A stretch of DNA of 64,000 nucleotides from positions 372,001 through 436,000 of the forward strand of contig NZ_JAENIK010000011.1 in the NCBI RefSeq assembly GCF_016595465.1, given 5' to 3'. The notes below the pieces were generated by a model that was given only the letters and a program-made list of their open reading frames with translations, did not search any database and was not told where the DNA came from. The position numbers and the translations under genes were made by a program. Source of the DNA: Luteolibacter yonseiensis (GTDB taxonomy: Bacteria > Verrucomicrobiota > Verrucomicrobiia > Verrucomicrobiales > Akkermansiaceae). The stretch's first letter is position 1. Each line of letters starts with the position of its first letter. Below, piece after piece: positions 1 to 64,000 of the stretch.

Positions 1-735
1 GTGCCGCTGGTGATGTTCGGACTGAGCAAGGTCGCGCGCAAGGCGATCATCCGCTACGGCCAGACTCCGGAAGTGCGTGTCATGGTGATGCTGGTGGTGA
101 TCGTCGTGGCGGCGGAGGCGGCCCGTGTGATCCAGTTGGAAGGCATCGTGGGAGCATTCCTCGCGGGAATTTCGTTGAAGCGGGCGCTGCGCGGAAAATT
201 CGCCGTGGAGCAGTTGGAGGTCCTGGCCCACTCCTTGTTCATCCCGTCGTTTTTTCTAGCCACCGGTTTCCTGGTGGATTTCGCCGTGATGAAGCAAACC
301 ATCCTCACCCAGCCGCTGATGGTCGCCGGCCTGCTCGCCGCCACTTTCGGAGGGAAGGCGCTCGCCGCCTGGTTGACCGGACTGCGTTTCCGCTTCACCA
401 GGGCGGAGACCGTCACCATGGCAAGCCTTTCGTTCCCGCAAATGGCGGCCACCCTGGCGTCCGCAGTGGTGGGTTACGAGGCGTTCAACGCGCATGGAGA
501 AAGGCTGCTGGACGCCGGTTTTGTCAACGCGGTGGTCATGCTGGTGATCGTGAGCTGTGTGGTGGGCCCCATCCTCACCGCACGCTCCGCCCCACGGATC
601 TCCGGTGCGCCGCAGGTTTCTCCCGCTGCTCCCGAACCCATCACAAGCACTGAAGCACCCTATGATGCTCCTTCCGCCGGTTACCACTCTCATCTACCCC
701 CGCCGAGCGTTGATCAAACACGAACACCATCATGA
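1..735 (+). CDS. Cation:proton antiporter (CPA2/Kef-like), C-terminal part, cut by window start
   Basis: This is the C-terminal part of a polytopic inner-membrane antiporter of the monovalent cation:proton antiporter-2 family, which exchanges Na+ or K+ for protons. The visible 244 codons hold about six hydrophobic segments (around residues 27-45, 48-58, 78-94, 105-125, 138-160 and 172-190). The 'LEGIVGAFLAGISL' stretch is typical of the exchanger core. The chain ends in a Pro/Ser-rich tail of about 45 residues with no TrkA-N or RCK domain. The frame is open at base 1, so the GTG there is probably internal and the true start lies outside. Its stop overlaps the next start as ATGA (732-735), which suggests translational coupling to an apparently unrelated secreted protein. 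Substrate ion unknown. Confidence 0.75.
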   Translation: MPLVMFGLSKVARKAIIRYGQTPEVRVMVMLVVIVVAAEAARVIQLEGIVGAFLAGISLKRALRGKFAVEQLEVLAHSLFIPSFFLATGFLVDFAVMKQTILTQPLMVAGLLAATFGGKALAAWLTGLRFRFTRAETVTMASLSFPQMAATLASAVVGYEAFNAHGERLLDAGFVNAVVMLVIVSCVVGPILTARSAPRISGAPQVSPAAPEPITSTEAPYDAPSAGYHSHLPPPSVDQTRTPS

Positions 736-1499
736 AAACACACCGTTTGTTAGCGATACTGACGGCCTGCATCTCCGCCCAGCCGGTTTGCATGGCCGCG
801 ACACTCATCGAGACCTTCGAGGCCGGTGAGGATACGTCCACCTGGAACTCGACCTGGACCGGCGGTTCGACCGTCCCCACTTTCCTCGATGAATCCTTGG
901 GAGGGGAAAACGCGGGCGGCGGAAACAGTCTTTCCCAGAGCTTCTCCCGCCCGTTCAAGAACAACACCGCAGGGCTTTCCGTCACCACCGCCTACTCCGT
1001 CAGCATGTATGTGCAGGTGGATTTATTTGACGGACCCGCCGGAGGGTTGTTCGAGATCGTCGAAGGATCGTATGGGTCCGGAAACGCTGCGAACCTCAGA
1101 ATCTTCACCGAAGAGAGCAGTCCCGGCGTGTTTGAATTCCATTGGCAGGCCCGGGACAATTCGTCCGGATGGCAGGATCTCGGGATAGACATGGATCTTT
1201 CCTCGCCCTATCGGGTAACGCTGAATATCGACCCGGACACGTTCAGCTATTCCGCGCTGGTGGAGTCCGTGGACACCGCCGGGAACGTGCTGGGATCAGG
1301 CGCGTTGAGCGGACTGGCCTTCGACCAGAACGTCATCAACAACGGCCAGAACGGAAACCTGCTGTTTTACATCCAGGCGTCCGCCGGCGGAACCTCGGCG
1401 ATGGTGGACAATATCAACATTCAGAGCGTTCCCGAGCCATCGCCCGCGTTCGTCCTTGTTCCCGCCATATTCCTGCTGACCTTGAGAAGGCGTGCATAG
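732..1499 (+). CDS. Secreted PEP-CTERM sorting-domain protein
   Basis: A 255-residue exported protein of unknown function. It has an N-terminal signal peptide (residues 1-22, ending near 'CMAA'), a beta-rich body resembling concanavalin/jelly-roll surface domains (an acidic, Gly/Ser-rich start followed by a domain ending in 'AMVDNINIQSVPEP'), and a C-terminal PEP-CTERM tail. The tail consists of VPEP, a hydrophobic helix and the basic end LRRRA. In characterised systems such tails are recognised by an exosortase, and the protein is processed and delivered to the envelope or exopolysaccharide. No exosortase is encoded in this window. There is no Shine-Dalgarno sequence; the start overlaps the antiporter stop by four bases. 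A 12-bp inverted repeat follows the stop. Confidence 0.8.
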   Translation: MKTHRLLAILTACISAQPVCMAATLIETFEAGEDTSTWNSTWTGGSTVPTFLDESLGGENAGGGNSLSQSFSRPFKNNTAGLSVTTAYSVSMYVQVDLFDGPAGGLFEIVEGSYGSGNAANLRIFTEESSPGVFEFHWQARDNSSGWQDLGIDMDLSSPYRVTLNIDPDTFSYSALVESVDTAGNVLGSGALSGLAFDQNVINNGQNGNLLFYIQASAGGTSAMVDNINIQSVPEPSPAFVLVPAIFLLTLRRRA

Positions 1500-1508
1500 C
1501 CATCGCCC

Positions 1509-1539
1509 GGCACCTCGCGGACCTCGGCCGCGAGGTGCC
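1509..1539 (+). terminator. Hairpin downstream of PEP-CTERM gene
   Basis: A perfect 12-bp inverted repeat (GGCACCTCGCGG / CCGCGAGGTGCC) with a 7-base loop starts 10 bases after the stop of the PEP-CTERM gene. No T-run follows, so it may be a 3'-stabilising stem or a factor-assisted terminator. Confidence 0.5.
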
Positions 1540-2285
1540 TCCGTTCCTGCCCATTCAACCATGCGTTTGACATTCTTCTCCCTGTTTGTCGCCATCGGTT
1601 GTTCGTTGCGGGCGGGACGGACTGCCCCGACCCGCGCGACAGGGGGCTGAAGTTCTGCCAGTGAAAGACCGAACGTCCCAAATATCCAATGATCCATGGA
1701 GAGTCTTTCAGAAGATCGGATGTCGGCCGCGAATCGCGGGCCGCGACGTTGTCCAATGTCGAATTTTGCGGTGGTCTCCGATGTGGTCGATGAGTTCGGT
1801 CGGGGCGTCCGCTTTGCTAGGGAAGCCGCGTCTCTGGAGCATCCCGGTTTAAGATCCCATCCGAGACAGGCTGCGCTCGTCCGCCGGTTTCGTTCACGGC
1901 GATCGATCTAACATGTATAACTCTAACAGATTATGGATTTGTTGACAGAGGGATTTTCGAACGGCCCGAATGGCAGACGCTGGATGGTGGTCCACCATGA
2001 CCGGAGACGGATCCTTGACGCCGGCGCTTGCACGCTGCTGGAAGCGGCGACACATACATAAGTCGTTTCCCTATCAGTCCATGCCTGTGGCGGGTGTCAA
2101 AATCGGCCATCATGTCTCAATAGCGGTCATAAGGATGCATTATTGCATCAATAGCAGATGAACTATATCTTTTTTGTCACTTATGCTTGTGAGAAGGTTC
2201 CCGAAAACGTTTCAAAAAATCCGTATCGCATGAAGGGTGTTCATGATATAACGATGCCGTATGCCCGTTTGTCTCAAGTTTTCGA
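1540..2285. other. Intergenic stretch without a recognisable gene
   Basis: About 745 bases between the PEP-CTERM gene and the XRE regulator. Several short open frames occur but none shows a recognisable domain or signal peptide. The last 250 bases are markedly more AT-rich than the surroundings and contain the palindrome at 2134-2149, consistent with a promoter region for the downstream regulator. Confidence 0.5.
2134..2149 (+). promoter_or_regulatory. Palindrome GATGCA-TTAT-TGCATC upstream of XRE regulator
   Basis: A perfect 6-bp inverted repeat with a 4-base centre, in an AT-rich stretch 137 bases before the GTG at 2286. It could be an operator for the HTH protein downstream. It also resembles the TGATGA...TATTTGCA elements found upstream of several genes between 7.6 and 12.4 kb. 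Role is inferred. Confidence 0.35.
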
Positions 2286-2705
2286 GTGACCGTGTTTCAG
2301 TGGTGGCGATGGGGAATCCGCCCGTTTCCGCGGACAATCCTGATGAAGCCCGGACGGGCTTCCGGAGGGTCGGTTCGATTTCGTGAAGCTGCTTTCCGAT
2401 TGAATTGCGTGTCCGAAGAATTTGCAGACAGCGTTCGAGGAGGGGATTTCGGTGAAATCAGCGAAACCCGCTGGAGGATCATGCTCACTTCCTTGCGTGA
2501 CATCCGCATCGCCAGAAGGGTGTCCCTGCGTGAGCTTTCAAAAAAGGTCGGCGTGCATTCCACCCATTTGTCGCGCATGGAGAAATGCGAGACCCATCCG
2601 AACGTGGTCCTGGCTTTCCGGTGGAGCGATGCGCTCAATGTTGACTTCGGGCAGCTTTACCATGCGTCCCTGGCTTCGGAAAACGGGGATGCCACCATCG
2701 GTTGA
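2286..2705 (+). CDS. Small XRE-family helix-turn-helix regulator
   Basis: A DNA-binding regulator with a single Cro/C1-type HTH domain in its C-terminal half (residues about 66-125). 'LRDIRIARRVSLRELSKKVG' covers helices 1-2, and 'VHSTHLSRMEKCETHPN' is the recognition helix and the typical ExG/P turn. The frame is open from a GTG at 2286 (139 residues), but the first 65 residues are Arg/Trp/Pro-rich and unlike any known domain. The ATG at 2481, preceded by GGAGG, would give a 74-residue single-domain protein and is the more likely start. No partner toxin or target gene is adjacent: the next gene is convergent. An AT-rich upstream region with a palindrome suggests autoregulation. Confidence 0.6.
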   Translation: MTVFQWWRWGIRPFPRTILMKPGRASGGSVRFREAAFRLNCVSEEFADSVRGGDFGEISETRWRIMLTSLRDIRIARRVSLRELSKKVGVHSTHLSRMEKCETHPNVVLAFRWSDALNVDFGQLYHASLASENGDATIG

Positions 2706-2749
2706 TTGACGGAGGCGGCGGATCCCGGATGGAGGGTGGTTTTCATACG

Positions 2750-2781
2750 AAAAACCCCGCCGGGCGCGGTGCCGGGCGGGG
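2750..2781 (-). terminator. Rho-independent terminator of the 1314-residue protein gene
   Basis: A GC-rich inverted repeat (CCCCGCC / GGCGGGG) which, read on the minus strand, is followed at once by TTTTT. It lies 25 bases past the stop of the minus-strand gene ending at 2806. Confidence 0.7.
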
Positions 2782-2805
2782 TGGGGGAGAGGATGAGCGA
2801 TCTGC

Positions 2806-5800
2806 TTATTTCGGCAGCGTGAGGCGGTAGAATTCCTTGTTGCCTTGCTGCGGCAAGGTGGTTTCCAAGGCTCCCACAGGTGCCCATGAACCGGCTCCCA
2901 ACGTGGTGGATCGCTCAAGCGGCAGGGACAGGTGGACCTCTCCACCTCGCACGCGGACCAGCACGCCTGTTCCGCGGAGATCCTGGATGCTGTCTTCGGT
3001 GTAGAGTCCGTGGCCGCCGGGATTGGCGAGCACTTCGTCGCGGCCGTCGTTGCGGACACCTTGCAGGGCGGCGAGTGCCTGCGGCGAGGTGATCGCCAGA
3101 AGCGGATCGAGGCCGAGCAGGCGGAGCGCGTCCGAGTATCGGTTGAAGTTCACGAGTTCCGCGAGGCTGTATGGCAGCACCACGTCGCTGCGCACGTCCA
3201 GTTTCTGGATGCGGAGGTCCGAAGTGGCGGGCGTGTCGGCGGTGCTGTAGGCCGTGGCGGGCGTGGCGTGGCGGGAGGCGAGGTAATCACCGAAGACCTG
3301 CTGCTCGCCGATGGGATTTCCCGGAAGCGAGGGGGGCACGGTGAAATCGTTCGCTTCGTCGAGAGCGGGACCCAGGGTGTTGTTCGCAAGGAGGTAGCGG
3401 AAGTTCGAGCCGTTCGCTTTCACCGGATAGCCGTCGCCATTGTTGGCGATGAAGTTCAGGGTGACGACGGTGATGTTTTCCGGAGTGCCTGCGACCAGCG
3501 CCCCATCCTTGTAAAGGGCGGCGGCGAGTTCGCCTTCGTCACCGATGAGCGAGATGGTGCGGATGCGGTCGCCTGCCGTACGGGCGGGATCCCATGCGAA
3601 GGAGACTCCGCCGAGCTGCGGGAAGCGGCCCTGGTTCGGCCACTGGGCCACGCCGTGCTCCAGGATGGCCTTGAGGCCGGCGGCGGTGGTGTCGAAGGCG
3701 ATGAGCTTGTTGTCGAAGCGCAGCGCATTTTCGATATCCAGGCGGGAAACGCCGCCTTCCAGCTTGCCGACGGCGGGGTTGGCCGGTGGCGGGAGTTTCA
3801 CCGCACTGCCGCCCGCGCTGGAGACCGCTCCGATCTGGGCGCGGATACCGCCGCCGTTTTTCAAGGAAACGATGGGGGCCGTGCTGCCGGTGATGGCCCG
3901 GAGCTTGCCGGCGTTCGCATCCGCCGTGATGTCGCCGAGGTTAGTCTCCTCGCTGCGGACGAAGGCGCGCTCGCCCTCCAGATAGACGCTGGTGTAGCCG
4001 AAGACCTCGCCGTCCTTGGCGCTGATGACGGCCTGCACGGCATCGGTGATGGCCTTCACTTTCGCTCCCTTGGTCCCGGGGGCGAAAGCGGTGGCGGCGA
4101 GATTGCCCACCGTGGTTCCCCATGCGGCGGCGGCGTTTTCCGCCGTGGCGGCTTTCGCTCCGTTCACGGCCTTGCGGTCGTCGAGCGAACCGAGGACGAG
4201 TTCCCCGTTTTCGTCGAAGTCCACGACAAGGCGTCCGAGGTAGGTGAACTCGTTGTCCGTGTTGACGATGAGGGCGGGCTTGCCGTCGAGGCCGGCGGTG
4301 CGGATCGGGTAGTCTCCGGCGAAGGTCGCGGCGTGGCCGGGGAAGGGCGCCGCCACGTCGTCGGAATCTCCGAGGCGGGTGTTGGAACCGGCGGAGAGGA
4401 CGATGTCCACGCCACTCAGCTTGGTGATGAGCGCCTGTTCGTTGGTGATCTGCTGGAGGTGGGCGAGCAGGATGATCTTGTTCACTCCCTCCGCGGCAAG
4501 CTCGTTGATGTAGGGCTGGATCTGGCTGGCGAGCAGGTCCATGTTGTCGCCGCCGGGAGCGCCCTTCACCTTCGTCCCGCTGGGGGATGAGATGGATTCG
4601 ATCAACTGGGTGGTCACGCCGACGAGGCCGATTTTTTCACCACCCTTGGTGATGACTGCGGTGGGGACGATCTTGCCCTTGTGGCCGGAGGCTTCCGGGA
4701 TACCGGTGGTGGCACCATCGAGCGCAACGTTGTTGAAGTGGGGGTTGATCGCCGCATCCCCCGAGAAATCAAGGTTCAGGCTGATGTGCGGGAACTGTGC
4801 GCCCACCCAGGCACCCGTCGCGCGGAAGGCGTCCGCGAAGACGTTCGAGCCGAGGTCCCACTCATGATTGCCGATGGCGGACGCCTCGACACCGAGAGCG
4901 TTGTGGATGGCGATGTCCGGCCGGGCGAAGGCCGTCGCTCCGATGCCGGGAACGGCGTTCAGCGAAGGATCCGTCCCCGCGTTGAGGAACGGGCTGGGGA
5001 TGAAATTGTCGCCGCCGGAGAGGATCAGGGTGTTTTCATAATCATCGTCGAAGGCATCCACCAGCGCGGCGAGATTCGGCGCGGTCTGGGAGGCGAGCAG
5101 CCCGGCCTCGCCATCGGAGAGGTGGAGAAGCTGCAGGGTGTAGTTGGGGGATGCTGCCGGAGTGAAGACGTGGAGGCCGGAGTTTTTCAGCTCGGGGGGA
5201 GCACCGGTTTTCAGGTTCCCTTCGGACACGAGGTAGATGACCCCGTCGTCATCCATGGTGATGCCTTCGATCGTCTGCCTTCCGATCATGCTGATGTCCA
5301 GGGTGGAAACCAGCCTGCCTTCGCGGGTGATCTCGACGATCTTCTCCGCATCGCGTCCCAGCAGCAGGAGATTGCGGTAGGATGGGTGGCCGGGTGGCAG
5401 GTATTTGCTGGCCGCGAGCACGAAGATGTCCGACACCGTGGCCAGGGAGGAGCCGTGGGTTTCCGCCAATCCGGCGCGGGTGAGCCACTTCCGTGCGATC
5501 GGCTGTGCGACAGAGAATTTGGTTCCAGCTTCGCTGACGCCCGGCACTCCGCTCATTTCATAGACCCTGCAGAGAGCCTGTTCCTTGAGACCCCAGATGG
5601 ATTTGTTGATCGGGTCGTATGCCACTCCCTCCAGATCGTTGTTGTTGGCGAGCGGGCCGAAGGGGTAGCTGGTCGGGGTGAGGTTCGTCAGTGTCCTCAT
5701 CGCGGCAGGATCGAAGGTGGTGATCCGCAGCATGTTGTCGCGTTCGTCGGCCACGCCGAAGGTATTGTTCCCGAGATAAGTGATTCCTTCGGGATCGTCC

Positions 5801-6750
5801 AAGGCACGGTTGTCGCGCGGGGACACCTTGTAGTCGAAGAGCATGGAATTCACGAACTGCCCCTGTTTGGTGAACTGGGCCATGGCGTAGCCTTCGTCAC
5901 CGACCATGAAAAGGGTGTCGGTATCCCGGTTGTAGGTGACGCCGGAAGCTTCCGGTGCGCCGACCTTGCCCTTGATCTGGTCGTAGGGATATCCGGCTGC
6001 CTCTCCGTCGCTCAGATAATAGTTCGTCGTGTGCGTGTATCTGTCGAGGATTCCCGGAGGCAGGGGAGGCAGGGGTGCCGGAGCGCTGCCATCGGATTTT
6101 GTCACCGTTCCATTCAGGGACAGGCCGCCGTTCCCCGCGCCGTCGGTGCTGAAGAGGAACACCGTCCCATAGGCGTTGGGAGCGGTCGCGAACAGGCCGA
6201 ACTCGATGGTTCCGGTGGTGGAGAGACCGGGCAGCGCCCAATCCAGGGTGCGGGCCCTGTCGAAAACCGCGGCGCCGTGGGTGGCTTGGGAGTAGAGGGT
6301 GCCGTAGGTCCAGTCTTGTTCGAAAGTCCCATCGTTGTTCCCGTCGACACGGTAGGCCCATACGAAGGATGTGGCCAGGTTGTAGGAGTATTCACCGAGG
6401 GCGGTGTTGAAGGAAAAGCTCGTGAGGTTGAGCTTGTGGCCGGGAAGTGCGGACACCTTGAAGCTGATGTGGTCGGATGGCCTGAGGGCGGTTCCCCAGT
6501 TGCTGATGGCGGAAGAGCCGGTGTCCACCCGTTTGACCTGGCCCTTCACTTGGAGGCCGGAAGGGGATTGGACGTGGTCGGACCAGTCCACGGCTTCGAA
6601 AGGGAGGTTGTAGGTCCCGGGGGAGTTGACTTCGTTGAAGCCTCCCTGGTCGACGCTTCCGTTGTCGAACCTGACAAGGACATCTCCACGGGCTGGCAGG
6701 AGGGAGAATGTGGCGGCGCAGGCGCTTGCTGCGAGTATGGTGAATTTCAT
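2806..6750 (-). CDS. Secreted esterase-like (phytase-type) / 5'-nucleotidase-like multidomain protein
   Basis: A 1314-residue exported protein, probably a phosphoester hydrolase. After a signal peptide (to about residue 22) comes a beta-sandwich region (to about 225). A beta-propeller resembling the esterase-like-activity-of-phytase/SdiA-regulated family follows (about 240-540; 'DDPEGITYLGNNTFGVADE'). Next is a metallophosphatase domain (about 550-850; 'SGGDN', 'GNHEWDLG', 'LLAHLQQ') and a 5'-nucleotidase C-terminal domain (about 880-1130; 'NGGGIRAQIG', 'FDNKLIAFD', 'NNGDGYP'). Two metal-site motifs are unusual: the first D-x-H reads SDGE, and the final GHxH reads SAGSNT, so catalysis cannot be assumed. 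The start at 6750 is chosen because it begins the signal peptide. No PEP-CTERM tail is present. A terminator follows; 129 bases separate it from the PEP-CTERM gene upstream. Confidence 0.75.
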   Translation of the reverse strand: MKFTILAASACAATFSLLPARGDVLVRFDNGSVDQGGFNEVNSPGTYNLPFEAVDWSDHVQSPSGLQVKGQVKRVDTGSSAISNWGTALRPSDHISFKVSALPGHKLNLTSFSFNTALGEYSYNLATSFVWAYRVDGNNDGTFEQDWTYGTLYSQATHGAAVFDRARTLDWALPGLSTTGTIEFGLFATAPNAYGTVFLFSTDGAGNGGLSLNGTVTKSDGSAPAPLPPLPPGILDRYTHTTNYYLSDGEAAGYPYDQIKGKVGAPEASGVTYNRDTDTLFMVGDEGYAMAQFTKQGQFVNSMLFDYKVSPRDNRALDDPEGITYLGNNTFGVADERDNMLRITTFDPAAMRTLTNLTPTSYPFGPLANNNDLEGVAYDPINKSIWGLKEQALCRVYEMSGVPGVSEAGTKFSVAQPIARKWLTRAGLAETHGSSLATVSDIFVLAASKYLPPGHPSYRNLLLLGRDAEKIVEITREGRLVSTLDISMIGRQTIEGITMDDDGVIYLVSEGNLKTGAPPELKNSGLHVFTPAASPNYTLQLLHLSDGEAGLLASQTAPNLAALVDAFDDDYENTLILSGGDNFIPSPFLNAGTDPSLNAVPGIGATAFARPDIAIHNALGVEASAIGNHEWDLGSNVFADAFRATGAWVGAQFPHISLNLDFSGDAAINPHFNNVALDGATTGIPEASGHKGKIVPTAVITKGGEKIGLVGVTTQLIESISSPSGTKVKGAPGGDNMDLLASQIQPYINELAAEGVNKIILLAHLQQITNEQALITKLSGVDIVLSAGSNTRLGDSDDVAAPFPGHAATFAGDYPIRTAGLDGKPALIVNTDNEFTYLGRLVVDFDENGELVLGSLDDRKAVNGAKAATAENAAAAWGTTVGNLAATAFAPGTKGAKVKAITDAVQAVISAKDGEVFGYTSVYLEGERAFVRSEETNLGDITADANAGKLRAITGSTAPIVSLKNGGGIRAQIGAVSSAGGSAVKLPPPANPAVGKLEGGVSRLDIENALRFDNKLIAFDTTAAGLKAILEHGVAQWPNQGRFPQLGGVSFAWDPARTAGDRIRTISLIGDEGELAAALYKDGALVAGTPENITVVTLNFIANNGDGYPVKANGSNFRYLLANNTLGPALDEANDFTVPPSLPGNPIGEQQVFGDYLASRHATPATAYSTADTPATSDLRIQKLDVRSDVVLPYSLAELVNFNRYSDALRLLGLDPLLAITSPQALAALQGVRNDGRDEVLANPGGHGLYTEDSIQDLRGTGVLVRVRGGEVHLSLPLERSTTLGAGSWAPVGALETTLPQQGNKEFYRLTLPK

Positions 6751-6879
6751 GTTGAACTGCTGGTCGTATTTTATGGGAAATCCCCGACACGTCCGCCGGA
6801 AGCCCTTCGTGTTGTGCAACGAGCGGGGCGGCTTCCGGCTGATATGGCGGGGACTGACAGGGATGTGTTCCGCGGGTTC

Positions 6880-7650
6880 TCAGCGGCGTCTCGCGCTCAG
6901 GAATCCAAGGACGCCGAGGCAGCCGAGGAGCATCGCGGAAGGCTCGGGGACCGCGCTGGTGGAGATCGACAGGTTGTCGATCGCCACCACGTCATATAAA
7001 CTGCCGCTGCCGGTCGCGGGATCGATGACCGCCAACCGGAGCCAGCCTTGGGATTGGCCATCGAGGGCCGAACCGAAGTCGGCGCGGTCGAACGTGAGGG
7101 TTTCGCTTCCCCAGCCGGACGGAATGCTCGCATCGGACCACGTCGCCAGAGTCACAAAAGAGGTGGGGGCGGCTCCGGTGGCGTACTGAAGCGAGTAGGT
7201 GGTCGATTTCCCGGCGTCGTGCAGGAGGAGGAGATCGATGGTCAACGAGTCGAAAAGCACTCCTGTCGTCGAGAAGTTGAAATTGAGCGCCGCGCCCGGA
7301 TCTCCGGCGGTGGTGACCTGGCCGAAACCGAGGGCGCGGTTGGCATTGGCCGCCTGCGCGGTGGCGTCGCTGGCCTGAGGGATGTTGGTCGACGAAAGGT
7401 TGTAGGCACCGCCGCCCGCATCGGCCCAGGGGAAGGCGTTTCCGAAATTCAGAAGAACGCGTTTGGTGGTCCCAAGCGAAGAAGCGGTCGCGTTCCTGCG
7501 GAAGTCCCATCCGGGAGCGATTTCCGTGCCGGTGGACAAGGTGTTGAAGTTTTCGGTGTAGGTGCCGGCACCGAGCGCGACAGTGGCGGCTTGCGAGAAA
7601 GAAGACAGCGCGAAAGCCGCCGTTCCGATAAGTAGCAGATTTTTTTTCAT
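6880..7650 (-). CDS. Secreted PEP-CTERM protein
   Basis: A 256-residue exported protein: signal peptide (residues 1-21, MKKNLLLIGTAAFALSS...QAA), then a beta-rich body with the common surface-protein pattern 'DVVAIDNLSIS' just before the sorting tail. The tail is VPEPSAM, a hydrophobic helix and the basic end SARRR. It is probably processed by an exosortase encoded elsewhere and placed at the cell surface or in the exopolysaccharide. Function unknown. The start at 7650 is set by the signal peptide; no Shine-Dalgarno sequence is visible. About 160-180 bases upstream is a copy of the TGATGA...TATTTGCA element shared with the lamin-tail genes that follow, so these genes may be co-regulated. Confidence 0.8.
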   Translation of the reverse strand: MKKNLLLIGTAAFALSSFSQAATVALGAGTYTENFNTLSTGTEIAPGWDFRRNATASSLGTTKRVLLNFGNAFPWADAGGGAYNLSSTNIPQASDATAQAANANRALGFGQVTTAGDPGAALNFNFSTTGVLFDSLTIDLLLLHDAGKSTTYSLQYATGAAPTSFVTLATWSDASIPSGWGSETLTFDRADFGSALDGQSQGWLRLAVIDPATGSGSLYDVVAIDNLSISTSAVPEPSAMLLGCLGVLGFLSARRR

Positions 7651-8289
7651 GTGTGATTTTATTGATGTGAGTTTCCAGCCTTGTCCGTGACCGGTGTGGG
7701 GGATCACGGGTATGGGGGCCGTGCGAAGGGGGTGGTGATTCCCGGACGGGAGATGAATCATTCCGCTGCCGAAACCTCAAAAGATTTCAGGTGTCATGTT
7801 TGTGCGGAAGTGCTGCAAATACTCTTCATCAACCGCGTTGGAGATATGCCTAATCCTCCATCATTCCGAAGAGTCGGGAGGAGGCAACACGGAAGAGCGG
7901 GTGTTACGAAAGTGTGAGCGGATGATGCAGATATGCTGCATATTCCGACGAGCCGGTCACAATGGCTGGCGGCCGGCCTCTATCCGGGCACCCGGAGCAC
8001 GCGGGCCGGTCGATGTTGGTGCCGGTGCCTGTCACCGGCGAATGGATGACAACCTGATATCGGACAAAGGAGCGCCGGATGAGAGTTCGCTTTCTTTCAC
8101 AATGGACTTGGGAAATGCCTGGATACGGATCTCCGAACGAAGAGGGGCCGCGGTGTCGTGCTGGGCGGCGTTTCAGAGGAAGTCTCGAAGTTTTTTCATA
8201 TGGTTTCATCCGGCGATGGCGCGCGCATCCGATCCGGCGGAGAGGTGGGGTGCGATACGGCATTCCATGTCCCGGATGAACGCAAGTTA
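7651..8289. other. Intergenic region with putative upstream elements, no gene recognised
   Basis: About 640 bases between the PEP-CTERM gene and the terminator of the first lamin-tail gene. It contains the shared upstream element at 7810-7831. A second, plus-oriented look-alike (GATGCAGATATGCTGCAT) lies around 7923-7940. A 66-codon open frame at 8079-8279 shows no signal peptide or known motif and I do not call it. Confidence 0.45.
7810..7831 (-). promoter_or_regulatory. Shared upstream element, copy 1
   Basis: On the minus strand this reads TGATGAAGAGTATTTGCAGC, 160-180 bases before the start of the PEP-CTERM gene at 7650. Equivalent sequences occur at 9066-9082 and 10057-10072, followed in each case 20-35 bases later by a C/A-rich block (CTGAAATCTTTT, CCAAACCCTTTG and CCGAAATCTTTG). 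The repetition at matching distance suggests a promoter or activator site; the factor is unknown. Confidence 0.45.
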
Positions 8290-8326
8290 GCCCGCCCCGT
8301 GATCCTCGGGGGATCATGGGGCGGGC
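8290..8326 (-). terminator. Terminator hairpin of first lamin-tail gene
   Basis: A long inverted repeat (GCCCGCCCC...GGGGCGGGC, with inner GTGATCC/GGATCAT pairing) 33 bases downstream of the minus-strand gene ending at 8360. It has no clear T-run. The same stem is found after the second lamin-tail gene, so it was duplicated with the gene. Confidence 0.6.
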
Positions 8327-8359
8327 CGTCAATGGGAATGATGGAATTCCCGGTATGGA

Positions 8360-8923
8360 TCAAGGAGCCACGATGCCCGGGCTGCCGGTTGGGCCGTTGC
8401 CGGCAGGAGCACCGGCTTTGAATTGGCCGGCGACAGTGCTGGCGAACACGAAGGACGTGCGGGCCGCGTTGAGCACGGCAGGAGCGTCTTCGGTGTCCAG
8501 AGCGGAAGTGATGCTCACGGTGTCGACCTGGGTGCCACCGGCGTTGAAGATGCGGATTTCGTCGGTTTTGCCGAGGTTCCTTTGGTTGTTTTCGACATAG
8601 TCCACCAGGGAGGCAGGAGCCGAGACTCCGCGCTCGCCGTACCAGGCTTGCTCGAAGAGACCGGCGCTGATCTCGGTGACGATCACGGTTTGGTTAGGAT
8701 TCAGGATGACGGCTGGAAGAGCGATTCCGGTGGAAGCGGTTCCGCTGTTGTCATTGAATTTCCAGCCGGTGAGGTCTTGTGTCGTTCCGGTGGCGCCGAG
8801 GTAGGCGACTTCGAAATATTCTCCGAAAAGGCCCTTGTGGGAATATTCGGTGACGCGGACCTGGGCGTTGGAAGCGACGGTGGCGGCTGCGAAAGCAGCG
8901 AGCGCAAGGGATAGCATTTTCAT
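8360..8923 (-). CDS. Secreted lamin-tail-domain (LTD) protein, copy 1
   Basis: A 187-residue exported protein that is almost entirely one lamin tail domain, an Ig-like fold common in secreted bacterial proteins where it is thought to mediate attachment or assembly. Signal peptide: residues 1-20 (ending SNA-Q). LTD landmarks are 'VRVTEYSHKGLFGEYFEV' at about 22-39, 'DLTGWKFNDNSG', 'NPNQTVIVTE' and 'DEIRIFNAGGTQVDTVS'. The C-terminus GNGPTGSPGIVAP has no sorting helix. The next gene upstream is a clear paralogue sharing leader, domain, C-terminal motif and terminator. The leader just before the ATG is an A/C-rich run of CAA-type repeats without a Shine-Dalgarno sequence. Biological role unknown. 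Confidence 0.75.
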   Translation of the reverse strand: MKMLSLALAAFAAATVASNAQVRVTEYSHKGLFGEYFEVAYLGATGTTQDLTGWKFNDNSGTASTGIALPAVILNPNQTVIVTEISAGLFEQAWYGERGVSAPASLVDYVENNQRNLGKTDEIRIFNAGGTQVDTVSITSALDTEDAPAVLNAARTSFVFASTVAGQFKAGAPAGNGPTGSPGIVAP

Positions 8924-9293
8924 GGTTTTGTTGTCTTTTTGTTGTTGTTGTTTTACTAAGGATCAAGTCGGGCCTTTGGTCCCTGGATTTGCCTGATCCG
9001 TGGATAATGAATCATTTTTCTCAGGAAGTGACAAAGGGTTTGGGGTTTCGAATTAGCCACCTTTCGCTGCAAATAATCATCAAGTTAAAATATATAGTTT
9101 AATCCGGTCATTACGGGCGGGCGGATGCTCATGATTGGCGGCGGGTGAATCCAAAGATGATGATGGATTGGCCGGGAAATGGATATATAGTTGGAATATC
9201 ACCGGGACGCCGGGGGAGTGCGGCGGAAGATCCTCGGGACGGTGGTCCGCTTCTCACGCGTGGCCGGCGGGTTGTCACCGTCATCATGCGTTT
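8924..9293. other. Intergenic leader/promoter region of lamin-tail copy 1
   Basis: No gene seen. It holds the CAA-rich (plus strand GTT-rich) leader of copy 1 at 8925-8955 and the shared upstream element at 9066-9082. An AT-rich stretch follows (9083-9110, TTAAAATATATAG), which could be an UP-type element. The terminator of copy 2 starts at 9294. Confidence 0.5.
9066..9082 (-). promoter_or_regulatory. Shared upstream element, copy 2
   Basis: On the minus strand TGATGATTATTTGCAGC, 143-159 bases before the start of lamin-tail copy 1 (8923). It matches copies at 7810-7831 and 10057-10072. Confidence 0.45.
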
Positions 9294-9333
9294 CGGCCCG
9301 TCCCCCGATCCATAGGGATCATGGGACGGGCCG
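9294..9333 (-). terminator. Terminator hairpin of second lamin-tail gene
   Basis: Inverted repeat CGGCCCGTCCC / GGGACGGGCCG with inner CGATCC/GGATC pairing, 28 bases downstream of the gene ending at 9362. It is homologous to the stem at 8290-8326. Confidence 0.6.
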
Positions 9334-9361
9334 TGGGGCGGAGTGCGGGTGCCGGACGGAA

Positions 9362-9922
9362 TCAGGGAACCACGACGCCTGGATTGCCGACGGGCCCGTT
9401 GGCTCCCGGAGCGCCGGCCTTCCATGAGCCGGGAATCGTGTCGGCGAACACCCAGTTCGTGCGGGCGGCATTGAGGACGGCGGCGCGGTCTTCGGTATCC
9501 CGGATGCTGGTGATGACCGATACCACATCCACCGCGATGCCGCCGGGGTTGAACAGGCGGATCTCGTCGACATCTTCGAAATTTTTCGTATTGTTCTCCA
9601 CATAAGCCATCAGGTTTACCGGTACGGACAAGCCGGGTTCCGCATACCAGGCGATATCAAAAACCGTGGCACTGACCTCGGTGACGATCACCGTGCCATT
9701 CGTTCCCAAGGTGACGTTCGGCAGGGGTGCCCCGAAATTGTAAAGTCCGGTATTGTTGTTGAATCTCCAGTTATTGAGATTGACCGGTGTCAGGGCGAGG
9801 TTGGAGATTTCGAAATATTGTCCGAAAAGTCCTTTGTAGGAATATTCGGTGATCCGCACCTGGGCGCTTGAGGCGGCAGCGGTGGCGGCGAAAACCATAA
9901 GGGTGAGGGATGGCGATTTCAT
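9362..9922 (-). CDS. Secreted lamin-tail-domain (LTD) protein, copy 2
   Basis: A 186-residue exported paralogue of the preceding protein. Signal peptide at residues 1-19 (ending ASS-AQ), then one lamin tail domain: 'VRITEYSYKGLFGQYFEI', 'NLNNWRFNNNTG', 'GTNGTVIVTEVSATVFDIAW', 'VDEIRLFNPGGIAVDVVS'. It ends GNGPVGNPGVVVP, where copy 1 has GNGPTGSPGIVAP. There is no sorting tail or catalytic motif. The start at 9922 is set by the signal peptide; the leader is A/C-rich and lacks a Shine-Dalgarno sequence. The whole transcription unit (element, leader, coding region, terminator) parallels copy 1, which indicates tandem duplication followed by considerable divergence. Confidence 0.75.
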   Translation of the reverse strand: MKSPSLTLMVFAATAAASSAQVRITEYSYKGLFGQYFEISNLALTPVNLNNWRFNNNTGLYNFGAPLPNVTLGTNGTVIVTEVSATVFDIAWYAEPGLSVPVNLMAYVENNTKNFEDVDEIRLFNPGGIAVDVVSVITSIRDTEDRAAVLNAARTNWVFADTIPGSWKAGAPGANGPVGNPGVVVP

Positions 9923-10056
9923 GCTGTTATATGTTTTTTGTTTTACTTCGGGTCGGACGTGATCGGATGGTTGTTGATTTTCCGGACTATCTGACAATGG
10001 ACCGTTTCGCAGGAGGATCGCAAAGATTTCGGGGTTCCATGTCGGACACCGGATAA

Positions 10057-10072
10057 TGCAAATACTCATCAT
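10057..10072 (-). promoter_or_regulatory. Shared upstream element, copy 3
   Basis: On the minus strand ATGATGAGTATTTGCA, 135-150 bases before the start of lamin-tail copy 2 (9922). It matches the copies at 7810-7831 and 9066-9082. Confidence 0.45.
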
Positions 10073-10186
10073 TCGTCCCTGTGTCGGAGGCATGGCGGCA
10101 ATCCGTGACGCCCGGGCGGATGAGAATGGAGCCCGTGGATTAACATATGGCGGGTGGTGGATTTCCGGGCCTCCGAAGCGGGCATG

Positions 10187-10617
10187 TCATCGGGTAGGGT
10201 CTTCCGTTCCCAAGGTTGTGGTGATGTTCACCGCATCCGCGGAAAAACAGGAAGAAGTGATAATTCCGATTGCGTGTGCTTTTCCAGTGTCCTCGTGCTG
10301 GCCACGGCATGGTCCTCCGGAGCCGAGGGAAATGCCCGACCGGGCTGGCCGAACCAGACAAGGTGGAACACGGCGGCACCGGTCCTGATGATGATTCCCC
10401 TATCGCATGCGTTGGAAACAGTGCCCGGCAGAAGGATTCCGGCGGCGACCGTTCCGGTGTCGTCCTTGTAGCTCCAACCACAGCCGCTGACATACGGGGT
10501 GCCCGCGGGAGAGATTTCGAAGCGTCCTTCGAATGGATCCGCGCGGGAATATTCGGTGGCACGAATTGGGACATCCGTAATGGCGGAGACCGCCAGGACA
10601 AGAAATAACAACTTCAT
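10187..10617 (-). pseudogene. Decayed third lamin-tail-domain paralogue (frameshifted)
   Basis: A broken relative of the two lamin-tail genes. From 10617 the frame reads a short hydrophobic start, then 'IRATEYSRADPFEGRFEIS', 'GWSYKDDTGTVAAGILLPG' and 'RTGAAVFHLVWFGQPGRAF', which aligns with copy 1 (VRVTEYSHKGLFGEYFEV, GWKFNDNSGTASTGIALP, ISAGLFEQAWYGERGVSA). Similarity is lost near the stop at 10228. It resumes in another frame as 'ADAVNITTTLGTEDPTR', which matches VDTVSITSALDTEDAPA of copy 1, before a stop at 10187. A frameshift and loss of the last quarter make it non-functional as an LTD protein, although a 129-residue truncated product could still be made. Its upstream region around 10740-10785 looks like a degraded version of the shared element. 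Confidence 0.7.
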
Positions 10618-10797
10618 GGTCTCAATAGATATTGTGTTTTGCCGGGAGATGAACCGGAGCGTCGGTCAGCGGATTTTCCCAAATTCCGTGTTGGACGATT
10701 TCATTGTCAGCGCGCGGATGCATGTCCCGCTGATTTCCCAAGGTTCATGTGGAAAGGCGGGTATGAGATGATCATGTCATGCCGGTCTCCGGTAGGA

Positions 10798-12243
10798 TCA
10801 GTTCCGAACACCCGGCGAGGTTTCCGTCCGCAGTTTCGCAAGTACCGTGCGGGCTTGTGCTTTCGCGGTATCGTCGAGCTTCTTATCCAGCCCGGCCAGC
10901 AGATCGTTCGCGTTCTTGTCGCCACGCTCGATGGCGAGGCTGGCGTAGGCCCATGCCTGGATCTGGTCCATCTTGGTTCCCAGTCCCTTGTCCGCCATGT
11001 AGGCGATGCGGGCGAGGGCCGCGGTGTTTCCCTTGTTGCCTGCCATGGTGTAGAGCGTGCCGGCATTCGCATAGTTGACGGGGGTGCCGATGCCTTGTTC
11101 GTGGAGGGTTCCAAGCTGATACTGCAGATCGGCATTTCCGGATTTCATCGCTTCGGTGAGCCATGCGACGGCGGCTTGTGGATCGGGTTTTCCCAGTCTG
11201 CCTTCCAAATAGAGGGAGGCGAGATCGGCCTGTGCCTGAAGGATGCCGTTGGCGGCGGCTTCGATGAGATATGGGTAGGCTTTGACCGGCTGATCCTTGA
11301 GATAGATTCCGGCGAGGCAGGCGGCGGCGTCGGCATTCTCCAATGCGGCGGAGCGCTCCAGCAGGCGGATGCCTTCGGCGCGCTCCGTGTCATTCCGCAG
11401 GAGGATGGCGGCGAGCTTCACCATGCTGTGGGTGTCGCCTGCCTCGACGCCTTTCTGGTAGCGCAGCCGCGCCGCCTGAGGATCCTTGGCGGCTTGAAGA
11501 TCACCAAGGATGGAATGGCCTTCCACGGCCCCTGCCGCGAGGGCTTTCTCGATCCACCGCTTTCCTTCGTCGGCATCACCGGCCGCGAGGAGTTCTCCGA
11601 GTCTCAGCGCGGCGGTGGTGTCGCCCGCATCGGCGGCCTTGCGATACCACTGCAGGGCGGACGAGGGGTCTGGTTTGAGATCGGATGCGATCGCGCCTTC
11701 CGCGAGTTTCGCGAGGAGGAGCAATGACGACGAGTCGCCATGTTCCGCCGCACGCCGCCAGAACTCGCGGGCTTTCATGTTGTCCGGTTTTTCGTCCACA
11801 AGGCCGCGCAGGCTGATCTCGCCAAGGATGCGGAGAGCGGAGGGATCGCCTTTTCCGGCGATGTCTTCGAGTTCCCGGATGCCGGCTTTTCTGACGTTCT
11901 CATCCGCGCTGGATGCGATGCGGACGACGATGAGGCGGAGCCGCGCCTCCGCGTTTCCGGCCGCTGCTGCGGTGCGGTAGGCCAGGTCCATCGCCTGGGC
12001 GCGGGAAAGACGGGCTGGTGTGGCCTCCTCAAGCAGGAGGCCGAGAAGGAACCACGCGTCCTTGTCGCCCTTGTCCGCGAGCGGCTTCGCCAGTGCTCTG
12101 GCGGAGTCCTTCCAGCCGTGGCGATAGAGATCGGCCGCCTGCCGCAGTCCATGATCCGGTCCGGGTCGCGGAGCGGCGATCGGCAGCTCTTTGGCGAGGA
12201 TGGTGTGGGCGAGCAGGACGAATGTAAGGGTCAGGTGTTTCAT
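10798..12243 (-). CDS. Secreted Sel1-like (tetratricopeptide-type) repeat protein
   Basis: A 481-residue protein with a signal peptide (residues 1-22, ending LAKEL) followed by a long solenoid of Sel1-like repeats. Examples are 'ALQWYRKAADAGDTTAALRLG', 'AKGKGDPSALRILGEISLRG' type units, 'AVAWLTEAMKSGNADLQYQLG' and 'QGIGTPVNYANAGTLYTMAG'. Such solenoids are protein-protein scaffolds; the partner is unknown. The last about 60 residues are charged and helical. The start at 12243 begins the signal peptide; an ATG 15 bases upstream is possible. The gene faces away from the following plus-strand gene across a 357-base intergenic region, and a weak relative of the shared upstream element lies about 135 bases before its start. 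Confidence 0.75.
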   Translation of the reverse strand: MKHLTLTFVLLAHTILAKELPIAAPRPGPDHGLRQAADLYRHGWKDSARALAKPLADKGDKDAWFLLGLLLEEATPARLSRAQAMDLAYRTAAAAGNAEARLRLIVVRIASSADENVRKAGIRELEDIAGKGDPSALRILGEISLRGLVDEKPDNMKAREFWRRAAEHGDSSSLLLLAKLAEGAIASDLKPDPSSALQWYRKAADAGDTTAALRLGELLAAGDADEGKRWIEKALAAGAVEGHSILGDLQAAKDPQAARLRYQKGVEAGDTHSMVKLAAILLRNDTERAEGIRLLERSAALENADAAACLAGIYLKDQPVKAYPYLIEAAANGILQAQADLASLYLEGRLGKPDPQAAVAWLTEAMKSGNADLQYQLGTLHEQGIGTPVNYANAGTLYTMAGNKGNTAALARIAYMADKGLGTKMDQIQAWAYASLAIERGDKNANDLLAGLDKKLDDTAKAQARTVLAKLRTETSPGVRN

Positions 12244-12600
12244 ATGGATGAATTCCAATTTCTATAGCATCGCATTTCTAACAAGAGATTCGGGCGCTCG
12301 GACAAGTGCCAACTTGCCGCATGGCGGAGATGTTACCTGCCGCTGTCTATTTGCAGCGTGTCGGAGATGTGACCTTGTGCTGCATATTTGAAGAGATGCC
12401 GCGCTTGATGATTCATGTCATGTGTCTCCGGTTGTTGGAAATGAATTGATTATAGGTGTTGCCGGTCTCCGGTGATGGCTTTGATTGTTTAGGTAAAGTC
12501 CGGAAGAATATTGATCCGGACCATGGAAGCGGAAGATATGCAAAAACGACACGAGGAATATCTTGCGTCATGGCTTTGTTTCCACGATGGATGCCATCCT
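12244..12600. other. Divergent intergenic region
   Basis: 357 bases between divergently transcribed genes, so it should contain both promoters. It includes TGCAGCAC/TTGAAGAG sequence at 12377-12398 resembling the shared upstream element for the minus-strand gene. An AT-rich stretch lies at 12430-12465. No gene seen. Confidence 0.5.
12377..12398 (-). promoter_or_regulatory. Possible fourth, diverged copy of the shared upstream element
   Basis: On the minus strand CATCTCTTCAAATATGCAGCAC, about 135-155 bases before the Sel1-protein start at 12243. It keeps TGCAGCAC and the distance but not the TGATGA half, so it is only a weak match. Confidence 0.25.
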
Positions 12601-13746
12601 ATGAAGAAGACGGAACGCATCGCGTGGGTGGTTGTCGTGTCCGCCCTGGTTGTCTGGAATGTGTCGGGCAGGGACGGGGCCGATGGCGGTGGAAAACCGG
12701 ACCGCTCCGGAGCCGCCGCCGCCGGATCATCCGGACGCCATCGGGCCGGGCAGCCGCTTGTGGGAAAAACAAGCGAACGAGCCCGGCGGGGTGCGCCTGA
12801 GGGTGAGATCTCCGCGCGGACCGGCAGCATCCGCAGCCGCAGCCTGAACGCCCTGCGTTCGGCTGATCCGGTGGCCAGGATGTCCGCCTTCCTCCAGGTG
12901 TTGTCTTCCTGCGATGCCACGGGCCTCGGACAGGTGGAGGAGGCGATGGAAGAATTGAAGGCGGCGGGCATTCCGCTGGCCGGAGAGGAGGAGCTGATGC
13001 ACTTCCGCGCCGGGCAACTGAACGGGGCCGGATTGCTCGCGGACCGCACGGGAAAGGCGGAGGATTTCGCGGAGCTGGCAAATGTCAGACGACAGTATGA
13101 GGGATGGATCCAGTCGGACCCGCAGGCGGCGGGCCGCTGGCTCGACGGGCTTCCCACCGGAAGATTCCGTGATCAAATGGCGGTGGCCTACATCACCGCC
13201 AGCACGAAGGACGATCCGTTGGGAGCGTTCGATCTCGTTGCCACTCTCCACCCCAGCCAGCAGGCGGTTGCGGGTGGGCAGGTAGCGGCTTCCGCCACGA
13301 CGGAGGATGCCGCCGCCTTGTTGTGGACGCTGGAGGCCAACGCCGGCACAGGCGGGCCTTATCTGGAAACGATGTTCACCGCGTTGGCGGGAAAGGTGGC
13401 TGAAGGAAACGACCCCGCGGCGGTTTCGCTGATCGAGGAACATTTGGACCAACCCTTTGTAAGCGATTCCGCCCTGTCGCTGGTTTCCGCCGCCAAGGCG
13501 AAATTCGACCCGCAAGGGGCGTTGCATTGGGCGGTGGAGATGGAAACCCGGAAGGCGGACAGGGTGAACCACGGCCAGGTGGTCTCCACCGTCATCGAGG
13601 CCTTGTCATTGGAAGGGCTGGAAACGGCGGAAAGCTGGGCGGCGGCTCAACCGGATGCCGACGCGCTGCTTCGCGCCATCGAGCGGAGGAAAGAGAAGCT
13701 TCAGGACCGGCAAGGTGGGGAAAACAAATATGACAGGGATGACTGA
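12601..13746 (+). CDS. Membrane-anchored/exported helical protein, Verrucomicrobia-type, function unknown
   Basis: A 381-residue protein with a short basic start and a hydrophobic segment (residues 6-18, IAWVVVVSALVVW) acting as signal anchor. A Gly/Pro/Arg-rich linker follows (20-65). The rest is a mainly alpha-helical body of Ala-rich repeats, with 'WIQSDPQAAGRWLDGLP', 'DPLGAFDLVATL' and 'DPQGALHWAVEMET' as recurring 'DP..A..W' units of about 35-40 residues. I recognise this architecture only as a lineage-typical family, not by function; the repeats resemble a HEAT/TPR-like solenoid. The start at 12601 was preferred over upstream codons because it begins the hydrophobic anchor. The gene ends convergent with the next minus-strand gene. 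Confidence 0.6.
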   Translation: MKKTERIAWVVVVSALVVWNVSGRDGADGGGKPDRSGAAAAGSSGRHRAGQPLVGKTSERARRGAPEGEISARTGSIRSRSLNALRSADPVARMSAFLQVLSSCDATGLGQVEEAMEELKAAGIPLAGEEELMHFRAGQLNGAGLLADRTGKAEDFAELANVRRQYEGWIQSDPQAAGRWLDGLPTGRFRDQMAVAYITASTKDDPLGAFDLVATLHPSQQAVAGGQVAASATTEDAAALLWTLEANAGTGGPYLETMFTALAGKVAEGNDPAAVSLIEEHLDQPFVSDSALSLVSAAKAKFDPQGALHWAVEMETRKADRVNHGQVVSTVIEALSLEGLETAESWAAAQPDADALLRAIERRKEKLQDRQGGENKYDRDD

Positions 13747-13767
13747 CAAGGGCGAAGCATGACGGTG

Positions 13768-13785
13768 CCGGAGGAACTCCTCCGG
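13768..13785. terminator. Hairpin between convergent genes
   Basis: A perfect 7-bp inverted repeat CCGGAGG-aact-CCTCCGG between the genes ending at 13746 (plus) and 13839 (minus). It is probably a bidirectional 3'-end structure; no T-run is visible. Confidence 0.45.
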
Positions 13786-13838
13786 TCGCCGCCCAATGAA
13801 GATCCGCCGTTGGGCTGTTCTTCATCCCCTATCCTAGC

Positions 13839-15611
13839 TTACCTCCTTTTAACCCGGTAAAAACGGCTGGAGTCGCCAGGTGTGGCAGGCATGAACAGAC
13901 TGGACGAGGTGCCGGACGCGCGGACGTTTTCCGCTTCGTTATGCCACTGAAGGAGATCCGTGGAGGTCTCCACATCGTAAGAGAGGCCGGGAAGCGAGTT
14001 CCAATCCAACCGCATGTCCTCGCCGTCCTGCGAAAAGCGCGTGACCTCCAGAGGCTTGGCCTGCCCGGGCAGAACCGTGAACCGGATGGGGCCCTGCTCG
14101 ATGGCGTAGCCCCCGTTGGTGAAAAGAACCGCGTAATATTCTCCCGTCGCGGGATTGAACGACATCGATCCTGCGGGGAAATTTCCTCCGGTTGTCTGGC
14201 TGCCGTTCAGGTATTGCCAGTAGGCGGCGTAGTTCGTGCCCGGCTTTTCACCGGCGCGGTAGATGGCGATCCAACTGTCGGGATTCCCCGTCGCCCCATT
14301 CCAAACCGCCGTGAGGGGGGAACCGGATGACAGATGGCTGCCGTTGATCGAGAACGCCTCGCTGTTGCCGGTTTCCTTGAAGACCTGTGTCCGCAGGGTG
14401 ACGTTGCCATTCAAGGTCAGGGTGTAGGTGGAATTGTGCTCCGGCGAAACCTCCAGCACATCCAGACCGGAAACGTTGGTTTGTGTGCTTCCGTCTCCGA
14501 GGACAAGGCTTTCAACCACGCCGTCACCCGGATCGATCACCCAGGAGAGCGTGATGGGGTTGCCTTCGTTGATGAAGGAGTGATCGGCGGTGAAGCCTGT
14601 GATGCGCGGGCTGTTGGCCACGGTGAACTGGACGGTGCCGAGAATCTGGTAGCCGTCGTTCGCCAGGAAATAGGCGGTCCAGTTTCCTTTGGGCAGTCCT
14701 GGATTGGTAAAGGTGAACGTCCCTTCCGCGAGCGGAGTGCCCGCCGTCTGTGTTCCACCCATGTAGGCCCAGATGGTGGAAGCCGGGCTGCCGTCCGGAA
14801 CACCCGACATGCTGCTCGGATAAATCCCGACCCAGTCCGTGGCGGAAGGTCCGGTCCGGCCGGACCATGTCACCTTGATGGATTCACCAAGCTGATAGAC
14901 CGGTTTGTCCAGGGTGAACGCGGGCAGCGGCGCGGTGATGGAGAAATTGAAATTCGCAAGAGACGTCGTGCCGTCCGCGTCGAGGAAGTGGGCCGTCCAG
15001 TTGCCGATCGCAAGGCCCGGCGTGCCGAACGTGACGGACCCAGCGGCCAGTGCGGAGCCGGGAGTCTGGGTGCCGGACGTGTGGACCCAGAGGGTGGCCG
15101 CGGTCGATGCCGGGTTGGCATTCCGCGGGAAAATTCCGACCCTGTCGTTCGCCGAGGCCGGTGTCCGGTTCGACCACGTGGCGGTGATGGCCTCACCGGT
15201 CGGGTAGGAGGTCTTGTTGAGGGAGAACGCCACCGCGGTGGGGGCCGGAGCCACGACAAAGTCCACGCTGCCGAGATTGCCATACCCGTCGTTGTCCAAA
15301 AAGAACGCGGTCCACTGGCCCATGGCGAGAGTGGGATTCGTGAATGTCACGGATCCCTCGGCCTTCGCGGCGCCGGCGGTGCCGGTTCCGCTGGTGTAGC
15401 ACCATATCGTGGAATTCACCGCACCCGGCGCGACATTTCTCGGATAGATGCCGATCCAGTCCTTCGCCTTCGGTGACGACCGTCCCGACCAGGTCGCGGT
15501 GATGGACTCACCCGGAGTGAAATTTGTCTTGTTGAGCGTGAAGACGGTTTGCGCGTGTGCCGCGGCGATCAGCACGAAGGAAAACAGCGCGGCGATGATT
15601 CTGGCATTCAT
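13839..15611 (-). CDS. Secreted protein of four Ig-like 'DWIGIYP' repeats
   Basis: A 590-residue exported protein: signal peptide (1-20, ending AHAQ) and three consecutive repeats of about 105 residues (about 22-122, 127-230, 232-335). A PKD/Ig-like module follows (336-415), then a fourth diverged repeat (416-515) and a C-terminal fibronectin-like module (516-590, ending FYRVKRR). Each repeat starts 'FTLNKTNFTPGESITATWSG'-like, contains 'DWIGIYP', 'TQTAGTPLAEGTFTFTNPGL' and ends 'FLDNDGYGNLGSVDFVV'. The same repeat occurs three times in the C-terminal half of the phosphatase encoded 19 bases upstream, so the two probably form one transcription unit and may interact or share a ligand. No catalytic motif seen. 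The start is placed at the signal peptide. Confidence 0.7.
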   Translation of the reverse strand: MNARIIAALFSFVLIAAAHAQTVFTLNKTNFTPGESITATWSGRSSPKAKDWIGIYPRNVAPGAVNSTIWCYTSGTGTAGAAKAEGSVTFTNPTLAMGQWTAFFLDNDGYGNLGSVDFVVAPAPTAVAFSLNKTSYPTGEAITATWSNRTPASANDRVGIFPRNANPASTAATLWVHTSGTQTPGSALAAGSVTFGTPGLAIGNWTAHFLDADGTTSLANFNFSITAPLPAFTLDKPVYQLGESIKVTWSGRTGPSATDWVGIYPSSMSGVPDGSPASTIWAYMGGTQTAGTPLAEGTFTFTNPGLPKGNWTAYFLANDGYQILGTVQFTVANSPRITGFTADHSFINEGNPITLSWVIDPGDGVVESLVLGDGSTQTNVSGLDVLEVSPEHNSTYTLTLNGNVTLRTQVFKETGNSEAFSINGSHLSSGSPLTAVWNGATGNPDSWIAIYRAGEKPGTNYAAYWQYLNGSQTTGGNFPAGSMSFNPATGEYYAVLFTNGGYAIEQGPIRFTVLPGQAKPLEVTRFSQDGEDMRLDWNSLPGLSYDVETSTDLLQWHNEAENVRASGTSSSLFMPATPGDSSRFYRVKRR

Positions 15612-15630
15612 GAGAGGTGGAAAAGTCAGG

Positions 15631-18210
15631 TTAGGCAGCGACGACGCTGAAGTTGAAACGGTTCGAAACCTCGGTGTAGGAGTCGTTGGTGAACATCGAG
15701 ACGAAGTAGTCGCCCGGCGGGAGGTCCGGCAGGGCAAAGGTCACCGAGCCGGAGGTGGCCCCTGCGAAGTAGAGGTAGGACAGGAGCGGCGCGAGGCCGG
15801 GTGTGCCGCCCGCGGCGTGCAGCCCGATCCAATCCTTGGGAATGCCGGGACCACCTGAGAAGCGGACCGTGAAATTCTGCCCGGCGGTCACCACCGCCGT
15901 ATCCATGGATACCTCGGCGATGAGGGTGCCGATGGAGAAACCGGCGCGGGGAGACAGCTCGTAGGCCTGTCCGTTCACCAGGAAGGTCGCGTAATAGAAG
16001 CCCTTCGCCAGTCCCGCGACCGTACGTTTTCCATGGCGGGATCTCGCGGGGACGGTGATGGCGGGGGTGGCGGTGCCGGGAACCTCGCCGACCAGATAGA
16101 CAGCGATCAGATCATCCTCACCGCCGGGAGCGGCGTTCCATGAAACCGTCACGTCCTCGGCTTCGTCGTAGGTCGCCTTCGTCGTGGTGATCTGGACAGG
16201 TGTCCCGACATAAAAAGGAACACGAGGAGCGATCTCGGCCGTCCCGTTGTTACCGAAGAATCCGGCGAACCACATTCCGGGAGTGAAATCGTATCGGAAA
16301 TTCCGGCTCCCGGCACCGCCGGTCGCATACTGGCGGGATGCGGGGACGGCGGATGCGGGGGATTCTCCGTGGCGGAACATGCCGATCCAGTCCGCCGCGA
16401 AGGTGGACGGACGTTCATAGCTGACCAGGATATCCTCACCCGGTGCGTAGATCGATTTTGCCAGGCTCAGGGAAGTCCCTGCCGCCGAACTGCCGGTCAC
16501 GTCGAAAACATAAGCGGCGGACCATCCGGACCAGACCGCGTTCGAGTCACGGTGGCGCACGCGCGCGTAGTAGTGGCTGTCCGGCAGGGCGTTCGCGGCG
16601 ATGGTGAAATCGAGCACGTTGACTTCCGCATGGATGTTGACCGGCTCGTAGTTGGGAGCGCCCGTGTCACCGTAGAGGTTCTCCACGTCACGGATGCGGT
16701 CGATGATGAGGCTGGAGAAGCCCGCGTCCGCCGAGACCTGGAACTGTGTGCTGTTGAGAACCTCCGACGGCGCATCCGAAGCGAACGCGGAGCTATGGAG
16801 AATGAACGGCAGCGCCACCAGATTCTGCTGGCCCGGCGCGCTTGATCCGGTGTTCGTCATCAACGGGGCATGGGGCGCGGCGATGCCGAAACGGCGGTGG
16901 AATGAATCGATGAGGCGGCTGTTGTAGGCCTGGGTCGTCCAACGGGTGCTTTCGGGAAGCCGGACGTTCGCCTCGGCGTAGCACTCCACTCGCATGTCGC
17001 GGTTGTCCAGATCGAAATCGATCAGCTGCCACGCCCAGTTCGCCACGGTTTTCTGCACATCGTCATAGTCGATCTCGCTCGACTGGCCCCAATATTGGTC
17101 CCACGCCGTCGCGCCGGAAATGACGTGGTAGATCGGCCAATCGCGTGTCTGTCCCCGGGCGTAAAGGTGGTGGTGGGCACCGATGTTCAGGACGTGTTTT
17201 TCGGTTTGCGCGAGGATCGGCATCACCTCCGTGCGGAACCAGTTGGAAATGTCTCCGACATATTGTTCCGCCTGGTAGGGACGGTGGCACAGGCTGATGA
17301 TGAACTCCACGGAATCGTCGGTCTTCGCGGCGTTGATGATGTCCTGGGCCCATTGCTTCTGCACGTTGCCGATCCCTTCCGCAGGGTTCGGCATCGACTC
17401 GCTGTTGAAGTGCATGAACAGCACGTTGGCCAGCTGGTAGGCATAATAGGCGTCCCCCCCGGGGCTTGTGATGCCTTGGTAGGAGAGCTGCTCATAATAG
17501 AAAAGGCTCTTGTAAAGCGCCAGGTTGCTGTCGCCACCATAGGTTTCGTGGTTTCCCACGGTGGTCATCGAGGCGAGATTGGGAGTGACGCTCTTGCCGT
17601 ATTCGAAGTGGAGGTTCCGGTAGTGGTTGAGCGTTCCCACATCCACCTGGTCGCCGACATTGAGGATGAAATCGACGGCCTCTTCCAAGGGGACGCCGTA
17701 TTTTTCCTCGATCTTGATTCTCGCGCGGCCGATCAATTTCTCCCAACGGCGCTCCGTGGAGATGATCTGGTTGTCGCCGATCACGAGCACCCTGAAGCGG
17801 CCTGTTTTGGTGCCGAGGGCGGGCGGGGTCTTGAACCGGTGGACATCCGAGGTCTCCAGTTCGGTCCGGACACGGTAGTAATAGAATGTGGACGGTTGCA
17901 GCCCCGTGATCTGCGCGGAGTGGTAACGATAGTTGGTCCCCAGGTTCTGCATGCCTCCGGTCACCTGATTCACCAGTTGGTCCACGGACGTCCCCCAATC
18001 GATGATGGACTGGGCCCCGGCGTCCGTCCACCAGCTGACCCAGATGGAGTCGGGCCGGGGTGTCTGCAGGTAGGGCTTGAGGGTGGAGCCGGTCTCTGCC
18101 GCGGATGCGGTGGAAATCGCCCGCTCCACCAGCAATCCTCCGAGGATGCTCCGGGTGGCCATGCCGGCGGTCGTGGCGGATGTCAGACGGAGGAAATCAG
18201 AACGTTTCAT
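15631..18210 (-). CDS. Secreted calcineurin-like/purple-acid-type metallophosphatase with Ig-like repeats
   Basis: An 859-residue exported phosphoesterase. The N-terminus (KRSDFLRLTSATTAG) looks like a Tat-type signal. It is followed by a fibronectin-like domain as in purple acid phosphatases (about 40-140; 'ITGLQPSTFYYYRVRTELE'). The catalytic domain (about 150-430) shows the metal-binding series 'VIGDNQI', 'NVGDQVDVG', 'TVGNHETYGG', 'LCHRPYQ' and 'NIGAHHHLYARG'. The diagnostic tyrosine of the purple (Fe3+) enzymes is not evident. After a spacer come three Ig-like repeats (about 600-859) of the 'DWIGMF/DWIGLH' type shared with the neighbouring protein. It probably releases phosphate from organic esters outside the cytoplasm. 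The start at 18210 is chosen for its signal sequence; upstream frame is poor-quality coding. Confidence 0.8.
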   Translation of the reverse strand: MKRSDFLRLTSATTAGMATRSILGGLLVERAISTASAAETGSTLKPYLQTPRPDSIWVSWWTDAGAQSIIDWGTSVDQLVNQVTGGMQNLGTNYRYHSAQITGLQPSTFYYYRVRTELETSDVHRFKTPPALGTKTGRFRVLVIGDNQIISTERRWEKLIGRARIKIEEKYGVPLEEAVDFILNVGDQVDVGTLNHYRNLHFEYGKSVTPNLASMTTVGNHETYGGDSNLALYKSLFYYEQLSYQGITSPGGDAYYAYQLANVLFMHFNSESMPNPAEGIGNVQKQWAQDIINAAKTDDSVEFIISLCHRPYQAEQYVGDISNWFRTEVMPILAQTEKHVLNIGAHHHLYARGQTRDWPIYHVISGATAWDQYWGQSSEIDYDDVQKTVANWAWQLIDFDLDNRDMRVECYAEANVRLPESTRWTTQAYNSRLIDSFHRRFGIAAPHAPLMTNTGSSAPGQQNLVALPFILHSSAFASDAPSEVLNSTQFQVSADAGFSSLIIDRIRDVENLYGDTGAPNYEPVNIHAEVNVLDFTIAANALPDSHYYARVRHRDSNAVWSGWSAAYVFDVTGSSAAGTSLSLAKSIYAPGEDILVSYERPSTFAADWIGMFRHGESPASAVPASRQYATGGAGSRNFRYDFTPGMWFAGFFGNNGTAEIAPRVPFYVGTPVQITTTKATYDEAEDVTVSWNAAPGGEDDLIAVYLVGEVPGTATPAITVPARSRHGKRTVAGLAKGFYYATFLVNGQAYELSPRAGFSIGTLIAEVSMDTAVVTAGQNFTVRFSGGPGIPKDWIGLHAAGGTPGLAPLLSYLYFAGATSGSVTFALPDLPPGDYFVSMFTNDSYTEVSNRFNFSVVAA

Positions 18211-18239
18211 GAAGCTGTCGGGAAATGGGTTGGATGGGA

Positions 18240-19079
18240 TCAGGCGCGGCGGCGGCGGGCGACGAGACCGGCACATGAAACGGCGGCAAGGATCATGCTG
18301 CCGGGCTCGGGGACGAAAATGCCTCCGGCATTGGCACCGCCGAGGGCGGCTACCGCCGAATCGCTGAGGGTGGAATCCATGAACCCGACGCTGTTCACAT
18401 AGAGGGAATGGGTGTAGACGCCGCTGGTGTCTCCTTCGTTGAACAAGAGGAGATCGGCTCCGCTGTTCGCATTGCTGTAGAGGGCGAATCTCCCGTCCCT
18501 CATGCTTGATCCCGTGCGGGTGAAGGCCAGTGTGCCGTTTACGAAATATTTCACGGTGCCGCCATCCAGATCGGCAACAAACGCGATGCGGTTCCACTGG
18601 TTCTGGAGGATCAGCGGGGACGTCGAGTAGCCGAGGGCGGCGATTCCGAGGCGTCCGGAGGCGTCGATGTAGAAATCAGCATCGTTTCCGTTCGACGTAT
18701 CCGTGTTGAAGAGGGCCTGCCAGCCAGCCGCACCCGGACTGTAGATATCCATGATGATCGAGTAATCGTTGATATAGCTCCCGCCGCCGTTCGGGCCGCT
18801 GGATGGCAGCGTCAGGAGCAGGCCGTTGCCGGCGCCCGTGAGAGCGGGAACCGCGAGATATCGGGAGGTTTGGAAATTGATGTGTGGAACAGCTGCTCCA
18901 TCGGTGGTTCCATAGGTGATCTGCCCTGCTGTCGTGGCATCGGCGGCGGCCATGATTCCTCCACCCAGCGATGAACCCAGATCTCCTTGATCGAATGTCC
19001 ACTCATAAGTGGTTGCTCCCATCAGGGACAGCGGTGTTGCCAAAAAGCCGAAAAACATCAAAAAGCGGTTCAATTTCAT
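18240..19079 (-). CDS. Secreted LamG-like PEP-CTERM protein
   Basis: A 279-residue exported protein: signal peptide (1-22, ending LMGA), then a concanavalin A/LamG-like beta-sandwich ('YEWTFDQGDLGSSLGGG', 'YINDYSIIMDIYSPG', 'WNRIAFVADLDGGTVKYFVN'). The C-terminal PEP-CTERM tail has VPEPGS, a hydrophobic helix (MILAAVSCAGLVA) and RRRRA. LamG-like domains usually bind carbohydrate or act as adhesive modules; ligand unknown. It lies 29 bases upstream of the phosphatase gene in the same direction, so phosphatase, repeat protein and this surface protein are likely one operon. Its promoter should lie in the 19080-19478 region. Confidence 0.8.
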   Translation of the reverse strand: MKLNRFLMFFGFLATPLSLMGATTYEWTFDQGDLGSSLGGGIMAAADATTAGQITYGTTDGAAVPHINFQTSRYLAVPALTGAGNGLLLTLPSSGPNGGGSYINDYSIIMDIYSPGAAGWQALFNTDTSNGNDADFYIDASGRLGIAALGYSTSPLILQNQWNRIAFVADLDGGTVKYFVNGTLAFTRTGSSMRDGRFALYSNANSGADLLLFNEGDTSGVYTHSLYVNSVGFMDSTLSDSAVAALGGANAGGIFVPEPGSMILAAVSCAGLVARRRRA

Positions 19080-19478
19080 AATGGGATGGAAAGTTTCCCG
19101 CCTCGGTCGCCATCCGCCCGGACAGGCTGATCCGGCTGCCTGGGAAGTCAGGTCGGGCGGGCACGACGTCAGACTCCATCCGGATGGAAAACCCGGCCAA
19201 CCCTGCTGGGAAACATTTTCGTCATATTCAATTTTGACGGCGCTGGTCTTCTGATCGGCAATCGCGGCGGATCTCCCGAAGCCACGGTTTTGATGTCCCG
19301 ATCAGAACCCACCATCGGCTCCGACAGGGGAATGCGGCTGTCAATGCCCCTCCACGAATGGCCCATGCTCCTGTCCTCCCGTGAGGAAGAGGGGAGTGCC
19401 AACGGGCTACCGGCAGAGAATGCCCGCCCGTCGATGAATTTGGGGGGCATCGGGATCCGCCATCGCTTCACTTGCGGG
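19080..19478. other. Intergenic region upstream of the phosphatase operon
   Basis: About 400 bases between two minus-strand genes. I see no coding signature. An AT-rich island at 19210-19240 (TTTTCGTCATATTCAATTTTGACG on plus) is the best place for the promoter of the 18240-19079 gene. The interrupted repeats GCCCATGCTCCTGTCC and similar show no convincing hairpin. Confidence 0.4.
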
Positions 19479-20579
19479 TCATTTCAAAATCTTGTCCAGA
19501 GACGGCAGCGCGGCTTCGTAAATCGCCTGGTGTCCATCGGCGGTTGGGTGTTGCCCGTCCGCGGTCTTGAACCGCACGGTGCCCAGATCGATCAGGTGGG
19601 CGTGCGGGTCCTTGCTGGTATTTAAATAGGCCTCGACGGCCGCTGTGACTTCGGAGCGGGCCCGGCCCGAAACGGGAACCATGACGATGATGCGGGTATC
19701 CGGGAGGCAGCGCTCGCGCAATCGGGTCAAAGCGGCGGTGACGTGCTCGGATTTCGGAGCACCGTTTTCTCCCAGATTGATGAGGACGACTTTCGGGCAC
19801 GGGGCGAGCTTTCCGTCCGTAAGGCGGGAGGTGGTGCTGGTGATTTGATCGATGAGGTCGGCTGCCTGCGGATTGTTTCCTCCTCCGCCGGACCATGCGT
19901 AACCTCCAAAGGCAAGACGGGATTCCCGGAAGCCGTAGTGTTTGGCCAGGAGATAACCGTAGCTGGCGCGGGCGTCATCCGAGGCGGCCCATTGGTCGTC
20001 CGGAGGGCGGCCCTGTTTGGAATCATAGGCTGCGGCGTCGCCGGAAAGAATGGAGTCGCCGAGGTTCAGCCAGACCGGTGCGGCGGACGGGACCGTGAGG
20101 CGGCATTTCGGGTCCACTGTGAAACCCGTCAAACTGACTGCGTTTGCGGGGACGTCGCCATGGAAGCGGTCCTCAAAAGGGGACATGCCTCTGATGTGAA
20201 AGTCGATGACCGGGTTCGGAACCGACTCGGAAAGCGTGATGCTGGTTTCGCCGGCGGCGATCTGGTGGGTCCGGGCGGTCCCGTTGTTCACCGTCCAAGC
20301 AAGAATGGGGAAGCGGGTGGGGGACGGATAGGAGTGGGAACCGGCATCAATGTGGAGAATAACCTGCTTCGTATCGAGAAAAGCGATTTTGAAGGACGCT
20401 CCACATACCGGCGAATGTACGGCGCCCGCGCTCTTGATCCAATTGAGCGGCGACAATCCGGCGAGAACCTGCGGATCGTCGGCACGGATGGTCTTCATGG
20501 GCGACGGGGCGGCGGACAATTCGCCCGTGAGTATGGATATTATAAACAGCGCGCGAAAGAAGCGGGTGCTCATTGGCAT
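19479..20579 (-). CDS. Secreted SGNH/GDSL-type hydrolase
   Basis: A 366-residue exported esterase-type enzyme. Signal peptide at residues 1-23 (ending LSAA); an N-terminal beta-sandwich (about 35-160) like those of two-domain carbohydrate esterases; then an SGNH hydrolase domain (about 165-360). Block I is 'LNLGDSILSG' with nucleophile Ser176. The Gly block is around 'FGGYAWSGGGGNN', the Asn block is 'VLINLGENGAP', and the catalytic Asp/His pair is in 'DGQHPTADGH' (Asp341, His344). Likely substrates are acetylated polysaccharides, but the sequence does not decide this. Alternative starts at 20579 and 20573 are two codons apart. It is transcribed away from the ribosomal operon. Confidence 0.75.
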   Translation of the reverse strand: MPMSTRFFRALFIISILTGELSAAPSPMKTIRADDPQVLAGLSPLNWIKSAGAVHSPVCGASFKIAFLDTKQVILHIDAGSHSYPSPTRFPILAWTVNNGTARTHQIAAGETSITLSESVPNPVIDFHIRGMSPFEDRFHGDVPANAVSLTGFTVDPKCRLTVPSAAPVWLNLGDSILSGDAAAYDSKQGRPPDDQWAASDDARASYGYLLAKHYGFRESRLAFGGYAWSGGGGNNPQAADLIDQITSTTSRLTDGKLAPCPKVVLINLGENGAPKSEHVTAALTRLRERCLPDTRIIVMVPVSGRARSEVTAAVEAYLNTSKDPHAHLIDLGTVRFKTADGQHPTADGHQAIYEAALPSLDKILK

Positions 20580-21003
20580 GGGAGTGGGTTCCGGGGCGCA
20601 TACGGTTCAGATGCCGGCCCTCGGTCCGGATTATAGGGCGATCCTTGGATCGGCCGCCAGTTTCGATGGTTCTGATGCCGGAATTGGCACTAATATTGGA
20701 TTGGTGCCCGGTTTCAACGTCCCGATTTGAGGTGCAAATCGCCCGTTGTGGTTTGATTTTTCAATAAATCGACGCTTTCTGACGAAAATTAAAAGAAATT
20801 TTCAAAATAGGACTTGTCAGGTCGGGTTTGGCTCATAGAGTCGCCCCCCCCACAGCGAGGGCTGCTGACGATTTATCGAGGTAGCTCAAATTACAGGGAA
20901 AATTTATCGGGTGCAGCTCCGGAAAAAAGCTCTTGCGAGGAAATCTCGTCGGTGTGCCGGTCTGTCCCAAAATCTCGGGAAAATCAGAACCACGCAGGAA
21001 ATC
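20580..21003. other. Divergent intergenic region with the ribosomal operon promoter and leader
   Basis: 424 bases separating the SGNH hydrolase gene from rpsL. The AT-rich part (20755-20812) precedes the operon promoter candidate, and 20842-21003 would be a 160-base untranslated leader. It starts with a C8 run (20843-20850). No leader peptide or classical regulatory stem was recognised. Confidence 0.5.
20814..20841 (+). promoter_or_regulatory. Sigma-70-like promoter of the str-S10 operon
   Basis: TTGTCA (20814-20819), a 16-base spacer and TAGAGT (20836-20841), preceded by an A/T-rich stretch (20781-20810) that could act as an UP element. The TCGCC just downstream of the -10 is repeated at the second candidate promoter (31979-32006), which strengthens both calls. 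Confidence 0.5.
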
Positions 21004-21414
21004 ATGCCGACAATCAACCAGCTCGTTCGCAAGGGACGCCTCACTCCGGCCGAAAAGTCGAAGTCACCCGCTCTTGTCAACTGCCCTCAGCGCCGCGGAG
21101 TATGCCTTCAAGTCATGACTCGGACGCCCAAGAAGCCGAACTCGGCTCTCCGTAAAGTGGCCAAGGTCCGCCTTACCAACGGATTCGAAGTCATCGCCTA
21201 CATCGGCGGTGAAGGTCACAACCTCCAGGAGCACTCGATCGTCCTCGTTCGCGGCGGCCGGGTGAAAGACCTTCCGGGTGTGCGCTACCACATTGTTCGT
21301 GGTTCGCTCGATACCCTTGGTGTCGACAAGCGCCGTCAATCCCGTTCGAAGTACGGTGCCAAGCGTCCGAAGCCCGGCCAGGCCGCGGCTCCTGCCAAAG
21401 GCAAGAAGAAGTAA
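21004..21414 (+). CDS. rpsL: Small ribosomal subunit protein uS12
   Basis: 136 residues, the decoding-centre protein of the 30S subunit. The family signature '[11 protein letters not shown]' begins at residue 41, and '[12 protein letters not shown]' is intact. Both lysines whose mutation gives streptomycin resistance (Lys43 and the KDLPG lysine) are present, so a sensitive-type sequence is predicted. A short Ala/Lys-rich tail ([13 protein letters not shown]) extends it beyond the E. coli length of 124. The ATG at 21004 gives the canonical [11 protein letters not shown] start and has only a short AGGA before it. First gene of the operon. Confidence 0.97.
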
Positions 21415-21455
21415 TCCGCTTCGCATTTTAACCAACAAACTACCATCCCAACGCC

Positions 21456-21929
21456 ATGCCACGCCGCAAGCGCATCTTTACCAAACCAGATCGTCGCGAT
21501 CCCCGCTACGACAGCGCCCTCGTTGGTCACCTCATCAGTAAGGTGATGGAATCCGGAAAACGTTCGCTCGCCCAGCGCATCGTTTACGCCGCAATCGACC
21601 GTGCGAACGAAGGTGTCGACACCATCGACCCGCTCGAAGTGATCACCCGCGCCGTCGAGAACACCAAACCACGCGTGGAAGTGAAATCCCGCCGCGTCGG
21701 TGGTGCCACCTACCAGGTCCCGCTTGAAGTGGCTCCGGATCGTTCCGAGTCCCTCTCCATGCGCTGGCTCGTCAACTACGCCCGCAACCGCAAGGGCACC
21801 CCGATGCACGTCGCTCTCGCAAACGAGATCAAGGACGCCGCGAACAACCAAGGAAGCGCCGTCCGCAAACGCGACGACGTGCACAAGATGGCGCAGGCAA
21901 ACCGCGCTTTCGCCCACTTCCGCTTCTAA
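21456..21929 (+). CDS. rpsG: Small ribosomal subunit protein uS7
   Basis: 157 residues, the usual length; nucleates assembly of the 30S head and contacts the exit-site tRNA. The start MPRRKRIFTKPDRRDPRY, 'NTKPRVEVKSRRVGGATYQVP' class motif and the C-terminal 'KMAQANRAFAHFRF' are standard. It lies 41 bases after rpsL and 32 before fusA, the conserved str order. The upstream spacer is A/C-rich (CCAACAAACTACCATCCC) with no Shine-Dalgarno sequence. Confidence 0.97.
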   Translation: MPRRKRIFTKPDRRDPRYDSALVGHLISKVMESGKRSLAQRIVYAAIDRANEGVDTIDPLEVITRAVENTKPRVEVKSRRVGGATYQVPLEVAPDRSESLSMRWLVNYARNRKGTPMHVALANEIKDAANNQGSAVRKRDDVHKMAQANRAFAHFRF

Positions 21930-21961
21930 TTCACCGACAGCGCTCCAGAAACTTCCGTTCC

Positions 21962-24106
21962 GTGAATCCGAATAGTCCAAACCGTCAATATGTGCTCGAG
22001 CGCACCCGGAATATCGGGATCGCCGCGCACATTGATGCCGGCAAGACGACGCTCACGGAACGCATCCTGTTTTATACCGGGATGATCCACAAGATCGGCG
22101 AGGTCCACGATGGTGGTGCCACGACGGACTGGATGGAGCAGGAGCGCGAACGCGGGATCACCATCACTTCCGCCGCTGTCACCACCGAGTGGTGGCAACA
22201 CGCGGAAGAGGGTGTGACCAAGCTTTTCCCTGGTCAGAAACAACGCATCAACATCATCGACACTCCGGGACACGTCGACTTCACCGCTGAAGTCGAACGG
22301 TCCCTCCGGGTTCTCGATGGTGCCATTGTCGTTTTTGACGCGGTCGCCGGTGTGCAGCCGCAAACCGAAACCGTCTGGCGCCAGGCGACGAAGTACAACG
22401 TCCCGCGTCTGGTCTTCGTCAACAAGATGGACCGCACCGGTGCCGATTTCGACAACGTTGTCAGCGAGGTTAAAGAAAAACTTGGTGCCAATGCCGTCAG
22501 AATCCTGATCCCGATCGGTGCCGAGGACCAGCTCATCGGCCAGATCGACGTGGTGAACCAGAAAGCCGTCTACTTCTCGGACGACGACAAGTTCGGCTCC
22601 ACCTATACCGTCAGGGACCTTGAAGGCGATCTTGTCGATCTCTGTAAACAGGCCCACGATGAACTCATCAACGCCGTCGCCGACGTGGACGACCAGGTTG
22701 GCGAAAAATTCCTCAATGAGGAAGTCATCACTCTCGAAGAACTGAAGCAAGGCCTCCGCCGCGCCACCATCGCCAACTTGTTGGTTCCGGTTGCCGGCGG
22801 TTCCGCTTTTAAGAACAAAGGCGTCCAGTATCTGCTCGATGCCGTTGTCGATTACCTCCCGAGCCCGCTCGATATTCCCGCCGCCATCGGCATGAATCCC
22901 GACAATGAGGAGGAAAAGATCGAGGTCATCACCTCCGACAACGAAAAATTCGTCTCCCTCGCATTCAAGCTCTGGGCGGACAAATTCGTCGGCAAGCTCG
23001 TTTTCTTCCGCGTTTATTCCGGAATGATCAAGAAGGGCGACACGGTTTATAACCCGCGCACCCGCCGATCCGAGCGTGTCGGTCGTCTGATCCAGATCCA
23101 GGCCAACGAACACAAGGACATCGACGTCTGTTATTCCGGTGACATCGCCGCCATGGTCGGCATCAAGAACGTCACCACCGGCGACACCCTCGCCGCCGAG
23201 CGCCACGACGTGGTCCTCGAACCCCCTACTTTCCCGGAACCGGTCATCTCGATGGCCGTCGAGCCGAAAACCATCGCAGATCAGGAAAAACTCGCCCTCG
23301 CACTCGGACGTCTCTCCGAGGAAGACCCGACCTTCATGGTCAAAACCGACGAGGAAACCGGACAAACGATCATCTCCGGAATGGGCGAGCTTCACCTGGA
23401 AATCATCATCGACCGCCTCCGCCGCGAGTTCAAGGTCGAGGCGAACACCGGTGCCCCGCAGATCGCCTACCGCGAAACCATCACCCAGGCCGCGGGCGGC
23501 GAGGGCAAACTGGTCAAGCAATCCGGTGGCCGCGGTCAATACGGCCATGTCATTCTCTCGGTCAAACCGAACGAAAAAGGCAAGGGCCTCACGATCGAGA
23601 ACAAGGTCATCGGCGGCACGATTCCCAAGGAATACATCAACGCCGTCTACAAGGGCATCAACGAGTCCATGACCAACGGCATCGTCGCCGGTTACCCGGT
23701 CATCGACGTGCATGTCGAAATCCTCGATGGATCCTACCACGATGTGGACTCCAACGAAAACGCCTTCACCATGGCGGCCATTTTCGCGATGAAGGACGGC
23801 TTCAAGAAAGCAAGCTCCATCCTTCTCGAGCCCATCATGTCAGTGGAGGTCTCCACACCGGATGACTACCAGGGCGACGTGATGGGAGACCTGATCCGCC
23901 GCCGCGGACAGATCCAGAACACGGAATCGAAGGGCAAGCTCTCGATCATCCACGCCGCTGTGCCGCTCAAGACCATGTTCGGCTACTCCACCGCCGTCCG
24001 CACCCTCTCTTCGGGACGTGCCTCGTATGCGATGACCCCGTCGCACTTCGAGCAGGTCCCAACCAATATCGTCGAAGAAATCGTCAGCGACCGCCTCGGT
24101 TACTGA
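21962..24106 (+). CDS. fusA: Translation elongation factor G
   Basis: 714 residues; the GTPase that drives tRNA-mRNA translocation and, with RRF, ribosome recycling. The G1 loop AHIDAGKTT is at residues 22-30, '[12 protein letters not shown]' is switch I, 'DTPGHVDF' is G3 and 'NKMDRTG' is G4. The remaining domains II-V are complete, with the domain IV 'GGRGQYGHV' motif. It starts with GTG, with no Shine-Dalgarno sequence and no better ATG, since the next one is inside the GTPase domain. tuf, which often follows in str operons, is absent: rpsJ comes next after 55 bases. Confidence 0.96.
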
Positions 24107-24161
24107 TCCTGATTACTCGCCCTGCAGCCAACCACGTAAACCGTCAAACAACTTCTTCAAA

Positions 24162-24470
24162 ATGGAAAATCAGAAAATTCGCATCCGCCTGCGCGCCTTC
24201 GACCATCGCGCCATCGACCGTTCCGCCCAAGAAATCGTCGAGACCGCCAAGCGCACGGGAGCCCGTGTCGCCGGCCCCATCCCGCTTCCGACCCGTATCG
24301 AGAAGTTCAGCGTCAACCGCTCGGTCCACGTGAACAAGAAGTCCGCCGAACAATTCGAAATCCGCACCCACAAGCGCCTGCTCGACATCGTCGACCCGAC
24401 CGCCCGCACCGTGGACGAGCTCAAGAAGCTCAACTTGCCAGCCGGTGTTGACATCACCATCCGTATCTGA
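24162..24470 (+). CDS. rpsJ: Small ribosomal subunit protein uS10
   Basis: 102 residues. It is a 30S head protein that, in other bacteria, also serves with NusB in antitermination. Signature '[21 protein letters not shown]' class helix and '[18 protein letters not shown]' loop are present. First gene of the S10 block, 60 bases before rplC. The leader is A/C-rich without Shine-Dalgarno. Confidence 0.96.
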
Positions 24471-24530
24471 GCCTCCACGCTTCCGGACTCTCGAATCTCA
24501 AATTTTTAAATCTCTAATTTCTCTATCGCC

Positions 24531-25166
24531 ATGTCACTCGGCCTTCTCGGCAAAAAAATCGGAATGACCCGCTTGTTCGACCAACAAGCAGGAATCATGA
24601 TCCCTGTCACCGTCATCGACGTAGCCGGCAACACCGTGCTTCAAGTCAAGACCCCGGAAACTGACGGTTACACCGCAGTCCAGGTTGGCTATGGCGATCA
24701 AAAGGAACAACGCGCCACCAAGCCGGCCCTCGGCATCGCCAAGAAGGCGGGCTGCGCGCCAAAGCGCTTCATCCAGGAGTTCCGTTTCGCCAACGGTGAA
24801 ACCGCCCCAACCGCCCACACCGGCCTCGAGACCTTCACGGAAGGCCAATGGGTCGACGTCGTCGGCAAGTCCAAGGGACGCGGTTTCCAAGGTGCGGTAA
24901 AGCGCCACGGCTTCGGTGGTCTCAAGATGACCCACGGCTCCATGATGCACCGCCGGACGGGAGCCATCGGCTGCCGCTCCACTCCAGGCCGCGTCTGGAA
25001 GAACCAAAAAATGCCCGGACACATGGGAACCACCCGTTCCACCGTCCAGAATCTCAAGATCGTCGCAGTCCGTCCGGAGGACGGCGTGATCCTTGTCTCC
25101 GGCGCCGTCCCCGGCTCCAACGGTAACTACGTCACCGTCCGCCCCGCCAAGAAAAAGTCCGCCTGA
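24531..25166 (+). CDS. rplC: Large ribosomal subunit protein uL3
   Basis: 211 residues; an early-assembly 50S protein whose central extension reaches the peptidyl-transferase centre. It starts MSLGLLGKKIGMTRLFD. It contains the conserved 'KGRGFQGAVKRHGFGG' and 'TPGRVWKNQKMPGHMG' stretches and ends KKKSA. Normal length and order (uS10-uL3-uL4). Confidence 0.96.
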   Translation: MSLGLLGKKIGMTRLFDQQAGIMIPVTVIDVAGNTVLQVKTPETDGYTAVQVGYGDQKEQRATKPALGIAKKAGCAPKRFIQEFRFANGETAPTAHTGLETFTEGQWVDVVGKSKGRGFQGAVKRHGFGGLKMTHGSMMHRRTGAIGCRSTPGRVWKNQKMPGHMGTTRSTVQNLKIVAVRPEDGVILVSGAVPGSNGNYVTVRPAKKKSA

Positions 25167-25203
25167 TCCGGTGGCATTCTGAAACCTCTCAAGATTCCAA
25201 GTC

Positions 25204-25812
25204 ATGTCAGCCAAGACTTTCACCGCAGAAGACGCTCAAGCCGCCAACATCGTGTTGGTCGGCGCCGAGAAAGGTCGCCAAGCCGTTCACGATCTCGTGA
25301 TCGCCTACCGCGCCAACCGCCGCACCGGCTCCGCCAACACCAAGACCCGTGGCGAAGTTTCCGGAAACAACAAGAAGATCTACAAACAAAAAGGCACGGG
25401 TAACGCCCGTCACGGCGACAAGCGCGCCCCGATCTTCGTCGGTGGTGGCGTGGTCTTCGGACCCCGTCCGCGTGATTACTCCAAGAAGGTGACCAAGACC
25501 GTGCGCAAGCTCGCCCTGCGCCGCACCCTTGGCGACCTCGTCCGCGCCGAAAAAATCGTCTCCGTTCCTTCCTTCGCGATTGCGGACGGCAAGACCAAGT
25601 CTTTCGTCGCCCAGCTCGACTCCCTCGCCCCTCTCGGCAAGATCCTCGTGGTTGGAAACAGCTTCGACGAGCAAACCTACCTCGCAGCACGCAACGTCGC
25701 CTACGCCCAACTCGTCACCGGGTCGGATGTGAACGTCGAGCAGTTGCTCCTCGCAAACACGGTCATCCTCGTGGGTGACGCCGTGGAAACCCTCGCGGCC
25801 CGCACCGCCTGA
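25204..25812 (+). CDS. rplD: Large ribosomal subunit protein uL4
   Basis: 202 residues; lines the polypeptide exit tunnel near the constriction. The long loop 'QKGTGNARHGDKRAPIFVGG' inserts into the tunnel and is intact. In E. coli this protein autoregulates the S10 operon through the leader RNA; no equivalent structure is recognised here. It is 37 bases downstream of rplC and 23 before rplW. Confidence 0.96.
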   Translation: MSAKTFTAEDAQAANIVLVGAEKGRQAVHDLVIAYRANRRTGSANTKTRGEVSGNNKKIYKQKGTGNARHGDKRAPIFVGGGVVFGPRPRDYSKKVTKTVRKLALRRTLGDLVRAEKIVSVPSFAIADGKTKSFVAQLDSLAPLGKILVVGNSFDEQTYLAARNVAYAQLVTGSDVNVEQLLLANTVILVGDAVETLAARTA

Positions 25813-25835
25813 ACCCTGGACCCACCACCGAGATC

Positions 25836-26120
25836 ATGAAAGACATTTACCAGGTCATTAAAAACGTCCGCCTTTCCGAAAAAGCCACCTTGCTTCAAGA
25901 GACCAACAACGAGGTGACCCTCGAAGTGGACCGCAAGGCCAACAAGCTTGAAATCAAGCAGGCCGTTGAGCAGCTCTTCGGAAAAACGGTCCTCGCCGTC
26001 CGCACCGCCAACTATGATGGCAAGCTCAAGCGCCAACGCCGCGCCGACGCTGGCCGCACCAACCATTGGAAAAAAGCAATCGTCCGCCTCAAGGAAGGCG
26101 AATCGCTTGACCTCGTCTGA
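25836..26120 (+). CDS. rplW: Large ribosomal subunit protein uL23
   Basis: 94 residues; sits at the tunnel exit and docks trigger factor and SRP. Starts MKDIYQVIKNVRLSEKAT and carries the loop 'GKLKRQRRADAGRTNHWKKA'. Standard length and position between rplD and rplB. Confidence 0.95.
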   Translation: MKDIYQVIKNVRLSEKATLLQETNNEVTLEVDRKANKLEIKQAVEQLFGKTVLAVRTANYDGKLKRQRRADAGRTNHWKKAIVRLKEGESLDLV

Positions 26121-26171
26121 GCGATTTTTACCCCGCTGCTTCAAACGTAACCAACTCACGTTCCGATTGTC

Positions 26172-27017
26172 ATGCCACTGAAAACTTTCAAGCCAATCAC
26201 GCCTTCCGCTCGCTACAAGAACCTCCCGTCCTTCGACGAGATCACGAAGAGCAAGCCTGAGAAGAGCCTTCTCACCCCGCTCAAGCGCAGCGGTGGCCGT
26301 AACAACACCGGCCGCATCACCACCCGCCACATCGGCGGTGGCCACAAGCGCCACTATCGTCTCATCGACTTCAAGCGCGGCAAGCTCGACGCGCCGGCAA
26401 CCGTCGTCGGAATCGAATACGATCCGAACCGTACCTGCCGCATCGCCCTCATCCAGTATGAGGACGGCCAGAAGTCCTACATCCTCGCCCCGCTCGGCCT
26501 GGAAGTCGGAGCCACCGTCGTCGCCGGTGCCAACGTCGCCCCCAAGACGGGCAACGCCATGCCGCTCAGCGCGGTGCCGCTCGGCACTTCCATCCACAAC
26601 ATCGAACTCATCCCCGGCAACGGTGGAAAGGTCGCCCGCGCTGCCGGTCAGCTCGCGGTTCTTTCCAACCGCGACGGTGGCTGGGCGCTCGTGAAAATGC
26701 CATCCGGTGAAATCCGCCGCTTCAACGACCGTTGCTTCTGCACGATCGGCCAGGTCGGCAACCGCGATCACATGAACGAGACCTCTGGCAAGGCCGGCCG
26801 CACCCGTTGGCAAGGCGTTCGCCCGACCGTCCGTGGTATGACGATGAACCCTGTTGACCACCCGAACGGTGGTGGTGAGGGTAAATCGAAGTCCGGTGGT
26901 GGTCGCCAGCACCTTCTCAGCCCATGGGGCCACGCGAAGGGCCAGAAGACCCGCAACAAGAAGAAGTCCACCAGCGTCTTCATTGTCGAGTCCCGCCACA
27001 AAGCGAAGAAGAAGTAA
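26172..27017 (+). CDS. rplB: Large ribosomal subunit protein uL2
   Basis: 281 residues; needed for subunit association and peptidyl-transferase activity. The C-terminal segment contains '[20 protein letters not shown]', with the histidine known to be functionally important in E. coli, and ends [17 protein letters not shown]. The N-terminal '[20 protein letters not shown]' is typical. The usual VDHPHGGGEG reads [10 protein letters not shown] here, a mild substitution. Confidence 0.96.
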
Positions 27018-27048
27018 TTTCCAGCCAGCAACCTAACGCACTTTAACC

Positions 27049-27321
27049 ATGCCACGTTCCCTCAAAAAAGGCCCGTACGTTGATCAAAAGCTTCTTGCGA
27101 AGATCGACGCCGTCGCCGACGCCGGATCCGACCGCAAGCCCATCAAGACATGGAGCCGCAAGTCGATGATCACTCCGGATTTCGTCAGCCATAACTTCGC
27201 CGTCCACAACGGCAAGACCTTCGTTCCCGTTTACGTGACCGAAAACATGGTTGGCCACAAGCTCGGCGAATTCGCGCCGACCCGCCTGTTCCGCACACAC
27301 GGCGGTATTGGTAAGAAATAA
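27049..27321 (+). CDS. rpsS: Small ribosomal subunit protein uS19
   Basis: 90 residues; forms the uS13-uS19 complex in the 30S head. Standard '[16 protein letters not shown]' start and '[14 protein letters not shown]', '[17 protein letters not shown]' motifs. Normally rplV follows directly; here a 729-base gene for an exported protein is interposed. Confidence 0.96.
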
Positions 27322-27348
27322 TCAACCGGTTCCAGCTCCGCCTCGTTC

Positions 27349-28077
27349 ATGCGCTCGTCATTCCACCTCAAGGCACTTGCCCTCATCCTCGGATGTGTGG
27401 CCGCCGCAGGGGTGTGTCCGGCGCAGGGCGTGCCGACGGCGGAGCAGTTCCAGGAGGTGATCAACGAGCTCCAGGAACAGAACCAAACCCTCCGACGCAG
27501 CCTTGCCGAGGCAAACGGCGCCGAGAAACAGGCCTCCGAGCAGCTTGCTCAGGTCCGCCTGCAACTCAACGCCCTCGGCAAGAACCTGCTCGACGGGGGC
27601 GACGACCGCCTCATCGAGGCGGCCGCCAATCACGAGATCGACCAGGAAAGAATCAAAGATCTCGAAAACTCCGTCACGCGCCTCGCCGCAGCGGTCCAGG
27701 ATTACCTCCGCCATGCGGTGGTTTCCGACCCGGATGCGAGACTTCGTGTCGAAACTTCACTAAGAGAGCTTGACGCAGTCCTCGGACTACGCCAGAAGCC
27801 CCGCCCCGATGTTCGTAAAGGCACGCTCCAGCAAGCCCAGATCGTCAGCATCGACCCTGAAAGCGGCATGATGGTTTTCAACCTTGGCGAAGGCCAGGGG
27901 GCAAAAATTGGCATGACCTTTCGACTCACCCGCGGGCAACAGCCCTACGGAAAAGCCATTCTAGCAGACGTCCGCAAGGCCGTCAGCGGTGCCTTTGTCG
28001 AACAACTCGACAACGTCACCGAATCTCCACGCCCCGGCGATCTCGCCGTTCTCGAAACACAAGCATCAGCGCATTAA
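27349..28077 (+). CDS. Exported coiled-coil protein inserted in the S10 operon
   Basis: 242 residues, not a ribosomal protein. It has a signal sequence (residues 1-25, ending VCPAQG; the ILGC at 13-16 is a borderline lipobox). A Gln/Glu-rich coiled coil follows (about 30-85, 'FQEVINELQEQNQTLRRSLA'), then a second helical stretch (about 95-125). The C-terminal beta domain (about 155-235, 'IVSIDPESGMMVFNLGEGQG', 'KIGMTFRLTRGQ', 'PRPGDLAVLE') is like the small beta-barrels of MreC-type and other envelope proteins. It sits in the same direction, 27 bases after rpsS and 20 before rplV, so it must be co-transcribed with ribosomal genes. Codon use looks native. Function unknown; an envelope role tied to growth rate is a guess. 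Confidence 0.8.
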   Translation: MRSSFHLKALALILGCVAAAGVCPAQGVPTAEQFQEVINELQEQNQTLRRSLAEANGAEKQASEQLAQVRLQLNALGKNLLDGGDDRLIEAAANHEIDQERIKDLENSVTRLAAAVQDYLRHAVVSDPDARLRVETSLRELDAVLGLRQKPRPDVRKGTLQQAQIVSIDPESGMMVFNLGEGQGAKIGMTFRLTRGQQPYGKAILADVRKAVSGAFVEQLDNVTESPRPGDLAVLETQASAH

Positions 28078-28097
28078 CCACTCACGTTCGACGACCC

Positions 28098-28517
28098 ATG
28101 GAAGTCAAAAGCACCACTAAATTTGTTCGACTCTCGCCTAAAAAGGCACGTGACGTCGCCCGCGAAATCCAAGGCCTCGCTGTCTCCAGCGCCCTTGACA
28201 TCCTGACCTTCACCCCGAAGAAAGCCGCACAGCTCATCGGCAAGACGCTCAAGACCGCCATCGCTGATGCGGAAAACAATTTCTCGCTGGATACCGGCAC
28301 GCTCGTCGTCAAGGAAGCCGTCATCGGCGCCGGCCCGACCCTCCGCCGCTTCAAGCCACGCGCCAAGGGTTCCGCAGGTCCGATCCTCAAGCGCACCAGC
28401 CACATCTCCATCACTCTCGTCGGTTCCGCCCCCGAGAAGAAAAAGAAGGTCGCCCGCAAGGCCGCTGCCAAAAAAGAAGAAGCTCCAGCCGCTGCCGCAG
28501 CAACTGAAGAAGCCTGA
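28098..28517 (+). CDS. rplV: Large ribosomal subunit protein uL22 with C-terminal tail
   Basis: 139 residues against about 110 in E. coli. The core (1-112) is standard ('RLSPKKARDVAREIQG', 'AENNFSLDTGTLVVKEA', 'RRFKPRAKGSAGPILKRTSH'), including the tunnel-lining hairpin. The extra about 27 residues are Lys/Ala/Glu-rich (KKKKVARKAAAKKEEAP then AAAAATEEA). The start at 28098 gives MEVKSTTKFVRLSPKKA. Confidence 0.95.
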   Translation: MEVKSTTKFVRLSPKKARDVAREIQGLAVSSALDILTFTPKKAAQLIGKTLKTAIADAENNFSLDTGTLVVKEAVIGAGPTLRRFKPRAKGSAGPILKRTSHISITLVGSAPEKKKKVARKAAAKKEEAPAAAAATEEA

Positions 28518-28550
28518 AACCCTCTCCACTAATCTCATCCCTCACCGACC

Positions 28551-29294
28551 ATGGGCCAAAAAGTAAATCCGATCGCATTCCGTCTCGCCGTCAACAAGGA
28601 CTGGCGCTCGAAGTGGTATGCCAGCGGCAAAGACTACACCGATAAGCTCCACGAAGATCTCGCGATCCGTGGCTACCTCAAGAACAAGCTCGTCAACGCC
28701 GGCCTCGCCCGCGTCGTCATCGAGCGTGCTTGGAACAGCGTGCGTGTCACCCTTCACACCTCCCGTCCGGGCCTGATCATCGGCCGTCAGGGCAAGGAAA
28801 TCGAAGTGATGACCAAGGACATCACAGGTCTTTGCAAGGGGGCCCAGGTCAAGATCGACATCATCGAGATCCGCAAGCCCGAGCTTGACGCACAACTTGT
28901 CGCCGAGCAGATCGCCGTGCAACTCGAGCGCCGTATCTCTTTCCGCCGCGCCATGAAGCGTGCGCTTCAGACCGCCATGGAATTCGGTGCCGAAGGCATC
29001 CGTCTCCGTTGCGCCGGCCGCCTCGGCGGTGCGGACATCGCCCGCGCCGAAGGCTATCGCGAAGGCAAGGTGCCGCTTCAGACCCTGCGTGTTCCTCTCG
29101 ACTACGGCTTCGCTGAAGCCCGCACCCTTTACGGCATCATCGGCGTGAAGTGCTGGGTCAACAAGAAGGAAGACGACGGCACCGGCGGCCGCCCGCAAAA
29201 CGAGCGCGGCGATCGTAACAACCGCGGTGATCGCGGTGGTGACCGCCGTGGCGGTGACCGTGGTGGCGACCGCCGCCCACAGAACCGCAACTGA
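28551..29294 (+). CDS. rpsC: Small ribosomal subunit protein uS3 with Gly/Arg/Asp tail
   Basis: 247 residues; part of the mRNA entry site and helicase activity of the 30S. The KH domain ('RPGLIIGRQGKEIEVMTKDI') and the C-terminal S3 domain ('RRAMKRALQTAMEFGAEGIR', 'GRLGGADIARAEGYREG') are complete. After residue about 212 comes a repetitive low-complexity tail of RGD/RGG type (NNRGDRGGDRRGGDRGGD) ending PQNRN, which is much longer and more Gly/Arg-rich than usual. Confidence 0.96.
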   Translation: MGQKVNPIAFRLAVNKDWRSKWYASGKDYTDKLHEDLAIRGYLKNKLVNAGLARVVIERAWNSVRVTLHTSRPGLIIGRQGKEIEVMTKDITGLCKGAQVKIDIIEIRKPELDAQLVAEQIAVQLERRISFRRAMKRALQTAMEFGAEGIRLRCAGRLGGADIARAEGYREGKVPLQTLRVPLDYGFAEARTLYGIIGVKCWVNKKEDDGTGGRPQNERGDRNNRGDRGGDRRGGDRGGDRRPQNRN

Positions 29295-29332
29295 TTCCAT
29301 TTCAACTTTTCACAATTTCAAATCTAACTTTT

Positions 29333-29338
29333 AGGAGG
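29333..29338 (+). promoter_or_regulatory. Canonical Shine-Dalgarno AGGAGG of rplP
   Basis: AGGAGG eight bases before the ATG at 29347, the ideal spacing. It is notable because nearly every other gene of this operon has no Shine-Dalgarno sequence. Confidence 0.85.
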
Positions 29339-29346
29339 ACCGAGTC

Positions 29347-29766
29347 ATGCCTTTGATGCCCAAACGAACCAAGTTCCGCAAGAGCCACCGCGGAAGCCGC
29401 TCCGGGAACGCCCAGCGCGGAACCACCGTCGCCTTCGGTGACTACGGTCTGCAAACCCTCGACCGCGGATGGATGACCAACCGCCAGATCGAGGCTTGCC
29501 GGATCGCGATCAACCGCTCACTCAAGCGGAAAGGAAAAGTCTGGATCCGGATTTTCCCACACAAGTCCATCACCTCGCGTCCGCCGGAAACCCGGATGGG
29601 TAAAGGTAAGGGCGCTGTCGAAGGTTGGGTGGCCGTCATCCGTCCGGGTAACGTCCTCTTCGAAATCGGTGGCGTGCCGGAGTCCGCGGCGAAGGAAGCG
29701 ATGCGCCTCGCATCCTACAAGCTCGGCATCCGCACCCGCCTCGTCACCCGCAATCCGCACGCTTGA
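29347..29766 (+). CDS. rplP: Large ribosomal subunit protein uL16
   Basis: 139 residues; a late-assembly 50S protein needed for A-site tRNA binding. Typical '[13 protein letters not shown]' start (here preceded by three extra residues MPL because the Shine-Dalgarno points to 29347), '[25 protein letters not shown]'-type core in which the '[18 protein letters not shown]' loop is intact. The ATG at 29356 would give the more usual start but has poorer spacing from AGGAGG (17 bases). Confidence 0.96.
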
Positions 29767-29803
29767 TCCGTCAGATCAACTCCATCTCATATCAGACTGA
29801 ATT

Positions 29804-30004
29804 ATGGCCAAAACCAAAGCCAAAGAGACCAGCCAACTCTCCACCGACGAGCTCACCGTCCGTCTCAAGGACCTCAGGCAGGAATCGATGAACCTCCGCC
29901 TCCAACGCGCCGCAGGCACCTTGGAGAACCCCGCCCGCATCAAGCAAGTGCGCCGCGAAACCGCTCGCGTCCTCACGGCTGCCAACGCCAAGAAGAACGC
30001 CTAA
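29804..30004 (+). CDS. rpmC: Large ribosomal subunit protein uL29
   Basis: 66 residues, a two-helix protein at the tunnel exit next to uL23. 'LRQESMNLRLQRAAGTLENP' and 'IKQVRRETARVLT' are the family signature. It follows rplP and precedes rpsQ in the usual order. Confidence 0.93.
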   Translation: MAKTKAKETSQLSTDELTVRLKDLRQESMNLRLQRAAGTLENPARIKQVRRETARVLTAANAKKNA

Positions 30005-30031
30005 TCCACCAACGCTTCAAACATTCCTACC

Positions 30032-30301
30032 ATGAGCGAGACTCCTTCGGACACACAAGTCCACCTTCGTAAAACCCGCGTTGGCGTGGTCATTTCCAAC
30101 AAAATGGACAAGACCCTCGTCGTCGAACACGTCGCACGCGTTCCCCACCCCAAGTTCAACAAGATCGTCAAGCGCTCGAAGAAATACTACGTGCACGACG
30201 AGAGCAACCAGGCCCAGATCGGTGACCGTGTCCGCATCGTCGAGACCCGCCCGCTTTCCAAGCTCAAGCGTTGGACCCTCGCTGAGGTCATCTCCCACTA
30301 A
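30032..30301 (+). CDS. rpsQ: Small ribosomal subunit protein uS17
   Basis: 89 residues; an OB-fold primary 16S rRNA binder. '[19 protein letters not shown]', '[17 protein letters not shown]' and '[16 protein letters not shown]' match the family throughout. A short hairpin follows the stop. Confidence 0.95.
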
Positions 30302-30312
30302 TCCCGAGAAGG

Positions 30313-30329
30313 GCCGGCGTTCCGCCGGC
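30313..30329 (+). terminator. Short GC hairpin between rpsQ and rplN
   Basis: Perfect 7-bp inverted repeat GCCGGCG-ttc-CGCCGGC 11 bases after the rpsQ stop. Without a T-run it is more likely an RNA-processing or stabilising stem than a terminator. Confidence 0.4.
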
Positions 30330-30370
30330 ATCTTCATCCCCACTTCAATTTCACCAACTCTACTTCCAAC

Positions 30371-30736
30371 ATGATCCAGATGGAGTCCATGCTCGTTGTC
30401 GCCGATAATACCGGCGCACGCAGCGCAAAAATGATTGGCGTGCTCGGCAAACGCAGCCGTACCGCCGCGATCGGTGACGTCATCACCTGCCACATCCGCG
30501 ATTCCATCCCGACCGCCGCCGTCAAAAAAGGCAGCGTCGTCAAGGCTGTCGTCGTCCGCACCGCTTATCCGATCCGCCGTCCCGATGGTTCGGTCCTCCG
30601 TTTCGACACGAACGCGGTGGTCATCATCGACAAGGACAACAACCCGCGTGGTACCCGTATCTTCGGACCCGTCGCCCGTGAGCTTCGCGAGCGTTCGTTC
30701 ATGAAGATCGTCTCCCTCGCACCTGAGGTTCTCTGA
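30371..30736 (+). CDS. rplN: Large ribosomal subunit protein uL14
   Basis: 121 residues; forms intersubunit bridge B8 and the site for RsfS. '[20 protein letters not shown]' class start, '[19 protein letters not shown]' and '[20 protein letters not shown]' are all standard. It is the last gene before a strong terminator, so uL14 and uL24 are not in one uninterrupted unit here. Confidence 0.96.
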
Positions 30737-30770
30737 GCCCGGGAGCGGGTTGTATGACCCGTAACTTTGA

Positions 30771-30809
30771 AAACGTCCCGAGTGGCCAGCCACTTGGGAC
30801 GTTTTTTTT
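30771..30809 (+). terminator. Strong rho-independent terminator after rplN
   Basis: A long stem, AAACGTCCCGAGTGG / CCACTTGGGACGTTT with one G:T pair, immediately followed by eight T. It starts 34 bases after the rplN stop and would end the first ribosomal transcript. Confidence 0.9.
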
Positions 30810-31978
30810 GTGCGACCCGATCCATATTCCCCAGCTGATCTCATCCGGGGACCCTTTAAGGGCGTTGCCGGGATCCGCCGATAAACGACAGGGGGCTGCT
30901 TCAGGTGAAAAAGACGGATGGATCGTCTCGTGAATTGATGTGCGAAACGCCACAGATTCCTGACGATGCGTCGTCCTGTCGTTGCGTTTGTTTGGAAGCC
31001 TGTTGATCGGGGCCCTTCTCCTCCTCAAGGAGCATTATCTCAATTGCGGTATTCCCGGTGGCGGGATTCCATGCCGCGTTCAGGGGGGGCCGCCGTTGCC
31101 ATTCCGTGCCGGCGGATTGGTTACGAAGCTGCGGTAGGGCTGTGCTTGATCCGGCTTTGCGATCGGCGTCGATAGTCACTTGCGATGGTCGGTATGATTC
31201 CGCATGAAGCGACCGGTCTCCGCGGGTTCTGGTGTGGAGAGATCCCAAATGGCGGACCGCAAGCGCCGTCTCTCCCACGAGGGTTTTTCGACGCGTTGTC
31301 CCACCGGCATCATGTGTGATGCTCTCCCTGACCGGGAAGAGGACGATTGATCCAACGGAACGACTGGCGGATGGCAAACGCCGAAGTCGGCAGCCGGGAT
31401 CAAGCGTCGCCTGATTTCTGAAAGTAACGCTCCCCGCTGTGTCAGAAGGAATGCTCCGACCCTGCGGCAGTCGTTGCTCCATTGGGGGCAGCTTCCGCCA
31501 GCTGAAATGAGCGTTGATTTTTCTGAAGCCTTACCATTGCTCTGATCCGCCGCACTGGATCAATTCCCGGCTTGGTCGATAACTCTGCCAAATCCGGCGG
31601 GAAGCCTATCACTTTGATGAAGAGCCCACCCTTTCGCAGAGACGTATGAGGGCCAATCTTGAAACCGGAGTATTCCTGTCTTTTTCCATTTATTGGATTC
31701 ACCTCGCTTTGAATCAATGAGTAAGGATGCATCTTGGCGTTTGCCCACCCTTAACATCCGCATGAATTCCTAGCATCCTGGACAAGTGTGAGGCAGGCGG
31801 TTTTCCGGTGACGGGAATAGAAAAGGGTGATTGACGGGAAGGGCGTCGGATTGCGACCGATCGGTGCCCACAGTGCCTGGATCGCCGGGACAAATCCCTC
31901 CGGAGGTGGTTCTTTCCCGGTTTGGTGGGATGTTTTGAGGGATTTTTATAAAAATCCGCAGGTTTGTTCAAAAAGGGC
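30810..31978. other. Non-operonic spacer splitting the S10 and spc blocks
   Basis: About 1.17 kb between the rplN terminator and the promoter of rplX. Base and codon composition is less GC-rich than in the flanking genes. It contains no recognisable gene. Two weak candidates are listed: a minus-strand frame at 31442-31732, and a plus-strand frame at 30982-31137 (TTG start) encoding a hydrophobic stretch 'LRLFGSLLIGALLLLKEH' followed by a Gly/Pro-rich end. It may be the remnant of inserted or decayed genes. Confidence 0.6.
31442..31732 (-). CDS. Possible small hypothetical protein or gene remnant in the ribosomal spacer
   Basis: A 96-codon frame starting MHPYSLIQSEVNPINGKRQE with a mixed, protein-like composition ('FIKVIGFPPDLAELSTKPG', 'DPVRRIRAMVRLQKNQRSF') but no recognised domain. 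Its codon usage is AT-richer than that of its neighbours. It is opposite in direction to the operon. It could be a decayed or acquired fragment. Confidence 0.25.
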   Translation of the reverse strand: MHPYSLIQSEVNPINGKRQEYSGFKIGPHTSLRKGGLFIKVIGFPPDLAELSTKPGIDPVRRIRAMVRLQKNQRSFQLAEAAPNGATTAAGSEHSF

Positions 31979-32006
31979 TTGCAGGGTTGCCCGCTATTCC
32001 TATGTT
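31979..32006 (+). promoter_or_regulatory. Sigma-70-like promoter of the spc block
   Basis: TTGCAG (31979-31984), 16-base spacer, TATGTT (32001-32006), followed by CGCCGCC. This has the same spacing and the same downstream CGCC as the promoter before rpsL. It lies 75 bases before rplX and after the only strong terminator, so it explains how the second half is transcribed. Confidence 0.55.
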
Positions 32007-32081
32007 CGCCGCCCCCAAGCAGGGTACCCACGTGTTTCAGGCGAAATGCGTCATCGTGCTTGGGATAACCGAATCCATTTC

Positions 32082-32312
32082 ATGAGCCGCATCAAGACAC
32101 ACGTCAAAAAAGGCGATCAAGTCGAAATCATCGCAGGCAGTCACAAAGGCAAGCGCGGCACCGTGCTCCTTGTGAACGCTGAAAAAGGCAAGGTCACCGT
32201 CGAAGGTGGCCGCCCGATCATCAAGGCGACAAAAGCCACTGAAGCCGACGCAGGTGGTCTCAAGACCATCGACGGCGCCGTCCACATCTCCAATGTCAAG
32301 AAAGTGGGCTGA
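32082..32312 (+). CDS. rplX: Large ribosomal subunit protein uL24 (short form)
   Basis: 76 residues, compared with about 104 in E. coli; an assembly initiator of the 50S. The KOW motif region '[20 protein letters not shown]' and the '[12 protein letters not shown]' segment are present; the protein ends right after, lacking the C-terminal extension. First gene of the second ribosomal transcription unit. The ATG at 32082 gives the canonical [12 protein letters not shown]. Confidence 0.93.
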
Positions 32313-32372
32313 AGCCAAAAGCTTCCGCCCGCGCTTAAGCGTCTGGGAAACCAGCGCTGACCCGCAAAGAAA

Positions 32373-32957
32373 ATGAGCACACCAGCACTACAACAACACT
32401 ACAAGGACAAGGTTGTCCCCGCGCTTCAGAAGAAGCTGGGCCACAAGAACGTCCATCAGATCCCACGTCTTGAAAAGATCGTGGTCACCTCCTGTATGGG
32501 AAAAGCCGCCGACCGCAAGGTCGCCGTTGACGACGCCGTCAACGAGATCCAGAAGATCACCGGCCAGCGCCCGTCCATCACCTACTCGAAGAAGGCCGTC
32601 GCCAACTTCAAGCTCCGTGAAGGTGAAGCCCTCGGAGCCCGCGTCACCCTCCGTGGCGCCCGCATGTGGGAATTCCTCCACCGCTTCATCAACATCACCT
32701 CGCCGAACATCCGCGACTTCCGTGGTATTTCCTCCAAGTCCTTCGACGGACGCGGAAATTACGCGTGCGGTATCAGCGATCAATCCATCTTCCCGGAAAT
32801 CGAAATCGACCAGATCAAGCGGACCATCGGTTTCGACCTGATCTTCGTCACCTCCGCGCCGACAGACGCCGAAGGCCGCGAGCTCCTCACCGAGCTGGGC
32901 TTGCCGTTCCGCGACATGAAAAAGGCGAACGAAACCGAGGCCGCAGCTGCCAACTAA
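32373..32957 (+). CDS. rplE: Large ribosomal subunit protein uL5
   Basis: 194 residues; part of the central protuberance, binding 5S rRNA and touching P-site tRNA. 'NVHQIPRLEKIVVTSCMGKA', 'GQRPSITYSKKAVANFKLRE' and 'IFPEIEIDQIKRTIGFDL' are typical. There are only 34 bases to rpsH, so the rpsN gene usually found here is missing. Confidence 0.96.
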   Translation: MSTPALQQHYKDKVVPALQKKLGHKNVHQIPRLEKIVVTSCMGKAADRKVAVDDAVNEIQKITGQRPSITYSKKAVANFKLREGEALGARVTLRGARMWEFLHRFINITSPNIRDFRGISSKSFDGRGNYACGISDQSIFPEIEIDQIKRTIGFDLIFVTSAPTDAEGRELLTELGLPFRDMKKANETEAAAAN

Positions 32958-32991
32958 CAACACGGAAACCATTTAAAAAGAAACACCTGTT

Positions 32992-33387
32992 ATGGCAGTT
33001 CTCTCAGACCCCATCTCCGACTTCCTCACGCGTTTCAAAAACGCCGCCCGCGCCGGCAACGAGGAATTCTCCGCTCCTTACTCCAAGATCAAGGCGGACA
33101 TCGCCCGTATTCTCCAGGAAGAAGGCTACCTCTGGAACTATGAAGTCGTCACTGGCAAGCACACCACGCTCAAGGCCAAGCCGAAATTCATCGACGGTCG
33201 CTCGGTCCTCACCGACCTCAAGCGCGTCTCCACACCCGGCCGCCGCCATTACATCGGCGCCGGTGAGGTTCCCCGCGTCATGTCCGGCCTCGGCATCTCC
33301 ATCCTTTCCACTTCGAAGGGTGTCATGTCCGGCGGCTCCGCCAAGAAACAAAACCTCGGTGGCGAACTCCTCGCCAACGTCTGGTAA
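32992..33387 (+). CDS. rpsH: Small ribosomal subunit protein uS8
   Basis: 131 residues; central-domain 16S rRNA binder and, in E. coli, the spc-operon repressor. 'DPISDFLTRFKNAARAGNEE' and the C-terminal 'ISILSTSKGVMSGGSAKKQN' are conserved. It follows rplE directly. Confidence 0.96.
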   Translation: MAVLSDPISDFLTRFKNAARAGNEEFSAPYSKIKADIARILQEEGYLWNYEVVTGKHTTLKAKPKFIDGRSVLTDLKRVSTPGRRHYIGAGEVPRVMSGLGISILSTSKGVMSGGSAKKQNLGGELLANVW

Positions 33388-33416
33388 ACCCTAACTCGTA
33401 AAAGGAAAATACTACC

Positions 33417-33956
33417 ATGTCACGAGTCGGTCTCAAACCAATCTCTCTTCCCGAAAAAGTCGCCGTCAAACTCGATGGACGCACCGTGGTCGTCGAAGGC
33501 CCGAAGGGCAAACTCGACTTCCCGCTTCCGGAAGGCATCTCGCTCAAAGCCGAAGACGGTACTGTCACCGTTTCCCGTAACAGCGAACTCCGCCAACACC
33601 GCGCCCTCCACGGCACCGCCCGCAGCCTCGTTCAGAACATGATCGTCGGCGTTTCCGCTGGCTTCGTGAAGGATCTCGAAATCGTCGGCGTCGGCCTCCG
33701 TGCCGCTGTCAAGGGTTCCGATCTGGACCTTTCCCTCGGTCGTTCCCACCCGCTGCTCCACCCCATTCCATCGGGGCTGAACGTCACGGTCACGGAAAAC
33801 ACCAAGATCAAGGTCGAAGGCATCGACAAGCAGCTCGTCGGCCAGTTCGCTGCCGAAGTCCGCGGCTTCTATCCACCCGAGCCTTACAAGGGCAAGGGCG
33901 TCCGCTACGCCGGTGAAAAAGTTCGCCGCAAAGAAGGCAAAAGCGTCGGCAAATAA
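33417..33956 (+). CDS. rplF: Large ribosomal subunit protein uL6
   Basis: 179 residues with the two tandem RNA-binding domains; sits near the sarcin-ricin loop. Starts [15 protein letters not shown]; the C-terminal '[20 protein letters not shown]' signature is intact. A weak AAGGA lies about 11 bases before the start, one of few in this operon. Confidence 0.96.
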
Positions 33957-33997
33957 TCATAACCCGTCGCCAAACACCTACACACATTTACGGCAAC

Positions 33998-34354
33998 ATG
34001 AGCACTATCAATCGCAAGTCGATCCGCCGCCGCGTTCACAACCGCATCCGCCGCAAGGTCAGCGGAACCTCCGAACGCCCGCGCCTCGCAGTTCACTATT
34101 CCAATCAACACATCTACGCCCAGGTCATCGACGATACGGCTGGCAAGACCCTTGTCTCCGCGTCGACCCTCGACAAGTCCTTCGAAAAGGCCTCCTCGAA
34201 CATCGAGAGCGCCCAGAAGGTCGGAGCACTCCTCGCGGAGCGCGCCAAGGGCTCGAACATCAGCGCCGTCGTCTTCGACCGCGGCGGTCACCTCTATCAT
34301 GGTAAAGTCAAAGCCCTCGCCGACGCAGCTCGCGAAGCCGGACTCCAATTCTAA
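33998..34354 (+). CDS. rplR: Large ribosomal subunit protein uL18
   Basis: 118 residues; binds 5S rRNA with uL5. '[20 protein letters not shown]', '[20 protein letters not shown]' and the end '[10 protein letters not shown]' are standard. Confidence 0.96.
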
Positions 34355-34375
34355 CGCTCTGACCTGACAAACATC

Positions 34376-35068
34376 ATGGTAACAATTCCAGAAAACGAAA
34401 CTCCAGCAGCAACCCCGGCAGCAGCACCACTCGGTCCTGTCGCAGGCTCCGGCTATCAAGGCGGTGGTGGCGGCTATCAAGGCAACCGCGGCCAAGGTGG
34501 CGGCGGCTACCAAGGCGGTGGCCAGGGTGGCGGTCGCGGACGTGGCGGTCCACGTCGTGAGGAGCGCGCCGCTCCGACCGATACCGAAGGCAACGAGCTT
34601 TCCGAAAAGGTCGTCTTCATCAACCGTTGCGCCAAGGTCGTCAAGGGCGGCCGTCGTTTCAGCTTCTCCGCTCTCGTTGTCACCGGCAACAAGCTCGGCA
34701 AGGTCGGACTCGGCTACGGTAAGGCGAACGAGGTGGCGGACGCCATCAAGAAAGCCAGCGAAGGAGCCCGCAAGGTGCTCGTGCCGATGAGCATCGTCGA
34801 CGGCACGATCCCTCACGAGATCTACGCCGAATACGGTGGTGGCAAGGTGCTCCTCAAGCCAGCGTCTCCCGGAACCGGGATCATCGCCGGTGGTGGTGTC
34901 CGCGCCGTCTGCGAAGCCGTCGGCATCCGTGACGTCCTCGCCAAGTCGATGGGTTCCTCCAACCACGCCAACGTGGTGAAGGCCACCCTCAAGGCCCTCG
35001 AACAACTCCGCACCCGCGACCAGGTCCTCGGCGGACGTGGCAAGAAAAAGCGCGAGAAGGCCATCTGA
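34376..35068 (+). CDS. rpsE: Small ribosomal subunit protein uS5 with long Gly-rich N-terminal extension
   Basis: 230 residues against 167 in E. coli; guards decoding fidelity and the mRNA entry pore. The normal S5 double-stranded-RNA-binding and C-terminal domains begin near residue 77 ('[20 protein letters not shown]') and contain '[20 protein letters not shown]' and '[18 protein letters not shown]'. Ahead of them are about 76 extra residues: an Ala/Pro-rich start and a repetitive Gly/Gln/Tyr tract (GGGGYQG-type units) followed by RGRGGPRR. The ATG at 34376 is the only start that fits the spacing after rplR. rpmD does not follow; a hairpin and rplO do. Confidence 0.95.
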
Positions 35069-35087
35069 GTTAAACGCAGGAAGACAG

Positions 35088-35123
35088 GAGCGGGGGCTGC
35101 CCGTCTGACTCCCGCTCTTTCTT
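35088..35123 (+). terminator. Hairpin with T-rich tail between rpsE and rplO
   Basis: GAGCGGG (35088-35094) pairs with CCCGCTC (35111-35117), followed by TTTCTT. It occupies the place of the missing rpmD gene, 20 bases after rpsE. It could act as a partial terminator that lowers expression of the genes downstream. Confidence 0.45.
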
Positions 35124-35161
35124 CCAAGCGATAACTTCCAACCAACAACTCTTCATACAAA

Positions 35162-35614
35162 ATGGAACTCCACTCATTCAGCCCGAATCCCGGCTCCAAG
35201 CACCGCAACAAGCGTCTTGGTTGCGGCGAAAGCTCCGGTCACGGCAAAACCTCCTGCAAAGGCAACAAGGGTCAGAAGGCCCGCTCCGGCTCCGGCACCC
35301 GTGTCGGTTTCGAAGGTGGCCAGATGCCACTCCACCGCCGTCTTCCGAAGCGCGGCTTCAACAACTATGACTTCCGTGACAAGGTCGCTGTCTTCAATGT
35401 TGGCGAACTCGACGATCTTTTCGACGCCGGTGCCACGGTCGACGAAGCCGCCCTCAAGGGACAAGGCCTCGTGAACGGCACCTTCGACAAGGTCAAGGTT
35501 CTTGGCGTTGGCGAAGTCACCAAGGCACTCCACCTCGTGGTGTTCAATGCCAGTGCTTCCGCTCGCGAAAAGATCGAAAAAGCAGGTGGGACCGTCACCG
35601 TTCCTACTGCTTGA
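35162..35614 (+). CDS. rplO: Large ribosomal subunit protein uL15
   Basis: 150 residues, normal length; late 50S assembly protein. 'KRLGCGESSGHGKTSCKGNK'-type Gly/Lys-rich start, 'GFEGGQMPLHRRLPKRGF' and a C-terminal 'ASAREKIEKAGGTV' are the family signatures. Upstream rpmD is absent. A strong stem follows the stop. Confidence 0.95.
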   Translation: MELHSFSPNPGSKHRNKRLGCGESSGHGKTSCKGNKGQKARSGSGTRVGFEGGQMPLHRRLPKRGFNNYDFRDKVAVFNVGELDDLFDAGATVDEAALKGQGLVNGTFDKVKVLGVGEVTKALHLVVFNASASAREKIEKAGGTVTVPTA

Positions 35615-35639
35615 TCGCTTTTGACTGATTTCTGATTTC

Positions 35640-35681
35640 CGACGAGGAAGCGCACGCGCGCTTCCTCGTCGTGTTTGTTTT
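35640..35681 (+). terminator. Strong stem-loop between rplO and secY
   Basis: A perfect 14-bp stem (CGACGAGGAAGCGC / GCGCTTCCTCGTCG) with a 4-base loop, then TGTTTGTTTT. It ends only 29 bases before the secY start, which leaves no room for a separate promoter. It is therefore probably an attenuator or processing site rather than a full terminator. Confidence 0.65.
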
Positions 35682-35709
35682 CACGCGTCATTCTCCTCAT
35701 CTCTCCGCC

Positions 35710-37203
35710 ATGATTTCTGCGTTTAAAAATACTTGGAAAATTCCCGAACTGCGGGACCGCATTCTCTTCACCCTCGCCCTGATCGTCATCATCCGCCTCG
35801 GGGTCCACCTGACGCTGCCGGGTGTCGATTCCTCGGTCATCGCGAAGTACCTCGACTTCAAGCAAAACGAGGATCCCGCGGCAGGCGGAGGAATCGCCGC
35901 GCTTCTGACGGTGTTCTCCGGTGGAGGTTTGCAACAGGCCGGTATTTTCGCACTGGGGATCATGCCCTATATCTCCGCCTCCATCATGGTCCAGCTCATG
36001 ACCGCGGTGGTGCCGAAACTGTCGCGTCTCGCCCGTGAGGACGGCGGCCGCCAGAAAATCACCCAATACACCCGTTACATCACGATCGTCATCGCGGTGG
36101 TGCAGGGATTCTTCGTCGCAAAATCGCTGACGAATCCGGAAAACATCCCCTACATGAAGGGGATCAGCCAGTTCGGACATCTTGTCCCTGATCCGAGCAT
36201 CCTGTGGATGGCGATGACCGTCATCACCATCGTCGCCGGCACCGTCCTGCTGCTTTGGATCGCGGACCAGATCACGGAAAAAGGCATCGGCAACGGCACC
36301 TCCATCATCATCACGGTCAACATCATCTCCTCGCTGCCGGGTGCCTTGATCCAGGCGTGGCACTTCTTCGTTTCCGGAAAAGAGGCGAACGTTTTCAACT
36401 CGCTCATGATGGTTGTCATGATCGTGCTCCTGCTCGTCGTCATCGCCTCCACCATCGCGATCACCCAGGCCCAGCGCCGCATCGCCGTGCAATACGCCAA
36501 GCGTGTCGTCGGCCGCAAGCAGTTCGGCGGCCAGACCCAGTATCTCCCGCTGAAAGTCAACTATGCGGGTGTGATGCCCATCATTTTCGCCACCGCGGTG
36601 CTGTCCCTTCCTCCGATGATGCTCCAGTGGTTCTTCCCCAACCAGGGTTGGGCGACCAAGATCTACGGTGAACTCGTGGGCGGCGGCACGTGGTATTACA
36701 TCCTCGGCGGCATCGGTATCTTCCTCTTCTCCTATTTCTGGGTGGCGATGATGTTCCAGCCCTCGCAGATCGCCGAAGATCTCAAGCGCAACGGCGGCTA
36801 CATCCCTGGGGTGCGTCCCGGCAAGCCGACGGCGGATTTCCTCGACTTCACGATGACACGCCTCACCTTCGCCGGTGCGATTTTCATGGTAATCCTGTTC
36901 ATCCTTCCCGTCCTGACCGGACATGTGGTCGGCCTTCCTCCCTCCTCGCTCATTCTCCACTTCTTCGGCGGCACCTCGTTGCTCATCATGGTGGGTGTGG
37001 TGTTGGACGTGATGCGCCAGGTGGAAACCCAGCTTCTCCAGAAGCATTATGACGGCTTCCTGCGCAAAGGAAAAGTCAAGGGACGCTATGACCGCTTGAA
37101 CCAGAACAGCGGTGCCGCTCCGAAAAACGCCATCATCTATCTCTGGGTGGTCATCGCGATCCTCGTCGTGATCGGTGTGACGGCATGGGTCTATAAACAT
37201 TAG
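35710..37203 (+). CDS. secY: Preprotein translocase subunit SecY
   Basis: 497 residues, longer than E. coli SecY (443), with ten predicted membrane helices; the channel of the Sec translocon. Signatures are 'PYISASIMVQLMTAVVPKLS' in TM2, 'GIGNGTSIIITVNII' in TM4 and 'QPSQIAEDLKRNGGYIPGVR' in the cytosolic loop with the conserved Arg region before TM9. The extra length is mostly in the periplasmic loop of TM1-2 and in TM5-6 loops. The start at 35710 matches the family start (MISAFKNTWKIPELRDRIL). The adk gene follows after 5 bases. Confidence 0.96.
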   Translation: MISAFKNTWKIPELRDRILFTLALIVIIRLGVHLTLPGVDSSVIAKYLDFKQNEDPAAGGGIAALLTVFSGGGLQQAGIFALGIMPYISASIMVQLMTAVVPKLSRLAREDGGRQKITQYTRYITIVIAVVQGFFVAKSLTNPENIPYMKGISQFGHLVPDPSILWMAMTVITIVAGTVLLLWIADQITEKGIGNGTSIIITVNIISSLPGALIQAWHFFVSGKEANVFNSLMMVVMIVLLLVVIASTIAITQAQRRIAVQYAKRVVGRKQFGGQTQYLPLKVNYAGVMPIIFATAVLSLPPMMLQWFFPNQGWATKIYGELVGGGTWYYILGGIGIFLFSYFWVAMMFQPSQIAEDLKRNGGYIPGVRPGKPTADFLDFTMTRLTFAGAIFMVILFILPVLTGHVVGLPPSSLILHFFGGTSLLIMVGVVLDVMRQVETQLLQKHYDGFLRKGKVKGRYDRLNQNSGAAPKNAIIYLWVVIAILVVIGVTAWVYKH

Positions 37204-37208
37204 CCTCA

Positions 37209-37886
37209 TTGACCGCGCCAGCCGTCAGACCGCTCCGAGTCGTTCTGCTCGGACCTCCGGCTTCCGGCAAGGGGACGCAGGGCAGACGGCTCGCGCAAGG
37301 TCTCGGCCTCGCCTACCTCAGCACCGGTGCCCTCCTTCGGGAACAGATGGAGCAGGGCACCGAACTGGGAAAAAAGGCCGAACCCATCCTTGCCCGTGGC
37401 GGGTATCTTCCCGACGAGCTGATGCTGCCGATCCTGGCGGAATGGCTGGACCGCCAGAATGACGGTTGGGTTCTCGACGGATTTCCACGCAGCCTCCCGC
37501 AGGCAAAGTTCCTCGACGCCACCCTTGCCGGGCGGGGATCGGAGCTGGACGCGGTGGTTTCTCTTGAAGCTCCCTTTTCGGTACTGCTGTCCCGTATCCG
37601 CGACCGGGTCGAATGCGCGGACTGCCGTTGGACAGGTCAGGGGGAGCAGCTCGCAGACACCGGCAAATGTCCCGTATGCGAGGGTGCCGCAGGTCCCCGT
37701 GCGGATGACAGCGAGGAGAATTTCCGCAGCCGTCATTCGGAATTCATTTCACTGACCCAACCGGTCATCGATCATTATCGGAAGCTGGGTCATCTCATTC
37801 CCTGCGATGCCACTGCTCCGCAGGATGACGTGGCCGCCCGGTTGCTCGATGCCATTCTTCCCAGCCGTTTGGATACGCCTGATTGA
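37209..37886 (+). CDS. adk: Adenylate kinase, zinc-lid type
   Basis: 225 residues; catalyses ATP + AMP = 2 ADP in the cytoplasm. P-loop GPPASGKGT at residues 15-23, AMP-binding 'LSTGALLRE' and 'DGFPRSLPQA', LID region with four cysteines (Cys136, Cys139, Cys154, Cys157) arranged as in the zinc-binding forms. The LID has a slightly unusual spacing and the usual 'GR' arginines are replaced by 'RADDSEENFRSR'. No ATG is available before the P-loop; the TTG at 37209, five bases after the secY stop, is the best start. Conserved secY-adk-map order. Confidence 0.93.
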   Translation: MTAPAVRPLRVVLLGPPASGKGTQGRRLAQGLGLAYLSTGALLREQMEQGTELGKKAEPILARGGYLPDELMLPILAEWLDRQNDGWVLDGFPRSLPQAKFLDATLAGRGSELDAVVSLEAPFSVLLSRIRDRVECADCRWTGQGEQLADTGKCPVCEGAAGPRADDSEENFRSRHSEFISLTQPVIDHYRKLGHLIPCDATAPQDDVAARLLDAILPSRLDTPD

Positions 37887-38126
37887 GCCGATCCCGGTCC
37901 GGGTCCGCCGCGTTGCCACCAGGCACCAGGCGACCCCGGGCAAAAACCTGAAACGCTTCCCAAATGACCGGCATTCTGAAAGGGGTATGGAAGGCTGGTC
38001 CGCGGTGGAACTCCCGACCCACAATCCGCATAACTTCGAATTGTCCTTGCGATAGGGCGGTTCATCAGAAAGAAGTGGCTGCAAGCTTGCTTGAAAATTC
38101 CGTTTCTCAATTTTTGTCATAATCTC

Positions 38127-38930
38127 GTGTCCCGCAGAACCCGCATCCCCATCAAAACGCCGCGTGAAATCGATTTCATGCGCAAGGCCGGCTCCATCGC
38201 ATCCACCATTCTTCAGGCGCTTGCCAAGGAAGTGGCTCCGGGCAGGACCACGGGTGAGATCGACCAGCTCGCGGCCGAACTGATGCGCGAGCACGACTGC
38301 AAGAGCGCCTTCCTCGGCTACCGCGGATTTCCCGGCTACACCTGTATCTCCGTGAACGAGGAGGTCGTGCATGGTATCGGAGGCCCGCGGAAAATCATGC
38401 CGGGCGACATCGTGAAGATCGATGTGGGCATCACCAAAAGCGGATTCATCGGTGACAATGCCACGACCGTGGCCGCGGGCGACATCCCTCTTGAAACCAA
38501 GCGTCTCCTTGCCGTGACGGAGCAATCGCTCTATGAGGCGATCAAACACGCGCGCGCGGGCAGGAAGCTCGCGGACCTCTGCGGTTCTGTCGAGGCGTTC
38601 ACCAAGCCACACGGATTTACCATCGTCCGCGAGTTCGTCGGACACGGAGTCGGCCGCCGCCTGCATGAGGAACCGCAGGTGCCGAACTACCGCCCGCCGG
38701 GAAAATCCCCGACACTGGAAGCCGGAATGACACTCGCCATCGAGCCGATGGTGAACGCCGGCGTTCCTTCGGTGAGAATTCTTGATGACGGCTGGACTGT
38801 CATTACGGAGGACAGGAAGCCTTCCGCGCACTTCGAGCACACCGTGCTGGTCACCTCCGGAGATCCGGAAATCCTCACATGGCGGCCGAGGGAGGCGTTG
38901 CCGGAAATGTTGGGCCTGCCGCCTTGGTGA
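38127..38930 (+). CDS. map: Methionine aminopeptidase, type I
   Basis: 267 residues; removes the initiator methionine from new proteins. With the GTG at 38127 as start, the five metal ligands fall at Asp99, Asp110, His173, Glu206 and Glu237, each two residues from the E. coli positions (97, 108, 171, 204, 235). This supports the GTG against an in-frame TTG at 38091. Motifs: 'KIDVGITKSGFIGDNATT', 'GHGVGRRLHEEPQVPNY', 'TLAIEPM', 'AHFEHTVLVT'. It is separated from adk by 240 bases and may have its own promoter in the AT-rich 38088-38125 stretch. No infA, rpmJ or rpsM follows. Confidence 0.95.
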   Translation: MSRRTRIPIKTPREIDFMRKAGSIASTILQALAKEVAPGRTTGEIDQLAAELMREHDCKSAFLGYRGFPGYTCISVNEEVVHGIGGPRKIMPGDIVKIDVGITKSGFIGDNATTVAAGDIPLETKRLLAVTEQSLYEAIKHARAGRKLADLCGSVEAFTKPHGFTIVREFVGHGVGRRLHEEPQVPNYRPPGKSPTLEAGMTLAIEPMVNAGVPSVRILDDGWTVITEDRKPSAHFEHTVLVTSGDPEILTWRPREALPEMLGLPPW

Positions 38931-38963
38931 GCGCCGGTCGGGGGCTGGGGATCGCGGAGACTT

Positions 38964-40349
38964 TCAATCCAGGAATTTCCCCGGATTGAGAATGCCATTC
39001 GGATCGAACGCGTTTTTGAGCACCTTGTGGGTGGCGAAGGCTGTCTCGCCGAGGGCTTGGCGGATCCATGGTTTCTTCGCGAGGCCGACGCCGTGTTCGC
39101 CGGTGATGGCTCCATCGTTGGCGAGTATCCACCTGAAAAGCTGGTCCAGCGCGGCATCCGCATGGACACGGATTTCAGGATCCCCGTAGTCGCGCACCAT
39201 CAGATTGGTGTGGATGTTTCCATCACCCGCGTGGCCGAAGCAGGCGATCGGGATGCCGGTCTCCTGTTCCAACCGGCGGGCGAAGGTGACGAGCTCGACC
39301 AGCTTGGAACGCGGCACGACGATGTCTTCGTTCAGCTTGGTGAGGCCGGTGTCGCGGAGAGAGAACGAAAATTCGCGGCGGAGTTTCCAGATACGTTCGC
39401 ATGAGGCTTCATCCGGCGCGCGTTCGATGAAGGTCGCGCCGAGTGTGGTGAGAAGCTGATGGAGCTCTTCGATTTCCGACAAGGTGGCGGCGGGACGGCC
39501 ATCGATTTCGACGATGAGGTGGGCGTCGCCCGGCGGAAATGTTTCCGCACCGAGCTTCTTGCGGGCGGCCGCGAGGGTGAAGGTATCGGTGATTTCGAGT
39601 GCGGAGGGGAGGTGTCCGGCGTTGAGGATGGCTTGCACCGCCGCGGCGGCCATTTCGAATTCCGGAAAAATCGCCGCAAGCATCGCACGGCTGGCGGGTT
39701 TGGGGATGATGCGGAGCGTCGCTTCCGTGATGATTCCGAGCATGCCTTCCGACCCGGTGAAACTGCCGATGAGGTCGAAGCCGGTTTTGTTTTTATGCAG
39801 GCGTCCGCCGGTCCGGAGGATTTCGCCGGAAGCCAGCACGACCTCCAGTCCGAGCACGTAGCTGCGGGTCACGCCGTATTTCAAGCAGCGCGGACCACCG
39901 GCGTTCGTGGCGATGTTTCCTCCGATGGAGCAATCCTTGAGCGAAGCGGGGTCGGGGGGATACTCCCAGCCCACGGCATGCGCGGCGGCCTGGAGATCAC
40001 CCGTGATGACGCCCGGTTGCACGATCGCGACGCCGTCTTCCGGATGCATGCCGAGGATGCGGTTCATGCGCATCGTGGACAGCACGATTCCGCCGCGCAC
40101 GGGGACCGCTCCTCCCACATAGCCGAATCCCGCGCCACGTGTGGTGACGGGAATCCTGTTCTCGTTCGCATATTTCATGACAGCCGAAACGTCGGCGGTG
40201 GATTCCGCGAAAACGACCACATCCGGAACATGGCTGGCGTACCACTTGTCACCCGAGTGGTCGCCAAGGGTCGAGGGGGACACGGATACTTTGTCCCCGT
40301 TGATAACGGAAATCAAGCCGGCGAGCCAATCTGGTGGGGTTGGGATCAT
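38964..40349 (-). CDS. glcD: FAD-linked oxidase, glycolate oxidase/D-lactate dehydrogenase GlcD type
   Basis: 461 residues; an FAD enzyme oxidising a 2-hydroxyacid such as glycolate or D-lactate. The PCMH FAD-binding domain (about 40-215) has 'VTTRGAGFGYVGGAVPV', 'PPDPASLKDCSIGGNIATNA' and 'KNKTGFDLIGSFTGSEGMLG'. The C-terminal oxidase domain has the substrate/flavin motifs 'FGHAGDGNIHTNL' and 'GEHGVGLAKKPW'. The start at 40349 gives the usual compact N-terminus; an upstream frame of 27 codons is Pro-rich and unlikely. It is convergent with map (34 bases between stops). No glcE/glcF partner is nearby, so the exact substrate is open. Confidence 0.85.
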   Translation of the reverse strand: MIPTPPDWLAGLISVINGDKVSVSPSTLGDHSGDKWYASHVPDVVVFAESTADVSAVMKYANENRIPVTTRGAGFGYVGGAVPVRGGIVLSTMRMNRILGMHPEDGVAIVQPGVITGDLQAAAHAVGWEYPPDPASLKDCSIGGNIATNAGGPRCLKYGVTRSYVLGLEVVLASGEILRTGGRLHKNKTGFDLIGSFTGSEGMLGIITEATLRIIPKPASRAMLAAIFPEFEMAAAAVQAILNAGHLPSALEITDTFTLAAARKKLGAETFPPGDAHLIVEIDGRPAATLSEIEELHQLLTTLGATFIERAPDEASCERIWKLRREFSFSLRDTGLTKLNEDIVVPRSKLVELVTFARRLEQETGIPIACFGHAGDGNIHTNLMVRDYGDPEIRVHADAALDQLFRWILANDGAITGEHGVGLAKKPWIRQALGETAFATHKVLKNAFDPNGILNPGKFLD

Positions 40350-40629
40350 GGAGAACCCCGGCAGGGTTGGTGGTCGGCAAGCCAGCGTCAACCCAAGATT
40401 GGGCGGGGTGGGGAAGGCTGGCTGGCTCAAATCGGGTTTCGTTGAAAATCAGTCGGAAGTGATCGGGACAAACATATGACAACGCGGACGGGCCGAGGAA
40501 TTTATCAAACTTGGAAGAAAACTTGCTATCGGGTCAGGCGACGGTGCCGCACCGGGCGGTTCGCGCTTCCAGGTCCGCCATCTTTGGAATCCCCCCTGAT
40601 CACTCACAAATCAGCAAATCAACTACTCC

Positions 40630-43600
40630 ATGAAATTATCTGCCTCAGCGGCCTTCTTCAGGTTCCGTTCCTCTTTGTTCCTGCCTTCCGTGATGGTGCT
40701 CTCGTGCGCCGCGATCCATACCTCCCAAGCCGCCGATGCCACCTGGAGCGTGACAGGCCCCGCACCCTGGACCACAGGCTCCAACTGGAGCGGAGGTGCC
40801 GCACCCGCCACCACCGACCGGGCTCTCATCCTCAACGGCGGCGAGGCCACGGTCGCGGCCGGAGATACGATCAGCATCAATACCCTCCGCTTCGTCAACG
40901 GTACCCTCAGCATGACAGGCGGGTCGCTCAACACGACGACCACCAACGACGCCGATGGCGTGAGGATCGGGGACTATGTCTTGAATCAAACCGTTGGCAC
41001 CGTAACGCTGGCGATGTCGGGTGCCTCCTCCATCACCGCCGCCGACCGGATCTTCCTTGCGGACGGAGATGGCGCGACTCCTGTCGTTACCACCGTCACG
41101 GCAACCCTTTCGGACACCGCATCGATCACCGCCACCAACGATTATGTCATCCTTGGTCGCAATCATGGTACAGCGAACGTGACGCTCACCCAGAACGCGG
41201 TCATTGAGAAGAAAGGCACTGCAAATACCTTCCTCATCGGCGATGGAGCCCTGGGCACCGGGACGGTCACTCTCAAGGATTCCTCCGCCCTCAAGTCCGC
41301 CAACCAATTCTTGATAGGCAATGGAAGCGGATCCATCGGTTCGGTCACTCTCCAGAATTCCTCGACGCTCGCTTCGACCGGCGGCAATATCGTCTTAGGA
41401 AACGCAAGCGCGGCCACCGGCAGCATTACTCTCCAAGGAACCTCGGCGGTTACCTTCACGGGGGAGATCTACGTCGGCAATTCGTCCGGAGGCACCGGCA
41501 CCCTCACCATTTCCGACAATGCCACCGTTACCAAAACCGGCACCAGCGGTTTTGTGACCGCCGCACGGAACAATGGCACCGGCACCATCACGGTGGAGGG
41601 CAACGGGAAATTGATCAGCCAGAACGCCATCCGCCTTGCGGAAGGTGCTACGGCCAATGCCACCTTGAATGCCAAGGGAAATTCCGTTGTCCAGGTGACT
41701 AACGGCTTGCAGATCGGCTACCAAGGCACCGGGAAAACCGTGGTTTCCGACAGCGCCCAGATCACTGTGGGCGGCGGGGTGAATATCGGCTTCGGTGCCA
41801 CGACAGGGACAGGAACGTTGCAAATGAGCAGCGGGACTGTCACGGTGGGTGGCGCGTTGACCGTCGGTACCGACGGTGCCAAGGGTTCGCTGCTGATGAC
41901 CGGAGGCATCCTGAATGCCACCGCCACCGGCCCCACACCTCCATCCTACGTCATCGGTGGCGGCATCGGCTCCGTGGCCACGGTAACGCTTTCCGGCAGC
42001 AGTGTGATCAATGCCGGCGGGATCAAATGGAAAAGCGGCGATTTGGGAGGAACCGACGCCACCAGAATCGGCACCACCGCCGTCACTCTCAACGGCAGTT
42101 CCGCGCTGACACTCAATCAGTTCACCCTCGGACATCTCGGTGGTGACACGTCGAGCACGAATGTGACCGTCAATGACACCGCCACTCTGACGGTGAACGA
42201 CTTCATCACCATCGGTCGGGATGACGCGGGCACCAACGGCACCATGACCGTTCACCTCAACCTCAATGGAGGCACCCTCGCCACCAAAAGGATCCTGGCC
42301 GGAGGAGGCACGACCACCGCGACCAACAATAATATCATCGCCAACGGGGGCACCATCAAGGCGCTCGCCGACCAATTGGATTTCTTCCAAGCCACTCAAC
42401 ACAACAATTCTCGCCCGAATGTGAGTCTCGCCTCCGGTGGATTGAGCTTCAATACCAACGGCTTTACCGTCGGCGTCAAAAACGAACTCGGCGGGACCGG
42501 CGGCCTGACCAAAACAGGTGCGGGAAAGCTGAGCCTCTCCGGTCCCCAAACCTTCACCGGCACCACGACAGTGAGCCAAGGCACGCTGGATCTAGATACC
42601 TCGAGCTCGCTCATCGGACCGTGTGTCGTTTCCGCAGGTGGTGTCCTCTCCATCAGTGGCAGCTCCACCAATTCGGCGGTCGTGCCGGATCTCGCATTTT
42701 CCGATGGTTCGTCGCTCTCGATCTCCAATCTGGGTTCGGGATCGGCGATCAATGTCGGCACCAGCCTCACCACAAGCGGCAACGTGACGGTGAATGTCTC
42801 CGGCGCGCTCGAAGCGGGTGTTGATTATCCGCTGATCTCCCATCCCGGAGTCGTCGGAGGGTCCGGTGCCGGCGCGTTCAAGATCGGCTCGCTAGGTCGC
42901 GGGGTGGTTGCCAATATCTCGAACAGCAATGGTTTGCTGTCACTCCACGTCTCCACCGTGGATCCATTGGTGTGGAAAGGCAATGTCAGCTCGGCATGGG
43001 ATATCAACACCACCTCGAACTGGACGCTGAGCGGAGCGGTTTCCAAGTATCTGCAAAGCGACAACCTGCTGTTCAACGATGACGCCACCAACACCGCGGT
43101 CCTGCTCAACACGACCGTGAATCCTTACAACGTCACGTTCAACAGCTCGAAAGCCTACACGCTCGGCGGCACGGGAGTCATCACCGGCACCACCGGACTC
43201 ACCAAGAGCGGGACCGGCATGCTCACCCTCGCCACGGCCAATACCTATACCGGCACCACCGTGGTCAATGGCGGCACGCTGAAATTCGGTGACGGCACCT
43301 CCAACGGATCCATCACCGGACCGCTGACAGTCACTGACAGCAACGTCATTTTCAACACCACGGGAAGCTCCGACATTTCCGGATCGATCGAAGGATACGG
43401 CGTTGAGACCAGCCTCACCAAGACCGGGAGCGGCACCCAGACCCTGACATGGACCGGCAACACCTACTATGGTCCGTTCAACATCAACGAAGGCACCGTG
43501 AAATTCGGCAATGGCACTGTCAATGGAGCGGTGGGAACGAGCACCACCTACAACATCGCCAGTGGTGGCGCACTCGCCCTGGACTTCGCGAGCGCCGTTA

Positions 43601-45123
43601 ATTTCTCCGCCACAACCAGCTCACCATGGGCCGCGGTCACCGGCGCGGGACTCGTCAGTCTGAACTCCGCGCAGGCCATCAGTGGCTCGGCCAACTGGGG
43701 AGAGATGTCATTCGGACCGTCGTTCACCGGAACGCTGCAGGTTCTGAAAGGACGCATCGAGACCCGCTCCCCCGCCGGTCTCGGTGGGATGTCCGCCCTG
43801 AAGCTCGCGAACGGTTCGCAGATCCTGCTGTTCGCGAGCACGGAACCCTACACCACTCCGGTCCAGATCGCCGGACTCGGCTGGGGTGAAGGCGGCTTCA
43901 ACCAAGGAGCCATACGCTCGGCATCCGTCGCCCCTTGGGCGGGGAACATCGAGCTCACCGCCGATTCGGGCATCATGGCCCAATATGCGGCGAACCTCAC
44001 CATCACCGGCTCGATCAGCGGGCCGTATGTCTGCCAGTTCTACTGCATGACGAACGGAAACAATCCGGGCACCCTGACGGTCGCTCCTTCCGCAGCGGTT
44101 CAAAACTCCTACGGCACCACCCGCATCAACGGCGACACGCCGCCAGCCGTCGTTGAAGGGAACAACGGCCTTGCGGGCATCGTGATCGCCGGGAACCAAT
44201 ATGCGTTCAGCACCGGGCCGCTTGAAGTGAACAACGCGTCCCTGCGTCTGAATGGTTACAACTTCTCCTTCGCCAGCCTCACCGGCACCAGCGGATCGAT
44301 CGGAAACTACAGCACCACCACTCCTTCCGTCCTCACCGTCGGCGGGGCGGCAGCCACCTCTTATGCCGGCAAGATCGTCGATGGCGGCACGGCGGCTCTC
44401 GCCCTGGTGAAAAACGGAACAGGCACCCTCACCCTCACCGGTGCGAACACCTACTCCGGAAGCACCACGATTCACGCGGGAACGCTTTCGGTGAGCACTG
44501 CGTTTTTGAGCGACACCGCGGCGGTCAGCATCGACAGCGGCGCGGTGCTCAACCTCAACACCACCGGAACCCTGGATATCGTCGGAACACTGTTCCTCGG
44601 CGGCGTGCAGGTTCAAGCCGGGACTTACGGACCGGCCCATCCCACCTATGGCGCTTATTTCTCCGGCACCGGCAGCCTCGTGGTGGCCAACGGGCCTTCA
44701 CCTGCCGGATATGGATCGTGGGCCACGAACGCGGGACTCACCGCTGGCAACAACGGGCTGGCCGCGGATCCGGACAACGACGGCGTCACCAACCTGCTGG
44801 AATTCTATCTGAACGGCAATCCGCTCGCTTCGGATAGCGCGATCCTTCCCACCAGGGCGCTTGATGCCACCTACCTGACCCTGAGCTTCCGTCGCCGCGA
44901 TGACGCCGAGTCGGACGTCACCTCGCAGGTCGTCGAGTTCGGAACGAGCCTGACAAGCTGGATGACCCGCGCGATCGGTGCCACCTCGTCGGGTGCGGAT
45001 GCCAATGGCGTGATCGTCACCGTCACGGAAAACGGTTCCTCACCGGACGACATCGTCGTGCAGATCCCCCGGTCGCTGGCACCGGGTGGAGCCATGTTCG
45101 CCCGCTTGAAGGTAGCGAAATAA
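40630..45123 (+). CDS. Giant secreted autotransporter-associated beta-strand-repeat protein
   Basis: 1497 residues. Signal peptide (about 1-35, ending SQAA). The N-terminal region (about 140-430) is made of short beta-helix rungs of about 20-25 residues with a 'GTGTLTISDNATVT' pattern. At least four autotransporter-associated beta-strand repeats follow (about 620, 853, 927 and 1258; pattern LTKxGxGxLTLxGxNTYTGxTxVxxGTL). A type-3-thrombospondin-like 'DPDNDGVTNLLEFYLNGNP' motif precedes the last 130 residues. No PEP-CTERM tail and no outer-membrane beta-barrel was seen, so it is probably a free or otherwise anchored surface fibre or adhesin. The leader lacks a Shine-Dalgarno sequence. The 280 bases upstream hold no gene. 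A hairpin shared with the convergent phosphorylase gene follows. Confidence 0.8.
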   Translation: MKLSASAAFFRFRSSLFLPSVMVLSCAAIHTSQAADATWSVTGPAPWTTGSNWSGGAAPATTDRALILNGGEATVAAGDTISINTLRFVNGTLSMTGGSLNTTTTNDADGVRIGDYVLNQTVGTVTLAMSGASSITAADRIFLADGDGATPVVTTVTATLSDTASITATNDYVILGRNHGTANVTLTQNAVIEKKGTANTFLIGDGALGTGTVTLKDSSALKSANQFLIGNGSGSIGSVTLQNSSTLASTGGNIVLGNASAATGSITLQGTSAVTFTGEIYVGNSSGGTGTLTISDNATVTKTGTSGFVTAARNNGTGTITVEGNGKLISQNAIRLAEGATANATLNAKGNSVVQVTNGLQIGYQGTGKTVVSDSAQITVGGGVNIGFGATTGTGTLQMSSGTVTVGGALTVGTDGAKGSLLMTGGILNATATGPTPPSYVIGGGIGSVATVTLSGSSVINAGGIKWKSGDLGGTDATRIGTTAVTLNGSSALTLNQFTLGHLGGDTSSTNVTVNDTATLTVNDFITIGRDDAGTNGTMTVHLNLNGGTLATKRILAGGGTTTATNNNIIANGGTIKALADQLDFFQATQHNNSRPNVSLASGGLSFNTNGFTVGVKNELGGTGGLTKTGAGKLSLSGPQTFTGTTTVSQGTLDLDTSSSLIGPCVVSAGGVLSISGSSTNSAVVPDLAFSDGSSLSISNLGSGSAINVGTSLTTSGNVTVNVSGALEAGVDYPLISHPGVVGGSGAGAFKIGSLGRGVVANISNSNGLLSLHVSTVDPLVWKGNVSSAWDINTTSNWTLSGAVSKYLQSDNLLFNDDATNTAVLLNTTVNPYNVTFNSSKAYTLGGTGVITGTTGLTKSGTGMLTLATANTYTGTTVVNGGTLKFGDGTSNGSITGPLTVTDSNVIFNTTGSSDISGSIEGYGVETSLTKTGSGTQTLTWTGNTYYGPFNINEGTVKFGNGTVNGAVGTSTTYNIASGGALALDFASAVNFSATTSSPWAAVTGAGLVSLNSAQAISGSANWGEMSFGPSFTGTLQVLKGRIETRSPAGLGGMSALKLANGSQILLFASTEPYTTPVQIAGLGWGEGGFNQGAIRSASVAPWAGNIELTADSGIMAQYAANLTITGSISGPYVCQFYCMTNGNNPGTLTVAPSAAVQNSYGTTRINGDTPPAVVEGNNGLAGIVIAGNQYAFSTGPLEVNNASLRLNGYNFSFASLTGTSGSIGNYSTTTPSVLTVGGAAATSYAGKIVDGGTAALALVKNGTGTLTLTGANTYSGSTTIHAGTLSVSTAFLSDTAAVSIDSGAVLNLNTTGTLDIVGTLFLGGVQVQAGTYGPAHPTYGAYFSGTGSLVVANGPSPAGYGSWATNAGLTAGNNGLAADPDNDGVTNLLEFYLNGNPLASDSAILPTRALDATYLTLSFRRRDDAESDVTSQVVEFGTSLTSWMTRAIGATSSGADANGVIVTVTENGSSPDDIVVQIPRSLAPGGAMFARLKVAK

Positions 45124-45145
45124 AACCTCAACCAAGGTAGTCGGC

Positions 45146-45180
45146 TCCGCCGTTCCGGTCACCATGGCCGGAGCGGCGGA
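45146..45180. terminator. Bidirectional hairpin between convergent genes
   Basis: TCCGCCGTTCCGG pairs with CCGGAGCGGCGGA (one mismatch) around a 9-base loop, centred between the stops at 45123 (plus) and 45193 (minus). Confidence 0.55.
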
Positions 45181-45192
45181 AGTCTGATCACC

Positions 45193-46854
45193 TCAAGCGT
45201 AGATGTTCTTGTAATACTCGTCCGCCATGCGGTCGGCGTCGAAGAAGGGAACGACATCGTTCATCGAATTCAGCACGACCTTGTTCCACTCGTCGGGGTT
45301 GCCATAGTAGAGCGGGAGGACTTTCTCGTTCATGATCTTGTAGAATCCGAGCATGTCCTGGCGGTCCCGGTCTTCGGGGCTGAGAGAGCGGTCCGCAGGT
45401 GGGATGATGAACGAGTTTTCGCCGTGTTTGGCGAATTCACACACCCAGCCATCATAGGTGGAGAGATTCAGCGAGCCGTTCATCGCCGCGGTCATGCCCG
45501 AGGTGCCGGAGGCTTCGCGGGTGACGACGGGATTGTTCAGCCAGATATCCGAACCGTTTTTCAGGTAACGTGAGAGCTCCAGTTCGTAGCCGACGAGCAC
45601 GGTGGCGTTCGGGTGGTCCTTCGTGAGCCGGATGAGGTGGTTGAAGGTATCGATGGCGGAGTAGTCGAAGGGATACGGCTTGCCCGCCCAGATGACCTGG
45701 ATGGGGTATTCGTTGTTGTGAAGCAGCTCGCGGAAGAGCTTCATGTCGCGGGTGATGAGATCGGGACGCTTGTAGCCCGCGAACCGGCGCGCCCACACCA
45801 GGGTGAGCACATCCGGTTTGAAGAGCTTGCCCGTCTGGTCGGCCACGACGCGGAAGAGACGTTCCTTCAGCTCGCGTTTGCGGTGCCTGAGTTCCTCCGT
45901 GTCGCCACGGGTGCGGGCGTGCTCGAGTCCGTGGTCCGCCCAATACTTCTTGTTCTGGGCGTTCGTGACATGGGTGATCGGACAGATGTCCGGATGGTTT
46001 TCCCACATGTGGCGGGAAACCTCGCCGTGGAGCTTCGAGACGCCGTTCGCGATGCGGGCGAGGCGGAGGGCGGCGAGCGAGTGGTTGAACTCGTCTCCGT
46101 GGATGCCCGTGATTCTCCGGACTTCCTCTTCCGGAGTGTTGCCGAAGAACGAGAAATCGCGCAGCAGGTTGAAGCCGTGTTTTTCATTTCCAGCCTCCTC
46201 CGGCGTGTGGGTCGTGAAGACGAATCGTTTTTTCACCTCGGCGGCGCTGCGGTGCTTCGAGTAAACGTGGAAGGCTGCGGAGAGGCCGTGCGCTTCATTG
46301 AGATGCCAGACTTCCGGATCGATGCCCAGTTCGTCGAGCAGGCGCGCGCCACCGGCACCGAGGATGATGTATTGGGCGATGCGCCGGAGATGGTCGTGGT
46401 CGTAGAGGCGGTGGGTGATGGCGCGGGACAGGCCGTCGTTCTCCTCCACGTCCGTGCTGAGGAAAAACATCGGCACCGTGTTGAAAATGTCGCCGGGCAG
46501 GAACATGGCCTTCACCCAGACCGGGTGGCCGTGGACGGGCACGGTGAAGCGGATGCCGGTGTCCTGGAGGAAGGCGTATTCCTTTTTCCTGAACTGCACG
46601 GCGAGCTCACGGTCCTCCCCCCGGGCCTGGTTGTAGTAACCATAGGTCCAGAGGATGCCGATGCCGCAGAGGTTCTGGCGGAGATCGGCCGCGGCGCGCA
46701 TGTGCGAGCCCGCGAGGAATCCCAGTCCGCCGGAGTAGATCTTGAAGCTCTGGTCGATGGCGAATTCGCAGGAGAAATAGACGGCGCTCTTCGCGTATTC
46801 GGGGGCGATTTCGTAGTGGTGCGCGAATGGCTTGGGAAGAAATGAGGTGGCCAT
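45193..46854 (-). CDS. Alpha-glucan (glycogen) phosphorylase family protein, short form, PLP-lysine replaced
   Basis: 553 residues; a member of the glucan phosphorylase family (GT35-type, short branch). Family landmarks: 'YFSCEFAIDQSFKIYSGGLG' near the N-terminus, 'LNEAHGLSAAF', 'FTTHTPEEAGNEKH', 'ARRFAGYKRPDL' and 'IWLNNPVVTREASGTSGM'. The lysine that carries pyridoxal phosphate in characterised phosphorylases normally follows as SGTSGMK or SGTGNMK. Here it is Thr455 (codon at 45490-45492), so phosphorolysis by the usual mechanism is doubtful unless the clade uses another arrangement. It may instead be a regulator or a different glycosyltransferase. It is much shorter than the 800-residue classical enzymes. 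No other glycogen genes adjoin. Confidence 0.75.
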   Translation of the reverse strand: MATSFLPKPFAHHYEIAPEYAKSAVYFSCEFAIDQSFKIYSGGLGFLAGSHMRAAADLRQNLCGIGILWTYGYYNQARGEDRELAVQFRKKEYAFLQDTGIRFTVPVHGHPVWVKAMFLPGDIFNTVPMFFLSTDVEENDGLSRAITHRLYDHDHLRRIAQYIILGAGGARLLDELGIDPEVWHLNEAHGLSAAFHVYSKHRSAAEVKKRFVFTTHTPEEAGNEKHGFNLLRDFSFFGNTPEEEVRRITGIHGDEFNHSLAALRLARIANGVSKLHGEVSRHMWENHPDICPITHVTNAQNKKYWADHGLEHARTRGDTEELRHRKRELKERLFRVVADQTGKLFKPDVLTLVWARRFAGYKRPDLITRDMKLFRELLHNNEYPIQVIWAGKPYPFDYSAIDTFNHLIRLTKDHPNATVLVGYELELSRYLKNGSDIWLNNPVVTREASGTSGMTAAMNGSLNLSTYDGWVCEFAKHGENSFIIPPADRSLSPEDRDRQDMLGFYKIMNEKVLPLYYGNPDEWNKVVLNSMNDVVPFFDADRMADEYYKNIYA

Positions 46855-47036
46855 GAGGGTGGTTGGGTCGGGTGGGACGTATCTTGAAAATATCGATGCC
46901 GCAGGGTGCTCCCGGGGAGATCATCCGCCATGGCATGGCGGGCGGGGGTGCCGCGGACTCATAGGTTCAGGATAGTATCCATTTGGGTGAGAAGGCAAAT
47001 TGGAAGAGCCGTGGGAAATTGTCGAGCCCCGGGCGT

Positions 47037-48164
47037 TCATGGGTTCCGGCGGCCCGTCGGGCGGTTACCGTTGATTTTTTCCCTCACGCCCTGCAGCGGC
47101 TGCTCGATCCACCGCCACGAGGCGAGGGTCAGCGCCCAAGTCACTGATGCGTAGGCGCAGATCCGCAGGATGTCGCCGGGCGTGTTCTGGAAAGGGGCGT
47201 CCCACAGGAACCAGAAGATTTTTCCGGAGACCAACGGCGCGAGATTATGAAACAAATAAATACCGTAGGAAACCTGTCCGATCCGCAGCAACCTCGGAGT
47301 TTCGAGGAGTTTTCCCAAATAGCCCGGCAAGCCCACCGACCCCGCCGCGATCAGTCCACACAGCGCGATGGACAGGAACGTCTGCTGCAGCGGCCTCAGT
47401 CCGAAGGTGGGTCCACCCATCCCGTGCGAACCATAAACCGCCAGATATCCGGCAAGTCCCGCTGCCGCAAGCAAGCGCAGTCCCCGGCTCTCCAATGGCA
47501 TCCCGCGATGAACGGCGAAGGCCAGCAGCCCCCCGATTCCGAAATAATCGAACGACGACCATGTCACCACCCCCGGCCATGCGAACCACTGATGGAAGAA
47601 GTCGTATGCCAGCCGGGTCCCCGGTCCTATTGCCGCGAACGCCACGATGCCGGGCACGAGCCATTTCCTCGGCAGGAACCAGATGACAAACGGCCAGATC
47701 AGATAAAACTGCTGCTGCATCGCCAACGACCAGAAATGATTCGTCCCGGCCGGCCACGCCCCGAGGAACGCCATGTGGATGTTTGAGAGATGGAATACGT
47801 ACCATGGCAGCGCCGCGTGCACATCCGGAGCCCACACCAGCCACGCCAGGGCGAGTGCCGCATAATATGGCGCGAGGATCCGCAACCCCCGGCGGACCTG
47901 ATAGGTTTTCAGCGCTTCCCATTTCCACGCTCCGCCCCGTGCCTCGCTGCGGTCGCGTTCGCGCAGCAGCGAACCGGTGATGAGGTAGCCGGTGAGAACC
48001 AGGAAGAAAAACAGGAACACCTCGAACGGAAACAACCGCGGCCAGCCGGCCGGGCACCAGTGGTCCCAGCAGATCGCCATCATCGCGATCGCCCTCAGCC
48101 CGTCCAGTTGCACCGCGCGTCCGTTCACCGAGGGGTTGAAATCATGATCCGGCGGTTCGTGCAC
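47037..48164 (-). CDS. Membrane acyltransferase (acyltransferase-3/OafA type)
   Basis: 375 residues with about ten hydrophobic segments; an inner-membrane enzyme that O-acylates surface glycans or lipids. The N-terminal catalytic signature 'LDGLRAIAMMAICWDHW' contains the family Arg24 and His35. Later landmarks are 'VFLFFFLVLTGYLITGSLL', 'FWSLAMQQQFYLIWP' and 'GQVSYGIYLFHN'. No SGNH domain is fused. It is divergent from the metzincin gene (73 bases apart) and 180 bases upstream (on its strand, downstream) of the phosphorylase gene start. Acceptor unknown. Confidence 0.8.
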   Translation of the reverse strand: MHEPPDHDFNPSVNGRAVQLDGLRAIAMMAICWDHWCPAGWPRLFPFEVFLFFFLVLTGYLITGSLLRERDRSEARGGAWKWEALKTYQVRRGLRILAPYYAALALAWLVWAPDVHAALPWYVFHLSNIHMAFLGAWPAGTNHFWSLAMQQQFYLIWPFVIWFLPRKWLVPGIVAFAAIGPGTRLAYDFFHQWFAWPGVVTWSSFDYFGIGGLLAFAVHRGMPLESRGLRLLAAAGLAGYLAVYGSHGMGGPTFGLRPLQQTFLSIALCGLIAAGSVGLPGYLGKLLETPRLLRIGQVSYGIYLFHNLAPLVSGKIFWFLWDAPFQNTPGDILRICAYASVTWALTLASWRWIEQPLQGVREKINGNRPTGRRNP

Positions 48165-48237
48165 GCGTTATTTGCCGCCTCGCGCGCTTTGATTTGCAAC
48201 CTTGCGCTCCATCAGGCCGTCGGGCTAATTCTCTTCA

Positions 48238-50070
48238 ATGATCCGGGCGAAATCGATATGGGCGGCGTGGATGTGCTGGGTGGGACTTCTGTCCGCTGCC
48301 ATCGGTGCGTCACAAGGTGACGACGTGGCCGGGAGTGCCATGCTGCGGGATGCGATGAAACATATCTCCGCCTATCATGTGGGGCAGCCGAAATCCGACA
48401 AGGTCCTGCGGGTCGTCTATTTCACCCCCGGCGACCGGGATCCGCTCGCCGACCATGCCGGCCGTCTCGACCGCATCCTGGATGACGTCGCCGGTTTCTA
48501 TCGCGAGGGCTTCAAGCGTTTCGGCCAGGACACCGGGGGGCTGCCATTGGAGAGAAAGGACGGCAAGCTCGTGATCCACCAGGTGAAGGGCAAGCTTCCG
48601 GCCAGCTCATACACCTACGAGTCCGGAAGCATCACCAAGGCCGAGGTCCGGGCGGCGCTGAAAGGTATCGTGGATATGGACCGCGAGCATGTGCTCATCC
48701 TCTACGCGCTTTGCCACCAGGAGTCCGACGGCCGGTATGTTTTCAATTCACCGTATTACGGTGACGGAGCGTCCTCGAACAGCAGCGGCCTCTGTCACGC
48801 GGCGGACTGCGAGTTGCTTGATCCCCGGCTGCTCGGGGAGACGGAAAAGCAGATGGTTTACACCGAGCACTATTACCCGCGCGTCGAGCAGACGATCGGC
48901 AAGTTCAATGGCTGGTACATCGGCGGCATCGCCCATGAACTCGGACACGGCCTCGGACTTCCCCATGACAATGGCAGCAAGGAGGAGCGCGGGTTCGGCA
49001 GTTCGCTGATGGGAGGTGGGAATCTGCACTACCGTGGCGAATTGTGGGGGGATCGCGCTCCCGCTTTCCTTTCGCGCGCCACCGCGCTGCAGCTCGCTTC
49101 GCATCCCCTGATGACCCGGTCCGACAAGGGCCGTGATACCGAGGCGCACGGATATTTCGAAAAACTCGAATTCTCCGGGAACGCCGGAGAGCTTCACATC
49201 AAGGGCAAGACTGCCGGTGCCGTGCCAGCTTATGGTGCGATCGCCTATATCTGGCCGATGAGTGCCAAGACCGACCATCGGGCCGTCACCTGTCCCGTAG
49301 TGCTGGAAGAAGGCGGATTCGAGATGGATATCGCGGGACTCCGCCCGGATTCATATTGGCTGAAGCTGAACTCCCTGCATGTGAATGGCGCGGTTTCCAA
49401 TGAGTATTTCGTATTGAAGGTCGACAAATCAAACCAGATCAACCTCGCGGAAATGAATGGCGAGTGGCTGGTGGATCGCGCCGATCTCGCCATCCACCGG
49501 CAGGATCCGCGTGCCCGCGAGTTTGTCAGCGACGAAGTCATTTCCGCCGCGCCCACCGCTGAATCCGCGGGGAAATTGCGGGTGTTGCGCGGATTGCTGG
49601 ATCCTGCGGTTCCGGCGGATCTTTCGTCAGCCAAGGAAGATCACGCTTGGTTGTCCGATGCTGCATGGACCAAGGCGGAAGTCGGCTGGGGCATGCCGAC
49701 TCGGAATGCTTTCTGGTCCGACGGCAGATTCCGGATGGGCACGTTTCTCACGCTGAAACAGAAACCCTATGAAAAGGGACTCTATGCCCATGCGCCCTCG
49801 CATTACGGATTCGCAGTGGACCAGAAATGGAAAACCTTCACCGCCACCGTCGGTCTCCGGGACGGCGCCCAGGCGGTTGGTTCCGCGGTGTTTGTCGTTC
49901 GTGGAGACGGGAAGGAATTATACCGTTCGGAGCTCCTGCGTGCCGGAGAGAACGCGGATGTGTCGGTGGATGTCTCCGGTGTGAAAAATCTCGAACTCCT
50001 CACCGAAGGTGGGAATGGAAACACCAGCAACGCGTGGTCGATATGGGTCGACCCGAAAGTCACCCGTTGA
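48238..50070 (+). CDS. Secreted metzincin-type zinc protease with NPCBM-like C-terminal domain
   Basis: 610 residues. Signal peptide (about 1-25, ending AIGAS). A metallopeptidase-like domain (about 35-300) contains HELGHGLGLPHD with zinc ligands His233, His237 and His243 and catalytic Glu234, the extended HExxHxxGxxH metzincin motif. A central beta domain (about 300-430) follows. The C-terminal region (about 465-610) resembles NPCBM/galactose-binding modules ('LKQKPYEKGLYAHAPSHYGF', 'GDGKELYRSELL'), which would target the enzyme to glycoconjugates. Substrate unknown; a role against glycoproteins or mucin-like polymers is only inference. Divergent from the acyltransferase gene. Confidence 0.75.
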   Translation: MIRAKSIWAAWMCWVGLLSAAIGASQGDDVAGSAMLRDAMKHISAYHVGQPKSDKVLRVVYFTPGDRDPLADHAGRLDRILDDVAGFYREGFKRFGQDTGGLPLERKDGKLVIHQVKGKLPASSYTYESGSITKAEVRAALKGIVDMDREHVLILYALCHQESDGRYVFNSPYYGDGASSNSSGLCHAADCELLDPRLLGETEKQMVYTEHYYPRVEQTIGKFNGWYIGGIAHELGHGLGLPHDNGSKEERGFGSSLMGGGNLHYRGELWGDRAPAFLSRATALQLASHPLMTRSDKGRDTEAHGYFEKLEFSGNAGELHIKGKTAGAVPAYGAIAYIWPMSAKTDHRAVTCPVVLEEGGFEMDIAGLRPDSYWLKLNSLHVNGAVSNEYFVLKVDKSNQINLAEMNGEWLVDRADLAIHRQDPRAREFVSDEVISAAPTAESAGKLRVLRGLLDPAVPADLSSAKEDHAWLSDAAWTKAEVGWGMPTRNAFWSDGRFRMGTFLTLKQKPYEKGLYAHAPSHYGFAVDQKWKTFTATVGLRDGAQAVGSAVFVVRGDGKELYRSELLRAGENADVSVDVSGVKNLELLTEGGNGNTSNAWSIWVDPKVTR

Positions 50071-50115
50071 ATCGGAACTTGTCGGCCCGGCGCCGGCCGG
50101 GCATCATCCGTGGTG

Positions 50116-50466
50116 ATGAAACTTCCGGATGTCATCTTCATAGGCTTCAACCGCCGCGTCGCGGCACTGCACCGTCTGACGGGCCAGATCATCTGGGAGT
50201 GGAAGGCGCCCAAAGGCTCATGCTACGTCAGCCTGCTACTGGAAAGAGACCTGCTCGTCGTCTCGGTGGATGGCTACATCTATGGAATCGATCCGCTCAC
50301 CGGCGGGCAGCTCTGGAGCAATCCGATGACCGGCTACGGCACGGGTGTCACCTCGCTGGTCTCGGTCAATGGAATCAGCTCGGGTCAGCTCAATCTGGCC
50401 GTGTCTGAAATCACCGCGCGGCAGGCTGCGTCATCTTCCGGAAGTGACGCGGGAAGTGGTCATTGA
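50116..50466 (+). CDS. Short PQQ-like beta-propeller repeat protein
   Basis: 116 residues, no signal peptide. Two quinoprotein-type propeller blades can be read: 'FNRRVAALHRLTGQIIWEWK' and 'VVSVDGYIYGIDPLTGGQLW', each with the A-x-D/H-x-x-TG-x-x-x-W pattern. A complete propeller needs about eight blades, so this must oligomerise, be a fragment, or be a stand-alone two-blade protein. The second half is Ser/Ala/Gly-rich. GTG codons at 50110 and 50113 precede the ATG chosen. It lies 31 bases before the peroxiredoxin gene in the same direction. Confidence 0.6.
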   Translation: MKLPDVIFIGFNRRVAALHRLTGQIIWEWKAPKGSCYVSLLLERDLLVVSVDGYIYGIDPLTGGQLWSNPMTGYGTGVTSLVSVNGISSGQLNLAVSEITARQAASSSGSDAGSGH

Positions 50467-50497
50467 ACTCTTTCTGGAAAAGAGTCTGAATCCCCGG

Positions 50498-50971
50498 ATG
50501 ACTTCACAACCCCGAACCGGCGACCCCGCTCCGAATTTCACCGCGCAGGTCATCGGCGGCGGATATGCCACGCCCGCCACCGTCAGTCTCGCGGATTTCA
50601 AGGGAAAAACGATCATCCTTTATTTTTACCCGAAGGACGACACTCCCGGCTGCACCACGCAAGCCTGCTCCTTGCGCGACGGGTGGGGCGAAATTTCCGG
50701 CAAGGCCAGGGTCTTGGGAGTCAGCATCGATCCCATCAGGAAGCATGCGAAATTCATCAGCAAATACGAGCTGCCGTTCCCCCTTCTCAGCGATGAGGAG
50801 CACCGCATCGCGGATTCCTACGGCGTCTGGGTGGAGAAAACCCTGTATGGAAGGACCTACATGGGGACGGAACGCACGACGTTCGTCATCGGCCCGGACA
50901 GCCGGATCAAGGCGGTCCTGCCCAAGGTGAAGCCGGACGAACACCTTGGGAAACTTCTTTCACTGCTGTAG
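50498..50971 (+). CDS. bcp: Thioredoxin-dependent peroxiredoxin, BCP/PrxQ type
   Basis: 157 residues; reduces H2O2 and organic hydroperoxides in the cytoplasm using thioredoxin. The active-site motif DDTPGCTTQACSLRD places the peroxidatic Cys52 and the resolving Cys57 five residues apart, as in the atypical 2-Cys PrxQ class. 'VLGVSIDPIRKHAKF' and 'PFPLLSDEEHRIADSYGVW' are typical. The ATG at 50498 is chosen by family length. Confidence 0.93.
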   Translation: MTSQPRTGDPAPNFTAQVIGGGYATPATVSLADFKGKTIILYFYPKDDTPGCTTQACSLRDGWGEISGKARVLGVSIDPIRKHAKFISKYELPFPLLSDEEHRIADSYGVWVEKTLYGRTYMGTERTTFVIGPDSRIKAVLPKVKPDEHLGKLLSLL

Positions 50972-51033
50972 CAGAATGCGACTTTTAAAATTGCCCGCTT
51001 TACATGGCGCACGGCATGCGGACGCTTCCGGGC

Positions 51034-51945
51034 ATGCGCATTTTCCTCAGGACCACGGTCGTCGCCGCACTCGCGATGCTGCCTTTCCACGCCGCCCACG
51101 CCCTCGTCGCGGGCAGCTACAACATCCGCTACGACAACAAGGGTGATGTCGAAAAAGGGAATTCCTGGACGCAGCGCGCGCCCATCGTCGCCGGGCTGAT
51201 CCGTTTCCACGAGTTCGACCTGCTCGGCACCCAGGAAGTCCTCCACCACCAGCTCAACGACCTGCAGGCCCTGCTGCCCGACTACGACCATGTCGGCTGC
51301 GGCAGGAACGACGGCAAGGAAGCGGGAGAATACGCCGCGATCTTTTTCCGCAAGGACAAGTTCAAGCTGATCAACTCCGGTTCCTTCTGGCTGTCCGAAA
51401 CCCCGGAAAAACCCAGCAAGGGCTGGGACGCGGAACAGACCCGCATCTGCACCTGGGCGAGACTGCGGAAGACGGAGGGCGGCGGTGAGATCTTCCTTTT
51501 CAACACCCACTTCGACCACCGGGGCACCCAGGCCCGCCTGGAAAGCGCGAAACTCATCCTCTCGAAAATCAAGACGATCGCCCGTGACCAACCCGTCATC
51601 CTGACCGGTGATTTCAACGTGGACCAGACCAGCGAGAGCTACAAGCTGCTGCACGACTCCGGCATCGTTTCCGATTCGTTCGAAACCGCCACCGACCGTT
51701 ATGCCCTCAACGGCACGGCGAATGGCTTCAACCCCAGTTCGAAAACCGAGAGCCGCATCGACCACGTCTTCTACACCCGCCCGCTCAAGCCGGTGCGCTA
51801 CGGCATCCTAACGGATACCTACCGCACCCCGGTTCCTGATTCCGCGGAAACCCAGAACGGAAATTTCCCCGGCGAGGTGAAATTCCGCAACTTCCAAACC
51901 CGCCTGCCCTCGGATCATTTCCCGGTGCTGGTGGAGTTCGAGTGA
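51034..51945 (+). CDS. Secreted endonuclease/exonuclease/phosphatase-family hydrolase
   Basis: 303 residues from the ATG at 51034, with a signal peptide (about 1-24, ending HALVAG); starts at 51004 or 51016 would only lengthen the N-terminus. The EEP fold is clear: 'YNIRYDNKGD' (first Asn), 'LLGTQEVLHHQ' (metal-binding Glu), 'FLFNTHFDHRG' (catalytic His), 'ILTGDFNVDQTSES' (Asp/Asn pair), 'RIDHVFYT' and the final 'SDHFPVLVEF'. Members cleave nucleic acids, phosphoinositides or sphingomyelin; the bacterial secreted form usually acts as nuclease or phosphoesterase. Its last 31 bases overlap the convergent kinase gene end. Confidence 0.85.
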   Translation: MRIFLRTTVVAALAMLPFHAAHALVAGSYNIRYDNKGDVEKGNSWTQRAPIVAGLIRFHEFDLLGTQEVLHHQLNDLQALLPDYDHVGCGRNDGKEAGEYAAIFFRKDKFKLINSGSFWLSETPEKPSKGWDAEQTRICTWARLRKTEGGGEIFLFNTHFDHRGTQARLESAKLILSKIKTIARDQPVILTGDFNVDQTSESYKLLHDSGIVSDSFETATDRYALNGTANGFNPSSKTESRIDHVFYTRPLKPVRYGILTDTYRTPVPDSAETQNGNFPGEVKFRNFQTRLPSDHFPVLVEFE

Positions 51946-52457
51946 TTGGGGGATGTGTCGATCCAGCGGTGGGGGAAGACCGGTGCCGACTCACGGCAGG
52001 TGGCCACGTAGTTTTCCCAATCGGCGAGTTTCGGGAGATCCCGTGTCGCGCCGCGTGCCTTGATCCGTTCCTTGCGCACATCCGGATGACACCAGACATA
52101 GTGGAATTCAGGCAACGCCCCTAGCCGTGATTCCAACCGGCCCGGCCAATCCGCCTCGCCGCCCTCGCGGGTGAACGGCCCGGCGATGACGACGGGAAGC
52201 CGGCTGGCGTGGGATTTCGCCAGATCGAAAAGTGTTTCATAAACCACCTCGCGGAAGGCGGTCTTGTAGGCGGGCGAGTCCCGGTCATCCGGATCCAGGC
52301 CAGCCAGGTTCAGACCGGCGCGGATGAGGCGTTCCGTGACCTCGTCGCTATCCAGCAGGATCGCGCCGACGTGCGCGGCGAGCTCCCGGGCATAGGTGGT
52401 TTTTCCGGCGGCGGGCGGGCCGAGGACGAGGTGGATTTGAGGGGATTCGGAAGTCAT
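51915..52457 (-). CDS. Small P-loop kinase/AAA-type ATPase (zeta-toxin-like fold)
   Basis: 180 residues with a Walker A loop GPPAAGKTT at residues 13-21, then 'AILLDSDEVTERLIRAGLNL' and 'LPVVIAGPFTREG', as in small phosphotransferases that modify a nucleotide, sugar or tRNA substrate. 'YVWCHPDVRKERIKARG' is the arginine-rich lid. Substrate unknown. The ATG at 52457 overlaps the stop of the gene upstream as ATGA, so both are translationally coupled. The 3' end overlaps the convergent EEP gene by 31 bases. Confidence 0.75.
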   Translation of the reverse strand: MTSESPQIHLVLGPPAAGKTTYARELAAHVGAILLDSDEVTERLIRAGLNLAGLDPDDRDSPAYKTAFREVVYETLFDLAKSHASRLPVVIAGPFTREGGEADWPGRLESRLGALPEFHYVWCHPDVRKERIKARGATRDLPKLADWENYVATCRESAPVFPHRWIDTSPNHSNSTSTGK

Positions 52458-52954
52458 GGTAGCCGGCGCTTCTGGTTTTGGTTGTTCCACGGAGTTTCCA
52501 CGATATGAGGGCTTACCTGATTCATTATTTTCAAACCCCATGCGGAGTCACTCCAGACGAGACTGTCTTTTCTGATATGGAAGCGCTTGTGATGGCCGTC
52601 GATCACCCAAGTAATCGCCCGGCAGATGGCGGCGGATTTGTTCTCCCGGGTGGGAGAGCGACCTCCATGGGTATGGACATCTGTGTCGTAAAGGCATTCA
52701 TCCGGCCAGGATTCGGGCAGACTTCCAGTCCCCAGGATCAAGATATTGATTTCATCATCCGATAAATCCAAATGGACTGTTCGATGGTAATTGCGCCGTC
52801 CCCATTTGCCATCGCTCCGGGTGCTCCATTCAAGTCGGAGAATGCTTCGGGATGAATAAAGAGGATGGGGGGTATCCAGCAGAAGCAGTTCCCAGCGTGG
52901 AAAAGCGGAAGTTTCCACGTCACGATCGCAAATGGCAACTTGCATGAACAACAT
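52454..52954 (-). CDS. Hypothetical protein coupled to the P-loop kinase gene
   Basis: 166 residues (or 163 from 52945), no signal peptide, no recognised domain. Features are an N-terminal beta segment (MLFMQVAICDRDVETSAFPR), a His/Asp-containing centre ('DVHTHGG') and 'AICRAITWVIDGHHKRFHIR'. Composition is richer in Trp, His and Ser than in neighbouring genes. It sits 22 bases after the mutS stop and ends four bases inside the kinase start, so mutS, this gene and the kinase may be one unit. Confidence 0.55.
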   Translation of the reverse strand: MLFMQVAICDRDVETSAFPRWELLLLDTPHPLYSSRSILRLEWSTRSDGKWGRRNYHRTVHLDLSDDEINILILGTGSLPESWPDECLYDTDVHTHGGRSPTRENKSAAICRAITWVIDGHHKRFHIRKDSLVWSDSAWGLKIMNQVSPHIVETPWNNQNQKRRLP

Positions 52955-52976
52955 GGATTGGGAGGAAACAGCTGTC

Positions 52977-55466
52977 CTAGAAATCCGCGAACAGATCCAT
53001 CTGCGGAGGATTCGGCTTCGGAAGTGAAGGCTGGTCCGTGTTCTTCGCCTTGGGTCCCTGTTTTTTAGCCTCGGGTTTGACCGAGTGGAGTTCGAGGTGG
53101 GAGAGGATGGACTTGGCGCGCTCGACCACGGGTTTCGGCAGGCCGGCGAGCCGGGCGACCTGGATGCCGTAGGACTTGTCCGCGGCACCGGGGAGGATCT
53201 TGTGGAGGAAGATGATCTCCTCGTTCCACTCCCTGACGGCCACGTTGTAGTTGGCGACGGCCGCCTTGGTGTTGGAAAGGTCCGTCAGCTCATGGTAATG
53301 GGTGGCGAAGAGCGTGCGGCAGCCGATCTGGTCGTGCAGGTGTTCGGCCACGGCCCAGGCGATGGAGAGTCCGTCGAAGGTCGCGGTGCCGCGGCCGATC
53401 TCGTCGAGGATGACGAGGGACTTGTCCGTGGCGTGGTTGAGGATCAGCGCGGTCTCGCTCATCTCGACCATGAAGGTGGACTGGCCGCGCGAGAGATCGT
53501 CCGACGCGCCGACGCGGCAGAAAATGCGGTCTACGAGACCTATCGTAGCGGCCTCCGCCGGAACGAACGCGCCGATCTGCGCCATCACGGCGATGAGCGC
53601 GATCTGGCGGATGTAGGTGGATTTACCGGCCATGTTGGGGCCTGTAAGGATCTGCAGCCGCGCGGTCTCCGGATCCAGTTCGGTATCGTTCGGGACGAAC
53701 TTCACGTCCGTGAGGGTTTGTTCGAGCACCGGGTGGCGGCCGTTGGTGACGAAGAACCCTTTTTCCTGGTTGAGGACGGGGCGGCAGTGGCGGTGGTATT
53801 GGGCGACTTCCGCGAGAGCGCAGAGCACGTCGATCTCCGCGACGGCGGCGGCGGTTTCCTGGAGGGTGGGAAGATGGGTGATCACCTGGGTGCGGAGCTG
53901 GGCGAACAGTTCCGCCTCCAACTGCTTCGAGCGTTCTTCGGCACCGAGCACCTTGTTTTCCATTTCCTTGAGCGCGGGGGTGATGTAGCGCTCGGCGTTC
54001 GACATGGTCTGCTTGCGCGTGTAGTCGTCCGGGACCTTCGCAAGGTGGGTGGTGGTGATCTCGATGAAATAACCGAAGACGTTGTTGAACTTGATCTTCA
54101 GCGAGTCGATGCCCGTGCGCTTGCGCTCGTCCTCCTGCAGGCGGGCGATCCAGTCCTTGCCGCCGCGCGAGGCGTTGCGGAGTTCGTCAAGTTCGGGGGA
54201 CCAGCCGTCCCGGATGACGCCGCCGTCTCGGAGGTGGGCGGGTGGCTCGTCGGTGAGGGCCTGCGCGAGCATTTCCGTCAGTTCGTGGAAGGTGTGCAGG
54301 CGCGAGCAGAGATGCGGTTGGAGCGATGACGCCGCCGGCAGGGAGGAAAGGTCTTCCTTCAGCGCGGGGATGTGGGAAATGGAAACTCCGAGGGATTGGA
54401 GGTCGCGGGCGTTCCCCGAACCTTGCGAAAGCCGCGAGGTGGTGCGCTCGATGTCGCGGATGCCTTTGAGCGCTTCGCGGCATTTCGACAACAGGTAGGG
54501 CTCCGCCAGAAAAGAGGCGATGAGGTCCTGGCGGGCTGTGAGTGCGGTGAGATCGCGCAGCGGGTGAAGAATCCAATCCCGCAGCAGGCGGGCGCCCATC
54601 GGCGTGGCGGTGCGGTCCAGCACGCCGAGCAGGGTGTGGGCCTTGCCCGAGCGGGAATCGACCAGATCGAGGTTCCGCTGAGAGGAGGCGTCGATGAGGA
54701 CATGGTCCGCGCTCTCCCTGACACGCGGTGGATGGAGGTGGCCGCAGGGGCGCCGGAGCTGGTGGATGAGGTAGTGGAGGATCGCCCCGCCCGCGCCACT
54801 GGCGGCATGGAGCGCTGCACAGCCGAAGCCATCGAGCGAATGGACGTTGAATTGCTCCTTGAGGAGCTGGCTGGCGTGCTCCGGAAGGAACGTGTAGCCC
54901 TCGTAAACGAGACAGTTGACGAGTTTTCCGAACTCCGCGGTCTGGTGGTCGGGGATGAGGAGCTCGGACGGGGAAATGCGCGCGAGCTCGTCCTCAAGCT
55001 GGCCGATGTCCGCGAATTCGGCGATGGTGAACTCACCGGTGGTGTGGTCGACACAGGCCAGGCCGGCGGATTTCCCATGGCGGCAGACGGCGGCGAGGTA
55101 GTTCGGGCGCTGGTCGTCCAGCAGGGCGATGTCGTCGATGGAGCCGGGCGTGAGAATGCGGGCGATCTCGCGGGAGACCAGTTTTCCGGCGACGGCCTCC
55201 GACGTCTGCTCCGCGATGGCGACGCGTTTTCCCGCTTTCAAGAGCCGGGCGATGTAGCCCTGGGCCGCATGGTAAGGCACCCCGCACATCGGGGTGCCGC
55301 CGCGTTTCGTCAGCGCGACGTTCATGATCGGCGAGGCGGCCTTCGCGTCCTCGAAGAACATTTCGTAGAAGTCGCCGAGGCGGTAGAACAGGATCATGTC
55401 CGCAGGCAGGGATTTCCGCATGGACTGGTATTGGGCCATCATGGGAGTCAGCGCGGGTTCGGACAT
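52977..55466 (-). CDS. mutS: DNA mismatch repair protein MutS
   Basis: 829 residues; recognises mismatches as a dimer and recruits MutL. Domain I carries the mismatch-binding Phe-x-Glu in 'LGDFYEMFFEDA'. The ATPase has Walker A 'GPNMAGKST' near residue 608 and the Walker B/ABC region 'DEIGRGTATFDG' near 687. The C-terminus ends in QMDLF, a recognisable sliding-clamp-binding motif. Start MSEPALTPMMAQYQ is standard. Two small genes follow at once on the same strand. A terminator separates it from glycyl-tRNA synthetase upstream. Confidence 0.96.
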   Translation of the reverse strand: MSEPALTPMMAQYQSMRKSLPADMILFYRLGDFYEMFFEDAKAASPIMNVALTKRGGTPMCGVPYHAAQGYIARLLKAGKRVAIAEQTSEAVAGKLVSREIARILTPGSIDDIALLDDQRPNYLAAVCRHGKSAGLACVDHTTGEFTIAEFADIGQLEDELARISPSELLIPDHQTAEFGKLVNCLVYEGYTFLPEHASQLLKEQFNVHSLDGFGCAALHAASGAGGAILHYLIHQLRRPCGHLHPPRVRESADHVLIDASSQRNLDLVDSRSGKAHTLLGVLDRTATPMGARLLRDWILHPLRDLTALTARQDLIASFLAEPYLLSKCREALKGIRDIERTTSRLSQGSGNARDLQSLGVSISHIPALKEDLSSLPAASSLQPHLCSRLHTFHELTEMLAQALTDEPPAHLRDGGVIRDGWSPELDELRNASRGGKDWIARLQEDERKRTGIDSLKIKFNNVFGYFIEITTTHLAKVPDDYTRKQTMSNAERYITPALKEMENKVLGAEERSKQLEAELFAQLRTQVITHLPTLQETAAAVAEIDVLCALAEVAQYHRHCRPVLNQEKGFFVTNGRHPVLEQTLTDVKFVPNDTELDPETARLQILTGPNMAGKSTYIRQIALIAVMAQIGAFVPAEAATIGLVDRIFCRVGASDDLSRGQSTFMVEMSETALILNHATDKSLVILDEIGRGTATFDGLSIAWAVAEHLHDQIGCRTLFATHYHELTDLSNTKAAVANYNVAVREWNEEIIFLHKILPGAADKSYGIQVARLAGLPKPVVERAKSILSHLELHSVKPEAKKQGPKAKNTDQPSLPKPNPPQMDLFADF

Positions 55467-55510
55467 GGGCGGAGACTGGAGGGTTTTGATTCGGGATTCT
55501 AGATAGAAAA

Positions 55511-55541
55511 ACGGGAGCGCGAACTTTCGTCCGGCTCCCGT
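55511..55541 (-). terminator. Rho-independent terminator of glycyl-tRNA synthetase
   Basis: ACGGGAGC / GCTCCCGT stem which on the minus strand is followed by TTTTT. It starts 31 bases after the stop at 55572. Confidence 0.8.
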
Positions 55542-55571
55542 GGGAATTTTTAAAACAGTTGGATGTGGTTC

Positions 55572-57137
55572 TCAGCGCACGCGCTCAAGCAGCCAGGCAA
55601 GCAGCCCGCTGATCGGGAGGCGCTCCTGTTCCATCGAGTCGCGGTGGCGGATGGTGACGGTGTCCTTCAGATCGGCGTTCTCCTCGCCGAGGGTTTCGAA
55701 ATCCACAGTGATGCAGAACGGAGTGCCAACTTCGTCCTGGCGGCGGTAACGGCGGCCGACGGCGCCACCGTCGTCGTAGGAAACGGTCATCCACTTCTGA
55801 AGGGACTTCTGGATTTCCTTGGCGATGCGGACCTGTTCCTCGTTCTTCTTGAGCAGCGGGAAAATTCCCACCTTCACCGGAGCCAGCGCCGGTTTGAAGC
55901 GCAGGACGGTGCGGACGTCTTCCTTGTCCTTGTCATCGGTGAGCGTCTCTTCGTCGAAGGCCTCGCAAATGAGCGCGAGCACGGTGCGGTCGCAACCGGC
56001 GGAGGGCTCCACCACGTGTGGCAGGAATTTCTCCTTCGTCTCCTCGTCGAAATAAAGCAGCGGCTTGCCCGCCGCCTTCTGATGGACGCCGAGGTCGTAG
56101 TCGGTGCGATAGGCCACTCCTTCGAGTTCCTGCACGCCGAACGGGAATTCGTATTCGATGTCGTAGGTCTTCTTCGAGTAGAAGGCGCGTTCGCCGTCAG
56201 GAATGTCGTTGATGTGCAGTTTGGCGCGCGGGATGCCGATTTCCTCGTAGAAGGAAAGGCGTGTCTCGAGCCACTCGTCGGTCAGGCGCATGCCGTCGTC
56301 GGGGTGGCAGAAATATTCGATCTCCATTTGCTCGAACTCACGGGACCGGAAGGTGAAGTTGCGCGGATTGATCTCGTTGCGGAACGACTTGCCGACCTGT
56401 GCGATACCGAACGGGAGCTTCACGCGGTTGGAATCGAGCACGTTCTTGTACTGCACGAAGATCGACTGCGCGGTTTCCGGGCGGAGATAGGCGATCTGTT
56501 CGCCGGTCGCACCAAAGTTTGTTTGCAGCATCAGGTTGAACTGGCGCGGCTCGGTGAGCAGCGATCCGTTGTCCGGATTGAAGCGGGTCGTGCCGGTGAC
56601 CTCCTCGCGGCGGTCTTCGACGAGTTCGATTTCCTTCGGCGAGACCTGCTTGTTCGCGAGAAATTCCGAGTAGTATTTCCGCGCGGTTTTATGTGCCTCG
56701 CCGACTTCCTTGCCGGGAGCGATGAGGACGGCGAATTCACGCTGGATGCTCCACTCGCTGGCAGGGTGGCCGGCTCCGGTGAACCAGACGACGGTTCCGT
56801 CCTGTTCCGGGATCTGGTCCGCGCGCAGGCGCGCCTTGGAAAGAAGGCAGTCGCTCATCGGGTCGGAAAATCCACCGACGTGGCCGGATGCGACGAGCAC
56901 CTGCTCCATCGTCAGGATCGAGCCGTCCATGCCGAGCACGTCGTCGCGTTCCTGCACGGTCTTGCGCCACCAGTAGTCCTTGAGGTTCCGTTTCAGTTCG
57001 GCACCGAGCGGACCGTAGTCCCAAACCCCGTTGAGGCCGCCGTAGAGTTCCCCGGCTTGGAAAACAAAGCCGCGGCGTTTGCACAGCGACACGATTTTTT
57101 CCATGCGGGCGGGATCGGTGACATCTTTGTTGGCCAT
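55572..57137 (-). CDS. glyQS: Glycine--tRNA ligase, dimeric alpha2 type
   Basis: 521 residues; charges tRNA-Gly. This is the single-chain class II enzyme (as in Gram-positives, archaea and eukaryotes), not the alpha2beta2 GlyQ/GlyS pair of E. coli. Landmarks: N-terminal 'GVWDYGPLGAELKRNLKDYW', 'LRPETAQSIFVQYKN', class II motif 2 'VGKSFRNEINPRNFTFRSRE' near residues 250-270, motif 3 'EPSAGCDRTVLALI', and the C-terminal anticodon-binding domain with 'GTPFCITVDFETL'. The start at 57137 (MANKDVTDPARM) matches the family. Confidence 0.95.
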   Translation of the reverse strand: MANKDVTDPARMEKIVSLCKRRGFVFQAGELYGGLNGVWDYGPLGAELKRNLKDYWWRKTVQERDDVLGMDGSILTMEQVLVASGHVGGFSDPMSDCLLSKARLRADQIPEQDGTVVWFTGAGHPASEWSIQREFAVLIAPGKEVGEAHKTARKYYSEFLANKQVSPKEIELVEDRREEVTGTTRFNPDNGSLLTEPRQFNLMLQTNFGATGEQIAYLRPETAQSIFVQYKNVLDSNRVKLPFGIAQVGKSFRNEINPRNFTFRSREFEQMEIEYFCHPDDGMRLTDEWLETRLSFYEEIGIPRAKLHINDIPDGERAFYSKKTYDIEYEFPFGVQELEGVAYRTDYDLGVHQKAAGKPLLYFDEETKEKFLPHVVEPSAGCDRTVLALICEAFDEETLTDDKDKEDVRTVLRFKPALAPVKVGIFPLLKKNEEQVRIAKEIQKSLQKWMTVSYDDGGAVGRRYRRQDEVGTPFCITVDFETLGEENADLKDTVTIRHRDSMEQERLPISGLLAWLLERVR

Positions 57138-57372
57138 AGGTTGGTTCAGGTTGGGGCGCGAAGCGAAGCAGGCGGGACGGCGGGCGGCAAGACGGGATTG
57201 CATTTCCCCCGCGGATCGCTGGTTTTCCGGAGGTTCACGCGATCGCGTAATATCTTTATGGCCGGAAATGGGATATCCCTTTTCCTGTCGCAGCGAGCGC
57301 CCCACCCCCTCGCACGGCTCGCTGAGACAAAAAAGTCCCCCTGACTTCGAAGCCCCCTATTCGATTCAAAAG

Positions 57373-57412
57373 GCCGCCGGAAATCGAGCCCCCCGCTCTC
57401 GTTTTCGGCGGC
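57373..57412 (-). terminator. Terminator of the L,D-transpeptidase/rhodanese pair
   Basis: GCCGCCG / CGGCGGC stem enclosing a second pairing (CGAG/CTCG); on the minus strand CTTTT follows. It begins 12 bases after the rhodanese stop at 57424. Confidence 0.6.
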
Positions 57413-57423
57413 TTCTTTCTTTT

Positions 57424-57789
57424 TTAGTATCGCGCCACCGTGGGATCCACCCGCTCCGACCACGCCTCGATGCCGCCATGCATCGAAAAAGCATTTTCCA
57501 CACCGATGGCCCGCAGGAACTGCGCCGCGCGCAACGAGCGCACGCCGTGGTGGCAATACACGACCACTCCGCGTGCGTTTCCGGCTGACAATTTTTCGCG
57601 CGAAATGGAAAACAGCCCCAGGGGGAGCCATTCATTTCCAGTAATTTGGCAAATCGCCAGTTCGTCCTCCTCACGGCAGTCGATGAGCCGCGGGCGTTCT
57701 CCAGGTGCCAGTCCGATCCATTCCGCCACGGCCTCTGGAGAAATCTCGATCGTGGCGCGGTGGTCGGGAAGTTGGGTGCCTCCGCTCAT
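57424..57789 (-). CDS. Single-domain rhodanese-like sulfurtransferase
   Basis: 121 residues with one rhodanese domain. The active-site loop is VYCHHGVRS with nucleophile Cys79; 'PRLIDCREEDELAICQI' and 'HGGIEAWSERVDP' frame it. It transfers sulfane sulfur between thiol acceptors. No signal peptide. Its start overlaps the L,D-transpeptidase stop as ATGA, an odd pairing of a cytosolic sulfur carrier with a cell-wall enzyme. Confidence 0.9.
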   Translation of the reverse strand: MSGGTQLPDHRATIEISPEAVAEWIGLAPGERPRLIDCREEDELAICQITGNEWLPLGLFSISREKLSAGNARGVVVYCHHGVRSLRAAQFLRAIGVENAFSMHGGIEAWSERVDPTVARY

Positions 57790-58412
57790 TCCACGACGAC
57801 GGGGGTACCGAGTTGCACGTTCTGGAAAAACTTCGTGGACATGTGATGGGGCATGCGGATGCAGCCGTGTGAAGCCGCGTAGCCCGGGAGGAAGCCCGTG
57901 TGCATGCCGATGCCGCCATTGAAGCGCATGAAGTTCGGCATGGGGGCGTTGTAGAAGATCTCGCTGGGTTTCGGCTTGTCCTTGCGGATGTCCACGTTGT
58001 CGTTGGTGGTCATGCCGGTCGCACGATCCTTGAAAACACCATAAGCGGAGGAAACGTGGTCCTCATCTTTTTCGGTGATCTTGTAGCGGCCGGGAGGAGT
58101 GCCATGATCCTCGTTTCCACTGGAGATCCGGGAAACACCCACCAGCACGCCGCCTTTGTAGAAAAACGCCTTCTGCTGGGCGCGGTTGATCTTGATCAGC
58201 GGGCTCCCTTGCGCCGAATCCCCGTCCCAATACGAGACATCGTCCGGAATTGCCGGCGGTGAGTGATGCGGGCCGCCCGAAACCTCGTGATGGATCGATC
58301 CTCCGAGGCCGGTGAGGTAGGTCGACTCCTCTCCGCCGCCGATGCTACAGGAGTTCAGAAAGAGGGGCGCAACGGCAAGAAGCGGAAGGTATTTAAGAAA
58401 GTTGAAATTCAT
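57786..58412 (-). CDS. L,D-transpeptidase (YkuD family) lipoprotein
   Basis: 208 residues. The signal sequence ends in a lipobox (FLNSC, Cys about 21), so it is probably a lipoprotein facing the periplasm. The YkuD catalytic domain (about 60-205) contains 'GTPPGRYKI', 'GMHTGFLPGYAASHGCIRMP' and the catalytic Cys184 with His182 and Ser181 before it. It forms 3-3 peptidoglycan cross-links or attaches proteins to the wall. The start at 58412 begins the lipoprotein signal. Coupled to the rhodanese gene. Confidence 0.9.
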   Translation of the reverse strand: MNFNFLKYLPLLAVAPLFLNSCSIGGGEESTYLTGLGGSIHHEVSGGPHHSPPAIPDDVSYWDGDSAQGSPLIKINRAQQKAFFYKGGVLVGVSRISSGNEDHGTPPGRYKITEKDEDHVSSAYGVFKDRATGMTTNDNVDIRKDKPKPSEIFYNAPMPNFMRFNGGIGMHTGFLPGYAASHGCIRMPHHMSTKFFQNVQLGTPVVVE

Positions 58413-58595
58413 TTTGCGGCGTAGAGTGCACCAAAAATGGCAATCGGTCAATCCAACGGGTGAATATGCCGGCTCTCTGGAATCGCGGGGGCTTTGTCCG
58501 GGACCGATGTGGCTCGTTGAAAACCCGGCGGAGAGAGGATTTCCGTCGGACGGAAGGGATGGAATTTCCCACCTCCCCGGCGCTTTTCCGCCGCA

Positions 58596-59291
58596 TCAAC
58601 GTTTCGCCGCCTTCTGTGCGGCGAGGGCGCGGCGGTCTTCGCTGATCACCTTGAGGGCGATGGAAGAAAGGCGGGCGTCCGTTCCCGGAACGATGATGGC
58701 GAGTGAGCGGACCTCGCTCCGGGCGGACCAGACGCTGCTGAAAAACAACGAGCGGACATCCGCCGGCTTGCGGAGCTCTTCCGGAGCGGCGATGAGAAGG
58801 CTCACCGTTTCATCAATGGTGGGTTGGAAATCGACGGGTTTCCACGCCGGCGGGACGACCTTGGCCTCTTTTCCGATGGCGATCCCCAGCTCCTTGTTGG
58901 TGGAATTCACAAATCGGACATTCCCCCATTTCAGAGAGGACTCGTCGTCTTCGATGACCAAGGGAGCGAGACCCGAAGGTGAGTCCGGTTTGGGAAGCAG
59001 AATGACCAGCGGCTTCACAATGCCCGGTGTGATCTTTACCGGAAGAATGACAGGCTTGCCCTCCGCGTCCTTCTTGTCCAGCGCCAGGATCTGGCAGGTG
59101 CCGTCCTCGACCGTGACCTTGTAGTCGGTGGTGCGGGAGAGCGGGTGGAGGCCTGCGATATCGACACTCCCCGCCGCCAGCTTGCGCGTGGCCACGGCCT
59201 CGTCCCAGGCAAGGAAGCGGAGGTCGAGGGTGGCGGCGGAAAGCGAAGCCAGGGGCAGGATCAGCAGGATGAGGAATGGTCGGAAAAACAC
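58596..59291 (-). CDS. Secreted protein of unknown function in pseudopilin cassette
   Basis: 231 residues: signal peptide (1-20, ending SLSAA), then beta-rich sequence without a recognised domain ('LPVKITPGIVKPLVILLPKP', 'LKWGNVRFVNSTNKELGIAI'). The end is strongly basic and Ala-rich. Lies 21 bases after the pseudopilin-like gene on the same strand, so it is almost certainly co-transcribed. Proteins of this kind accompany the large pseudopilin-like genes in Verrucomicrobia; the role is unknown. Confidence 0.6.
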   Translation of the reverse strand: MFFRPFLILLILPLASLSAATLDLRFLAWDEAVATRKLAAGSVDIAGLHPLSRTTDYKVTVEDGTCQILALDKKDAEGKPVILPVKITPGIVKPLVILLPKPDSPSGLAPLVIEDDESSLKWGNVRFVNSTNKELGIAIGKEAKVVPPAWKPVDFQPTIDETVSLLIAAPEELRKPADVRSLFFSSVWSARSEVRSLAIIVPGTDARLSSIALKVISEDRRALAAQKAAKR

Positions 59292-59312
59292 GGATGGAAT
59301 GGGTGGGATGGT

Positions 59313-62300
59313 TCAGGACGAGGTTTCGGTCCCCTCGTTGGAGGATAGCATGCGGAATGCCACCACCTCGAACCGGCGCCCGAATGTCCGGTTTACTTCG
59401 GAAGTGAGGTTGGCCGGTTTGACGTTCGGCTTGTCGGCGGTGTCGACATACTCCGGCAACCGTTGGACCACCGCTTCACAGGTGGCCTTGGCGATCACCG
59501 CACCGGCACCATTCCTCACCTCGCCGTAGCCACGGATCCGGAAGGTGTCCGAGCGCACGGTGATGATGGAGGCGATGGGGCCGAGCAGATCCGCCTGGGT
59601 GAGCCAGCCGGGAATGCCGATGCCGGTGTTCAGATCGGGCAGGTTGTCACTGGCGAAGAACTTGCTTTTGTCAAAGGTTCCCATCTTGACCGACCGGTTC
59701 AGGCCGCTGCGGTCGATGGCGGCCTGCAGGGCGCCTTTCAGTCCCAGTTCACCGTTTTCGACGCGACGGTTGACGAATTCCGACAGGGATTGGAACGGGC
59801 CGCGGGCCCTCACCTCCACCACGATTTCCTTGGCAAGGGACGCGATCTGGTCGTCGGTGAGTTCGCGGAAACCATTCCAGTTGTCGTTGGCGACCCCGGT
59901 GGGCGTGCTGTGACGGGGCAGGGCGGAACCATTGCCGGTTTGATGGGCTTTCAGGTCCCCGTTGACGGCCAGGGCGTCGAAACTCTCGCCCCGCAGGCTG
60001 GCGAGGATGGCGCGCCACGCACCTTCGTTGGTGGAGTTCACGTTGAAGGAGCCCTCCACCATGAGATGCTCCGCCGCACGCAGCGCGCCGCTGTCGGCCG
60101 TCAACTTGTCGGTGACCTCCTGGCTTGAAAGTCCGCCGGAATGGAATGCCATGTGGGAATTGCGCAGGGGATTGGCCGAGGGTTGTTCCGCCCAGTCCGC
60201 CACCGTTTTCGCGATGCTCTGGGTTTCCTCCACGGTGTCATCATTGTTATAAACCCCGGAAGCCGCCGAGGCCGAGATGTTGCGCTGTTTGACGCGCGGG
60301 GCGATGGACGAGAGGAAATATCCGTCCCAGAGCGCCTCGTTCAGCAGCCACGAATAGTCGTAGAATCCCAATCCGCTCGGTCCGATGGCTTCGCCCGCGG
60401 GAGTGGCCGCCTTCGATGTCACCCTGCCGACCGTGTTGCGGTTCACATAGGGAGAAGCCCAGGAATTGGCGAATTGGCTGGACGTGGAAAACGCGTTGTC
60501 CGCCAGATCCGCGTTCTGGAACGATGCGAGCGAGAGCGGGGCCTGGCGCGGCATGTCATACAGGATGACATTGTTTTTTCCGCCTTGGTAACTGTTGGTT
60601 TCACCGTAGTAGGCCTTCCCTTCGTTGAACTCCAGACCGAGCCCGGCGATGTCGGTGCCGGGCCTCATGCTGGAGTTGTAGTGCGGACCCGCGTTGAAGA
60701 AGGAGGGACCCTTCGCGCCGGAGAACGCCGAGTTGATGTAGCGTTGCCGCGTGTTCACCGTGTGGACGATGTCGGATTCCGCGATGCTGCCGCTCGCCCT
60801 GGCGGTGCGGTGGTACGTTTCCAGCATTCCCACCAACTGCGGCGTCACACTGCCCGTCGTGTGGGTGTAGGGAGTGCTGAGAAAGCTCGTTCCGCTGCTT
60901 CCCTTGTAAAGCTGCACCTCGTTGATAACCGTGCCTTTCGCCGTGGGATTTCCGCTTGTGATCCGGGTCGAGTCTTCAAGCGTGGTGAAGTAGTGATAGG
61001 AATCGGGTTGGAAGTAAAACTGGCAGGACAGGGTGTCGCCGGCGACCATCTTTTTCGTGGTGCCGGTGTTCGGACGCAGGGTCTTGCTTGTGTCGATCGC
61101 GAAACCCCCGGTGAGCTTCAGGTCGCTGGCGCTCATCGCCGGTTTCATTCTCAGCGTCTTGAGCAGGTCGCTGCCTTCACGATTGAAAGGGGTGGGGGTG
61201 ACCGTCGAAGGAACGAAAGTCCGGATCTCTCCCGGTTCCAGGCGGACGGGCCTGGTCGGGCTGGCGGTGCCGTCACCGGTGATGGCACAGTAAAAGTATG
61301 GATCTTTTTGTCTGCCCGCGTATGGATCGCCCGGAACTTTTCCATTCCCGATGAGCTGCGAAAGGTAGATGCCCTTTGACTCGCCGTTCGTTCTCAAATC
61401 CAGATAGATCGGAATGTCCATCCAAGGGTATGCGACGTAGCCGGAACTTTCGATGGCCACATTGTAGGGATTCCACAGGGTGATGACCGGGGTGATGACC
61501 AGCGTGGGGGTTCCGGCGGAATCGGCCCAGAGACTGAGCAGATAGAGCATGCGGTCCAGCACCGGAGAAACGGAGGTCTCGCTGCCGCGGGGGGCTGGAT
61601 AAATCGGAGCCAGATCCTGAACTTTCCATGCCTTGTTCACCTGTGGCCGGAAGAAGGCCGTCGCCGTCCCGCCGGAGGTGTACAGATGCCGGTAGGAGGA
61701 ATACGCGGAACGGAGCATGTCGAAGGTTGCCGCCGAACCCAGGGGATAGCGGACCGCAGCGGCCGAAGGCAGGTAATCCAGTTTGATGGAAACCGGCTGC
61801 CCGCCCGTTTGCGGCACCTGGCCATGGATGGGCACTTCAGCCGAACCGCTGCGGAAAGGATTCGGGAGGCCGTCCCAGGAGGACTGGGCGAATTTCGAGT
61901 CCGACAGTTCGAAGGCCAGGTTGAGGTCGGTTTTCAGACCTCCGTTTGCCACGTCCGCCAGCACCCCGCGGGAAAAGACGGTGAAGTCCGTCGAAAGGGT
62001 CGGAACTTTTTCCGCCGCGATCTGGTAGTCGGGATCGAGATTCGCCTGATTGAGCGAAATCATCTTGGCGGAGCGGGCATCCCAGCCTGTGGTCGGCTGG
62101 TTGGCGATTTTCAGGGTGGCGAGGTTCGGGTGCTTCGGAGCTTGGACCACGTCGTTTTTTTCCAAATAGCGATCGCCCGGTTGGCTGATGTGGGCCTTGT
62201 CCCCCTCTTGGATGACGGCCCACGCGATGGAGGATTCACCGGTTTTTCCGGTTCTGGCGATGGGGATCTTCTGGGCCTCCAGGTCGAAGCCGTCCTTCTT

Positions 62301-62789
62301 GTTCCCGAAGAGCGCAACGAGGTCTCCGCCTGGCGCGGATCTGGCGTAATCGACTTCCCCGGTCTCCTCGTCGGATGCCGAGGAGACCAGCCATTTTTTG
62401 AAACGGTTGGTTTTCCATTCGGAATACTTGGGAAAAATCGACGGGGAGGTTGTGAACGGGGTTTTGAAAAGGGTCGTGGTGGCGGACTCCCACACGCCCA
62501 CCATCTGCGGACGGGCGACGGGCTGGGTGTCCGTGCCCAGGATGGAGGCGTTCGCGGTCACGCGGCGGTCGTCACCGAGGTTTTTCTGCAGATCGCCCAG
62601 AGCGATCATGACCGCGAGCCTGGCGTTCGCCTCGGCGGCCCGCTGCGCCTGTCCGTTCGAGGACGAGCGTAGCGAGATGGTGCTGAGGGAAAGCAATCCG
62701 ACCGCCACAACCGCCAACAGGACCATCATCAGAAGGCAGGCGATGAGGGCGAACCCCCGTTTTGTCAGTTTATGTTTCGGTCGGATCAT
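59313..62789 (-). CDS. Giant GspK-like pseudopilin (Verru_Chthon cassette-type protein)
   Basis: 1158 residues. The N-terminus has a prepilin-type leader: basic start, then KRG-FALIACLLMMVLLAVVAV with predicted cleavage after Gly12; the usual Glu5 is absent. A long middle part is beta-rich with no known domain. The C-terminal region (about 920-1120) resembles the SAM-like domain of type II secretion minor pseudopilin GspK: 'EGSFNVNSTNEGAWRAILAS', 'KEIVVEVRARGPFQSLSEFV' and 'TFRIRGYGEV'. GspK proteins are about 330 residues, so this is more than three times larger. I connect it to the Verru_Chthon cassette proteins from memory of that family. It probably caps a secretion pseudopilus. The gene downstream follows after 21 bases, and the lectin-like gene upstream ends 42 bases before. 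Confidence 0.75.
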   Translation of the reverse strand: MIRPKHKLTKRGFALIACLLMMVLLAVVAVGLLSLSTISLRSSSNGQAQRAAEANARLAVMIALGDLQKNLGDDRRVTANASILGTDTQPVARPQMVGVWESATTTLFKTPFTTSPSIFPKYSEWKTNRFKKWLVSSASDEETGEVDYARSAPGGDLVALFGNKKDGFDLEAQKIPIARTGKTGESSIAWAVIQEGDKAHISQPGDRYLEKNDVVQAPKHPNLATLKIANQPTTGWDARSAKMISLNQANLDPDYQIAAEKVPTLSTDFTVFSRGVLADVANGGLKTDLNLAFELSDSKFAQSSWDGLPNPFRSGSAEVPIHGQVPQTGGQPVSIKLDYLPSAAAVRYPLGSAATFDMLRSAYSSYRHLYTSGGTATAFFRPQVNKAWKVQDLAPIYPAPRGSETSVSPVLDRMLYLLSLWADSAGTPTLVITPVITLWNPYNVAIESSGYVAYPWMDIPIYLDLRTNGESKGIYLSQLIGNGKVPGDPYAGRQKDPYFYCAITGDGTASPTRPVRLEPGEIRTFVPSTVTPTPFNREGSDLLKTLRMKPAMSASDLKLTGGFAIDTSKTLRPNTGTTKKMVAGDTLSCQFYFQPDSYHYFTTLEDSTRITSGNPTAKGTVINEVQLYKGSSGTSFLSTPYTHTTGSVTPQLVGMLETYHRTARASGSIAESDIVHTVNTRQRYINSAFSGAKGPSFFNAGPHYNSSMRPGTDIAGLGLEFNEGKAYYGETNSYQGGKNNVILYDMPRQAPLSLASFQNADLADNAFSTSSQFANSWASPYVNRNTVGRVTSKAATPAGEAIGPSGLGFYDYSWLLNEALWDGYFLSSIAPRVKQRNISASAASGVYNNDDTVEETQSIAKTVADWAEQPSANPLRNSHMAFHSGGLSSQEVTDKLTADSGALRAAEHLMVEGSFNVNSTNEGAWRAILASLRGESFDALAVNGDLKAHQTGNGSALPRHSTPTGVANDNWNGFRELTDDQIASLAKEIVVEVRARGPFQSLSEFVNRRVENGELGLKGALQAAIDRSGLNRSVKMGTFDKSKFFASDNLPDLNTGIGIPGWLTQADLLGPIASIITVRSDTFRIRGYGEVRNGAGAVIAKATCEAVVQRLPEYVDTADKPNVKPANLTSEVNRTFGRRFEVVAFRMLSSNEGTETSS

Positions 62790-62831
62790 GATAAGTGAAG
62801 TTGAATTTTGAAGTGATTGAAATCGGTGGAA

Positions 62832-64000
62832 TTACTCCGGAACCACGCGCTCCACGCGGAAGAAGGCCTTGTCAGCGGTGCCCACGTTGAACGGGATGTC
62901 CACTGAGACGCCGATCTGGCCCTTCACGCCCGGTGCGGATTGCACCAGCGACCAGGGAGGGAGGAGATCCAATGAGCTGACCACCTTGAAGTCGGTCGCG
63001 GTATCGGCGTTCCAAACGAGGTCCACCGACGTGGGCTGAGAACTCCCGGCGGTATACCTGAACAACGATTTCACCATGCCGAAGGGAGGAACCGCGGAGA
63101 AATCCCCGAGTTTGACATGCCAGTCGGTGATGTCGCTGTTCTGCACGTTTCCTCCGGTCCTGGCGGTGAATCCGAAGTAGGATTTTCCCGCGGCATCCGC
63201 GGCACCGATGGTGGAGAGGTTCACATTCACATTCTGGATCACCGCGATGCCGTCGAGATAGACATCGAGATCTCCAGGCACATAAACCACTCGGATGCGG
63301 TAGGCGGGATCGGTCGAAACCGAACCGAGGGTGTAGGGGAACGGAGCGGTCATGTAAGGAACGCCGTTTTCGTCCACCGCTGGAACACTTGGGATTCCGT
63401 AAAGCTCCACTCCAGGTTGGTTGAAGGCGACGCACTTCGCGAGAACCGTGGTCCCGCTGCGGACTTCGATGAGCGAGGCCGGATCAGGTTCGAAACCGAA
63501 GGTGTGGAAGCAAATGTTGAGAGCCTTTTGGGAAACACCATTTTCCCCGGTTCCCGGATCATTGGTGCCGGACGGAGCGTTCTGCACCACGAAGGCCAGT
63601 CCGTCCGCGGGAACATAGCCGTTCGGATCTTCCTGATTCATGCTCAATCCGAATGTGGCTTCGAATCCTCCCGACACGGCCAGCTTCTTGACGAACCATG
63701 CGGTTCCGCTCTGGCTTTGTTGCTCCGGCGTGAGGCGCAGGCGTCCGGGATTCGTCCCGAACTCGGGGGTGATCGTGGTGCTGCCGTTGGTTTCGAGTTC
63801 GGTGCCCGCGCTGGCGAAGTTGTCGTATTGGATGTCATCGACTCCGGGATCCGGAACGATCACCACGCTGAACGTGGCGGTGGCGACCGGGGCGTTTTCA
63901 TCCGCGGTGGCGGCGGTCAGCGTGTAGGTCGTGTCAACGGTGGGAGTCACATTCACTGAACCGTAGAGAGGAAGAGGTCCGGGAAGCGGATCGCCACCGT
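62832..64000 (-). CDS. Secreted lectin-like protein, C-terminal part, cut by window end
   Basis: The last about 390 codons of a larger minus-strand gene; the frame stays open to base 64000, so the start is outside. The visible part begins in a Ig/PKD-like repeat ('VTPTVDTTYTLTA'). It continues with an L-type (legume) lectin-like beta-sandwich of about 220 residues ('TAWFVKKLAVSGGFEATFGL', 'DGLAFVVQNAPSG', 'VVYVPGDLDVYLDGIAV') and ends with a fibronectin-like module ('AFFRVERVVPE'). The 'DGLAFV' motif holds the Asp expected in the metal/sugar site of such lectins. Probably a surface carbohydrate-binding protein, and co-transcribed with the pseudopilin gene 42 bases downstream. Confidence 0.7.
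   Translation of the reverse strand, partial: GGDPLPGPLPLYGSVNVTPTVDTTYTLTAATADENAPVATATFSVVIVPDPGVDDIQYDNFASAGTELETNGSTTITPEFGTNPGRLRLTPEQQSQSGTAWFVKKLAVSGGFEATFGLSMNQEDPNGYVPADGLAFVVQNAPSGTNDPGTGENGVSQKALNICFHTFGFEPDPASLIEVRSGTTVLAKCVAFNQPGVELYGIPSVPAVDENGVPYMTAPFPYTLGSVSTDPAYRIRVVYVPGDLDVYLDGIAVIQNVNVNLSTIGAADAAGKSYFGFTARTGGNVQNSDITDWHVKLGDFSAVPPFGMVKSLFRYTAGSSQPTSVDLVWNADTATDFKVVSSLDLLPPWSLVQSAPGVKGQIGVSVDIPFNVGTADKAFFRVERVVPE

Follow-up and report, generated by a model that had tools for sequence, protein, structure and literature searches.

Why does a gene for a probably exported protein lie between rpsS and rplV, one of the least variable junctions in bacterial genomes, and what keeps it there? 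In the window, the whole stretch of 64,000 nucleotides analysed here from the 5.7-Mb genome of Luteolibacter yonseiensis, a ribosomal protein operon extends along the + strand from rpsJ (24162) to beyond rplR and contains such a gene, hereafter gene X. A preliminary description had placed X between the two ribosomal genes with spacers of 20 and 27 bases, and this was borne out: X is an intact ORF of 242 codons with an ATG start at positions 27349-28077 (+), encoding 242 aa.

Position of gene X in the S10 operon

Upstream of X lies rpsS (ribosomal protein S19; 27049-27321, +), identified by its ORF and by homology across loci, and a 27-base spacer (27322-27348) in which neither a terminator-like nor a promoter-like site was found. 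Downstream, a 20-base spacer (28078-28097) leads to rplV (ribosomal protein L22; 28098-28517, +), the gene beside which X is kept when the operon is split, and then to rpsC (ribosomal protein S3; 28551-29294, +), recognised from its ORF and from the loci read. The preliminary description had named a promoter and a terminator of X's own as grounds for refutation; neither appeared. Between positions 24400 and 30100 the + strand carries no terminator-like site; all nine sites detected lie on the - strand, and their number equals that in shuffled sequences. The sole promoter-like match on the + strand falls within rpsC, the other one being on the - strand. X thus shares with the genes of the S10 operon its strand, its position within the operon, the short spacers and the lack of a + strand terminator-like site. 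A search for Rfam elements near X revealed none over threshold; the single match, in rplB, had an E-value of 0.33 and stayed below the gathering threshold.

Further downstream, a stretch of 1.37 kb separates rplN and rplX (30737-32102), a distance of only about 55-66 bases in three relatives (L033-L035). This stretch is single copy in the genome, has a GC content of 0.56 (0.60 for the window), contains ORFs of up to 193 aa and gave no match in an Rfam scan. It represents either a strain-level insertion or an operon break.

Conservation of gene X beside rplV

A search for X sequences revealed matches in 56 of 59 genomes (the own genome included) and in all 42 genomes with at least 90% completeness and at most 5% contamination. 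X preceded rplV in each of the 52 loci read, from 30 genus genomes (own included) and 22 order genomes; four further genus matches were left out of this reading. On the far side of X, rpsS was found in 51 of these 52 loci, and in the remaining one the contig ends first. The spacer between X and rplV measures 4-38 bases in most of the genus- and order-level genomes. The same rpsS-X-rplV arrangement was present in the four nearest records (Akkermansia sp., Akkermansiaceae, uncultured Verrucomicrobia and Prosthecobacter), two of which equal counted contigs in size and are probably the same sequences.

The class-level search gave a match at E 1e-4 in 191 of 286 genomes. X lay between rpsS and rplV in all 30 loci returned by this search, nine of them from genomes in the sets above, and in 50 of the 52 class-level loci fetched. 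One exception (G147) is a second copy in a genome whose other copy occupies the rpsS-rplV site; the other (G205) is a best match away from the site, in a genome with a weaker second match outside the reading. In one further locus (L138, from G174) X lies about 1.1 kb from rpsS and about 0.3 kb from rplV, and this locus may hold an insertion on the rpsS side.

In a count over loci from genus to phylum level, X is kept beside rplV in genomes of 59 family labels. The search for the gene at the same locus across Verrucomicrobiota, which had been proposed as a check, thus found X in relatives with open reading frames, rather than absent from them or disrupted. A recent local insertion of X was rejected, given matches at the same site across genus, order and class.

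Beyond the class, a phylum search detected X in 141 of 288 genomes. We tested rpsS in 30 X-matching genomes from other classes, which we take to be probably Kiritimatiellae- and Lentisphaeria-type groups. In 22 of them rplV follows rpsS, and a barrel ORF lies between the two genes in 21 of these 22. The remaining eight showed no ribosomal gene in the 1.4 kb after rpsS. When these eight and eight more matching genomes were tested at rplV, X was found directly before rplV in 15 of the 16, the exception being G346, where X is missing at this place; like the rpsS-tested set and the picked class set described below, these genomes were chosen by match status, and the fractions are not estimates.

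All eight genomes with both ends in view have an S10 operon broken between rpsS and rplV, with X retained on the rplV side (loci L178, L190, L193, L199, L203, L204, L206 and L207, paired with L225, L227, L228, L231, L233, L235, L237 and L240). In these split lineages X opens the rplV-rpsC-rplP half of the operon. The link of X is to rplV and survives operon splitting, and is stronger than the preliminary description knew.

In one of the split genomes (G416; L233, about 5142-5797) the X region before rplV consists of two overlapping ORFs of 104 and 134 aa in different frames, reflecting either a sequencing error, a frameshift or the use of another start.

Absence and short forms of X

For samples independent of match status, we searched rplV in two evenly drawn sets of genomes that had nine members in common. 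X was found directly upstream of rplV in 17 of 30 genomes of the phylum sample (nine with rpsS before X and eight without) and in 20 of 30 of the class sample. The search profiles had been trained on sequences that included at least three of the sampled genomes (G000, G066, G343). No X was found at rplV in 10 of the 30 class genomes and 13 of the 30 phylum genomes, two genomes of 0.9 Mb included, which shows that X is common and not universally required; counted as absent were weak matches to ORFs overlapping rplV in L253 (E 0.0036) and L212 (E 0.009) and to a distant ORF in L254 (E 0.006). The genus label g41 comprises both states, with two 0.9-Mb genomes without X and a 2.5-Mb member with X. 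A search for an X remnant in the gap of the 0.9-Mb g41 genomes revealed similarity at chance level only.

Among 30 class genomes picked for a weak or missing X match, rpsS could be located in 28. Six of these 28 have a short form of X at the same place (the mini form, 110-130 aa), which consists of a signal-like start and the barrel and does not have the long helices. In the other 22, no recognisable X follows rpsS; the gaps are at most 219 bases in 21 of them, and in G109 a gap of 553 bases holds an ORF without a barrel as judged by eye.

Sequence evolution and codon use

Alignments of X with six genus relatives showed 71-81% identical aa, compared with 89-99% for the ribosomal neighbours examined, and X thus diverges faster than the neighbouring genes. 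The dN/dS ratios of these six pairs, about 0.22-0.27, indicate purifying selection. Over 114 of 116 loci, pairwise distances of X and rpsC correlated with a Spearman coefficient of 0.66, a value reached in none of 500 permutations. The distances of X track those of rpsC, as expected for vertical descent, which makes horizontal spread into the site unlikely.

The preliminary description had attributed native codon usage to X. This holds for comparison with ordinary genes: the codon adaptation index of X, calculated against the ribosomal set, is 0.50, with a median of 0.485 for the ordinary genes of the window and lower values in 10 of 17. It does not hold for the ribosomal and fusA genes, whose indices of 0.58-0.72 (n=12) all exceed that of X. 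This ordinary codon adaptation, below that of the ribosomal and fusA set, implies that synthesis of X probably falls short of that of ribosomal proteins.

Profile alignments show that the different forms of X are homologous. X from the split lineages aligned with the window type over 230 columns covering helices and barrel (hhalign E 6.7e-26), whereas for the other group from other classes only the barrel aligned (86 columns, E 3.6e-24). The mini form is homologous to the X barrel (E 2e-14). In 39 aligned sequences the barrel residues G180, G188, R209 and D231 are invariant, and L76-G77 in the first long helix is near-invariant.

Predicted architecture of the X protein

The claim that X encodes a signal-peptide, coiled-coil and barrel-ended protein agreed, as a prediction, with our analysis, which showed a hydrophobic N-terminus and, in the structural model, helices followed by a six-stranded barrel. 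Residues 1 to about 26 (27349-27426, +) form a probable signal peptide ending in AQ, recognised as a hydrophobic segment of low pLDDT with the cleavage site placed by eye. The best 13-mer of this segment has a mean hydrophobicity of 2.55. Of 76 members in four alignments, 72 have a hydrophobic 13-mer within their first 75 residues, compared with 22 that have one further on; a lipobox-like motif was detected in 7 of the 76. Judged from its sequence, such an export-signal-like N-terminus would argue against a cytoplasmic, ribosome-bound protein.

In the model, two long helices (residues 31-80 and 85-121; 27439-27711, +), which we read as a helical hairpin or coiled coil, are followed by a third helix (residues 128-145; 27730-27783, +) and a C-terminal six-stranded barrel (residues about 159-238; 27823-28062, +). 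The barrel resembles the FlgT C-terminal domain (FlgT_C) and, from model, fold matches and alignments, is common to all X forms compared. The model has a mean pLDDT of 84, with the strands from residue 162 to 235 mostly at 95-97. A second model, of X from a split lineage, displayed the same order of elements with a mean pLDDT of 78. The pTM values are low (0.46 and 0.32, respectively), so that neither model fixes the domain arrangement or the oligomer state.

Fold and family comparisons

Among the fold matches listed for the X model (Foldseek, VIA-align), the top ones were 8z5n (E 1.6e-5, Z 11.5; rmsd 1.9 over 73 residues, model residues 161-237), chain 0 of the LPHT ring, which we take to be FlgT, and FlgT 3w1e (E 6.3e-5, Z 10.8). 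These were followed by F1/V1-ATPase barrels (Z 9.3-9.7) and by MreC (7eft, Z 9.4; 2j5u, E 5.9e-3). With the second model, FlgT (3w1e, E 1.0e-4) shared the lead with a G1-ATPase chain, F1/G1-ATPase barrels matching that model as well as FlgT does, and MreC reached E 8.7e-4.

The predicted barrel of X thus has the fold of the FlgT C-terminal domain (PF16538). FlgT as a whole has further N-terminal domains and a role in a flagellar ring. This layout was not found in X: only helices precede the barrel in the model, in place of the other FlgT domains, and the neighbouring genes are ribosomal, not flagellar. By sequence, PF16538 gave no match to the window protein up to E 1, and weak matches (E up to 0.1) in 6 of 39, 3 of 18 and 0 of 13 relatives, with best values of E 0.0089 in the first set and 0.01 in the second.

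PDB sequence searches with X revealed nothing strong. The best profile match was TsaP (3jc8_Ta; E 0.0093), marginal and short with 36 positions (Foldseek E 0.011); TsaP is named a LysM-domain protein, and no LysM match was detected in X. In Pfam and NCBIfam the window protein remained below every curated cut-off listed. The best matches of its relatives were E 3e-5 in Pfam (Phage_scaffold) and E 2.1e-4 in NCBIfam (MreC), and we took their Phage_scaffold, MreC, SMC and ZapB matches to reflect probable coiled-coil similarity.

A search of the published literature revealed no description of gene X. The PVC signature protein CT421.2, reported also from Chlamydiae and Planctomycetes, is given a length of about 53 to more than 80 aa (PMC3444138) and, in this comparison by length, is much shorter than X. 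For V. spinosum, 100 essential proteins with unknown function have been reported (PMC12283558).

Possible role of X in the cell envelope

The best-matching barrels are those of envelope rings or ring-shaped ATPases, and MreC forms filaments, so that an envelope role in which X packs with itself or with a partner is the most economical reading. In the explanation we favour, to which we give about an even chance, X is an exported or membrane-anchored envelope scaffold that is co-expressed with ribosomal proteins and vertically inherited. The place of its gene in the S10 operon, immediately upstream of rplV, would date from early in the history of Verrucomicrobiota. Once exported, the protein would lie in the periplasm; in some lineages a lipid anchor or an uncleaved signal may keep it tethered. 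The helices may give it reach or allow oligomerisation, and the FlgT_C-type barrel may pack against its like or against a partner in the envelope. X would then serve the cell envelope as a structural scaffold or as part of a ring. If X is carried on the S10 transcript, its supply would follow ribosome production. Average codon bias (against very high synthesis), the mini form without long helices, the patchy absence and the weak FlgT_C similarity by sequence all weigh against this explanation.

A precedent for such a location is secY, an envelope-related non-ribosomal gene that sits in the spc ribosomal protein operon and is near-universal and essential. X would likewise be non-ribosomal, envelope-related and fixed in a ribosomal protein operon; unlike secY, it is patchily absent (within the one phylum searched) and is not a translocon.

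The same precedent would suit a function of X in protein export or outer-membrane protein folding, as a periplasmic hairpin chaperone or a factor on the side of the translocon, with export capacity following translation capacity. We consider this rather unlikely. The predicted export signal, long helices and barrel would fit, and an OmpH match was found in 1 of 13 members (E 0.037). The latter, however, is near chance for a coiled coil, and neither the mini form, which has no helices, nor the lineage in which only the barrel aligns agrees well with a hairpin chaperone.

The preliminary description had proposed that the C-terminal domain resembles MreC-type barrels and that X may act in cell shape or wall synthesis. 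The resemblance stood in so far as MreC is among the fold matches of both models; X is nevertheless improbable as a divergent MreC paralogue with a role in organising wall synthesis. In its favour, X would share with MreC an exported N-terminus, a coiled coil and a barrel in this order, as predicted from sequence and model; three NCBIfam MreC models each matched 1 of 39 members, PF04085 matched 1 of 18 (E 0.046), and the MreC chain 9dvb was matched at E 0.035. MreC, which assembles into filaments, has two consecutive beta domains after its coiled coil, whereas both X models contain one six-stranded barrel. Moreover, FlgT fits the first model better, the unrelated ATPase barrels score like MreC, and many relatives do without X. 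X as the MreC orthologue was rejected, PF04085 giving no match to the window protein up to E 1 and the one MreC of the genome (PF04085, over cut-off, 115 bits) lying at another place.

That X is a passenger, kept only because disruption of the operon would be costly, is quite improbable: absence without loss of the neighbouring genes and ordinary codon use would fit, but purifying selection, the vertical signal and the retention beside rplV after the operon split do not. Least probable of all is a role mainly in cis, in which translation of X or its mRNA would set expression from rplV onwards, the protein being secondary; the lasting adjacency to rplV and the short rplV spacers would suit it, whereas selection on the protein, conserved barrel residues, lineages without X and the lack of an Rfam element nearby speak against it.

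To return to the envelope scaffold, the persistence of a non-ribosomal, probably exported protein gene beside rplV, even in divided operons, suggests that selection maintains a connection between the envelope and the making of ribosomes. A bolder version, which we regard as unlikely, sees X as the envelope side of a growth coupling specific to the phylum, in which an oligomeric scaffold has been wired to rplV since early Verrucomicrobiota and envelope assembly would be paced by ribosome production. Where the operon is split, X heads the rplV-rpsC half and could also be an entry point for the control of ribosomal protein expression. X offers a concrete gene for asking how Verrucomicrobiota, relatives of Akkermansia included, match their envelope to biomass growth, and its natural absences serve for comparison.

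Proteins similar to X also occur elsewhere in genomes of the same order. Eight of ten loci away from rpsS-rplV (L058-L067) match the X profile and represent paralogues. Five of the loci were inspected by eye: L060 holds two adjacent helix-barrel ORFs of 371 and 261 aa, and an ORF of this kind, 364-383 aa long, adjoins the matched place in L058, L061 and L066. X seems to belong to a wider family of envelope proteins with helices and a barrel.
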